A DNA stretch of 40,304 bases from an uncultured Thiodictyon sp. (GTDB taxonomy: Bacteria > Pseudomonadota > Gammaproteobacteria > Chromatiales > Chromatiaceae): assembly GCA_903837595.1 (NCBI GenBank), contig CAILVI010000306.1:1-40304 (forward strand), given 5' to 3'. The translations under genes were made by a program, and so were the position numbers. The notes below the pieces were generated by a model. The model did no database searches, was not told the DNA's origin, and worked only from the letters and a program-made list of their open reading frames with translations. Position 1 is the first letter of the stretch, and every line of letters begins with the position of its first letter. This document shows positions 1-40,304 of the stretch, in pieces.

Positions 1-20
1 ACCGCCGCAGCGGTGTCACG
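1..20. repeat. Partial GTGACACCGC-family palindrome
   Basis: The window opens with ACCGCCGCAGCGGTGTCACG, the right part of the palindrome also found complete at 27478, 33501 and 39309. The left part lies outside the window. Confidence 0.5.
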
Positions 21-72
21 GATGGGTTGGGCGGAGTTATGAGCGACGACGCGACGGCGCCGCCACGAACGA

Positions 73-747
73 TCAACCGTTCTTGGTCGCCGTCGGCTCG
101 GCCTCCAACCACTCCAGGAAGCTCTGGGAATCGACAATGACGCCGTCTCCGGCGACCTTCAGCGCCAGGTTGGCCTCGTAGAACTTATCCTCGCCGATCA
201 GTTTGGTGGCCTTCTCTACTGCACTGAGGGTGGGTTCGAGCGGCAGCAGCACGGCCGTCAGATTGACAGCGACCCCGCCATCGCGCAAGACCTCCACGGC
301 CTTCTTGTTTTCGCCCTTTTTCAAATGCTCGTTGACCTTGGCAATCTGGGCCGCCTTCTCCGGCGTGTAGACGAACTCGTCGGCGACCGACAATTGGGCA
401 TCGATCGGAATGAGGGTGTCGGTGCTCGCCTTCTTCGGCTTGAAGGCGAGTTGCGCGGCGGTCTTCTTAGCCGCCTCAAGCTCGGTCTTGGCGTGGGCGA
501 GCAGCTTCTCTGCCTCTTTTGGATGGCCCTCGAAGATGGCGAGGCGCGCCGCATAGATCGCCCGTAATGCCTGTAAGCCCTCATCCGAGAGCTTGACGCC
601 CGCGTGTTCCGCTTGCGCTGCCTCGGCGAGCATCAGGCCGGGGGCGAACGCGGGCCGCTGGGTATCGGCCTGTGCGACCGTGCCCCATCCGAGGGTTGCG
701 GCAACCAGGGTGGCAGCCATCGTCTTAACAAACGCTTTGTTCTTCAT
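73..747 (-). CDS. YfdX family secreted protein
   Basis: 224 residues. The N-terminus is a signal peptide (Lys-rich start, hydrophobic run, cleavage near residues 25-28 after VAQA), so the protein should be periplasmic. The remainder is Ala/Lys/Glu-rich and helical, with the YfdX-family pattern (a LLAHAKTELEAAKK helix, then PIDAQLSVADEF, then a long helical tail). E. coli YfdX belongs to the EvgA acid-response regulon and its biochemical role is poorly defined. ATG at 747 is the only reasonable start because it places the signal peptide at the N-terminus. It lies downstream of the glutaminase gene on the same strand with a 232-bp gap. Family assignment is from recognised sequence pattern; the stress role is inferred from the family and the neighbouring acid-stress-type genes. 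Confidence 0.85.
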   Translation of the reverse strand: MKNKAFVKTMAATLVAATLGWGTVAQADTQRPAFAPGLMLAEAAQAEHAGVKLSDEGLQALRAIYAARLAIFEGHPKEAEKLLAHAKTELEAAKKTAAQLAFKPKKASTDTLIPIDAQLSVADEFVYTPEKAAQIAKVNEHLKKGENKKAVEVLRDGGVAVNLTAVLLPLEPTLSAVEKATKLIGEDKFYEANLALKVAGDGVIVDSQSFLEWLEAEPTATKNG

Positions 748-979
748 GTTTCAGCCTTCGGTTTTCATGAGTTTGCAGAACATTTTGGCGCATTGGATGA
801 ATCGCTGCGCTCGTTGATGAGACGCTCCGTGTCCCCGGTCACGTCCGGCCTCGCATCGCCGTCCATCGCTATCAGTATCGGACGTGACGCTTGACTCCTG
901 GTATCCAATTGCACCCTATGTTTCATACCGACCCCAACGGGGTCGAACATATCAGACCAGGGCAACGCCCTGGGTTTAC

Positions 980-1987
980 TCATGCGCCCGGCACTCGGTA
1001 CAGGTCCCATCCCATGGCCTTCGCAACGTGTGCCACCATCAGTTGTCCACGCACGCTGTTGCCGCTGAAGTCGAGCGGCGGCGAGAACCCGGCAATGGCC
1101 GCGACCCCCGGCATCACGGCGAGGATGCCGCCACCCATGCCGCTCTTACCCGGTAGGCCTACCGTGGAGGCCCAGTTCCCAGAGCTGTTATAGAGCCCTG
1201 CCATCGCCATCTCGGCGAGTATATGCGGCACGTTGTGGGCCGTCAGTACGTGCTCTTTGGTTAATGGATTGACGCCGCCCGCGGCCAGCGTCGCGCCCAT
1301 TGCTGCCAGGTCCGCACAGTTAATGAGTGTCGAGCATTGCCGCGCATAGACCTCGCACGCCTCCCTGGGGTCGCAGTACAGGATCTCGTCGGCATACAGA
1401 AAGGAGGCGAGGGCGCGGATGTGGTAGTTGGTCGACTGTTCCGATTGGTCGACCTCGTCCGAGCGCTCGATCCGGCGCCCGGCGAGCCGGCATTGCATGG
1501 CGAGGATCTGGGCGCAGCGGTCCTGCGCGTCGTTCGCCTCGATCACGCTGATCATCGTCAGCGCACCGGCATTGACCAAGGGTCCGAGCGGGCGATCACC
1601 GTGCAATTCCAGCGTGGTTACGGAATGGAACGATAGCCCGCCGGCGTCGGCGCCGATCCGCTTCTCGATCTCATCCGATCCGTGTTGCTCCAGGGCGAGC
1701 GCCAGCGAGCAGACCTCGGAGATCGACTCAATGGCAAACGCGTAGCGGGTGTCGCCCGCCTCGAAGACCTGGCCATCGACCGTGACTACTGCCACCCCCG
1801 CGAGCGCCGCGGGGACGGAAGCGAGATAGGGGATATAGCTCGCATTGGCCCCCCCCGGCGCTCGGCCATACCGGGCATGGGCCTGCGTCACGGCGGCGGC
1901 GATGGCCTGGTTATTAAAGTCGTTGCGCGCGGCCATCGTCAGTCGGCTTGTCCATCGTGATGGTTCTCTTTGCGTTGTAATCGTCAT
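980..1987 (-). CDS. glsA: Glutaminase A family, altered catalytic motif
   Basis: 335 residues covering the whole serine-type glutaminase fold (L-glutamine to glutamate plus ammonia, cytoplasmic). Recognisable blocks are YIPYLA (51-56), the FAIESIS segment (84-90), PLGPLVNAGAL, the NYHIRALASFL region, NPLTKEHV, and the LPGKSGMGGGI glycine-rich block with the second conserved Lys. The normal Ser-x-x-Lys dyad reads Ser88-Ile-Ser-Glu91 here: the Lys codon (AAG) is GAG at 1717-1715. This single-base change would be expected to abolish or alter activity. ATG 1987 is preferred over a TTG nine codons upstream. In E. coli the homologue YbaS supplies ammonia for acid resistance, which fits the neighbours. 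Family call is firm; activity is doubtful. Confidence 0.9.
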   Translation of the reverse strand: MTITTQREPSRWTSRLTMAARNDFNNQAIAAAVTQAHARYGRAPGGANASYIPYLASVPAALAGVAVVTVDGQVFEAGDTRYAFAIESISEVCSLALALEQHGSDEIEKRIGADAGGLSFHSVTTLELHGDRPLGPLVNAGALTMISVIEANDAQDRCAQILAMQCRLAGRRIERSDEVDQSEQSTNYHIRALASFLYADEILYCDPREACEVYARQCSTLINCADLAAMGATLAAGGVNPLTKEHVLTAHNVPHILAEMAMAGLYNSSGNWASTVGLPGKSGMGGGILAVMPGVAAIAGFSPPLDFSGNSVRGQLMVAHVAKAMGWDLYRVPGA

Positions 1988-2027
1988 AAGCACGCCGCGC
2001 TCCGATTGATACAATTATCATCGGGTG

Positions 2028-2039
2028 CTGTGATCACAG
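2028..2039. promoter_or_regulatory. Operator-like palindrome, copy 1
   Basis: The 12-bp perfect palindrome CTGTGATCACAG lies 41 bp upstream of the glutaminase ATG. The 10-bp core recurs at 2278-2287. A repeated perfect palindrome in a divergent intergenic region is typical of an autoregulated operator. The binding protein is unknown; the adjacent winged-HTH protein is the obvious candidate. Confidence 0.5.
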
Positions 2040-2195
2040 TGACCTTGGGAGAGAAGTTAGCCAAGTGCGCCGGGACTGACAAGCGTTCGGTTACTCAGAA
2101 TGGGTCAAGACCTGAAATGATAAGTGGTGTTGCAACCGGTGGAGCGGGGCAGCGACCAGGGGCCTATCGCGGAGCGCCCTTGGTCACTAGTACTC

Positions 2196-2248
2196 GTCGC
2201 GGCCTGGGGGCCGCTCCTGCGGCGTAGGAGCGGCCCCCAGGCCGCGAC
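2196..2248. repeat. REP-like perfect 23-bp inverted repeat
   Basis: Arms 2196-2218 and 2226-2248 are perfectly complementary over 23 bp around a 7-nt loop. The core is GGCCTGGGGGCCGCTCCT. It resembles the other GC-rich palindromes of this window in form but not in exact sequence. It could act as a bidirectional transcription block or REP element. No U-tract follows. Confidence 0.8.
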
Positions 2249-2277
2249 GGGCTGCGGCGACGACCGGTGGCCGGAAT

Positions 2278-2287
2278 TGTGATCACA
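2278..2287. promoter_or_regulatory. Operator-like palindrome, copy 2
   Basis: Perfect palindrome TGTGATCACA, identical to the core at 2029-2038, 142 bp upstream of the winged-HTH gene. Spacing between the two copies is 249 bp, so looping between them is possible. It is shorter than a CRP site (TGTGA-N6-TCACA), having no spacer. Confidence 0.5.
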
Positions 2288-2428
2288 GCCGGGGGAATAG
2301 GCCGTACACTGGTCGGTCGCGTGCCCTTGCTGCAACCCGATCCGTATGCTAAGTTCGGCTGCAATTGCTTGACTGACTGGCCGCCTCTGGGCGGCCCGTA
2401 GCGTTGCCTGATCGAACCTGGAGTTGCC

Positions 2429-3541
2429 ATGAGTTTTACTACCGATGGCGGCGCAGGGGGTGCCGAGTCCGCAAAGAGTCCTGCAATCGCCGGTGTGGTC
2501 CCGTCCGACCCCGCGGCTGCGCGGGCCGAGCTGCCGCTCACACTGCTCTGCGCCGGTTACCACCTGCGTCTGCTCAACGCGGTACGCGCGCGTTTCGATG
2601 GCCACGCCGAGCGCGTGGTGCTGCCGATCCTGCTGTGGCTGGCTACGCTGCTGTGCGCTCCGAATTCGGAGGTTGCGTGTGCAGCCGCGGTGGTGCTGGA
2701 GGGCCTAGGTCTGGAGACGCGGCCAACGCCGCGCAGCTATTCACTGCGCGAGATCGAGCAGGCGACCGGCCTGCCGCGTGAGACGCTGCGGCGCACCGCC
2801 GGGCAACTCCAGGGCTTTGGCTGGATCGAGCGCGACGGCAAGGACCAATTGACCGTCACCCCGCGTTTCACCGACTACCTGTGGGCCGATGGCGGTTCGG
2901 CGCGGCTGGAGGATTTCCGTTGGACCGCGGCGCGACTGCGGGAACTCTCCGACCCGGCCTGCGCTGGGATCTGCGTGTCCGCTGCGGATGCCCTGGCGGC
3001 CATGCGTGCGTGCCGTGGCGACGAATTGTTCCGGTCGAACCGCTGGGCGGCGCCGAGGGCATTGGCGCCGCCATTGGCCGCTGCCGCCGTGGTCTATCTG
3101 TGCGGCCACAACCTGCGGCACCTGTTGGCCCTGGCGCCGGCGTTCGACGGCGACCTGCTGCAAGCCGTCCTGCTCGGGGAACTCGGCCACCGCAACGTCA
3201 CGGCCCTGGCACCAAGTGCCGCCAAGCGCGACGACGATCTCGCCACCGTCATGAAGCTCGAGCAGCCGGATGCGAGCCTGTGGGACGATCCCCAGCGCGC
3301 CTGCAATGTACTGTCGCTCGCGAACTGCCTGAATGTCCCTTACGAGACGACGCGGCGTAAGCTGGCGCAGCTCGGCAAACGCGGCCTGGTGCTCCGCGAC
3401 GAGCGGGGACTCTATTGGGTTCAACCGAGTGCACAGGATCACTTTCGGGAGTTCAATCGGGAGCAACGCGCCGATATGCTGGCCACCGCGGCCAGGATCG
3501 AGGCGCTCGCACCCGCACCGGATCACTCCGGCGTGTCGTAA
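2429..3541 (+). CDS. Internally duplicated winged-HTH protein, putative regulator
   Basis: 370 residues, no signal peptide. The protein consists of two similar halves. Each has a helical region (residues ~35-85 with LCAGYHLRLL; ~215-260 with YLCGHNLRHLL) followed by a winged helix-turn-helix: the first reads IEQATGLPRETLRR ... GWIERDG, the second LANCLNVPYETTRR ... GLVLRDERG. In both, the 'polar-E-T-x-R-R' recognition helix and the wing with D/G are visible. I do not recognise a named family. The duplication implies one chain carries two DNA-binding modules. ATG 2429 has a GGAG ribosome-binding site 7 nt upstream. The gene converges on the isomerase gene and overlaps its 3' end by 19 bp. Likely role: local regulator, possibly acting at the TGTGATCACA palindromes upstream. 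This is inference. Confidence 0.75.
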   Translation: MSFTTDGGAGGAESAKSPAIAGVVPSDPAAARAELPLTLLCAGYHLRLLNAVRARFDGHAERVVLPILLWLATLLCAPNSEVACAAAVVLEGLGLETRPTPRSYSLREIEQATGLPRETLRRTAGQLQGFGWIERDGKDQLTVTPRFTDYLWADGGSARLEDFRWTAARLRELSDPACAGICVSAADALAAMRACRGDELFRSNRWAAPRALAPPLAAAAVVYLCGHNLRHLLALAPAFDGDLLQAVLLGELGHRNVTALAPSAAKRDDDLATVMKLEQPDASLWDDPQRACNVLSLANCLNVPYETTRRKLAQLGKRGLVLRDERGLYWVQPSAQDHFREFNREQRADMLATAARIEALAPAPDHSGVS

Positions 3542-5868
3542 TAGGTCAGGTCCAGGACCCCGGCCTCGGCCTTGCGGTGACTGAAATTCCAGTCATTGAT
3601 CCAGTCGTAGAAGGGCCACAGGCGGGCGCTGTTGCGCAGGATGGCGTAGCGTTCCTTGAATGCCTCCCAATCGGCCGGGCTTGCGACGGCGCTCAGTGCG
3701 CTAAGGAAGGGCGCCGCCTGGTCCATGTCCAACTCGACGAAGAGATTGGGGAAGCCGTTGATGATCGTCGGGTAGACGCTGAGCGAATAGAGGTCCGGCA
3801 CCGCCTCACCATCCTGGAAGAGCAGGGTGAATTGGGACTTGAAGACCCGGTTGACGACCAGTGAGTAGACCCGCGACTGCGCGCCCCGCTTGAGCCGCAG
3901 CAGGGTGACGCTCGGCAGGTAGCGGGTGAATGCCTTGCCCTTGATCACGGTGAGGGTGGAGATGGCGCGCTCCCAGTCGTCGAAGCCGGCGATGGGGGTC
4001 TTCAGATCCACTACGGGCTTGATATCCGGGTTGAGGAGGTCCGCAGGACCGGCGATCTGCGGGCCCAGATGTTGTGCGATCTGCTCGACCAGCCCGGCCA
4101 GGGACCGCTTGCCGTCGCCCGCGTCCCCGGTCGGTTGGGCGGCCCCGGCGAAGGGGATCAGGTCCAGCCCCAGTGAACCGATGCCCTGGGTCCAGGTGTG
4201 CCGGACGGCTGCGCGGCTGCCCGGGGGCAGGAGCAGGAGGAAGTTGTCCTCGAACTCCTGGCGCAGGAAGTTGAAGAAGAGCAGGGTCGTAAGCTTGCCC
4301 AGATCGCCCCCCCAATATTTGAAGCCGGCGACCGTGTCATAGTACATCCGCTCCAGCCCGCTGTAGCTCATCAACCAATAGGTGCGCGGGGTGCCGCCCT
4401 GGCGCCCCAGGACCACGGAGACATTGGTTTGGTGCCGCATTACCGTCAGCCAGGCGTTGCGGTTCTGGCCGCCGCCGTCCCAGATGGCGTCGATCGACCA
4501 GCCTTGGGGCCGTAACTTCGCCAGGGCCTTGCCGTAGGCATCCACATAGGCGGCGTCGCCGAAGATCGAGCGGTCCATGAAGGTGTTCCAGGTGGAGAGC
4601 CCGAGCTCCGGGTCCTGGACCGAGACATCGGCCTTGGGGTCGAGGAAGAAGACCCAGAACTGATCCTTGACCGCGTAGGTGGCGGTCTGCCCCAGACACA
4701 CCGGGCCATAAATCACACCGGAGGTGACGGCCTGCGCATTCTCCAGCAGAAAGCGATAGCGCGCCTGCGCGGGGATGGCGCGAAAGACGCTGAAGGGATT
4801 GCCGATCCCCCAGGGCGCGTCGAGCGGGGCCGAAGCGTCCCAATGGGCATCAGCCCCCAGGAACAGCTCATCAAGGTGGGCAATGTCGTTGGGCTTGAGC
4901 CGCCACACGAAGAGGTTCTTTTGCACCGGTGCACTGGTTTGCTTGCTCAGCCGATACCAGAAGCGTTTGACCCCGGCGTAGGTATAGGGGTCGTCGTAGG
5001 GCAGACCCGTACCGATGACGGTCACCGGTTGACCCGGCGGGGACGAGGAGCGCACCAGCCGGAAGTGCGCGCCCGGTTCCTCATCCAGCACGATCGCTGC
5101 CAGGTAGAGATGCTCGAAGATATAGCGGGAGACCAGTTGGTGGCGTGGGTCCGGGTCGTTGAAGAAGGCCTCCCAGCGCGCCACCGCTGCCGGCTGGGCG
5201 ACCCGCTCGGCCGCCTGCCGCTCCTCGTCGCTCGGACCCGGGGCGCCGGCGCCGATCCAGCGTGTCAGGGTGTCGAAGTCCTTGCGCTCGATCGCCGGCA
5301 GCCCGAAGGGCATCCCCCGGGCCGGGTTCTGCGCCAATTGCGCGCCGAGCGCGGCCGGGGTGGAGGGACAACTGTAGGCGTAGCGGTTGGCATAGACCGG
5401 GGTCAGCGCCGCGCGTGAGAACCCCGGCTGATTGAAGGCGGTACCGGCGGCCAGCAAGCGGTAGATCAGCGAACCGTCCACGTTCTCCCGGGGCCTTCCG
5501 GCGTCGGCCAGCACGGGGTAGAAGCCCATTTGGCGCCACGCCGCGAGCGTGGGGGCCGCATCCATATCGGTGCGCGGATAGGCCTCAATATGATTGGCAT
5601 AGGGGTTGAGGCCGAAGCCGCCGCGCTGCACGCCCGCGAATGAGTCGAGCTTGAGGTTGCAGGGCGAGCCCAGGCAGCCGTGACACGCGATACAGCGCCG
5701 GTTGAATATTGACTGGATGTCCCGGTCGTAGCGGATCGGTGTCGTCTGATCCACCGGCGGGACCGGCACAGACGGCGGCTTGGTTGCCGCGTCGGCCAGC
5801 ATCCAGATGCCGCCGATCTCGGCGGCGAGCAGGATGGCAGCAAGCCAGGCGGACAGGCGGATCGACAT
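3523..5868 (-). CDS. cti: Fatty acid cis/trans isomerase
   Basis: 781 residues, matching the usual ~770 of Cti. An N-terminal hydrophobic segment (residues 5-26) exports the protein to the periplasm. A cytochrome-c type heme motif CIACH follows at residues 59-63. Cti converts cis- to trans-unsaturated fatty acids in membrane phospholipids, rigidifying membranes under solvent, heat or other envelope stress. Later blocks typical of the family include GMPFGLPAIE, a WIGAGAPGP stretch, YLAAIVLDE, FWYRLSKQT, and PFYDWINDWNFSHRKAEAGVLDL split across the C-terminus. ATG 5868 has GGAGCG upstream and precedes the export signal; a longer in-frame extension has no such support. The gene is 79 bp downstream of hdeD on the same strand, so co-transcription is plausible. 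Convergent overlap with the winged-HTH gene. Confidence 0.95.
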   Translation of the reverse strand: MSIRLSAWLAAILLAAEIGGIWMLADAATKPPSVPVPPVDQTTPIRYDRDIQSIFNRRCIACHGCLGSPCNLKLDSFAGVQRGGFGLNPYANHIEAYPRTDMDAAPTLAAWRQMGFYPVLADAGRPRENVDGSLIYRLLAAGTAFNQPGFSRAALTPVYANRYAYSCPSTPAALGAQLAQNPARGMPFGLPAIERKDFDTLTRWIGAGAPGPSDEERQAAERVAQPAAVARWEAFFNDPDPRHQLVSRYIFEHLYLAAIVLDEEPGAHFRLVRSSSPPGQPVTVIGTGLPYDDPYTYAGVKRFWYRLSKQTSAPVQKNLFVWRLKPNDIAHLDELFLGADAHWDASAPLDAPWGIGNPFSVFRAIPAQARYRFLLENAQAVTSGVIYGPVCLGQTATYAVKDQFWVFFLDPKADVSVQDPELGLSTWNTFMDRSIFGDAAYVDAYGKALAKLRPQGWSIDAIWDGGGQNRNAWLTVMRHQTNVSVVLGRQGGTPRTYWLMSYSGLERMYYDTVAGFKYWGGDLGKLTTLLFFNFLRQEFEDNFLLLLPPGSRAAVRHTWTQGIGSLGLDLIPFAGAAQPTGDAGDGKRSLAGLVEQIAQHLGPQIAGPADLLNPDIKPVVDLKTPIAGFDDWERAISTLTVIKGKAFTRYLPSVTLLRLKRGAQSRVYSLVVNRVFKSQFTLLFQDGEAVPDLYSLSVYPTIINGFPNLFVELDMDQAAPFLSALSAVASPADWEAFKERYAILRNSARLWPFYDWINDWNFSHRKAEAGVLDLTYYDTPE

Positions 5869-5918
5869 GATGCGCTCCGATCTGGGGCTTGGTGGGGGGT
5901 GTGCCCCGCCGGGGGGTA

Positions 5919-5940
5919 ACCGGCCCGCTTCCGGGCCGGT
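5919..5940. terminator. GC hairpin between hdeD and cti
   Basis: Arms 5919-5927 and 5932-5940 (ACCGGCCCG / CGGGCCGGT) form a perfect 9-bp stem with a 4-nt loop just past the hdeD stop. No U-tract follows in either direction, so it may only attenuate or stabilise the mRNA rather than terminate it. Confidence 0.5.
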
Positions 5941-5947
5941 CAGTGGC

Positions 5948-6565
5948 TCAAGTCGCCGCGGCTGCACTGCCGGCGGCTGGTGCCTGCGCCTTGCTCACGC
6001 GACGCGCGGCCAGCGCGACGAAGATCGACGCCCAGCCATTGAGCAATAGCTCGACGGCCACGAACAACCCGATGACCCAGGTCCCCGACACCGGCCATTG
6101 GGCAAAGATGACGCCACCGAGCAGCATCGAGATGATCCCGCCGAGCACCGCCCAGACCCATCCTGGTGAGCCCCGGTGTTGGATGGCCATCACGATGCGC
6201 AGCAGCCCGACGGCGACCAGGACGCCCGCGATGATCAGGGTAAAGGTGCCCGAGGCCAGCAGTGGGTCCTGGACGATCAAATACCCCGCCAGGATGTACA
6301 AGGCGGCCGCAAGCACGTGCTCCAACACGCATCGCCAGCCCCGGCAACTGAAGGCGCCGACCAGTTGGAAACCCCCGCCGACCAGCAGCAGCCAACCGAA
6401 AAACAGAACGGTGACGAGGGTCAAGCTGAAGCTGGCGCCGAGCCCGATGGTCCCGAGCACGATGGACAGGACACCAAGGCCAAGCAGCCAGCCCCAGTTT
6501 TTCTGCAGATCTCCGAACAGGGCGATCTGCGCGGCGGGCAGCGGGGCAATTTCGATATCGGACAT
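5948..6565 (-). CDS. hdeD: HdeD family acid-resistance membrane protein
   Basis: 205 residues with six predicted membrane helices in three repeated pairs (DUF308): around WGWLLGLGVLSIVLG, LVTVLFFGWLLLVGG, VLAAALYILAGYLI, LIIAGVLVAVGLLRI, VLGGIISMLLGGVIF and GLFVAVELLLNGWA. HdeD is an inner-membrane protein of the E. coli acid-fitness island; its mechanism is unknown. ATG 6565 has GGAG nine bases upstream; an in-frame TTG five codons earlier is less likely. The preceding gene on the same strand ends at 6673 and cti starts at 5868, so a three-gene stress operon is likely. A second, fused HdeD-like protein is encoded at 21216-22577. Confidence 0.9.
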   Translation of the reverse strand: MSDIEIAPLPAAQIALFGDLQKNWGWLLGLGVLSIVLGTIGLGASFSLTLVTVLFFGWLLLVGGGFQLVGAFSCRGWRCVLEHVLAAALYILAGYLIVQDPLLASGTFTLIIAGVLVAVGLLRIVMAIQHRGSPGWVWAVLGGIISMLLGGVIFAQWPVSGTWVIGLFVAVELLLNGWASIFVALAARRVSKAQAPAAGSAAAAT

Positions 6566-6672
6566 GTCAATCGGCTCCAAGTGATGTTAGACGGCACAGG
6601 GGGGAGGGCATGTTACCGCCCATCAATCGTATCGCGCCGGCGCCCCGCGGCGGCACTGTTGCAGGTCAACCG

Positions 6673-7257
6673 CTAGGACACCGGTCGCGCCGCGGCGAAC
6701 TTATACCTAAAGACGATCCAGAGCGCGACGACGGACAGTGGCAACACCACCAGGAAGACCGACATTTGGTCCAAGAACCCGATCGCCACGGCAATGACTG
6801 CGAGGATTCCACCGAGCAGCATGAAGGTCCAGTCGAAATGCACCCCGGCCAGGTAACTGCATACTGCCAGGACCAGGAGTGAGTAAACGGAGGCTGCCCC
6901 CCGATCGGTGATTCCAGTCGCCTCGAATAGCAGGATGATCTTGATCGCAATCAGGGCACCCAGCCAGTGGAGGACCTCGGTGCGAATCATCGGCCACACG
7001 GGTTGCGCCTGCTGCTTGGCCTTGAGCCAGGCCCGTACCACGCTGATCCCGGCATAAACCAGTACCACGCCAAACCAGTAAAACCAGAGGAACCTGCCTT
7101 TTTCCTCGACCTCCGACACCCCGGCGCCCACCAACGCCAGCGCCAGCATGGCGCCAAAGACCCAAAAATCGGCGCGCCGGGTCCGCGATTCCAGTTCGGC
7201 CAGTGATGGGAAACCGCGATTCGCGCTCCCTTGCGCCTGCGCAGTTACATTGGACAT
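6673..7257 (-). CDS. Six-helix membrane protein of unknown function
   Basis: 194 residues. After a ~30-residue cytoplasmic start there are six predicted membrane helices: FWVFGAMLALALVG, FLWFYWFGVVLVYAG, HWLGALIAIKIILLF, SVYSLLVLAVCSYLAG, TFMLLGGILAVIAVAIG and FLVVLPLSVVALWIVF. I do not recognise the family. ATG 7257 has a GGAG site nine bases upstream and is preferred to an extension of 42 residues that lacks membrane or family features. It is followed on the same strand by hdeD (107-bp gap) and cti. The context suggests an envelope-stress role, but that is inference. Confidence 0.75.
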   Translation of the reverse strand: MSNVTAQAQGSANRGFPSLAELESRTRRADFWVFGAMLALALVGAGVSEVEEKGRFLWFYWFGVVLVYAGISVVRAWLKAKQQAQPVWPMIRTEVLHWLGALIAIKIILLFEATGITDRGAASVYSLLVLAVCSYLAGVHFDWTFMLLGGILAVIAVAIGFLDQMSVFLVVLPLSVVALWIVFRYKFAAARPVS

Positions 7258-7814
7258 GGTTGTTCTCCGATTAGTTATTGCCGACATCATACAAGAGCAC
7301 CGCGGGCGATGATCAATCGCCACTGAGCATGCCGGCCGCGGGACGACGGCTGGCATGCTGCCCGTGGCTTCGTCGTCGGTCATCGGCGCGTCTTACAGGT
7401 CCGCCAAGGTACGGGCCATCCTTTGGCAAACTGAACCGCCCCAAGCGCTCGATATCACGATCAACGACGCGACTACGGCGTGATCCGGGCGAATTTACCG
7501 GTTTGTGAATCTAACGCCCGAATGCGATTGCTGGCTAGTCGCAGCATACCCATTTTGGGTCACTCGACCATCGACTCTGGGGGGCCGCACCCCAGTGCGG
7601 CCCGGCCTCGCGCCACACGGTAGCGCTGCGATGACTAGCGAGGTTTCGCCGCACTGGGGTGCGGCGGTCCCGGGCGGACCGAAGACCAAACTAAACGCCC
7701 CGACGGTGATCAGCGGGTCGCGTTGCAGGTCGGGACGCTGATTTGCCGCATGTATTTACATAATCTTTATTATCGGCCATCATAATGTCGACGCAAAGCA
7801 GGCATGTCTGTGTA
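7258..7814. other. Gene-free region with a nested inverted repeat
   Basis: 557 bp between two minus-strand genes. It contains the nested palindrome at 7584-7665. The rest shows no convincing gene; short open frames here lack ribosome-binding sites and family features. Confidence 0.6.
7584..7665. repeat. Nested inverted repeat (REP-like pair)
   Basis: Arms 7584-7601 and 7648-7665 are perfect 18-bp inverted copies of GCCGCACCCCAGTGCGGC. Each arm is itself a 7-bp hairpin. The intervening 46 bp is unique. The same CGCACCCCA/TGGGGTGCG core recurs in the repeat at 11385-11484, so this is a dispersed family arranged as inverted pairs. Confidence 0.8.
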
Positions 7815-9818
7815 CTAGACGGCTGCCACCTTCACGACCACTAGAGTAATATCGTCGGTCTGCAGGTTGTCGCCACGGAATGCCTCCAGTTCTTCGCGCA
7901 GGCAGGCGCTGATCTCCTCGGCCCTGCCGCCGGCATGCCGCCGTATGACCTCGGCAACGCGCTGCTTGCCATAGAACTCGCCGTTGCTGTTGGTCGTCTC
8001 CCAGATACCATCGGTGGCGGCCAGGAAAATCGTCCCGGGGGCGATGTTCTCCAGTATGAACTCCTCATAACCGCGATCCGCCATAATCCCCAGCGGTATG
8101 CCGCCCCCATCCACGTCAGTAAAGTGTCCGACCGCCGGATCGTAGATGAACGGCATATCATGACCGGCCGAGGCCCAGCGCATTTCTCTACGGATGGGAT
8201 CGATCGCCATCAGCAGCATGGTCATAAAGCGTCCGCTGTCGCTGTCGTCGATGAGCAGGTCGTTCATGTGGTTCAACAGATCGGCCAGCGAGCCATGATC
8301 TCGCGAGCGGCTGCGCAGAATGCCGCGCGCCGTAGCCATCACCATAGCCGCGGCAATCCCGTGGCCGGTCACGTCACCTAAGGCCACCGCTAGCGCATCT
8401 TTCGGGAGGTCGAACAGCTCCAAATAGTCGTAATAATCCCCGCCGGTTTCGTCGCAGTAGGTACTATGCCCGGCCACCTCGATGCCAGGGATGACCGGGG
8501 TCTCTTGCGGCAATAGATTGCGTTGTACGTCCATGGCCATGGCAAGCGACTGGCGCATCCGCAGGCGATCACGCAGACCGGCTGTCATGGCATTGATTTC
8601 GTCAGAGAGCTGTGTCAGTTCTGGCGATTCAGTCAGCGCCACCTGGGTCTCCAGGTCACCGGCACCAATTCTGCGCACATGATCCACCAGGCAGAGTATG
8701 GGCGCCGTCATGGCCTTCGCCGCCAGCGTGCCCAGCCCGAGGCCGAGCAGCACGACCGCAATTGCAACCGCGATCGCGATCGTACGTCCGATCTCGATGT
8801 CGGCCAGGAAATCGGCCTGCGGTACAACCGTCACGACCAGCCAGTTGAGCCCGGTCGCATGGTGAAGCGGCGAGACCTTGATCAGTTGTTTGTGGCCGGC
8901 GATTGCGATTGCGTATTGAGCGGAATGATTCAGTGGGTCCAGCGATCCGAGCGTGGTCTTCAAGAACGCGCCAACGGCGGCGACCGTAGCATCTGCGGAG
9001 TTCCACGCCAGGACCGGGCGACCCACCGCATCAATGATCGGCGTACCGGTTGAGCGTGCCACGAGCCGGCCGTCGGCATACAGGATGAAGGCCAGGCCGG
9101 TTTTCCCGATCTGGAGTCGGTTCAGCATGGTGGAAATCTCTTCCAGGCTCACTTCTGCCGCCAAGACACCGAGAACGTGACCGGATGGGTTCCGGTATGG
9201 CTGGCTATAGGCGATGGCCAGGGTCTCCTGCGGCGCGCCAACCTTCGCGATCCAGGTATAAGGTTCGCTCCAGGCGGGCATCCCCGCTGCCAGGCCGGCG
9301 ATGTACCAGGGGCGCTGGCGCGGTTCGTAGGGAACCGCCCCCAGCGGTTCCCCGGCGATCTCTCCGGCGGGAGAGACGGCAAACTGTTCGAGTAGGCCAT
9401 GGCTGTAGGTGTCCTTGATGGCCAGCGTATACTCCCGATCGCCGACGTAGCGGGACACCGTCATGGCGTCGCCCGCGGTGCTTGCCCAGTCGATACCGGT
9501 GATGCCTGTGGCGGTGCTTGCCTCCTCCAACAAGACCCTGGCCCAGGGGCGCGGACGGGTGGGATCGAGCAGGCCGTCTCTGATCAGGTTCGCGTTGAGT
9601 TGGTTGATCCGCTGAGGTTGGCTCAACAGTGCATCGGTCTGGTCGAGGATCTCCCGGTGGATCTGCGCGAGTTCGTCATAGGCAAGTCGCTGGGTGGCGG
9701 CATGGCTATGGGTAAGAAAGATAAGGGAGATGACTACGGCGGTCAGAAGGATCGGTAAGGCCAACAGCAGCGGTACGGTGACACGCAGCGGGAGCTTTTG
9801 AAGATGCCTGGAAATCAT
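7815..9818 (-). CDS. dCache-HAMP-PP2C (SpoIIE/RsbU-type) phosphatase
   Basis: About 667 residues. Domains in order: N-terminal membrane helix (VPLLLALPILLTAVVIS), an extracytoplasmic dCache sensor (motifs RQRPWYIAGLA, EPYTWIAK, YRNPSGHVLGVLAAEVSLEEIS), a second membrane helix (IAIAVAIAVVLLGLGLG), a HAMP linker (PILCLVDHVRRIGAGDLE), and a C-terminal PP2C/SpoIIE phosphatase with GDVTGHGIAAAMVMA and the terminal DDITLVVVKV metal-binding motif. It should sense a small extracellular ligand and dephosphorylate a partner protein such as an anti-sigma antagonist. No kinase or antagonist is encoded next to it, so the partner is elsewhere. ATG 9818 has GGAA upstream; an ATG five codons earlier at 9833 is also possible. 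Confidence 0.9.
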   Translation of the reverse strand: MISRHLQKLPLRVTVPLLLALPILLTAVVISLIFLTHSHAATQRLAYDELAQIHREILDQTDALLSQPQRINQLNANLIRDGLLDPTRPRPWARVLLEEASTATGITGIDWASTAGDAMTVSRYVGDREYTLAIKDTYSHGLLEQFAVSPAGEIAGEPLGAVPYEPRQRPWYIAGLAAGMPAWSEPYTWIAKVGAPQETLAIAYSQPYRNPSGHVLGVLAAEVSLEEISTMLNRLQIGKTGLAFILYADGRLVARSTGTPIIDAVGRPVLAWNSADATVAAVGAFLKTTLGSLDPLNHSAQYAIAIAGHKQLIKVSPLHHATGLNWLVVTVVPQADFLADIEIGRTIAIAVAIAVVLLGLGLGTLAAKAMTAPILCLVDHVRRIGAGDLETQVALTESPELTQLSDEINAMTAGLRDRLRMRQSLAMAMDVQRNLLPQETPVIPGIEVAGHSTYCDETGGDYYDYLELFDLPKDALAVALGDVTGHGIAAAMVMATARGILRSRSRDHGSLADLLNHMNDLLIDDSDSGRFMTMLLMAIDPIRREMRWASAGHDMPFIYDPAVGHFTDVDGGGIPLGIMADRGYEEFILENIAPGTIFLAATDGIWETTNSNGEFYGKQRVAEVIRRHAGGRAEEISACLREELEAFRGDNLQTDDITLVVVKVAAV

Positions 9819-9895
9819 TATTGGTTCCAACATAAAAATCAGCGTCCAGACGCTGGTCGGGAGCGCGCATTACGGGTCGGCTGCGGTCGGCGGGG

Positions 9896-11326
9896 TCACG
9901 GGATGGCCAAGGACTCCAGGATCAGCCCGGCTACCTCCGGGTAGTCACCGTCGAAGTGATGGTCGCCGGAGACCTTGTGGACCTTGATCCCGAGTCCGCT
10001 GAGCGCGGGACACAGGCTTTCCTCCTCGTCTTCACCGTAGACGCACAGGCCGCGGGTCCAGCCCAGTGCCTGCATCTGCGGCAACACCGGCAGGGCCTCG
10101 GCACCGCGGCCGGTGTTGAGCCAGTCGGTCAGGTGGAATTCGAACATGGCGGTCCGGCCGAGACCTAAGAAGGCGGTGCCCGCCACCCGGGCGCGCAGGT
10201 CCGCGGGCAGGCCATTGGCCAAGAAGGGCAACACCTCGGCGCCGAAGGAATAGCCGATGAGGATCACCCGCTCCTTGTGCCAGGCATCCAGATAGTGACG
10301 CACGACCTGCGCCAAGTCCTCGGCGGTCTCGGTCGGGGTGCGCGGTTTCCAGAAATAACTGAGCGAGTCCCAACCGACGGTGCTGATCCCCTTGGCGGCC
10401 AGTTCGGCGCTCACCCCGCGGTCGATGGCCGCCCAGCCGCCGTCACCGGAGAGCATGACGGCAAAGGTCTTGGGGTCCTCATGGGGGGCACGGACCTCGA
10501 TCAGGGGCAGGCCCGCAATGTCCTGCGCGGCCGCGCCCTCGGCAATCTGGTCGTGGATCCGCGGATCGAGCCACTGCATGAGCGAGGCCATGGGGCTCAA
10601 GGCGGCGCCCCCGGACCCGCTTGGGACGGGGTTGGCGCGCTCGACCGATACCCGGGCGTTCCCCACCTGCTTGGCAAAGGCGGCGACTTGGTCTGCGGGA
10701 CAGGCCGCATCGGTACCGCCCTCGAACAGGAACCAGGCGGCCGATACCCGCGCGGCGGGCAGGAGCCGGTCGTCCTGGACCACTGCATCGGTCAGTCCCT
10801 CGCGTCGGCACGGCGGCGCCACCACCGGCCAGCGCGGACAGAACCCCCGGGTGACCGCGGCGTGAAAGCGGTGCGTGGGCGATTGCAGCAATGCCCCATA
10901 GACCATGGCGGCACCCTCCGACTCCCCAAGCACCGTGGGCAGTGCGTTCTTGGGCAGCGTCTCGCGTTCGCCCACCCAGTGGGCCAGACGGTTCAACTCA
11001 TCCCCCAGGTCCCGGCACTGGGCGCCGTCCCCTGTCGCCGGTGCCTGGCCCGACCACTCGAGCCCGGCGACCAGATGCCCCTGTTCGGCGACCTCCCGCG
11101 CGGTGGCGGTGGCGCGCGCATCCCAGCCCCGCACCCCGGGCAGGTACAGCACCAGGCCCTTGGCCGCGCCGTCGGGACGCACCAGATGGATGGTCCCGAA
11201 GGGGCTCGCGACCTGCGCCTGCGTGACCCCGGCGAGGGCCGGGCGGGCCAGTGACAAGGTGCATAGCAGGGCAATCAGCGGGCAGAGGAGGTCGCGGACG
11301 ACGGACAGGCGGCTGACAGATAACAT
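9896..11326 (-). CDS. acvB: AcvB/VirJ family serine hydrolase
   Basis: 476 residues with an N-terminal signal peptide (LLCPLIALLCTLSLARPALA), hence periplasmic. Two alpha/beta-hydrolase-like halves: the first contains LYLPGVRGWD and GESEGAA; the second, VirJ-like half contains SGDGGWAAIDRGVSAELA, the nucleophile motif GYSFGAEVLP and a terminal GDHHFDGDY with the His. AcvB/AtvA proteins are linked to hydrolysis of lysyl-phosphatidylglycerol and acid tolerance in rhizobia and agrobacteria. The upstream partner here is mprF (LPG synthase/flippase), reproducing the lpiA-atvA pair, although 317 bp with a large palindrome separate them. ATG 11326 is chosen because it places the signal peptide first. 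An open extension upstream runs through the palindrome and is not believed. Confidence 0.9.
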   Translation of the reverse strand: MLSVSRLSVVRDLLCPLIALLCTLSLARPALAGVTQAQVASPFGTIHLVRPDGAAKGLVLYLPGVRGWDARATATAREVAEQGHLVAGLEWSGQAPATGDGAQCRDLGDELNRLAHWVGERETLPKNALPTVLGESEGAAMVYGALLQSPTHRFHAAVTRGFCPRWPVVAPPCRREGLTDAVVQDDRLLPAARVSAAWFLFEGGTDAACPADQVAAFAKQVGNARVSVERANPVPSGSGGAALSPMASLMQWLDPRIHDQIAEGAAAQDIAGLPLIEVRAPHEDPKTFAVMLSGDGGWAAIDRGVSAELAAKGISTVGWDSLSYFWKPRTPTETAEDLAQVVRHYLDAWHKERVILIGYSFGAEVLPFLANGLPADLRARVAGTAFLGLGRTAMFEFHLTDWLNTGRGAEALPVLPQMQALGWTRGLCVYGEDEEESLCPALSGLGIKVHKVSGDHHFDGDYPEVAGLILESLAIP

Positions 11327-11643
11327 GGATTGAGTGCCCTCTCGCGGGTCTTGGTGTGATTTGATAGGGACTGCCGGCCCGGCCACTGGGAGCGCCGCAC
11401 CCCAAGGCGGCGCGATCTCGCAAGCGGTCGCGGCGTTGCGTGCTGCGGATGGGCCGGGCCGCACTGGGGTGCGGCGCTCCCAGTCGGTCGGCCTGACGGC
11501 CAACCGTCCCGCCTCGGCAGCCGGAACGATGATCAAGGCCTCCATTGTCAAAGCCCGCGTCGCGGCGCAACCATTGCCCGGAGTCGCCCCGCCCGGCACC
11601 ATCGCGTCCATTGCCTGTGATGCTCTGAGCGATGCGGGCTAGG
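11327..11643. other. mprF-acvB intergenic region
   Basis: 317 bp holding a large inverted repeat (11385-11484). The open frame that crosses it in front of acvB has no signal or family support. Expression of acvB may therefore depend on readthrough of this structure or on its own promoter, which I could not locate. Confidence 0.5.
11385..11484. repeat. Inverted repeat pair, CTGGGAGCGCCGCACCCC family
   Basis: Arms 11385-11403 and 11466-11484 are perfectly complementary over 19 bp and enclose 62 bp. The arm combines the CGCACCCCA core seen at 7584 with the CTGGGAGCGCCG core seen at 14416-14446 and 28355-28384. It belongs to the dispersed REP-like families of the window. Confidence 0.8.
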
Positions 11644-14319
11644 CTAGGGCTTGATCAGGATCTGCCGGTACCCGCCGGCAATCAGGGCGGCGATATCCAC
11701 CAGCAAGGTGGGCAGCGGCCGATACAGCGGATAGGCGATATAGCGACTCTGCCAGACCGGATGGAATTTCTCCTTGAAGCTGCGCACGCCCTTGTAGTTG
11801 TAAAGACGGCTGCCGGAGGCGTAGGCCAGCCCGGCGAGGCGCTCGTCCGCCCGGGCATAGCGGGTTTTGCCCACGCCGCTCAAGGGCGCCATGCCCAGGT
11901 TGAACCAGGTGTAGCCCTCGGTCTGGGCGCATTCGATCATCCGGGTAAAGAGAAAGTCCATGGTGCCGGTCGGGGCGTCGGGCACCTGTCGCATCAGGTC
12001 CACCCCCAGCTCGAGGCGCCCCAGATAGGAGGGGGTGAGACTCGCAAAGGCGATGATACGCGGTCCTTGCCGGACCACATACAGTCGCGAGCGGGCCAGG
12101 TAGTCCCGGTCGAAGGCGCCCAGAGAAAAACCCTTCTCGCCCCCGCCCCGCTCGCGCAGCCAGGCGGCGGAGACCCCCGCGAGAGCCGCCCAGGTGGCCT
12201 CGTCGAGCGGCGATTCCAGGCGCTCCGCACTCAGGCCGTCGCGCATCGCGCGATTGACCCCGGTGCGCAGCGTCTGGTTGCGCCGGCCGGAGAGTGTAAA
12301 GTCAGCAGTGGGCACCTGGCCCATCTCCCCCGCCTTGAACAGCGCAAACCCGGCGTCGTGGTAGAGGTGCAGGTGCTCGTGGGCGACCTCGTAGAAGACC
12401 GGGTCCAGGTCGTAGCGGTCCGCCAGGTCGCGGAACTCCACCACGGCCGGTCCAAAGGCCGCCGGGTCCCCGATCGGGTCGCCCAGTGCCACCAGGCGAC
12501 CGCGGATGCGTCGGTATTGGATCAGGCAGCGCTGCTGCGCCGCGTAGAGCAGGTGCTTGTCGCCCATGAACAGCAGATGGGCGAAGGTGCCGCCGCGGTT
12601 GGCCTCCAGCCAGTCCCTCGCCTGGGCAAGGGCGGCGGCATCGGTGGGCGGGAACTGCGGTTTGGGCATCCGGAACATCCCCCAGGCGAGCCAGGCCACC
12701 AGGGCCAGCACCGCGAACGGTACAGAGCGTAGATAAAGGGCGACGTGCCGGTGCGGCTGCGACTGGAACCAGACCCCGCGCCAGGTGATGGACTCACCAT
12801 GCAACCAGGGGCCGAGCAGGACATAGGCGCAGACGCTGGCCACCAGGGCCAGCAACCACAACAGATTGCGCCGACCCAGAAAGGGGTAGGAGACGCGATA
12901 GAAGGCATCGCGCCGCAACCACAAGAGCCCGGCCACCGCGAGCAGAAACAGGACCTGCTCCGGGGCTGCCCCCTTGAGCACGCTCAGGAAGGCCCCGGCC
13001 AACAGTAGCGGCATCGCCACCCGATAGGCACTGCGCACCTGCTGGTCGATCCCCCGCGATAGGGCGATCAGCAGTACCCCCACCCCCACCGATAGGAAGT
13101 GTGAAAGCTCGAGCGCCGGCAGCGGCAGCACCGTAAGCAGGCGCTCCACCCGATCCTCCAGGGCCGGCAGGGCGGCGGAGGCCAGGAGCAAAAGCCCGGT
13201 GCCAAAGATCAGTAGGCCGAGCAGGCGCACCCCGACGGAAGCAATGACATACAGCGGCAGGCGCAGCAGCCCGACCAGCGGATTGTTCTGCCACAGCTGC
13301 GCCAGCCGGGCGACGATCGGCGCCGCGGGGCGGGCCAGCAGGCCGGTGCGCAGGGTGAGCCCGATCAGCCAGGGCACCAGATAGTAGACCAGGCGGAAGA
13401 TCAGGAGCCCGGCCGCCGCGGTCTCGATGGGGACGCGCAGCCGTGTCAGCATCACCAACAGGGCTGCATCGAAGACCCCGAGTCCCCCGGGGATCAGGCT
13501 CAAGACACCCAGGGTGGCCGCGAAGGTGAAGGCCGCAAGGAAGGGACCCGGGGTGAGGTGGGCGCCGCAGGCCGTCAAACAACACCAGGCGACCAGTATC
13601 GCCAGCAGCCAGTCCAGCACCGAGATCGCCACCAGCGTCAGCCCCCCCGTGAGGCCGAGGCGGGCGGTCCCGCTCAAGACCCGGTGCAGGATCGCCGGGC
13701 TTGCCGCCAGGGTCAGGAACACCGGCAGATAGGCGGCATAGCCGATCAGGATGCCGAGCACCGCCCAGCGCGGCAGCAGGCGCGGTGCCAAATTGGTCTG
13801 GTCCAGGGCGAGGGTCACGAGCACCAGCACCGCGAGCCCCACCGGCGCCGCCAACATGATCACCCCGGAATAGAGCGAGGCGACACGGGTCGCCACCCCG
13901 TCGCGCGTCAGCAGCAGGAGGCGGATGCCTGAGCCCGCGAGCCCGGACAATCCGATCAGGTTGTTGGTGGTATTGGCGACCCAGCTATAGCGGATCAGCC
14001 GGTCCGCCGCCAGCCGCACCTTGAGCCACCGGCTCACCCACCAGTCGTAGAGCACCATCTCGAAGACCGCGACCAGGGCCAGAGCCTGGAGCCCCAGGAG
14101 GTAGCCCAAGGGGATGCGGCGCACGCCCTTGAGCAACGCGTTGACGTTGAAGCCCTTGATCTCGTACCAGGCAACCAGGGCGGTGACGACGATCAGGAGC
14201 GGCGGCACGCCGCGGCGCAGCCAGGCGAGCAGCGTGGCGGCGCGGCGGTTGGTATCGCGCGGGGCAGCCGCGTGTACCCCGGAGGGCGCGAGGATCGGGG
14301 TCTTGGGGGGGCGGGTCAT
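11644..14319 (-). CDS. mprF: MprF: lysyl-phosphatidylglycerol synthase/flippase
   Basis: 891 residues, usual full length. The N-terminal two thirds is a multi-helix flippase domain (around IRLLLLTRDGVA, LSLIPGGLGVFDAALL), followed by further membrane helices and a C-terminal cytosolic GNAT-fold synthase (DUF2156) with HLLFMGDKHLLYA, YEVAHEHLHLYHDAGF, FTLSGRRNQTLR and the terminal KFHPVWQSRYIAYP. The enzyme transfers an amino acid (usually Lys) from aminoacyl-tRNA to phosphatidylglycerol and flips the lipid outward, lowering negative surface charge. ATG 14319 has a GAGG site upstream. It is followed by acvB on the same strand, a pairing known from acid-inducible lpiA/atvA loci. Confidence 0.95.
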   Translation of the reverse strand: MTRPPKTPILAPSGVHAAAPRDTNRRAATLLAWLRRGVPPLLIVVTALVAWYEIKGFNVNALLKGVRRIPLGYLLGLQALALVAVFEMVLYDWWVSRWLKVRLAADRLIRYSWVANTTNNLIGLSGLAGSGIRLLLLTRDGVATRVASLYSGVIMLAAPVGLAVLVLVTLALDQTNLAPRLLPRWAVLGILIGYAAYLPVFLTLAASPAILHRVLSGTARLGLTGGLTLVAISVLDWLLAILVAWCCLTACGAHLTPGPFLAAFTFAATLGVLSLIPGGLGVFDAALLVMLTRLRVPIETAAAGLLIFRLVYYLVPWLIGLTLRTGLLARPAAPIVARLAQLWQNNPLVGLLRLPLYVIASVGVRLLGLLIFGTGLLLLASAALPALEDRVERLLTVLPLPALELSHFLSVGVGVLLIALSRGIDQQVRSAYRVAMPLLLAGAFLSVLKGAAPEQVLFLLAVAGLLWLRRDAFYRVSYPFLGRRNLLWLLALVASVCAYVLLGPWLHGESITWRGVWFQSQPHRHVALYLRSVPFAVLALVAWLAWGMFRMPKPQFPPTDAAALAQARDWLEANRGGTFAHLLFMGDKHLLYAAQQRCLIQYRRIRGRLVALGDPIGDPAAFGPAVVEFRDLADRYDLDPVFYEVAHEHLHLYHDAGFALFKAGEMGQVPTADFTLSGRRNQTLRTGVNRAMRDGLSAERLESPLDEATWAALAGVSAAWLRERGGGEKGFSLGAFDRDYLARSRLYVVRQGPRIIAFASLTPSYLGRLELGVDLMRQVPDAPTGTMDFLFTRMIECAQTEGYTWFNLGMAPLSGVGKTRYARADERLAGLAYASGSRLYNYKGVRSFKEKFHPVWQSRYIAYPLYRPLPTLLVDIAALIAGGYRQILIKP

Positions 14320-14415
14320 GGTGACCTCGGGCGACTCGCGGCGGTGTCAGCGCGGGGTGAAGGGGAATGCCGCATGCTCCCATGCCCGGCAGGGCGGCGC
14401 AATGCGACCACTTCT

Positions 14416-14446
14416 CGCCGACAGAATGTCGGCGCTCCCAGGCGCG
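14416..14446. repeat. Dispersed repeat, copy 1
   Basis: Contains the hairpin CGCCGACA-GAA-TGTCGGCG (14416-14434) followed by GCTCCCAGGCGC. The reverse complement matches 28354-28384 at all but one of about 31 positions. It sits between mprF and mobA. Confidence 0.75.
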
Positions 14447-14516
14447 AACCTCCGCGGCCCGGCACCGATTCTTGCACGATTTGCGGCGCACCGGTGCGTT
14501 CTGGGATCATCGCCGG

Positions 14517-15143
14517 ATGCAGCCCCCCTACCCTAACCGCACGGCCATCACCGGCGTCATCCTGGCCGGCGGCGCGGCGCGCCGCCTGGGCGGGCAGGAC
14601 AAGGGGCTGTGGTCCTTCGCCGGCCGGCCGCTGGTCGAGTGGGTCATCCGCGCGCTCGCCCCGCAGGTCGGCACCCTACTGATCAGTGCCAACCGCAATC
14701 TCGAGCATTATGCCGGCTACGGCCTGCCGGTGGTGACCGATCTGGACCCGGGCTTTCAGGGACCGCTCGCCGGTGTGCGCAGCGCCCTGCGCGCGGCCCG
14801 CACCGACTGGATCGTCACCCTGCCCTGCGACGGGCCCTACCCCGCGCCCGACCTGGTGGCGCGGCTCGTTCAGGCCCTGCACGATCAGAGGGGCGAACTG
14901 GCGGTGGCCACCGACGGCCGGCGGATACAGCCGGTCCATGCCCTGCTCCCGGTCGCCCTGGCCGCCGATCTGGAGGCCTTTCTGGACACCGGTGAGCGCA
15001 AGCCGACCCTGTGGTATGCCCGGCATCGGGTCGCCCTCGCCGACTTGAGCAACCGGCCGGGGTGCTTTGCCAACCTCAATACCCCGGAGGATGCGGCGGA
15101 CCTGGCGCCGATCCGTCATGCGGGCCGGGACACCGGTCGCTAA
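14517..15143 (+). CDS. mobA: Molybdenum cofactor guanylyltransferase MobA
   Basis: 208 residues. The N-terminal nucleotide-binding motif ILAGGAARRLGGQDKGL (LAGG-x3-R-x-GG-x-DK) is complete, followed by GPLAGVRSAL and the CDGPYPAPDL metal-binding region typical of MobA. The enzyme attaches GMP to molybdopterin to make the bis-MGD cofactor of DMSO-reductase-type molybdoenzymes in the cytoplasm. ATG 14517 immediately precedes the nucleotide-binding strand. It is divergent from mprF and convergent with the exosortase-associated gene; no functional link to either is evident. Confidence 0.95.
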   Translation: MQPPYPNRTAITGVILAGGAARRLGGQDKGLWSFAGRPLVEWVIRALAPQVGTLLISANRNLEHYAGYGLPVVTDLDPGFQGPLAGVRSALRAARTDWIVTLPCDGPYPAPDLVARLVQALHDQRGELAVATDGRRIQPVHALLPVALAADLEAFLDTGERKPTLWYARHRVALADLSNRPGCFANLNTPEDAADLAPIRHAGRDTGR

Positions 15144-15288
15144 GGCGCACCATCCGGGTCCAACACCAGCGGCATCCGCTGTACGTCGAAAAGTTCGCGG
15201 ATTCAGGTCCTACAACACCGAGACCACGAGCCACAAGCCTGCGTTCCGAGCGGCCGTTGCGCCCCGACGCCTTTGGTAGCGCCCGACC

Positions 15289-16010
15289 TCAACCCGCCTG
15301 ACGCCCGCCCGCTGGGGCCGCGGCAAAGGGCCAGAGGACGGGCCGCCTGGTCTGGAGTGACTGATAAACCCCCGCCCACAGGGTCAGCAACTGCGCCTGC
15401 GCGGCTGGATGCGCTGCGGTGCTGATTGAGATCAGCAGGCATTCCCAGCGCGACTGAGGGTCCAACCCCAGCGCCTGCCTGAGCCATTGCCGCGGGTCAC
15501 GCTGGCGCTCCAGGTCAATCAATTGAAGAGTTGGTCCCGGGTCACCGCGGCTCGGCCGCCCCGCACGATGCAGGTCTGCAGTGCCTGGGCCTCCCCGATC
15601 AGACCGATCGCCAGCTCCACCGGCGGCGCCTGGCCGTTGCTGATGGAGCGCGTCTGCTGGCCCTGGAGCCGGAGGGATGGGTATTGGCTGGCGAGTGCGC
15701 TGAGCTCAAAGCCCTCGTGGCGGCGGCTGCGCACCGTCATGAGGGTGAGCGTGAGAGACCCGCCATCCCCCACTAACGGCGTGACGGCATACCGGGTGAC
15801 TGGGCTGTGTGAATCGTCGCGACCCACCCCGGGCGGACCGCCCGGCAGCGGGTCCAGCCGATATCCAGGCACCGCCAGCACGCCAAGCGGCGCGTCATTG
15901 GCCGCGGGCGCACCACTGCGAAACAGCGTGTGCAGCAGCGCCAGCAGGGACAGTGTCGCCATGACGGCCAGGCCAATACGCAAACCAGGCGTGGGGAGCG
16001 CGCTAGACAT
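15289..16010 (-). pseudogene. Exosortase system-associated protein, frameshifted
   Basis: About 240 residues if joined. N-terminal membrane helix (LRIGLAVMATLSLLALLHTLF), then a periplasmic domain with PVTRYAVTPL, LTLMTVRSRRHEGFE and a Cys-containing stretch. The first frame ends at TRDQLFN (stop at 15519-15521). The following frame continues as IDLERQRDPRQWLRQALG ... WECLLISIS. One extra base at 15517-15522 would restore a single chain reading LFNWIDLERQ. The start lies inside the end of the exosortase gene (8-bp overlap), so it is translationally linked. Size, topology and position match the small accessory proteins encoded beside cyanobacterial-type exosortases, where their role is unknown. 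Either a real lesion or a 1-nt assembly error. Confidence 0.65.
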
Positions 16011-16869
16011 CGCCCGACCCCGAGGCCGCGAGCTGCCGCTCCAGGGTCCGCAGATACAGCGAGGCAAAGACAGACACCGTCAGCGCGGCAAAGATCAGTG
16101 AACCATTTTCCTCATGAAAAAACACTAACCATTGCTGCTTGCGGGAAAGGCCGCTGCCGTTGATCGCCGCCAGCAAGGCAATGCGCAGGGCATTACCCGC
16201 AATCGCGAAGAGCGGCGCTGAGGCGATCACCAGCACGCGCAGCCAGCGCTGCCGCAAGGGAAAGGCGAGCACAAAGATCACCGCCACAACGCTGAGCAGA
16301 CCGATGATTTCGGTCCCGCTGCATGCCCCGGAAATATAGATACTGCCACCTTCCAACAGAACCTCGCGGCCATTGACCCGGACATCGATACCACAGAGCA
16401 ACAGGACCAGTTGAACGAGCAGCGCGGTGCCGTGGGCGAGTGTATCGTCAGGCAGCAGGCGCGGCAGCAACAAGGCCATCGGCAAACAGGCGAGTACGAT
16501 CAGCGAATCGCGGAACCGGCCCAGCCGGCGGGGCGCCTCGCACAGCAAGGCGAGACTTAAGCCCTGCAGCAGGGCGAGCCCATAGACCACCAAGTCCGCA
16601 AGCGCCGACTGCGCACTGAGATAACCGGCGGCCAGGAGCAAGACAGAGCCGAGCAAAAAGCCGAAGCGGCTCGGCCGCGGGGTCAGGCAGGGCAGCTGAT
16701 CCTCCATGCTGATGGCCGCCCCGCCCCATACCAGGCCCGAGAGCAAGGCCAGGCGCAGGCCCTGCGCATAATAGCCGGTGGCGACACTATTCAGCGCCAC
16801 CAAAACCGCCGTCAGCAGCCACAGCCCCCGCGGCGACCAGGCCAGGCGCCGCATGGCTTGGTGGATCAT
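16003..16869 (-). CDS. Exosortase, resembling the cyanobacterial type
   Basis: 288 residues with about eight membrane helices. The catalytic set of exosortases is present: Cys183 in ISGACSGTEIIGLLS, Arg229 in AIAGNALRIALL and His252 in FFHEENGSLIF. Exosortases are inner-membrane transpeptidase-like enzymes that process proteins with a C-terminal PEP-CTERM tripartite signal. The start ATG overlaps the stop of the preceding HpsJ-like gene (TGATG), indicating translational coupling. The next gene overlaps its end. The nearby sorting signals are of the P-x-PLPILG-x-x-A-x-GWSRKLR form, which I associate with cyanobacterial exosortase substrates; assignment to a specific subfamily is by recollection and should be confirmed. 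Confidence 0.9.
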   Translation of the reverse strand: MIHQAMRRLAWSPRGLWLLTAVLVALNSVATGYYAQGLRLALLSGLVWGGAAISMEDQLPCLTPRPSRFGFLLGSVLLLAAGYLSAQSALADLVVYGLALLQGLSLALLCEAPRRLGRFRDSLIVLACLPMALLLPRLLPDDTLAHGTALLVQLVLLLCGIDVRVNGREVLLEGGSIYISGACSGTEIIGLLSVVAVIFVLAFPLRQRWLRVLVIASAPLFAIAGNALRIALLAAINGSGLSRKQQWLVFFHEENGSLIFAALTVSVFASLYLRTLERQLAASGSGDV

Positions 16870-17588
16870 CAACCGACGGTGGGTACCGGCGGCGGCTTCT
16901 TCAGCCAGATCATCCGCCGCAAGGCGAACGCGACCAGCAGCGCGACCAAGACGATGCGCAGACTCTCGATGCCCATCGCCACGATCCGCTCGCGACGCGC
17001 TTGCCCCTGTTTCATCTCCACGCCGACTAGCCCCGTGCCCATCACGGCGATGATCTTCTCCTTGCGTTGCTCCAGCGTCTGCTCAGTCAGCGCGCGGTCT
17101 CGATCCTGCGCGCCGGGGATTGCGGCGAGGATGGCGGTCAATTGCTCCGGCGTCGCGGCGGCCTGAACTTGGGATTTGACCGCCGACACTTGCTGCCCGA
17201 GCTGCTCCAATTGACTGGCGTCCTGGGCGTACAGCGCATACGCGGACGCCATCCCGCCCCACAACTGGATCGGCGCCACCAGTGCATACAGCAAGAAACA
17301 GACCCGACCGGCCAGCAGCAAGGGACTGAACAGCTTGCGGCTGGCGTCGGCGTCCGGATCGACATACATGGCAATCCAGGCGATACAGAAACCGGCAAGA
17401 ACGATCGGACTGTTGTTGATCAGCAAGGCCGCCAGCTTCAGATACCAGTCACGACTCTCCAGGTGGAGCGGGATCAGCCCGGCCACCACGGAAAGGGTAA
17501 AGACCCCCACTAGTGCAAAGGCCGCATAACGCAGCCGGAATGAGAGCAAGCCGGTCGATCCGAGATTGCTGGCTTCGATTGGTACCAT
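16869..17588 (-). CDS. HpsJ-like membrane protein, first gene of exosortase operon
   Basis: 239 residues. Four predicted membrane helices: FALVGVFTLSVVAGLI, IVLAGFCIAWIAMYV, GRVCFLLYALVAPIQL and a C-terminal IVLVALLVAFALRRMIW. Between helices 3 and 4 is a soluble segment of ~90 residues with an amphipathic, coiled-coil-like stretch (QLEQLGQQVSAVKSQVQ) and an IPGAQDRDRALTEQTLEQRK region. The topology and the 'QLxQLxQQ...' linker resemble HpsJ-family proteins seen next to cyanobacterial exosortases; function unknown. ATG 17588 is followed without a gap by the exosortase (TGATG overlap). Family name is moderate confidence; the operon assignment is strong. Confidence 0.7.
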   Translation of the reverse strand: MVPIEASNLGSTGLLSFRLRYAAFALVGVFTLSVVAGLIPLHLESRDWYLKLAALLINNSPIVLAGFCIAWIAMYVDPDADASRKLFSPLLLAGRVCFLLYALVAPIQLWGGMASAYALYAQDASQLEQLGQQVSAVKSQVQAAATPEQLTAILAAIPGAQDRDRALTEQTLEQRKEKIIAVMGTGLVGVEMKQGQARRERIVAMGIESLRIVLVALLVAFALRRMIWLKKPPPVPTVG

Positions 17589-17592
17589 GGTC

Positions 17593-17995
17593 TTATCCGT
17601 TTTCAGGCAGTGTCGGCGCGGGCGGCCGTGGCGGCCGTCGGCGCAGCTTACGGCTCCAGCCGACGGCCGCCACGGTGCCGAGGATGGGCAGGGGGGGCCG
17701 GAACGGCAGCTGCAGTGGCGTAACTCCATGAATCACATTGAAAGGTAACCGCGGATATCGTCCCCCACGCACCCGCCTGCACGCTGGGCATCGTAACACC
17801 CCAAGCAAAAAACGCACTATAGACCCCTGCGTTCGGCAAGACAAACCCGGAATTCACGGCTGTCGCGCGCTTGATCAGGGCACCCGCCGTCAATAGCAGC
17901 CACTCGGCCACAGCGCAACTAACCATCGAACTCTCCAGATCAGCGCTGAAAAGCCCCTTACGAAAATTCACGGTCTTGAATTTTGAATTGAGCAT
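17593..17995 (-). pseudogene. PEP-CTERM-like protein remnant, frameshifted at poly-C
   Basis: A C-terminal sorting signal (LPILGTVAAVGWSRKLRRR) ends at 17593, five bases upstream of the HpsJ-like start. The open upstream frame (ending SWSYATAAAVPAP) joins this signal only if one base is removed from a run of seven C (G7 at 17691-17697 on the plus strand). With six C the reading is VPAPLPILGTVAAVGWSRKL. The N-terminal part upstream is short and has no clear signal peptide, so the start (ATG 17995) is a guess and an internal deletion is likely. A poly-C tract placed exactly at the sorting motif is compatible with decay, an assembly error or phase variation. Confidence 0.5.
17628..17673. repeat. 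Inverted repeat inside the sorting-signal coding end
   Basis: Arms 17628-17641 and 17660-17673 (GTGGCGGCCGTCGG and its complement) form a perfect 14-bp stem with an 18-nt loop at the 3' end of the PEP-CTERM remnant. It could end that transcript before the exosortase operon, but there is no U-tract. Confidence 0.55.
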
Positions 17996-18191
17996 TTCTT
18001 GGTGATAACATCCATCTCTGAAGTTTCCTGAAGTTTCCGGGTTCAAAAAGCGGTCCAGGGCCAGGCACTTGGGGCCAGGATTGTTCAGGGGTTTGGCCGG
18101 CGCTAGGCAAAGCCCTCGAAAATCCCCCCAGCGCCCCCCCCGCCCCGCTGGTACCCCCCCTGGAAAAGCCCGAAACTTCAGATCCATAGTT

Positions 18192-18312
18192 CCGCCGTGC
18201 CGCCCGCCGTGCGCAAGACCTTGACCGATCACCAGGGCAAGGAAATGGCCCGCCATCAGGAACTCGCGCGACGGCTGAGGAACCTCGTGTACTTATTGGA
18301 ACCGCCGAGTGT
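18192..18312 (+). pseudogene. IS30-family transposase fragment
   Basis: Translation on the plus strand gives VPPAVRKTLTDHQGKEMARH followed by QELARRLRNLVYLLEPPS. This matches the IS30 transposase core (L-P-x-x-x-R-K-T-L-T-x-D-x-G-K-E-M-x-x-H ... R-x-Y-F-x-D-P-x-S) around its catalytic Asp, although that Asp region reads TDHQGKE here. Only about 40 codons remain and there is no start, so it is a decayed fragment between the two PEP-CTERM-like genes. No terminal repeats were recognised. Confidence 0.7.
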
Positions 18313-18320
18313 CAATTACT

Positions 18321-18906
18321 ATGAAGCTGGTTATGCATTCAACCAAGAATCCACGTGTACTGACGGGCATCGGCTCTGCCGCCATCGTGTCAGTGGCGAT
18401 GGCCCTCTGTCCTTCTTCGGCTTCTGCCCTGGCGTTTGACTGGTCATGGACGGCTACTGGCGGCTCAGGCGGGCCAACGCCCCAAACAATCACCGGTACC
18501 ATCTTCGGCCTGGTCGACGGTGTTAACACTGGGTCTGGCGTTACTGCAATAGTGACTAACCCGGGGGTGGGGCTTAGCTCGATGTTGGGCCAAGTGTTCA
18601 ATTTCAGTAGCCGGCCTGATTTGAGCATCGCTGATGCTTTCACCGTTAGCGGTGGAGCTGTCACCATGGCAAATGCAGGTTTTAGTGGTGCCGCTGGAAC
18701 ATTCTCTCGCCACTGCTGGTAAGTACGGCCCCTGGATTGGAGATGCTTTCGGAAATCAATACTGGAACTATGATGGCGATTATGGCAGCATGAGCTTTAC
18801 TCAACATGTCCCCGGCCCACTTCCAATCCTCGGCGTCGTTGCAGCGTTTGGCTGGAGTCGTAAGCTGAGAAACCGTATCAAGGCAGCGAAGGCAGTTGGT
18901 CGCTAA
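18321..18906 (+). pseudogene. PEP-CTERM-like secreted protein, frameshifted at TC repeat
   Basis: The N-terminus is a signal peptide (MHSTKNPRVLTG, hydrophobic run, SSASA cleavage region). The mature part is Gly/Thr/Ser-rich (FDWSWTATGGSGG..., GTIFGLVDGVNTGSG), typical of exosortase substrates. The first frame stops at 18720 after FSRHCW. Shifting at TCTCTC (18703-18708) continues as SLATAGKYGPWIGDAFGNQYWNYDG and ends with the sorting signal VPGPLPILGVVAAFGWSRKL plus basic tail. Two extra bases (one more TC) would restore a single ~195-residue protein. ATG 18321 is assumed. It is divergent from the exosortase operon. Likely anchored or processed at the membrane if the frame is restored. Confidence 0.75.
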
Positions 18907-19172
18907 GCAACTCCAGGCCCCTTAGCCGGGCCAGTCGCAATAGAACTCCAGGTAGGTGCCTTGACGCTTCAGGATGAGCGCCCACTCGTCCTCGTCTTTC
19001 GGTAATTCGGCGATAACGTCCTCCCACTGCAGGGCCAATTGACCAGACTGGGGCTGCCGGGCGCCCTTTCCGACCCGGCCGCGGTCCGCATCATGGTTCC
19101 CTGGTTGAGCGGGTGACGCTGGAGCATCGGAGAAGGGTTACGAAGCGGGAGCTTCGTAACCCGCTGGGCATG
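18907..19172. other. Gap with an unstarted open frame
   Basis: On the minus strand a frame reads LALQWEDVIAELPKDEDEW then ALILKRQGTYLEFYCDWPG and stops at 18922-18924. It stays open for about 50 codons upstream, but no start codon with a ribosome site was seen. The composition looks coding, so it may be the tail of a truncated gene. Nothing else was seen. Confidence 0.35.
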
Positions 19173-19952
19173 TCACTCTCTGCGCGCCTGCTTGTCTTTC
19201 GGAATATTAATGACGCCGGCACCATCGACCAGCCATCCCTGTTCTGTCTTGATGGTCTTGACCGTCACCTCATAGGGCTCAGGCTCAAAATTCGGATCGA
19301 TCCCCTTCAACGTCACGTAGTTGGTTGCGGCGTCGCAGCGCAGCACCTTGAAGCCTTGGTCGGGGTAGTCTTGGGCATCAAAGATGGGATCGGCGTCCAA
19401 CCCGTCTTCTTCTGACGCACTCTCTTGATAGGCATTGCCGACGAGCTTCTTGTGTGCCCGTTTGAAACCGTCAGTGACTTGTGTATTTTGTTGCACCCAG
19501 ATATCTGGAGTGACTTTTTTCCCGTCATCGTTCGGCAAATCGCTATAGCGCTTGTAGTCGTTGATAAAGTCACTGGCAACCTTGGCTTGCGCAGTGCAAT
19601 CGGCATGGGCAGAGGCAGAGGAGTCTGAGGCCGTAAGCGCAGCGATACGCTGGGAATAGGCCTGCTTCAGGCAAACGGCGTCCTTGCAGGTGTTGCGCTT
19701 TTTCATCCAGTCACGTTGGCTGCCCTTGATCTCATAGGCCGCAGCGGCAGCACTTAACGCCTGACGATAGGCCTTCGACAACGTATCGTCGAGCGCCGAT
19801 AATTCGGGGTCGGAGCACACCGCGCTTTCCACTAAGGTAGCGGCCTTGGCGCAGTCGAAGCTTGCCGCATGAGAGGCAGAGACCAAGGGGAAAACCAACA
19901 GCAAAGTAATCAACACCTTGCTGCGGCCGAGAAAGATTAGCTGATAAATCAT
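19173..19952 (-). CDS. LprI-like (DUF1311) secreted protein
   Basis: 259 residues with a signal peptide (ITLLLVFPLVSASHAASFDC). Residues ~27-105 form an LprI/DUF1311 domain: FDCAKAATLVESAVCSDPEL, LDDTLSKAYRQAL, QRDWMKKRNTC and CLKQAYSQRIAAL, with four Cys likely in disulfides. LprI-type domains inhibit lysozyme in mycobacteria; most family members are uncharacterised. The C-terminal half (VASDFINDYKRY ... VTVKTIKTEQGWLVDGAGVI) resembles periplasmic NTF2-like/DUF3828-type domains. ATG 19952 is preferred because it gives a clean signal peptide. It lies 37 bp downstream of the MFS gene and may be the last gene of that operon. Confidence 0.8.
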   Translation of the reverse strand: MIYQLIFLGRSKVLITLLLVFPLVSASHAASFDCAKAATLVESAVCSDPELSALDDTLSKAYRQALSAAAAAYEIKGSQRDWMKKRNTCKDAVCLKQAYSQRIAALTASDSSASAHADCTAQAKVASDFINDYKRYSDLPNDDGKKVTPDIWVQQNTQVTDGFKRAHKKLVGNAYQESASEEDGLDADPIFDAQDYPDQGFKVLRCDAATNYVTLKGIDPNFEPEPYEVTVKTIKTEQGWLVDGAGVINIPKDKQARRE

Positions 19953-19989
19953 GGTGCTGTCTGAAAGTTGGTACTGGTTATCGAATATC

Positions 19990-21219
19990 TCAGACGGTGG
20001 CATCGGCTTTGGAAAACAGCCCCGGGCCCGCCCCGCGAAACGCGGCCAGCAACAGCAGGGGCAATATCATCAAGGCCGCGGTAATCCAGATCACATCGCC
20101 CTGCGCATTTTCCGCCCAGCTTTCGATCTGTACCCCCAGTCCGTTGCCTAGCTGCATGGCCAGCAAATAAATCAGCGAACTGGCCAGGAAGTTCTGCGTA
20201 TTCAAGTCTTCGGCAATAGCGCCATAGATCGCCACGTTGGCCCAGCCCATGGCCAGGCCAAGGGTGAAGATCGGCGCGGCACAGATGGCCAGCAGGTTGA
20301 ATTTCAGCAGCGCGGTCAGTATCGCCAGAGACACCAGCAGACCAATCAGCGCCCGCTGGGTATGGCGCGCAAAGCCCCCGGCCTGGGTCGAGACCAGATA
20401 ACTGCCCACCACGATGCCCAAGGAGGCGATCAGGGTCATCCCGCCGACGAACAGTGCGCTCTTGCCCAGGCGCAGTTGCAGGTAGTCGGAGAACAGATAT
20501 TCAGCGCCGACGGCCAGTGACGACACCGCGATCTGACTGACCACCAGCAGATAAAACAGAGGCCCGAATCCCTGAGCGCCCGGGTCGCGCCCCGGCGCGT
20601 CCGCCGCGGCGGGCGGCGGTATACGGTTGAGTGCAGCCGCCCCGACCGCCAGGGTCAGCAGGCTCAGGATGCCGAGCAAGGCAAACACATAGCGCCAGCC
20701 ATCGTCCGTCCATTGCGTCAGAGCCCCGCCCACCATCGGACCGGCCATGACGCCCAGCGCGCCACCGCACTCGCCCCAGAAGAGGACCTCAACGATCCGC
20801 GAGCGATGATAATCGCCGGCCGTCCACAACTGCCCGCCGAAGGACATAGCGGCACCCAATCCCTGTATGACCCGGCCCGCGAAAAACACCGACGCCTGAT
20901 CGGCGAGGAAACAACACGCATTGCCCAGGGCGAAGATCGCCAATCCGATGAGGAAGAACATCCGTGAGGGCAGAACACGCTGCACAGGACGGTTTATCAA
21001 TAGAAAGAGTGCGGCGCCGGCGACCATCGGATAGAGATAGGCGGTGATGATCCAGCTGTCGTAGGCTTGCGGTAGATCCAATGCCCGGCCAATGCGAGGA
21101 GTGGCGACCAGCGCGGCCGTTACTTCCAGCGCGGCAAATACTTCGACGAGAAAAAATGCCAGCTTATACAGCAGGTCCTGCCAGTGACTGGAGGGGGCCG
21201 AAGCGGTTGCCGTGGTCAT
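19990..21219 (-). CDS. MFS transporter, DHA2-like
   Basis: 409 residues with about 12 membrane helices. Major-facilitator features: PRIGRALDLPQAYDSWIIT at the end of helix 1-2, the RVLPSRMFFLIGL A-like loop, and RVIQGLGAAMSFG in helix 4, as in drug:H+ antiporters related to EmrB. Substrate unknown. The ATG overlaps the stop of the upstream HdeD-peptidase-like gene by ATGA, so the two are translationally coupled and probably functionally linked. A longer in-frame extension into the upstream gene is not used. An export role linked to envelope stress is possible but not shown. Confidence 0.85.
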   Translation of the reverse strand: MTTATASAPSSHWQDLLYKLAFFLVEVFAALEVTAALVATPRIGRALDLPQAYDSWIITAYLYPMVAGAALFLLINRPVQRVLPSRMFFLIGLAIFALGNACCFLADQASVFFAGRVIQGLGAAMSFGGQLWTAGDYHRSRIVEVLFWGECGGALGVMAGPMVGGALTQWTDDGWRYVFALLGILSLLTLAVGAAALNRIPPPAAADAPGRDPGAQGFGPLFYLLVVSQIAVSSLAVGAEYLFSDYLQLRLGKSALFVGGMTLIASLGIVVGSYLVSTQAGGFARHTQRALIGLLVSLAILTALLKFNLLAICAAPIFTLGLAMGWANVAIYGAIAEDLNTQNFLASSLIYLLAMQLGNGLGVQIESWAENAQGDVIWITAALMILPLLLLAAFRGAGPGLFSKADATV

Positions 21220-22577
21220 GCGGGCGAATCCGGCTGGGGCTGATCCGCGAGACTGAATAGCGGGTCGTGGGCCGACTCCTCGACCAGTCGGTGTATGGCC
21301 AGACTGTAGTCGAGCAGTAAACCTGGCGTCCACACCATCTCTTCTGCCTGTCGCCGTACCAGGGCCGCAATCCATAACGAGCGACTGGTCATCAACCGGA
21401 CTAGGGTCCATAGTGTATTACGGCCCCCCAGACTGCCTGCCAAGGCGACGTCCAGCGCCAGGGCGACCGCCACTGAGCAATTACGGTTGGTCAGGTTATA
21501 GCTGCAATCACGCTGAAAGAGCGCCCAGAACCACCGCAACTGATTGGGCTTGATTCGCTGGAACTGCAAGGTGACATTGGCGGGCATCCAACTGGCGACT
21601 TCCGCGTCATAGGAACTGAAGAAATAGCCTTCGACATCGTGTGAGCGCAGGTCGTCCAGAAAGGTGTCAGCCGGGTGAAAATCATCGCGAGGGTAAAGGC
21701 TTAGATAGATGTCGGGCGGCATGAAAAGCGCCGAATGACCGGTGGAGATGGTGCCCTTGGCATCGACGGCCGCGATATAGCGCCGGATGACCGGCGGCCC
21801 CTCGGCGGTTCCAGCATCGGCGGAATCGGTGGGCGTCCAGATGTACAGCGTCAGGTGCGACGCGGCGGGGTCATCGGCCTGACGGGCAATGTCTTTGACG
21901 ATCGTGTCGAGATTGCCGCTGCGCAGCTGTTCACGAAAACGCTCGAGCCGGTGGTTCAGTAAACCGCTCCACAGTTGCGGCAAGGCCAGCAGTGAGGGCA
22001 CGCTGCTCAATGGGCTACGGTCGATCCAGCGTAGCCGCAGCGCCGTCGTGATCATCGACAGCCCCCACAGTATGGCACCCAGGCTCAGCAACAGTGGAAT
22101 CACCCAATGCTGATCGTCCTGCCAGCCGCCATAGGCGATCACCGCGCCCAGTGCCAAATGCTCAAGTCCACTCAGGCCGGCCATTTTCCAGCCGGGAAAG
22201 CGGATCACCCAGGCCGCCGCGCACTGGAACAGGCCATTGATCAGGAAGGCGGCGCCGAACAGGGTGGAGGCCAGAAAGTCCACCTGCATGGGAAAATCCA
22301 CGATCAACAGGCCGGTGATCACCGAGACCAGGCCGGTCAAGGCATACAGGAGGAAACCGGCTCCCCAGTGTGAGAGAGCGCCGAAAGTGATCTGCAGCAA
22401 GCCTTTGATCACCAGGCCCCAGCCGAAGCCTTCCAGGGTCAGCAGCGTGATGTGGTCGGTCGTATCAATGAGGATGACACCGCCGGACAATGTCACCAGC
22501 AGGCCAAGGGCGAGCAGCCAGCGCCAGTTACGGCCCAGGTCTCCGGCGCCGATCAGCAAGAGGGCAAGTTTAAGCAT
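21216..22577 (-). CDS. HdeD-like membrane protein fused to a His/Cys domain
   Basis: 453 residues. Residues 1-185 form six helices of the HdeD/DUF308 repeat type (WRWLLALGLLVTLSGGV, LVIKGLLQITFGAL, LLYALTGLVSVITGLL, TLFGAAFLINGLFQ, LEHLALGAVIAYGG, PLLLSLGAILWGLSM). Residues ~240-390 form a soluble domain with His281 in ISTGHSALFMPPDIYLS and Cys367 in YNLTNRNCSVAVALALD, preceded by VIRRYIAAVD. The order His-then-Cys, with NCS at a helix start, resembles circularly permuted papain-fold (NlpC/P60-, LRAT- or DUF4105-like) enzymes. That match is from pattern only. ATG 22577; upstream TTG less likely. It follows ppsR by 78 bp and overlaps the MFS gene (ATGA). Confidence 0.7.
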   Translation of the reverse strand: MLKLALLLIGAGDLGRNWRWLLALGLLVTLSGGVILIDTTDHITLLTLEGFGWGLVIKGLLQITFGALSHWGAGFLLYALTGLVSVITGLLIVDFPMQVDFLASTLFGAAFLINGLFQCAAAWVIRFPGWKMAGLSGLEHLALGAVIAYGGWQDDQHWVIPLLLSLGAILWGLSMITTALRLRWIDRSPLSSVPSLLALPQLWSGLLNHRLERFREQLRSGNLDTIVKDIARQADDPAASHLTLYIWTPTDSADAGTAEGPPVIRRYIAAVDAKGTISTGHSALFMPPDIYLSLYPRDDFHPADTFLDDLRSHDVEGYFFSSYDAEVASWMPANVTLQFQRIKPNQLRWFWALFQRDCSYNLTNRNCSVAVALALDVALAGSLGGRNTLWTLVRLMTSRSLWIAALVRRQAEEMVWTPGLLLDYSLAIHRLVEESAHDPLFSLADQPQPDSPA

Positions 22578-22655
22578 CGCTACAGACCCCAATCGCCGGG
22601 ATATCAGCAGCGCTACCTTAAGGACGCCGCCACCTTGGTCACCTGAGGGGACCGG

Positions 22656-24098
22656 TCAACCGGTCGCGTCGGCCGCTACCTTGGCCTCGTCCTCCAGACC
22701 ATAACGACCCAGTTTCACATAGAGGCTCTGGCGGCTCAGGCCGAGCAGTTCGGCAGCGGCGGTCCGGTTGCCGCCGGTGAGGTCCAGCGCGGCCTCGATG
22801 TAGCGGTGCTCAACCACGGCAACCGTCTCGTCCACCAGCTTGCGCAGGGTCGTCTTGCCGATCTGCCGGGTAAGTGACTCCATCACGCCGTCGATACCCG
22901 GCCCCTGGTCACCGGCGGCGAGCCGCCGGCTCACATCGCGGATGAAGACACCGATGGTGCCGCCTTGTTTGCCGCCGCGGCCGGCGGCGGAGATCTCGGC
23001 CTGGACCTCGGTGCCGAGTGCGCCGTGCAGCACGGTGGAGAAGAGCCGCACCGCCCCCAATCGGACCACGTTGGCCAGCAGCACCGTCAGGTCCGCCCCC
23101 GGCCGGCCCAACCAGCGCCCCAGGGGCTCGCCCAATACGGCCGTCTCCGAGCCGAGCTGCACCTGCTCCAGGAAGGCGCGGTTGGCGCGCAGGATGGTGC
23201 CTTCGTGGTTGATGACCACGAAGCCGTCCGGCCCGCCCTCGATCAGGTCCTCAATGCGCACCGGATCGGCCAACTCGGCCAGCGTCTGCTGCGCCACCAC
23301 CGGGGTCAACTGGACCAACAAGACCTCCTCTTGGGCGCAACTCACCAAGGAGGCGTGCACCAGCCACGGCGTCTGGGCGGGACCCAGGCGGAACAGGACA
23401 CCGGGGGCCTTGCCGCGCTCGCGGATGCGCCGCAGCATCTCATCGAAGAGGTCGCGCTCCCCGGCCACCAGTGCGTCCGGGAAACGCAGGTCCACGGCGC
23501 CCTTGACGTGGGTCGCCGTCATCCCGAGGGCCTGGGCCGCCGCGGGGTTCAGGTCGACGATGCGCAGGTTGGCGGCACGCAGCAGCAGGACCGCGTCGCG
23601 CGAGGAATTGAACAACAGACGGTAGCGGGTTTCGACCTCGCGCAGCTTCCAGTAGTCCCGCTCCATGGCCTGCTGGGCCTCGACCAGACGGGACTGTAAC
23701 TCGGCCACCGCGCGCAGGTTCTTGCCGACGGCGAGGAACCCGGTGTGGCCGCCGAGCAGGACCGTGGTGTATTCGACCGGGAGTTGCAGCCCGCTGGGGA
23801 AGTGCTGGGTGACGTTGCGAAAGGCGCAGACACCGGTGCCGCGGGCATACTCCAGCATGCGCCGCAGACCATCGCCGTCGGACTCGCTGACCGTGTCCGC
23901 CCATGCTGTTCCGATCCAGTCTGCCACACCCTCGGCGGCGAACAGGTTGGACAGGGTCGCATCGCGGATGATGCCCTCGGTGTCGAGGACCAGCATCACA
24001 TCCGGCAGGGCCGGATTTTCGGTGCGCGCCAGCGCCGCAGCTGACGCATTGGTCAGCCGGTAATTCCGCGTCGGGGGCGGGGATAAGACAACATCCAT
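22656..24098 (-). CDS. ppsR: Photosynthesis repressor PpsR/CrtJ
   Basis: 480 residues, usual length. An N-terminal PAS-like domain (LPDVMLVLDTEGIIRDATLSN) is followed by a helical linker with a coiled-coil stretch (LQSRLVEAQQAMERDYWKLRE), two more PAS domains (AVLLLRAANLRIVDLNPAAA; EGGPDGFVVINHEGTILRAN) and a C-terminal Fis-type helix-turn-helix (IEAALDLTGGNRTAAAELL, SRQSLYVKLGRYG). PpsR represses bch, crt and puc genes by binding TGT-N12-ACA. Such sites are present in front of bchG and bchI here. The residue just before the HTH, where CrtJ/PpsR proteins have a redox-active Cys as I recall, is Tyr433. The gene follows bchG-bchP on the same strand. Confidence 0.95.
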   Translation of the reverse strand: MDVVLSPPPTRNYRLTNASAAALARTENPALPDVMLVLDTEGIIRDATLSNLFAAEGVADWIGTAWADTVSESDGDGLRRMLEYARGTGVCAFRNVTQHFPSGLQLPVEYTTVLLGGHTGFLAVGKNLRAVAELQSRLVEAQQAMERDYWKLREVETRYRLLFNSSRDAVLLLRAANLRIVDLNPAAAQALGMTATHVKGAVDLRFPDALVAGERDLFDEMLRRIRERGKAPGVLFRLGPAQTPWLVHASLVSCAQEEVLLVQLTPVVAQQTLAELADPVRIEDLIEGGPDGFVVINHEGTILRANRAFLEQVQLGSETAVLGEPLGRWLGRPGADLTVLLANVVRLGAVRLFSTVLHGALGTEVQAEISAAGRGGKQGGTIGVFIRDVSRRLAAGDQGPGIDGVMESLTRQIGKTTLRKLVDETVAVVEHRYIEAALDLTGGNRTAAAELLGLSRQSLYVKLGRYGLEDEAKVAADATG

Positions 24099-24164
24099 GG
24101 TAAATAACGACAGTTGACCGAAAGAACCTTCGTAGCCGCCTATTTTGCGAACTAAATCTGTGTC

Positions 24165-24452
24165 CTACCCGACATTCCAGCCGGGCCCGCCGGCGCTCCC
24201 GGCCAGCGTGACCACCGGTCGGCCAGGTGGGCCGCCAGGGAGAGCATGAAACAGCGTCCGGCCAATTGCCAGGGCGCGCCCGTCAGTACCGCGCGCGCCA
24301 AGCAACGGCGAACCGCTGCCGGCCGGGTTGAGAATCAGGGCCACCGGCGGGACGTCACGCCCGCTCAGTCGCGGGAAAACTAAAGCGTGCGGCCGTCTCC
24401 AGGCCGGCAGGATCAGGTCGATGAAGCGGGCGCCGGTGAACCACTGCGCCAT
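24165..24452 (-). CDS. Small hypothetical ORF between bchP and ppsR
   Basis: 95 residues from ATG 24452 with no recognised family. It begins with MAQWFTGARFIDLILPAWRR and then becomes Gly/Pro-rich. It starts 27 bp after the bchP stop on the same strand and fills most of the 381-bp gap before ppsR. The upstream GGGG is a weak ribosome site. It may be real or a chance open frame in GC-rich sequence. There is nothing else in this gap. Confidence 0.3.
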   Translation of the reverse strand: MAQWFTGARFIDLILPAWRRPHALVFPRLSGRDVPPVALILNPAGSGSPLLGARGTDGRALAIGRTLFHALPGGPPGRPVVTLAGSAGGPGWNVG

Positions 24453-24479
24453 GCCGCACCCCGCCTGATCATCGCGTGT

Positions 24480-25680
24480 TCATTTCGCCGAGACGATCCC
24501 GAACAGGTGCCCGAGGTCTTTGAAGAAGATCTTCAGATGGGCACCCGGCTGGGACTTGACAAGGCGCTTGTTCATGTACGCCTCCCAGGTCAGCCGCTGG
24601 ACGTCCGGGTCAGCGCACATCTTCACGAAGCGCTCGCGCCGCTTGTCGCTGCAATACCAGAAGCGCTGCATGATCCCCAGGATCCAGAAGACCCGCCCGT
24701 GCGCCTTCATGAAGCCCTTGCGGGCCAATTTGAGACTGCTCACCTTCCCGGTGGTGCAGAAGGCCTCGGCGGCCTCGGCGGCGTAACGCCCACCGGCCAG
24801 GGCATAGTAGATGCCTTCACCGGAGGCCGGCGCGACCACGCCGGCGGCATCGCCCGCCAGGACCACGTTGCGCCCGTCGTCCCAGCAATCAAGGGGGCGC
24901 AGCGGGATGGGGGCACCCTCGCGGCGCAGCGTCTCGGCATGCTCGAGCCCCGCCGCCTTGCGCAGCTCACGGGTGGCCTCGCGCAGTGAAAAACCCGCAA
25001 CCTCAGTGCCGACCCCGACACTGGTGGTGTCGCCATGGGGGAAGACCCAGCCATAGAAGTCAGGCGAGATCTTGCCCTGGTAATAGACATCGCAGCGGTC
25101 GGCCTGAAAACCGTTCTCACCATCCTTGGGGGAGCGCACGATCTCGTGATAGGCGCTGACACAGGGCATCTTGTCCGCCCCCGGGACGCACTGGCGCGCC
25201 ACCCGGGAACGGGCGCCGTCGGCACCGATCACACAGCGGGCACGGGCCTCGCGGACCAGCGGCTTGCCGACGCCCGTCTCGACCTCATAGCGCACGATGA
25301 CCTGACCGTCGTCGGTACGGACCAGTTCGGTGAAGGCCCCGGTGCGGCGCACCGCACCGCTCTGGGCCGCGCGCGCGCAGCCACTCGTCGAAGACGTCGC
25401 GCTTGACCATGCCGACGAAGCCGTTCTCCACGGGCATATCCACCGCCCGATCGGAGGGCGAGATCATCCGGGCAGAGTGGATATGGGCACACAGCAGGTG
25501 CTCCGGGAGGTCGAACTCACGCATGGCCTGGGGAGGGATAGCCCCGCCACACGGCTTGATGCGGCCGGCCTTGTCGAGCAACATCACCGAGCGGCCGGCG
25601 CGGGCCAGATCGTTCGCGGCCGTTGCACCGGCAGGGCCGCCGCCCACCACCACCACATCGAAGTTCTCGGTCTGGTTCAT
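24480..25680 (-). pseudogene. bchP: Geranylgeranyl reductase BchP, frameshifted
   Basis: BchP reduces the geranylgeranyl tail of bacteriochlorophyll to phytyl at the membrane using FAD and NADPH. The N-terminal part from ATG 25680 has the FAD motif VVVGGGPAGATAANDL and CGGAIPP. The C-terminal part has GADGARSR, GWVFPHGDTTSVGVG and VVLAGDAAGVVAPASGEGI, all family hallmarks. They lie in different frames: the first continues past WLRAR as GPERCGAPH and ends wrongly, while the second covers AAQSGAVRRTG onward. Restoring one CG in the tract at 25368-25378 gives WLRARAAQSGAVRRTG and a 400-residue protein of normal length. Either an assembly error or a real dinucleotide contraction. It is downstream of bchG by 112 bp. 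Confidence 0.9.
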
Positions 25681-25693
25681 TCGTCTCGTCCTG

Positions 25694-25717
25694 CTCAAAT
25701 CGCTATCGCGATTTGAG
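25694..25717. promoter_or_regulatory. Perfect palindrome in the bchP leader
   Basis: Arms CTCAAATCGC (25694-25703) and GCGATTTGAG (25708-25717) flank TATC, a perfect 10-bp stem with a 4-nt loop, 14 bp upstream of the bchP ATG. It may be an operator for an unknown protein, an mRNA processing or stability hairpin, or a weak attenuator between bchG and bchP. Confidence 0.6.
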
Positions 25718-25792
25718 ATATTTAAAATGGAATTAATGAAATCAACGCGATTGCGCGGAGCTGGCGCGCTGCGTCGGCAATCTGCAAGCAAG

Positions 25793-26701
25793 TCACAGGG
25801 CGATCGTCCGCACCGCGAAGGCACTGATCATCATACCGGTCACATAGACGCTGACGCCGATCGCGCTGAGCCAGAGGGCGCGCCCGATCGGGTCGCCGAG
25901 GAACCGGACCATCATCCCGACCTGGATGGCCACCACCAGCGCGACGGCGACCGCGTGCAGCGGGCGCCCCCAGCCGATCAGCAGCCCCACCACCACGAAC
26001 TGGGGCAGGGCCATGAAGAGGCAGGCGGCCCAAGCGGCACCCTGGACCCCGAGTTGCACCGGCAGCGAACGCACGCCCATCTGCTGGTCGCCCTCGATTG
26101 CCTTGAAATCGTTCAGCGTCAGGATGCCGTGGGCGCCCAGACCATAGAGTGCGGCCAACGCCAGCACGTGCCAGTTGGGCAGTGCGCCGGAGAGCATCAC
26201 CGCGGCCCCGGTGATCCAGGCCAGACTCTCATAAGACATCCCGCAGGCCAAATTCCCCCACCAGCCATTGCCCTTGAGGCGCGCTGGCGGGGCACTGTAG
26301 GCCCAGGCCAACACCAGCCCGAGCATGGCCGACCAGAAGACCCAGGTACCCAGGGTGGCGGCCAGCAGCCCGGACAGGATGGTCCAGATGATGGCGATAT
26401 ACAGCCCCCAGCGTCCCGGGATACGCCCGGAGGGGATCGGCCGGTTAGGCTCGTTGATCGCGTCCACATGGCGGTCAAACCAGTCGTTCACCGCCTGGCT
26501 GGTGGCACACACCATGGGGCCGGCGAGGATCACCCCCAACACGAAGACCACCCAATGGTCCGGGATCGACACCCCGGAGGACACGACGCCACAGGCGAAG
26601 GCCCACATGGGGGGAAACCACGTGATGGGCTTAAGGAGTTCGAGTACGGCCGCGGGCTTGGGATAGCTGGCGGCGGCCAAGGGGGGCGCGGAGTCATTCA
26701 T
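25793..26701 (-). CDS. bchG: Bacteriochlorophyll synthase BchG
   Basis: 302 residues, a UbiA-family polyprenyltransferase with about nine membrane helices. The substrate-binding motif NDWFDRHVDAINEPNRPIPS (residues ~64-83) contains the Asp-rich N-D-x-x-D-x-x-x-D signature. BchG esterifies bacteriochlorophyllide with geranylgeranyl-PP in the cytoplasmic membrane; BchP then reduces the tail, matching the gene order. The start ATG 26701 is fixed by an excellent promoter ending 8 nt before it, which leaves almost no 5' leader. A PpsR operator covers the -35. Confidence 0.97.
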   Translation of the reverse strand: MNDSAPPLAAASYPKPAAVLELLKPITWFPPMWAFACGVVSSGVSIPDHWVVFVLGVILAGPMVCATSQAVNDWFDRHVDAINEPNRPIPSGRIPGRWGLYIAIIWTILSGLLAATLGTWVFWSAMLGLVLAWAYSAPPARLKGNGWWGNLACGMSYESLAWITGAAVMLSGALPNWHVLALAALYGLGAHGILTLNDFKAIEGDQQMGVRSLPVQLGVQGAAWAACLFMALPQFVVVGLLIGWGRPLHAVAVALVVAIQVGMMVRFLGDPIGRALWLSAIGVSVYVTGMMISAFAVRTIAL

Positions 26702-26709
26702 GGGTGCAA

Positions 26710-26736
26710 ATTATAGCTGACAGTAGACGTTGTCAA
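26710..26736 (-). promoter_or_regulatory. bchG promoter, near-leaderless
   Basis: On the minus strand TTGACA (26736-26731) and TATAAT (26715-26710) are both perfect sigma-70 hexamers with a 15-bp spacer. TATAAT is followed by 8 nt and then the ATG. The predicted transcript start falls about 0-3 nt before the ATG, so translation would be leaderless or nearly so. No ribosome-binding site is present. Confidence 0.7.
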
Positions 26737-26748
26737 CCAGACTTGACA
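26731..26748. promoter_or_regulatory. PpsR operator at bchG
   Basis: TGTCAACCAGACTTGACA fits TGT-N12-ACA exactly and has perfect 6-bp half-sites. It overlaps the -35 of the bchG promoter, so bound PpsR should block RNA polymerase. PpsR itself is encoded 2.6 kb downstream in the same orientation. Confidence 0.85.
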
Positions 26749-27144
26749 CTTGTTCAAAAAAGCGTGCGGATTCAGGCCTGCGGGAACCGCGCCAACCGAT
26801 TGCGTCCGCTGCTGCGGTGGCGTCGACGCCGACGCGACGCTTTCTTGCGCTGCGCCGGCCAGACGGAGGCCGATCAGACACCACCTGCATCCTGCCCCCA
26901 GGTGACCGCGCGGCGGGGCCGCCGACCTTCGAGCGGCCAGGTTTCCGCCCAGCAGACGGGCAGCTGGTCGAGCTGACCATTGGCTGACAATCTCGGTCAG
27001 GTTCTGTCTAACCGTCCGGTCTTATGCTCTGGCCCAAGGTCGTGATCAACCGCGGCATGAAGCATCGCTTTCACAGATGGGCGGGGTTGCGCTGAACGCC
27101 ATACCGGCGGCAAGCGCGGGCTGTCCGGATCATGAGGTACCAAG

Positions 27145-27471
27145 ATGAATACTCCAAGAACCCTGGCTGCGTTAGCTCTCACTCTTGCCTATTCCGGGAT
27201 GGTCGCCGCCGGATGCGGGGAAGACAAGAAAGAATGCTCCGTCTATCAAAGGGGGAAGCTGGTCAGTCAGTCTCAGTGTAAAATATCAGCATGCGCTACC
27301 GCATCAGGCATGCAGCAGGACTGGCGATGGAACAACGGAAACAGGACCCGCATCAGCATGCAAGGCGATCAATTTTTGGTCAACGGACAGCAAGGATTTG
27401 GCGAGGCAACGAATGGCCAGTCATGCTATGGGGTCAACAAGAATAGAGGCGAAGTCTATTGCTTGAATTGA
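27145..27471 (+). CDS. Small secreted Cys-containing protein
   Basis: 108 residues with a signal peptide (LAALALTLAYSGMVAAGC). The mature part has six or so Cys (GCGEDKKECSVY, QCKISACATASG, QSCYGVN, YCLN) and the pattern DWRWNNGNRTRIS ... FLVNGQQGFG. I do not recognise a named family. A GAGG site lies seven bases before ATG 27145. A strong hairpin follows the stop. It may be periplasmic, or a lipoprotein if processed at the first Cys, although no clear lipobox is visible. Confidence 0.7.
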   Translation: MNTPRTLAALALTLAYSGMVAAGCGEDKKECSVYQRGKLVSQSQCKISACATASGMQQDWRWNNGNRTRISMQGDQFLVNGQQGFGEATNGQSCYGVNKNRGEVYCLN

Positions 27472-27477
27472 CGGCCA

Positions 27478-27525
27478 CCCAATACCCGCGTGACACCGCG
27501 CCAGCGGTGCCACGCAGGTATTGGG
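27478..27525. terminator. Large hairpin after the small secreted protein
   Basis: Arms 27478-27499 and 27504-27525 pair at 20 of 22 positions with loop GCCA. The stem carries GTGACACCGC / GCGGTGCCAC, the motif also found at 33501-33522, 39309-39331 and partly at 1-20. No U-tract is present, so it may be a REP-type element acting as a weak terminator. Confidence 0.7.
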
Positions 27526-27643
27526 CGCCGTGCGCCCCGAGGCCAACAGTGGCCCGCTTATTCCGAGCGTGGTTGGCCTTATCGGGGCCACCACAGAACT
27601 CGGAAACATCCATACGGTAAGCCCGTTGCGGACTCATTGAGCC

Positions 27644-28072
27644 TCAGGCGACCACCACGTGCGGCCGATCGGTCACAACGACCCGAAGCTCGTCCCCCCT
27701 GCCTTGGCGTGGGGCAATATTGAGGCCCGCTTGGCGGATCGCCACGGCCTCCGCGGCGGCGCAGTCCAGGGAGCGCCAACAGACGGGTTCAGGCGGGCCA
27801 GGGGCGTCCGTGAGCCAGCCCAAGGCCACCCAGTCGGCCTGGGACTCGTCAGGCTCCCAGACGCCTGGATAGCTCGGCACGCAGTACGCCAGGCGCCAGG
27901 CGTCGGGCTCCCACTCCACCAGGACCAAGACCAGGCGCCACCCCTGAGGGGCATCCGCGGTACCCAGGACGGCGTCTATCAGTTCCAATAGTTCGGCTTT
28001 CGTCAGCAGGGCAGACGTCGCCTTGGCTGCGGCGCGTTTGGCCGCAGAGGTACTCGACTTTTGAATAGTCAT
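27644..28072 (-). CDS. Hypothetical cytoplasmic protein
   Basis: 142 residues, no signal peptide. The N-terminus is Ala/Lys-rich (SSTSAAKRAAAKATSALLTK), followed by ELLELIDAVLG and a Trp-rich body (WEPDAWRLAYCVPSYPGVW, WVALGWL). No family is recognised. ATG 28072 has only a weak A-rich upstream region. Third-position GC is high and the frame is open through its length, supporting real coding. Confidence 0.55.
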   Translation of the reverse strand: MTIQKSSTSAAKRAAAKATSALLTKAELLELIDAVLGTADAPQGWRLVLVLVEWEPDAWRLAYCVPSYPGVWEPDESQADWVALGWLTDAPGPPEPVCWRSLDCAAAEAVAIRQAGLNIAPRQGRGDELRVVVTDRPHVVVA

Positions 28073-28106
28073 GTTACTTTTTTTCTATGCTGTGCGCGTC
28101 AGTGCG

Positions 28107-28134
28107 TTGACAGATTACTCTTTCTATGTATAGC
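28107..28134 (+). promoter_or_regulatory. Candidate sigma-70 promoter
   Basis: TTGACA at 28107-28112 and TATAGC at 28129-28134 with a 16-bp spacer, in the only AT-rich stretch upstream of the Gate-domain gene. It would give a long leader of about 350 nt. Confidence 0.4.
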
Positions 28135-28353
28135 CGCAAGCGGATTGCTGTTAATCTTTTGTTAAATTTCAGAAGTTTGCCTTCGCTCCGTGGACTGCTC
28201 CGGCGCCCAGGGTTGCAGACACGGTAAGGAGGATCCGCAGAGGACGTCGATAGGAAACATAACTTCTACAAGAAGAATTACCTACACACTATCCGGCCCT
28301 GAGTTTCACCGGGATCGGAATCAGGGTCGGCAGGTTCCCCAGGACCAGACCCC

Positions 28354-28384
28354 GGCGCCTGGGAGCGCCGACATCCTGTCGGCG
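28354..28384. repeat. Dispersed repeat, copy 2
   Basis: CTGGGAGCGCCGACA followed by TCCTGTCGGCG; contains hairpin CGCCGACA-TCC-TGTCGGCG (28366-28384). Inverted relative to copy 1 at 14416-14446, with one mismatch in about 31 bp. Confidence 0.75.
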
Positions 28385-28489
28385 ACGGCGCGGAGCGCCG
28401 CTGGGTCCTCACGAAACCAACGCCCGCTTGCAGGACGCGCCATCAGTGTCATGATGGGGCCATCCCCCATAACGGCCTGCGAAATCTTG

Positions 28490-29428
28490 ATGGACATCCT
28501 GATCGACATTATCCTCAAGGCCGGCCGCTCGGCGATCGAACTGTCGTTGTTCGTGCTGCTGCCGGTGATGGTCGTCATGCTGTCGCTGATGCGCCTGCTG
28601 GAGGCGCGGGGCGCGCTGGACTGGATCGTCACCCGGCTGGCGCCACTGCTGCGCCCCTTCGGACTCACCGGGCTGGGCGTCTTTGCCGCCTTGCAGATCA
28701 ATCTGGTGAGCTTCGCCGCGCCGCTGGCGACGCTCACCATGATGGAACAGCGCGGCACCTCCGACCGCCACCTGGCCGCCACGCTGGCCATGGTGTTCGC
28801 CATGGCGCAGGCCAATGTCGTTTTTCCGCTGCTGACGATGGGCCTTGCCTTCGGCACGACCCTGATTTTCTCGCTGCTTGGCGGCCTGGCCGCGGCCGCA
28901 GCGACCTACTATCTGTTCGGCCGCCGGCTGTCGGCCACCGAGGCGACATTGGACGAGACCCTGCAGCACCCGGTGGCCGACAACGCCAAAGGGGTGCTCG
29001 ACGTGATCAACCGCGCCGGCGCCGAGGCCTTCAAGATCGCCGTCGGGGCCATCCCGATGCTGGTGCTGTCGCTGGTCGCGGTCACCGCGCTGAAGCGCTT
29101 CGGCTTCATCGACCTGATCACGCAGGTCTTGACACCATTTCTAACGCCCGCCGGCATCGACCCGGTGCTGGTCCTGCCCAGCCTGACCAAGTATCTGGCC
29201 GGCGGCACGGCGATGCTTGGGGTCATGGACGACATGCGCCGCGCCGGCCAGATCAGCGTCGAACTGCTCAACGCCAGCGCCGGCTTTCTGATCTCGCCCT
29301 TAGACCTGGTCGGCGTGGCCGTACTGATCTCGGCCGGTCGCCGCGTGGCCGCGGTCTGGAGGCCGGCGGCCTTGGGCGCCTGTGTCGGCATCGCATTGCG
29401 CACCGTTGGGCATGTCGTGTGTGCCTGA
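28490..29428 (+). CDS. Nucleoside-recognition (Gate) domain membrane protein
   Basis: About 312 residues with roughly eight membrane helices. Two Gate-type segments are visible: LFVLLPVMVVMLSLMRLLEA ... LGVFAALQINLVSFAAPLA, and AFKIAVGAIPMLVLSLVAV ... LPSLTKYLAGGTAMLGVM. The family (YjiG/SpmA-SpmB like) is found in inner-membrane transport proteins of uncertain substrate. The start is ambiguous: ATG 28490 (MDILIDIILKAG) begins just before helix 1 and is preferred over in-frame starts at 28451 or 28190, which would add a non-conserved, repeat-derived extension. Confidence 0.8.
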   Translation: MDILIDIILKAGRSAIELSLFVLLPVMVVMLSLMRLLEARGALDWIVTRLAPLLRPFGLTGLGVFAALQINLVSFAAPLATLTMMEQRGTSDRHLAATLAMVFAMAQANVVFPLLTMGLAFGTTLIFSLLGGLAAAAATYYLFGRRLSATEATLDETLQHPVADNAKGVLDVINRAGAEAFKIAVGAIPMLVLSLVAVTALKRFGFIDLITQVLTPFLTPAGIDPVLVLPSLTKYLAGGTAMLGVMDDMRRAGQISVELLNASAGFLISPLDLVGVAVLISAGRRVAAVWRPAALGACVGIALRTVGHVVCA

Positions 29429-29604
29429 GGGCAATGCAATAGGGAGGATTGGGAGATCGATAGCCTGCAGAGCGGCCTTAGTTATCGTTTCGGCCGGGAC
29501 GCCGGAATCCAGACCAGAGCACGCGAGCGGGGTCATCACGAGCGGGGGCAGGTCTTGCAATCACGTGTGCTTGCGTCATGTCCCGGATGCTTGATTGAAA
29601 GACC

Positions 29605-29638
29605 TGACCCCAGCCCCTTCTTGACCCCAGCCCCTTCT
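29605..29638. repeat. 17-bp perfect tandem duplication
   Basis: TGACCCCAGCCCCTTCT occurs twice head to tail (29605-29621 and 29622-29638), six bases past the yidD-like stop codon on the opposite strand. Confidence 0.85.
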
Positions 29639-29644
29639 AGATAC

Positions 29645-29854
29645 TCACGGATAGTCCTCGCCCCCCTGGAACAGTGCCCCATTGCAGCGCCTGACCCTCA
29701 AATAGGTACAGTAGCACCCCTTAAAAATCCCATACTTTTCAATTGCCAGGATACCGTAATGAGAACAAGAGGGCGTATAGATGCACTCGCGGTTATGGGT
29801 GTGACGCAAGCGCCGCTGATAAAAACGGATAGCCAGAATCGCCAGCCGCTTCAT
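29645..29854 (-). CDS. YidD family protein
   Basis: 69 residues, the usual YidD length. Motifs IRFYQRRL, the CIYTPSCSHYGILAIEKYG block (the canonical C-x-F-x-P-T-C-S-x-Y-x-x-x-A-I-x-x-x-G) and a C-terminal RRCNGALFQGGEDYP corresponding to R-C-x-P-x-x-x-G-G-x-D-P. YidD aids membrane protein insertion and is normally encoded between rnpA and yidC. Here it is outside that context and coupled to the preceding gene by an ATGA overlap, so it is probably a specialised second copy. Confidence 0.85.
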   Translation of the reverse strand: MKRLAILAIRFYQRRLRHTHNRECIYTPSCSHYGILAIEKYGIFKGCYCTYLRVRRCNGALFQGGEDYP

Positions 29855-30081
29855 TCATTGCTCTTTTCAAACGTGCACACCAGCCACGCGCCCTTGCCGC
29901 CGCCGCAGCCTTGGGCAACCACTTGCCGATGCTCACTGGAGTGCAGACGCCACCCGTTGACCGCATGCGCGTTGAGAAACTCCTCAAACTGCTGGCAACG
30001 CCCCGCGTCCCACCCGTTATCTTGTGCCCCGCAACCCGCGACCTTCGGCAAAAACGCCCTCACCATATAACGAACAGCCAT
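29851..30081 (-). CDS. Small DUF4177-like protein coupled to YidD
   Basis: 76 residues: MAVRYMVRAFLPKVAGCG, then CQQFEEFLNAHAVNGWRLHS and a GAWLVCTFEK end. The order strand - 'helix with LN-x-x-x-x-NGWRLH' - strand resembles DUF4177-type small proteins, function unknown. An AGGGG site precedes ATG 30081. The stop overlaps the start of the YidD-like gene (ATGA), so the two are made together. Confidence 0.65.
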   Translation of the reverse strand: MAVRYMVRAFLPKVAGCGAQDNGWDAGRCQQFEEFLNAHAVNGWRLHSSEHRQVVAQGCGGGKGAWLVCTFEKSNE

Positions 30082-30193
30082 CGCAACCCCCTATTCTAAT
30101 TTGTCATTCTCGTGACACCGACCATGATACCAGGTAGGGAAAGGCGCCCGGCTCATATATTTCCCCATCGGCCGCGTTTAATTGAGCCTGGCC

Positions 30194-30389
30194 CGAATGG
30201 CGCTAAGTTAAGCACGAGACCCTATGAGAACAGTGACTTACGCGGCCGGTCGGCTGGCCGAAACGCTCCGGCACCACGCGGAACTCGCGAGAATCTGGCG
30301 GATGGTCGGCGATTCTCCAGAAACTTAGGGCTGGGTCAGGGCGCGAGTCGCTGATATCGTTAAGCCCTGCCTTAACTTAGCGCCATTCG
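30194..30389. mobile_element. MITE-like cassette 1
   Basis: Perfect 19-bp terminal inverted repeats: CGAATGGCGCTAAGTTAAG at 30194-30212 and its complement at 30371-30389. The ~158-bp interior has no coding capacity. Flanking sequence on the left reads GAGCCTGGCC and on the right AGCCTCGCC. It resembles a non-autonomous transposable element; no target duplication could be fixed. Confidence 0.6.
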
Positions 30390-30398
30390 AGCCTCGCC

Positions 30399-30595
30399 CG
30401 AATGGCACTGACATAAGCTGCAAGCATATCAGAAACAATCGGTTGCGATGCGGCGAAGCGAGCGAAAAACCGTCGCGGACCATGCAGGAGCCAGGAAACA
30501 TCCCGGAAAATGCCGCTCTCACCCAAGTAACTGCTTATCGATCCGTCTGTAAGTCGGTGATTGTTCAGTGCCGCAGCTTAAGTCAGTGCCATTCG
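30399..30595. mobile_element. MITE-like cassette 2
   Basis: Terminal inverted repeats of 23 bp with one mismatch: 30399-30421 and 30573-30595. They start CGAATGGCACTGAC and so are related to, but distinct from, those of cassette 1. The two cassettes abut with 9 bp between them and are nearly the same length (196 and 197 bp). No coding content was seen. Confidence 0.6.
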
Positions 30596-30634
30596 AGCCT
30601 GGCCCCTTTTTTCTCCTTTTCTTTTAGCTGTTTA

Positions 30635-31567
30635 CTATTGCTCGCTGCCAGGATAAATCATTACTAGATTGCTCAATACACCCTCGTTAACAAAGATCGT
30701 AGCATGCTCGGTTCTTATCTTTACGGCATGTCCTCTTTTGTTAAATTCGAGTACTTTATTTGCCAGGTCTTGACCCAATGCGACAGTCAGAACCTTTCTT
30801 GCTAACTGCCTATTCTCCTTATTCAGTCTTGCAAATTTTTCGGATTTCTCATCAATCTCCCGCCAACTGATTCCAACCCGGTTGCTTTGAAATTCAAGAT
30901 AAAAATATGGCTCATCTTTGTCTTTCCGAAAGCTGAGAATACGCCCGACACGACCATCATTATCGTCATACTTGCTAACCACAGGCAGCCCGATGGCCTT
31001 TATCAAAGCCGCCTGTCGCAACTCCGGAAGGCCATCAGGAAGCGCAAGAACCTCGACGTCGTTTCTTATGAATGAAAGGGCTGGGACGGGTAGATCAACC
31101 GACCCACCGCCCCCACCATTTCTCACGCCACACAGTTGGGCGATCTTATTTGCTACGATACCCGGGTTCTTATCTCCCCCTAATGAGTACCATATTGTAT
31201 GGTTCCAGGCTTTATAGGAGTTCGGTATGTATTTCGGGTGATCTTTAATTTTAACTTTGATGGAAAAATATCTATCCCATCCAAAATTAGTGCAACGGAA
31301 GTCCAGCTGATCCCACAAATCATAACAATTAGCGCCTTCCGAAACCTCGATTGACTCAATGTCGTCAGCAAATTTTCCCATTAAAGGTTGGCACACTTGA
31401 GAAAATACGTCAAACGCTTTTACCGCAATAGGTAAGTCATCTCGATGAAGCCGCAGGTTATATAGGGGCTTAATAGGAGCAGAAGATGTCTTGCCTTCAC
31501 CGCGAGAACAGGAAATAAGTATTAATATATAAACAAAGATCCAGAGAGAATGTCGAGGACAGGCCAT
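30635..31567 (-). CDS. Putative lipoprotein, lower GC than neighbours
   Basis: 310 residues. The N-terminus (WIFVYILILISCSRGEGK) looks like a lipoprotein signal with LISC as lipobox, so the protein should be lipid-anchored in the envelope. The rest has no recognised domain; notable stretches are CYDLWDQLDFRCTNFGWDRY, SLGGDKNPGIVANKIAQLCG followed by a run of five Gly, and VLALPDGLPELRQ. AT content is visibly higher than in the flanking genes, which suggests recent acquisition. ATG 31567 gives the signal sequence. Confidence 0.7.
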   Translation of the reverse strand: MACPRHSLWIFVYILILISCSRGEGKTSSAPIKPLYNLRLHRDDLPIAVKAFDVFSQVCQPLMGKFADDIESIEVSEGANCYDLWDQLDFRCTNFGWDRYFSIKVKIKDHPKYIPNSYKAWNHTIWYSLGGDKNPGIVANKIAQLCGVRNGGGGGSVDLPVPALSFIRNDVEVLALPDGLPELRQAALIKAIGLPVVSKYDDNDGRVGRILSFRKDKDEPYFYLEFQSNRVGISWREIDEKSEKFARLNKENRQLARKVLTVALGQDLANKVLEFNKRGHAVKIRTEHATIFVNEGVLSNLVMIYPGSEQ

Positions 31568-31714
31568 GTTTAATTGCTCAACGCGATGCAGGGTATGAAG
31601 GGAAAAGCAAGCGAAAGGGCTGGGCTCAATTATTCTAGCCTGCCGCAACGCGGATCGAGAAAATTAGAGCCTTCCCCTCAATTCTTGTTTATCGCCTTGA
31701 CAAAACGACGCCTT

Positions 31715-32407
31715 TCAAATCCCCTTAACGCTCACCTCCAGCACCTGACTCCAATTCCCTACCCGCTGATCCCGGACCCGATAGATGGCGCGATATTTCC
31801 ACAGCACCACACTGCCGGACGGCGGCAAGGGGGTCGTGTCAATATGATTGGGCGTCATATCGATGGTGAGCAGGGAAAAATTGCCGCTACCGTGATCGGC
31901 CTCGAGCTCCAATGAATCCATGCCTTGCATGGACCAGAGGACGCGCGGTTGGCCGCCTTGAAAGTCGACATTGAGGACGGGCTGCATGGTCGCAGGGTCC
32001 ACGGCGACAGTTCTTGCCGGGATGATGTTGAGGGCCTTGCCGATGGCTTCCGTGTAGTTCTTGTGGATGCGGATGCGGGTGATCAGCCTGGACAGATAAC
32101 CGACCACATCGAGAAAGGGCTCGCCCGGGGGTGGCGTGAGGATGGGGAACGAGGGGACAACTGCCTTACCCGTCGGCGAGCCGTCGCGCACGGCATTCTT
32201 AAACGCAACGGTGGCCTCACCGCCGGCCTTGAAAGCGGATTGCAGGTCGACTGCATGCTTGAACCAGGCCGTTGCCCTGCCCAATTCGGACAGATCGTCC
32301 GCGCCGAAACCCAGCGCGTCAGCATAGGCCGATAATGTGGTGTCGAGATGCTGGAACAGGGCTAGCTTGCCCGCATCCGTACGCGGGATGACCGTTGAAT
32401 TTGGCAC
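31715..32407 (-). CDS. Hypothetical protein
   Basis: 230 residues. GTG 32407 is chosen because AAGGAG (complement at 32414-32419) sits six bases upstream; the longer open frame begins inside a dispersed repeat. Features are an N-terminal helical region (LALFQHLDTTLSAYADALG), a middle LDVVGYLSRLITRIRIHKNYTEA segment, and a C-terminal beta-rich part (VLNVDFQGGQPRVLWSM ... VLWKYRAIYRVRDQRVGNWSQVLEVSV) resembling fibronectin-type or immunoglobulin-like folds. No named family recognised. Confidence 0.65.
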   Translation of the reverse strand: MPNSTVIPRTDAGKLALFQHLDTTLSAYADALGFGADDLSELGRATAWFKHAVDLQSAFKAGGEATVAFKNAVRDGSPTGKAVVPSFPILTPPPGEPFLDVVGYLSRLITRIRIHKNYTEAIGKALNIIPARTVAVDPATMQPVLNVDFQGGQPRVLWSMQGMDSLELEADHGSGNFSLLTIDMTPNHIDTTPLPPSGSVVLWKYRAIYRVRDQRVGNWSQVLEVSVKGI

Positions 32408-32629
32408 GATGCGCTCCTTTTCCGTTAACGAAAAATTTACATAAGTCGCATACGGGATAAAGTTTAACGCTGATTTTCCACCAAACGCAAGAGCTCTTTT
32501 CATCGCTGCCGGGACGGATTGCTGTCGGGCTGAGGTACCATCATCGCCTGTCGGTGCGGCTTGCGGGGGGCTGGGACCCGGCACCAGGCCCCGCCGCGCA
32601 AGCCATGGATTTGGGTATCGATGCCAACG

Positions 32630-32750
32630 GCCATTGCAGGAAGACCAGCTACCCCGGCCGATGAAAATCCCCCGTGGGAGCGGCTTCAACCGCGACGAGC
32701 CCACGGCCGCTTGCGAGGTCGGGTCGCGGCTGAAGCCGCTCCCACCGGGG
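32630..32750. repeat. Dispersed ~110-bp repeat, copy 1
   Basis: Contains inverted arms 32674-32696 and 32723-32745 (GTGGGAGCGGCTTC... and complement; 22 of 23 paired) preceded by ACGGCCATTGCAGGAAGACC. Copy 2 at 33345-33455 shares the arms, the ~26-bp interior in part, and the leading GGCCAT...AGGAAGACCA. Confidence 0.75.
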
Positions 32751-33344
32751 CACGGCCTGACTTTCATGCCAAAGTTCGGGAACTTGCTCCCGAGCTCTGG
32801 TAGCCGGTTCCGCCGGTGTGGGTGACGGTATCCACTAATTAGGGGTGGCTACGATGGCGATCAATCAGGCATCCCACGGGGTGTGAACAGGTTCCGTTGA
32901 TGTTTGGCGAACGTCCCCTGGGCTGGGAAAGTCACCTACGAACTCAGTCCGGGTTCCCATGCGTTGGAAAAAGGTTCACAAGCAACGGGAAGAGGTGACG
33001 AATCGAGGTAGCCGTTCACCTGCTGGACGTGCGGCATAAAAACGATTTTAAGACAATCGCTTAGGTTGCCGCGAGGCGCAGCGTGCAAAATCGTTGGGAA
33101 CCGGTGCAAAGTGATTCGGGAAACTGTCCCACGCCTTGGGAATGACCGCGAACAGTCGGCGTCGAAACACCGAAGATAGGCCCTGATAGACCGTCGGTCG
33201 GGAGTCGTGTCGGCGGCGATGCTTTGACGAACCCAGCGGCGGTCGGCGGTGCGGTTCGTGCCTCACCGCACCCTACAGCATGGGATGAGCATATTGGCCT
33301 TGATCATCGTTGCGGCGAGCAGGCGGGTGCCTGCGCTACGGACC

Positions 33345-33455
33345 GGTCAACGGCCATGGTAGGAAGACCATCCAGCGTGCGTGGGAGCGGCTTCAGCCGC
33401 GACGAGGCCACGGCCACTTGTAAGGTCGCGTCGCGGCTAAAGCCGCTCCCACCGG
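33345..33455. repeat. Dispersed ~110-bp repeat, copy 2
   Basis: Inverted arms 33381-33403 and 33430-33452 (22 of 23 paired), with leading ACGGCCATGGTAGGAAGACC. Same orientation as copy 1, about 707 bp away. Confidence 0.75.
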
Positions 33456-33467
33456 ATCCCGGCCACT

Positions 33468-33522
33468 GGCGCTCCCGGCGCGGAGCGCCGGACACATGCG
33501 TGACACCGCTGGAGCGGTGTCA
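33468..33522. repeat. Two adjacent palindromes
   Basis: GGCGCTCC / GGAGCGCC (33468-33489) and TGACACCGCT-GG-AGCGGTGTCA (33501-33522). The second belongs to the GTGACACCGC family also present at 27478 and 39309. It lies just downstream of bciB and could stop its transcript. Confidence 0.7.
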
Positions 33523-33557
33523 AGAAAGCGGTGGGGCTGGTGCGGCTGGGATGAGGG

Positions 33558-34826
33558 TCAAGGCCGCGCGGGCGGGACGCCCTCGCTCCTTTCGATCCCC
33601 TCCCCCGGCACCCGCCCAAAGGTCGCCGCATACTCCGCGGCATAGGGCCTGGTGGCCTCATAGACGTGATAGGGCACGATCTTGGCCTCCAGCTGGGGGA
33701 ACTTGTCGTGCACATAGGTGTAATTGCGCAGGAGCTTCATCTCGATGATGGCGCGGGCGAATTCCAGGCCGCGGGGACCGCGGTGGCGTTGCAGGAAGGC
33801 GACCAATTGGCGCACCGGCTTGGGCGGCTTGGCGGGGCGCTGGGCGAGCATCTGGATGAAGCGCGGCATGCCGCGGGTACGGTCGCCGGCCGAGGAGACT
33901 GGTCGTGACTCAAGATCCGGGCGCAGCAGGTCCAGCAGTTGCGCGCCGCGCTCGGTGCGCGCCAGGACCCATTGCCAGCCCAAGGGTGCACCCAGGTAGC
34001 CGATGGTCAGATCAGACAGCGCATTGGGATAGTCGAAACAGGACAGACACGCCGACGGGAAGATGCCCTGGAGTTTGTCCATCGGGAAGTCGATGTAGTT
34101 GACCCGCTCGCGGTGCCCATCCTCGTGGTGGAGCCACAGGCTGAAGTCCTGCATGAATTCGTAATGGATCACGGTCCCCGGGGAGCTGGAGATGGTGTTG
34201 AGGAAGAACTGCTGGTCCGGGTAGGTGACGTTGTCACTGCACGGGATGCCGATGATATCGAGCCGCTCGAGCCCGAGTTGGGCCTCCGCCTGGCGCAGGA
34301 CCTGGACCTGGCAGCCGGTGCCGACCACCGCCAGGCGGCGGATGCCGGACTCGCGCACCTGGTCCAGCAGCCCCAGGTTGGGCGAGAGACAGGGTTTGTT
34401 GCCCTTACAGGCGCGCACCTCATCCACGGTGCGGGCCAGCACCGGCAGGGGCTCGAAGATGGTGCCCGGGTTGGTGCCGGTGAGGATCACCGCCTCCACC
34501 TCGCCGCGCTCCAGCAAGCGGGCGGCGAGTGTGGTGATCATGCCGGTCCACTGGGCGCCGGCTACCGGACGGCGCATGCGCATGATCGCCTGCTCCCGAT
34601 AGATGCCGAAGCGCATCTCGTCGCCTGGGTTGCGGCGGCGCCCGTGCAGGCGTTGTTCGATCTCCTCCATGCGGTTGCGCACGAACAGACAGGTGTCGGC
34701 CATCTGCGGGCGCAGCCAGCTGTCGCAGAGTCCGCAGTCGCTGCACAGGCGCGGCCGGCCGCTCAGGCGCCGGTCGTGGCTCATCAGGCTGACATCGTGG
34801 AGACCTTTCGACGGGCCTTGTTCCAT
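33558..34826 (-). CDS. bciB: 8-vinyl reductase BciB (ferredoxin-type)
   Basis: 422 residues of the F420-hydrogenase beta-subunit (FrhB) superfamily. Iron-sulfur ligands are visible in CSDCGLCDSW with a later C at ADTCLF, and in CLSCFDYPN (residues ~290-300). Conserved blocks include GKNPCLSP-like GNKPCLSPN, VGTGCQVQ and GIPCSDNVTYP. BciB reduces the C8 vinyl group of divinyl protochlorophyllide using reduced ferredoxin, in the cytoplasm. Distinction from other FrhB proteins (such as hydroxymethyl-chlorophyll reductase) rests on the neighbouring bch genes. ATG 34826 has GAGG upstream; an open extension through the opposite gene is not used. Confidence 0.85.
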   Translation of the reverse strand: MEQGPSKGLHDVSLMSHDRRLSGRPRLCSDCGLCDSWLRPQMADTCLFVRNRMEEIEQRLHGRRRNPGDEMRFGIYREQAIMRMRRPVAGAQWTGMITTLAARLLERGEVEAVILTGTNPGTIFEPLPVLARTVDEVRACKGNKPCLSPNLGLLDQVRESGIRRLAVVGTGCQVQVLRQAEAQLGLERLDIIGIPCSDNVTYPDQQFFLNTISSSPGTVIHYEFMQDFSLWLHHEDGHRERVNYIDFPMDKLQGIFPSACLSCFDYPNALSDLTIGYLGAPLGWQWVLARTERGAQLLDLLRPDLESRPVSSAGDRTRGMPRFIQMLAQRPAKPPKPVRQLVAFLQRHRGPRGLEFARAIIEMKLLRNYTYVHDKFPQLEAKIVPYHVYEATRPYAAEYAATFGRVPGEGIERSEGVPPARP

Positions 34827-34843
34827 TCCGGAGTCCTCTTTAG

Positions 34844-34873
34844 GGTTCGCTTTGGTTCGCTTTGGTTCGCTTT
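34844..34873. repeat. 10-bp tandem repeat in the bciB leader
   Basis: Three perfect copies of GGTTCGCTTT, 17-47 bp upstream of the bciB ATG. Copy number changes could alter promoter spacing or leader length. Confidence 0.85.
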
Positions 34874-34889
34874 GGGGTATCTTTGGGCG

Positions 34890-34911
34890 CCCGGGCGGAC
34901 GGCCGCCCGGG
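34890..34911. promoter_or_regulatory. Palindrome between bciB and hydrolase genes
   Basis: CCCGGGCGG (34890-34898) and CCGCCCGGG (34903-34911) pair perfectly around ACGG in the divergent intergenic space. It could be an operator or a hairpin; no PpsR motif was found here. Confidence 0.45.
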
Positions 34912-34943
34912 GCTGTGTGGTTCAGAACGAGGGGATTATCGCG

Positions 34944-35966
34944 ATGTTGAAGCGGCTGGTGCAGGTCTTTGGGGTTCTTCTGGTGCTGGCGATCGGGGCG
35001 GCGGCCATCGTGCCCCTGCTGATGGTCCCCGCGGGGTCGGTCCAACCGCAGGGCACCGCCCGGGCCGCGGCGACCCCGGACAGCCGGTTCCTGACCATCC
35101 CCTTCCCGGGAACCCGGGGCCTCGAGGTCCATTATCTCGAACGACCGGCGACAGCGCCGGCTGGCGACCACGCCTTCCTGCTGCTGCACGGTTTCACCTT
35201 CAACAGCTTCACCTGGGGGGCGGTGCTGGACCCCTTCGCCAGGCTCGGGCGGACGGTCGCCTATGACCAGCCCCCTTATGGACTCAGCGCCAAGCCGCTG
35301 CCGAGCGACTGGAGCGGCGCCAACCCCTATGCCAAGGAGTCGGCCATCGCCCAGGTCGGGGCCGTCATGCAGGGGCTGGGGCTCGGGCACGCCATCCTGG
35401 TCGGCAACTCCTCGGGCGGCACCCTGGCCCTGGAGGCGGCGTTGGCCTATCCGGAGCGGGTGACCGGCCTGATCCTGGTCGCCCCCTGGGTCTATGCCCA
35501 ACGCCCGATCATCCCGGCCGCAGTGGCGCAACTGCCCCAGTTGCAGCGGCTCAGCCTCTTCATCGCCCGAAAGCTGGGGGACCCGACCCTGCTCGAATAT
35601 TCGTATCAGGACCCGTCGCGCCTCACGGCGGCCCGCCGGGCCCTGGCCATCATCCATACCCGCGTGGCGAACTGGGACCTGGGCTGGGGGGCACTGCTCG
35701 ACCGCTCGCTCTCAAGCACCGTGGACATCAGCGACCGACTCAGCCAAGTCCGGGTGCCGGTGCTGCTGATCACCTCCGATCAGGACAAGCTGGTGAAGCC
35801 GGAGGATACGCGGCGCGTTGCCGCCGCCCTGCCCCACGCGACCCTCAAAGTACTGCCGGGCTGCGGCCATGCCCCCCAGGAGGAATGCCCCCAGGCGTTC
35901 ATGGCCGCGGTGACGGACTGGCTGCAATCCCCTGCGGCGCAGGTGACTCCCGGCGCGCACCCTTGA
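34944..35966 (+). CDS. Alpha/beta hydrolase with N-terminal membrane anchor
   Basis: 340 residues. The N-terminal helix (LVQVFGVLLVLAIGAAAIVPLL) is an export signal or anchor. The fold has HGFTFNSFTWG, nucleophile Ser in VGNSSGGTLALEA, the acid Asp in ITSDQDKLV and His in GCGHAPQEECP, a complete catalytic triad. Substrate unknown. It is divergent from bciB, with GAGGGG before ATG 34944, and ends 5 bp before the stop of the convergent 56-aa gene. The position between bciB and bchI suggests a pigment or membrane role, but BchO is a separate gene here (39420). Confidence 0.85.
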   Translation: MLKRLVQVFGVLLVLAIGAAAIVPLLMVPAGSVQPQGTARAAATPDSRFLTIPFPGTRGLEVHYLERPATAPAGDHAFLLLHGFTFNSFTWGAVLDPFARLGRTVAYDQPPYGLSAKPLPSDWSGANPYAKESAIAQVGAVMQGLGLGHAILVGNSSGGTLALEAALAYPERVTGLILVAPWVYAQRPIIPAAVAQLPQLQRLSLFIARKLGDPTLLEYSYQDPSRLTAARRALAIIHTRVANWDLGWGALLDRSLSSTVDISDRLSQVRVPVLLITSDQDKLVKPEDTRRVAAALPHATLKVLPGCGHAPQEECPQAFMAAVTDWLQSPAAQVTPGAHP

Positions 35967-35971
35967 GGAGT

Positions 35972-36142
35972 TCAGCCCACCGGGGCCAGGAAGGACACCA
36001 GGGCCTGAGCCAGGACGGCGAGCACGGTCAGCCCCACCACGGAGCAGATCGTGCAGGTGATCAGGAAGGACTTGAGATCGAGCGGGGCGTTGTCGTGCGC
36101 AACATCGGCGGCGAGTACATCTACCTGCGGGGGCTGAGACAT
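35972..36142 (-). CDS. 56-aa single-helix membrane protein, PpsR-controlled
   Basis: 56 residues: a polar acidic N-terminus (QPPQVDVLAADVAHDNAP), then one membrane helix FLITCTICSVVGLTVLAVLA and a short hydrophobic tail ending APVG. GGAG lies seven bases before ATG 36142. The gene is divergent from bchI and its promoter region contains two PpsR operators, one over the predicted -35 and one just past the -10. The size and topology resemble light-harvesting and reaction-centre accessory polypeptides (LH1/LH2 subunits, PufX-like), but no LH His ligand is visible in the helix, so it is not a standard LH subunit. I do not recognise the family. Confidence 0.75.
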   Translation of the reverse strand: MSQPPQVDVLAADVAHDNAPLDLKSFLITCTICSVVGLTVLAVLAQALVSFLAPVG

Positions 36143-36236
36143 CGATTGACTCCGGTGGTTGATCGTGGGCCAGCCATGGCCCTGGACTAAGACGTTGGAG
36201 GTTGCGCGGCGGCAGGTCGACGAGGTGTCGTCCACC

Positions 36237-36254
36237 TGTCTCGCGAGATTTACA
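36237..36254. promoter_or_regulatory. PpsR operator 1 at bchI
   Basis: TGTCTCGCGAGATTTACA fits TGT-N12-ACA. It lies 8 bp from operator 2, the spacing used for cooperative CrtJ/PpsR binding. It adjoins the predicted -10 of the 56-aa gene. Confidence 0.75.
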
Positions 36255-36281
36255 GTATAGTGTGTCACGCTACCTTGACAC
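36254..36281 (-). promoter_or_regulatory. Candidate promoter of the 56-aa gene
   Basis: On the minus strand GTGTCA (36281-36276) and TATACT (36259-36254) are separated by 16 bp. The -35 lies in PpsR operator 2. The predicted leader is about 105 nt. A matching plus-strand promoter for bchI is less clear, although TTGACA occurs at 36275-36280. Confidence 0.5.
36263..36280. promoter_or_regulatory. PpsR operator 2 at bchI
   Basis: TGTCACGCTACCTTGACA fits TGT-N12-ACA, with symmetric flanks extending it to TGTGTCA...TGACACA. It lies 103 bp before the bchI ATG. Confidence 0.85.
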
Positions 36282-36383
36282 ACCCCCTTTCGACAGGTTT
36301 TCGGGTCCCATCGCGACGCGCGTCCGGTTACCATGGGCGCCCTTTCAACCCGCGTACCTGACACAGCAGATCGAGACCCTTAT

Positions 36384-37415
36384 ATGCCCGTCCCATTTCC
36401 GTTCTCCGCCATCGTCGGTCAGGAAGAGATGAAGCTCGCGCTCCTGATCGGGGCCGTCGACTCCCGCATCGGCGGGGTCCTGGTCTTCGGCGACCGCGGC
36501 ACCGGCAAGTCCACTGCCATCCGCGCCTTGGCGGCGCTGCTGCCCAAGATGAAGGTCGTTGCGGACTGCCGCTACGGCTGTGATCCGGATGCCGAGGTGG
36601 GCGTGTTGTGCGCCGAGTGCCGCGGCAGCCGCAGCGAGACCACCCCGTTCAAGACCAAGCAGGTGCCGGTGCCGGTGGTGGACCTGCCCCTGGGTGCTAC
36701 CGAGGACCGGGTGATCGGCGCCCTGGACCTGGAGATGGCCCTGACCCGCGGCGAGAAGGCCTTCGAGCCCGGCCTGCTGGCCCGCGCCCACCGCGGCTTC
36801 CTCTATATCGACGAGGTCAACCTGCTGGAAGACCACTTGGTGGACGCCCTGCTGGACGTGGCCGCCTCCGGTGAGAATCTGGTGGAGCGCGAGGGCCTCT
36901 CGGTCCGCCACCCGGCGCGCTTCGTCCTGATCGGCTCCGGCAACCCGGAGGAAGGCGAACTGCGGCCCCAGTTGCTGGACCGCTTCGGCCTCTCCGTGGA
37001 GGTGCGCACCCCGCAGGACCTGCAGACCCGCGTCCAGGTGGTGCGGCTGCGCGACGAGTACGAGCGCGACCCTGCTGCCTTCACCGAGAAGTGGAAGCGC
37101 AAGGACGCCAAGGTGCGCAAACGCATCACCGACGCCCAGGCCCTGCTGCCTGAGATCGAGGTGAACGACCAGGCACTGGAACAGGCCGCGCGCCTGTGCA
37201 TGGCGCTCGGCACCGATGGCCTGCGGGGTGAACTGACCCTGATCCGCGCCTGCCGCGCCCTGGCCGCCCTGGAAGGCGACAAATCGGTCGAGGTCAAGCA
37301 CCTGCGCCGGCTCGCCCCCCCTGCGCTACGCCACCGGCTGCGGCGCGACCCGCTGGACGAGTCGGGCTCCACCGCCCGGGTCGACCGCGTGGTGCAGGAA
37401 CTTTTCCCCGCATAA
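36384..37415 (+). CDS. bchI: Magnesium chelatase ATPase subunit BchI
   Basis: 343 residues, AAA+ family. Walker A is GDRGTGKST, Walker B LYIDEVNLL, followed by sensor GSGNPEEGELRPQLLDRFG with the Arg finger. BchI drives insertion of Mg2+ into protoporphyrin IX with BchD and BchH; BchH is not in this window. ATG 36384 (MPVPFPFSAIVGQEEMKLAL) matches the conserved BchI start; an upstream in-frame ATG at 36333 is rejected. The stop overlaps the bchD start (TAATG). Probable PpsR control through the two upstream operators. Confidence 0.98.
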   Translation: MPVPFPFSAIVGQEEMKLALLIGAVDSRIGGVLVFGDRGTGKSTAIRALAALLPKMKVVADCRYGCDPDAEVGVLCAECRGSRSETTPFKTKQVPVPVVDLPLGATEDRVIGALDLEMALTRGEKAFEPGLLARAHRGFLYIDEVNLLEDHLVDALLDVAASGENLVEREGLSVRHPARFVLIGSGNPEEGELRPQLLDRFGLSVEVRTPQDLQTRVQVVRLRDEYERDPAAFTEKWKRKDAKVRKRITDAQALLPEIEVNDQALEQAARLCMALGTDGLRGELTLIRACRALAALEGDKSVEVKHLRRLAPPALRHRLRRDPLDESGSTARVDRVVQELFPA

Positions 37416-39301
37416 TGGCCGGCATGAGCGCACCCCCGGCCAATCCACTGGCGAAGAACCCCATGGGCGGCGACGCCCCCAAACCGCCGCCGGCGCCGCC
37501 GCGCTATCACCCGTGGGACGACGTGGCACTGGTCGCCACCCTGTTCGCGGTGGACCCGTCCGGGGTGGGGGGCGTCTGTCTGCGCGCCCTGCCCGGCCCG
37601 GTGCGCGACCAATGGCTCGCCGACACCCGCGAACTGCTCCCGCCCGACATGCACCGGCGCAAGATCCCGCTGCATGTCACCGACGGGCGCCTGCTGGGTG
37701 GACTGGACCTGACCGCCACGCTGCGCGCCGGGCGCCCGGTGGCCGAGCACGGGCTGCTGGCCGAGGCCCACGGCGGCGTGGTGGAACTGGCCATGGCCGA
37801 GCGGGTGCGGGGTTCGCCCGTGTCCTATCTGTGCGCCGCACTGGATACCAATGAGGTGGTGCTGGAGCGCGATGGGATCGCGCTGCGCTCCCCGGCCCGC
37901 CTGGGTGTCATCGCGCTCGACGAGGGCAGCAACGAGGATGAGCAGGTGGCGGATGCACTGCTCGACCGCCTCGCCTTCCTGGTGGACCTGAGCCCGATCG
38001 GCGTCCGCGACATGGGCGAACTGCCCTATAGCGCGGCTGATATCAGCGCCGCCCGCGACCGGCTACCCGCGGTCACCATCAGCGAGGCGCAGGTCGGCGC
38101 CATCTGCGAGACCGCGCTGGCGCTCGGCATCTATTCGCTGCGCGCTGCACTGCACGCGGTGCACGCCGCGCGCATCGCCGCCGCCCTGGACGGTGACCCG
38201 GAGGTCACGGACGGCCAGGTCAACCTCGCCGCCCGGCTGGTGATGGCCCCGCGGGCGACCCAGATGCCCTATGTCCCACCGGAGCAGGAGCAGGAGCCCC
38301 CGCCGCCGGAACCGCCCCCGCCGGACCAGGACCAGGGCGAGTCCGATCAGAACCAGGAAGAGCGCAAGGACCCCCTGGCCGACCAGGTGCTGGAGGCGGC
38401 CAAGGCGGCCATCCCCCAGGACCTGCTGGACCGCCTGCGGCTCGGCCAATTGCGCCGCGCCAAGGTGCGCAGCACCGGCAAGTCCGGGCAGGTCCAACAG
38501 GCCAACATGCGCGGGCGCCCCGCTGGCGTGCGCCGCGGCGACTTGCGCCCCGGGGACCGGCTGAACCTGATCGAGACCCTGCGCGCCGCCGCCCCCTGGC
38601 AGCGGGTACGCCGGGCCGAGCGCGAGCGCGGCCCGGCGGAGACACCGGTCAAGCGCAAGGGCGGCAAGGCGGTGGCGGTGGTCATGCCACGGGTGGAGGT
38701 GCGCAAGGACGACTTCCGCATCCAGAAGTACAAGCACCGCTCCGAGACCACCGCGATCTTCGTCGTCGACGCCTCGGGCTCATCGGCCCTGCACCGACTG
38801 GGCGAGGCCAAGGGCGCGGTTGAACTCCTGTTGGCGGACTGCTATGTGCGCCGCGACCGGGTCGCCCTGGTCGCCTTCCGTGGGAAAGAGGCCGAGCTCC
38901 TACTCCCGCCGACCCGCTCACTGGTGCGCACCAAGCGCTGCCTGGCGGACCTGCCCGGCGGCGGCGGCACCCCGCTCGCCTCCGGAATCGAGACCGGGCT
39001 CGCGCTGGCCGACGCGGTCAAGCGCCGGGGCGGCACCCCGCTCCTGGTCATCCTCACGGACGGGCGAGCCAACGTGGCCCGCAACGGCCAGGGCGGGCGC
39101 CCCCAGGCGACCGAGGAGGCACTGACCGTCTCCCGGCTGGTGCGTGCCTCGGGCGTGGCGGCGATGGTGGTCGACACCTCCAACCACCCGCACCCGCAGG
39201 CGAAGGCACTGGCAGAGGCGATGGACGCCACCTACATGCCCCTGCCCCACGCCGATGCCGGCCGGCTCAATGCGGCGGTGAAGGCCAAGGCGGGGTTATG
39301 A
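37415..39301 (+). CDS. bchD: Magnesium chelatase subunit BchD
   Basis: 628 residues. The N-terminal half is a degenerate AAA+ domain (WDDVALVATLFAVDP, AHGGVVELAMAERV). A Pro/Glu/Gln-rich acidic linker (EQEQEPPPPEPPPPDQDQ) follows at residues ~290-310, then a C-terminal von Willebrand A domain with the MIDAS motif DASGSSALHR and VILTDGRANVAR. BchD forms the double-ring chelatase motor with BchI. The ATG overlaps the bchI stop; an in-frame ATG three codons later is also possible. A perfect hairpin lies 8 bp past the stop. Confidence 0.97.
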   Translation: MAGMSAPPANPLAKNPMGGDAPKPPPAPPRYHPWDDVALVATLFAVDPSGVGGVCLRALPGPVRDQWLADTRELLPPDMHRRKIPLHVTDGRLLGGLDLTATLRAGRPVAEHGLLAEAHGGVVELAMAERVRGSPVSYLCAALDTNEVVLERDGIALRSPARLGVIALDEGSNEDEQVADALLDRLAFLVDLSPIGVRDMGELPYSAADISAARDRLPAVTISEAQVGAICETALALGIYSLRAALHAVHAARIAAALDGDPEVTDGQVNLAARLVMAPRATQMPYVPPEQEQEPPPPEPPPPDQDQGESDQNQEERKDPLADQVLEAAKAAIPQDLLDRLRLGQLRRAKVRSTGKSGQVQQANMRGRPAGVRRGDLRPGDRLNLIETLRAAAPWQRVRRAERERGPAETPVKRKGGKAVAVVMPRVEVRKDDFRIQKYKHRSETTAIFVVDASGSSALHRLGEAKGAVELLLADCYVRRDRVALVAFRGKEAELLLPPTRSLVRTKRCLADLPGGGGTPLASGIETGLALADAVKRRGGTPLLVILTDGRANVARNGQGGRPQATEEALTVSRLVRASGVAAMVVDTSNHPHPQAKALAEAMDATYMPLPHADAGRLNAAVKAKAGL

Positions 39302-39308
39302 CCTTCTC

Positions 39309-39331
39309 GTGACACCGCGACGCGGTGTCAC
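39309..39331. terminator. Hairpin between bchD and bchO
   Basis: GTGACACCGCG-A-CGCGGTGTCAC, an 11-bp perfect stem by complementarity. It is the GTGACACCGC-family palindrome also seen at 27478 and 33501. It has no U-tract and may attenuate bchO relative to bchID. Confidence 0.65.
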
Positions 39332-39419
39332 GCCGGTGTCAGGCGCTCTGCGCCGCGGGTCTGGAGACAATGTCACGGACGGGGCCTATGCCCCGTCCGG
39401 CCTGGAGTCATGAATCGCG

Positions 39420-40304
39420 ATGCAACGACGACCTGACTGGAACGTAGAGGGGCGCGACTGGCCAAATCGCGAGGCCAGCCACTTTATTGAGATCGGCGAC
39501 ATCCGTTGGCATTTCCAACGGATGGGATCGGGACCGATCCTGTTGCTGGTCCATGGCACCGGTGCCGCCACCCACTCCTGGCGCGACCTGATGCCGCTCC
39601 TGGCCCGCGACTTCACCGTCATCGCCCCCGACCTGCCGGGCCATGGCTTCACCCAGGCCCCCGGCGGTACGGGACTTTCATTGCCGGGCATGGCCGCCAG
39701 TATCGCGGCCCTGCTCGACACCCTGGGGGAGAAGCCGGACCTGGTCTTGGGCCACTCCGCCGGGGCCGCCATCCTGATCCGGATGTGCCTGGACGGGCGC
39801 ATCGCCCCGCGGGCAGTCATCAGCCTCAACGGCGCACTGCTGCCGCTGCGCGGCGCGGCCGGGAAGTGGTTTGCCCCTGCCGCCCGGCTGTTCGCGACCC
39901 ATCCGCTGCTGACCCGCTTCTTCGCCTGGCGCAGCCGCGACCCGAGCGTGGTCAAACGCCTGGTCGCCGCCACCGGCTCGAAGCTGGACCGCCGGGGCAT
40001 CGACCTCTACCGCCGCCTGGTCACCACCCCCGGCCACACGGCCGCCGCGATCGAGATGATGGCCAACTGGGACCTGCGGCCACTCGGGCAGGACCTGCCG
40101 CACCTCACCACGCCACTATTTCTGCTGGTCGCCGAAAATGACGGCACCGTCCGCCCGGCCGAGGCACGGCGGGTGCGCAAGATGGTTCCATACGCCGAGA
40201 TCGAGACCATCCCGGGACTTGGGCATCTGGCCCACGAGGAGGCGCCTGGGATCGTCGCCGACCTGATCCGCAGGATCGCTGAGCGGGTTGGGCTCGTCGC
40301 GGGG
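39420..40304 (+). CDS. bchO: BchO-type alpha/beta hydrolase, incomplete at window end
   Basis: At least 295 residues; no stop before the end of the window. Motifs: LLLVHGTGAATHSWRDLMPLL (oxyanion region), nucleophile Ser in LGHSAGAAI, acid region LVAENDGTVRP and GLGHLAHEEAP with the His. BchO is encoded beside bchID in purple bacteria and is proposed to assist magnesium chelation or protect intermediates; its reaction is unproven. ATG 39420 gives MQRRPDWNVEGRDWPNREAS, the typical N-terminus; GGAG lies 12 bp upstream. Probably the third gene of the bchI-bchD-bchO operon, 118 bp after bchD. Confidence 0.9.
   Translation, partial: MQRRPDWNVEGRDWPNREASHFIEIGDIRWHFQRMGSGPILLLVHGTGAATHSWRDLMPLLARDFTVIAPDLPGHGFTQAPGGTGLSLPGMAASIAALLDTLGEKPDLVLGHSAGAAILIRMCLDGRIAPRAVISLNGALLPLRGAAGKWFAPAARLFATHPLLTRFFAWRSRDPSVVKRLVAATGSKLDRRGIDLYRRLVTTPGHTAAAIEMMANWDLRPLGQDLPHLTTPLFLLVAENDGTVRPAEARRVRKMVPYAEIETIPGLGHLAHEEAPGIVADLIRRIAERVGLVAG

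Follow-up and report, generated by a model that had tools for sequence, protein, structure and literature searches.

We analysed a 40,304-nucleotide stretch of DNA from an uncultured Thiodictyon sp. (hereafter the window), in which a small open reading frame, ORF56, lies between an alpha/beta hydrolase gene and the Mg-chelatase genes (Table 1). ORF56 begins with an ATG at 36142, ends with a TGA at 35972 and encodes a product of 56 aa, MSQPPQVDVLAADVAHDNAPLDLKSFLITCTICSVVGLTVLAVLAQALVSFLAPVG. On the plus strand, bchI is followed by bchD and then by bchO. The hydrolase gene converges with ORF56, their stop codons being 5 bp apart, and scored below the cut-off of the BchO model. No terminator-like match was found in 35850-36450.

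Table 1. Features of the ORF56 locus and related genes of the window
Feature	Position	Strand	Remarks
bchG	25793-26701	minus	TIGR01476 above cut-off
ppsR/crtJ	22656..24098	minus	Predicted repressor of the operators; TIGR02040, 468 bits (cut-off 275.4)
Alpha/beta hydrolase gene	34944..35966	plus	Pfam Abhydrolase_1; convergent with ORF56; putative start codon
ORF56	35972..36142	minus	56-aa single-helix membrane protein; helix about residues 23-52; residue 46 is Gln
Shine-Dalgarno-like GGAG	36150..36153	minus	7 nt 5' of the ORF56 ATG; read from the sequence
PpsR/CrtJ-type operator TGTCTCGCGAGATTTACA	36237..36254		TGTN12ACA; site at the same place in 7/7 orthologous loci
Promoter-like match for ORF56	36254..36281	minus	-35 GTGTCA (36281-36276), 16 bp, -10 TATACT (36259-36254); consensus match only
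PpsR/CrtJ-type operator TGTCACGCTACCTTGACA	36263..36280		TGTN12ACA; present in 7/7 orthologous loci
bchI, Mg-chelatase ATPase subunit	36384..37415	plus	TIGR02030 above cut-off; divergent from ORF56
bchD, Mg-chelatase subunit D	37415..39301	plus	NF009943 and TIGR02031 above cut-off

An earlier note on this DNA, made from the letters and their reading frames, had described a single-helix polypeptide with a good ribosome site, and both parts of that description hold. The GGAG precedes the start codon in all seven orthologues that we found, and the AlphaFold2 model (mean pLDDT 73.5) consists of one confident helix, with block means of 81, 95 and 89 across residues 21-50, a low-confidence N-terminus carrying a second short helix (5-17) and a C-terminus of four residues beyond the modelled helix. 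Twenty positions, S34, G37, A42, A45, L48 and P54 among them, are invariant among six distinct sequences. The note had also found no obvious bacteriochlorophyll-ligand His in the helix. This is true of the window protein and of five of the seven orthologues in all, which have Gln (CAG in the window) at residue 46; it fails for the remaining two, from Lamprocystis purpurea and Chromatiaceae bacterium ppb02, which have His (CAT) there, in the register of the ligand of light-harvesting (LH) beta chains.

Orthologues of ORF56 are present in seven of eight Thiodictyon/Lamprocystis genomes, that of the window included. The carriers include two Thiodictyon MAGs, Ca. T. intracellulare, T. syntrophicum Cad16T (on plasmid pTs485), L. 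purpurea DSM 4197 and ppb02. With the window protein alone as query, the six further genomes matched at E values of 8.5e-22 to 2.6e-9; a six-row profile, which includes the matched orthologue sequences themselves, gave 9e-35 to 9e-32 in five Thiodictyon and about 2e-30 in two Lamprocystis-type genomes. All seven orthologues are divergent from bchI across a gap of 215-248 bp, and have the same length and no indels. bchI was found in exactly the seven genomes with ORF56, as were LHC matches, and the eighth (G006) yielded no bchI, LHC match or ORF56, nor a tandem operator pair of the exact 8-bp pattern described below. Five ORF56 loci, all of the Thiodictyon/Lamprocystis group, came out of a pattern scan that covered 84,980 species genomes.

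Selection on the reading frame was analysed in six sequences. Mean dN/dS was 0.25 for the helix and 0.70 for the N-terminus (15 and 14 sequence pairs), values that rest on 24 or 32 codons per sequence; over the whole frame pairwise dN/dS ranged from 0 to 1.17, the highest coming from one close pair with eight differences. GC3 was 0.80-0.89 in six orthologues. RefSeq also predicts the T. syntrophicum protein (WP_157818099.1, annotated only as a hypothetical protein). ORF56 is kept in Ca. T. intracellulare, whose genome, 2.9 versus 7.74 Mb, has undergone extensive gene loss with retention of photosynthesis genes (PMC8195481). The presence in every bchI-bearing genome of the genus, the lack of indels and the constrained helix mark ORF56 as a real gene.

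Outside the genus the picture was different. Among 202 other genomes of the family we found no convincing homologue (best E 0.011, residues 10-36 only), and a match in one of 369 genomes of the class (G457, E 3e-4) was judged to be due to chance; by eye, its region contains ParDE-like genes. We inspected 30 bchI loci from 42 bchI-bearing genomes of the family, comparing by eye the hydrophobic ORFs of at least 40 aa within 600 bp upstream of bchI and the long ORFs. ORF56 was present at all four loci of its own genus, and no ORF56-like ORF was seen at the 26 loci of other genera. Conservation upstream of bchI in Chromatiaceae, which the earlier note had proposed as a check, is thus found in the seven bchI-bearing genomes of the genus and not at the inspected loci beyond it, which argues for a lineage-specific accessory rather than a general part of Mg-chelatase or of LH1-RC. 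By eye, several of these 26 loci have directly upstream of bchI a gene that we take to be BciB-like.

At two loci of another genus (L020 and L025, genus g22) bchI is immediately preceded by the hydrolase gene, which reads the same way; a TGTN12ACA site precedes the hydrolase gene, and no such site separates the two genes. Given this arrangement, and since no ORF56-like ORF was seen at the 26 loci, it looks as if ORF56 and its operators had either been inserted between the hydrolase gene and bchI in this lineage or been lost elsewhere. The promoter region in Thiodictyon may have uncoupled the two genes.

The earlier note had placed between ORF56 and bchI a common control region of about 240 bp with two PpsR operators at 8-bp spacing, and promoter hexamers overlapping or adjoining them; the region bears this out on each point. 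It measures 241 bp, and its two TGTN12ACA sites are separated by the 8-bp spacer GTATAGTG; across the orthologous loci the spacer is 8 bp in five and 7 bp in L. purpurea and ppb02. Single TGTN12ACA sites are not rare (five in the window, 3.6 expected), in contrast to the tandem pair, which occurs once in the window and not at all in 100 shuffles. Counting exact 8-bp spacing only, there are four such pairs in the whole 7.8-Mb genome and none of the reversed pattern. One precedes a gene for a crtE-like prenyl synthase, with bchC after it (the synthase scores below the NCBIfam CrtE cut-off, and the adjoining bchC piece is cut by the end of the locus), and two lie 124 and 138 bp 5' of pucB-type LH beta genes. 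CrtJ sites 8 bp apart have been described for bchC (PMC6199135), which the ORF56 pair resembles in sequence pattern and spacing, differing in that it lies between bchI and the gene of a small protein; the sites of R. capsulatus bchODI-crtA are more distant, 45-500 bp apart (PMC6199135).

The promoter-like match for ORF56 agrees with the consensus at 9 of 12 positions (0.1 matches expected in shuffles) and is the only one in 35850-36450; the same scan gave none for bchI. Its -35 hexamer falls inside one operator and its -10 hexamer in the spacer, so that the promoter-like match is interleaved with both sites and a repressor bound to both would cover it. With tandem operators at a promoter-like match, in a genome that also encodes PpsR, the prediction that ORF56 shares PpsR control with bchI is supported in silico.

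We compared the ORF56 helix with those of LH beta chains. The ligand position of an LH beta chain holds bacteriochlorophyll. When residue 46 is set on this position, A42, A45, L48 and P54 fall at -4, -1, +2 and +8, and Ser or Thr at -12, where they match residues common, if not universal, among the LH betas of the family. Compared with a reference set of 31 LH betas from the family (30 of them Met-starting), the six-row ORF56 profile scored 21.8, against a maximum of 16.3 in 250 column shuffles, and masking column 46 still left 17.3; hhalign under different settings (13.9; maximum of 100 shuffles 8.6) agrees with this. The Lamprocystis sequence alone scored 22.8 (shuffles at most 17.9), above all of the 145 windows classed as 'other' (maximum 18.6), a null set of hydrophobic windows drawn from the six reading frames of each locus that are not all true proteins and that include several LH alpha chains. 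A profile of the Gln46 sequences only scored 15.8, exceeded by 3 of 250 shuffles, and the five Gln46 sequences singly scored 14.5-15.7 (window sequence 15.7); 10 of the 145 'other' windows reach at least 15.

Other searches gave a similar division. By HMM scoring, the window sequence obtained 1.7 bits, a value as high being found in 331 of 3600 shuffles and 35 of 197 windows, and the Lamprocystis sequence 8.5 bits (4 of 3600 and 8 of 197); the top eight windows were seven PufQ-like ones and Lamprocystis ORF56 itself. Among 177,635 PDB sequences the ORF56 profile had four hits at E ≤10. An ankyrin-like protein came first (0.43) and a transporter last (0.89); between them stood two LH beta chains (0.52 and 0.56), whose alignments keep the ligand register. 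Three scrambled profiles had 3, 2 and 14 hits with no LH chain among them, and none of the three hits of the Gln46-only profile was an LH chain. In phmmer, the Lamprocystis sequence found LH beta second (E 0.046), behind a collagen fusion. None of the six ORF56 orthologue sequences matched any Pfam family, PF00556 included, at E ≤10, and our own ungapped matrix scan for LH beta and LH alpha gave no significant match (lowest shuffle fraction 0.08). An origin from LH alpha was rejected (hhalign 0.8; single sequences 11-14, with HMM scores no better than those of ordinary windows).

Taken together, the resemblance of the ORF56 helix to LH beta chains is weak and suggestive. Since it comes mostly from the two His46 sequences, and since there is no Pfam match, we do not file ORF56 as an LH subunit, in agreement with the earlier note, for which it was no normal one. 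It shares with LH1/LH2 beta (PF00556) a single helix, several residues common in the ligand register, a tandem pair of PpsR-type operators before the gene, as pucB-type genes have, and, in two orthologues, the ligand His with a Trp at +6. It differs in having Gln at the ligand position in five of seven sequences, Ile or Val at position 28 instead of a second His 18 residues before the ligand, and P54 without a following Trp instead of a PW end; moreover, no alpha gene adjoins it, its neighbours being the hydrolase gene and bchI.

Divergent LH2-type genes that score weakly as LHC are clustered on contig C161 of L. purpurea and on T. syntrophicum pTs485 (L113 and L114). Their beta chains contain ...HWKHGVWSWVMIASAVHLVTWAYQPWF, their alpha chains have long tails, and some have tandem PpsR-type pairs nearby. 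As a source of ORF56, or as intermediates, these divergent LH2 betas were rejected, because by eye they do not resemble it.

A separate PufQ-like gene occurs in all seven genomes of the genus that were searched for it, upstream of the LH1 beta and alpha genes (L122-L128; for example G000:C227:10799-11017). It is probably the gene named PufQ in PMC5944118. Its product matched the LH-beta profile with a probability of 94.6% in hhalign and a score of 39.7 (maximum of 150 shuffles 20.5), along both the N-terminus and the helix and with Arg in place of both LH histidines, and two PufQ-like sequences had no Pfam match at E ≤10. To judge from this match, PufQ of this genus may be an LH-beta-derived protein, which supports the idea of reused antenna helices. 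In R. sphaeroides, PufQ acts at the branch between haem and bacteriochlorophyll through ferrochelatase, and it is encoded by the first puf gene and has a conserved C-terminal domain (PMC5725709). ORF56 is likewise a small one-helix protein with a likely accessory place in photosynthesis; in contrast to PufQ, it lies beside bchI rather than in puf and lacks the C-terminal domain, and its profile matched the PufQ-like protein of the genus weakly (score 12.0).

We favour, at a probability of roughly 40%, the reading that ORF56 genuinely serves photosynthesis as an accessory gene of the Thiodictyon/Lamprocystis lineage, whose product would be an LH-beta-like one-helix helper in pigment handling or antenna assembly. 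The computed starting points of this reading are the single helix, the conserved place, the tandem operators overlapping a promoter-like match and the strict co-occurrence with bchI and LH genes among eight genomes. Under oxygen, PpsR bound to both operators would shut off ORF56 and bchI together, and when oxygen falls both divergent genes would be made. The protein would insert with its N-terminus in, placing residue 46 towards the opposite end of the helix, at the level at which an LH beta chain holds bacteriochlorophyll. There it might transiently hold or pass on bacteriochlorophyll or a late precursor, or it might dock to pigment enzymes or to the nascent antenna; either way, pigment made through Mg-chelatase would be matched to apoprotein. 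Such a mode of action would resemble that of PufQ, the nearest known model of this role. The ligand at position 46 would be Gln, or lost, in the Thiodictyon branch, and His in the Lamprocystis branch. A bolder version, which we put forward tentatively and regard as doubtful, is that ORF56 is an LH-beta-derived antenna chain turned helper, regulated from the Mg-chelatase promoter, and that its ligand gave way to Gln in one branch but persisted in the other. The first reading of this DNA is partly supported: there remain of it a real single-helix gene, predicted PpsR control together with bchI and a protein that is not a normal LH subunit.

Other explanations have to be weighed. ORF56 could be a minor component of the LH1-RC or LH2 structure, located within the antenna ring or next to it and without a part in pigment synthesis; the gamma subunit and polypeptides of the PufX/PufY type are models for such a protein. 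A single helix of LH length, tandem operators of the class found at pucB-type genes, the LH-beta resemblance and the co-occurrence with LH genes in the genus would all be expected of it, but the place of the gene, divergent from bchI, outside puf and puc and with no adjoining gene for an alpha partner, would not, nor would the absence of the ligand His from five of seven orthologues. We consider this explanation unlikely.

Similarly improbable, in our judgement, is that ORF56 anchors Mg-chelatase (BchI/BchD) to the membrane, or modulates it, without binding pigment, its likeness to LH chains being due to chance. The divergence from bchI with a common operator pair at 7/7 loci, and the weak LH scores of the Gln46 sequences, are in its favour. 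However, the 26 bchI loci of other genera without ORF56 indicate that BchI generally does not need it, and a chance resemblance is at odds with the scrambled controls and with the His46 orthologues. In addition, with four residues past the modelled helix and a poorly conserved N-terminus, the protein would probably offer little surface to a soluble partner.

It is quite improbable that ORF56 has no function as a protein, being incidental to the promoter region or giving an antisense RNA on the convergent hydrolase gene. The close approach of the two stop codons in the window and the lack of a terminator-like match in 35850-36450 are in its favour, but the hydrolase gene is 326 bp away from ORF56 on pTs485, and the constant length and ribosome site in seven genomes without indels, the helix dN/dS, the GC3 values and the RefSeq prediction all speak for a protein. 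That ORF56 is an ordinary LH beta antenna subunit, as His46 and the A-x-x-A-H-x-L-x5-P pattern of two orthologues could suggest, is hardly credible in view of Gln46 in the other five, the missing outer His, PW end and alpha partner, and the lack of a Pfam LHC match.

If ORF56 is indeed an LH-beta-derived helper, then it and the LH-beta-like PufQ would show that purple bacteria have reused antenna helices as assistants of pigment biosynthesis, as cyanobacteria have. The cyanobacterial high-light-inducible, or one-helix, proteins are relatives of antenna proteins that aid pigment enzymes and do not harvest light; they belong to a different antenna family. In our judgement, the matching of pigment to antenna in purple bacteria is poorly known, PufQ being among the few factors studied. 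A second small, antenna-like membrane protein that apparently shares its regulation with bchI and the LH2 genes would give a direct handle on this coupling in purple sulfur bacteria, and the natural difference at the ligand position, Gln in Thiodictyon and His in Lamprocystis, allows pigment binding to be tested directly.

New here are the genus-limited conservation with perfect bchI co-occurrence among eight genomes, the rare operator class common to ORF56/bchI, puc and bchC, and, as read from the alignment, a His/Gln position in an LH-beta-like register. The published titles and abstract openings that we surveyed contained none that points to such a protein. The main text of the T. syntrophicum proteome paper (PMC6413534) mentions neither bchI, magnesium chelatase nor pTs485, and the text of a 2026 transcriptome paper (PMC13116554) mentions neither bchI nor THSYN.

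Elsewhere in the window, bchP is present on the minus strand in two overlapping frames (24480-25352 and 25285-25824), one matching positions 2-105 of TIGR02023 and the other positions 110-386, so that the gene carries a frameshift as assembled here. About 30 bp 5' of bchG, at 26731-26748, there is a single TGTN12ACA site, TGTCAACCAGACTTGACA, and bchG is a possible further target of PpsR.
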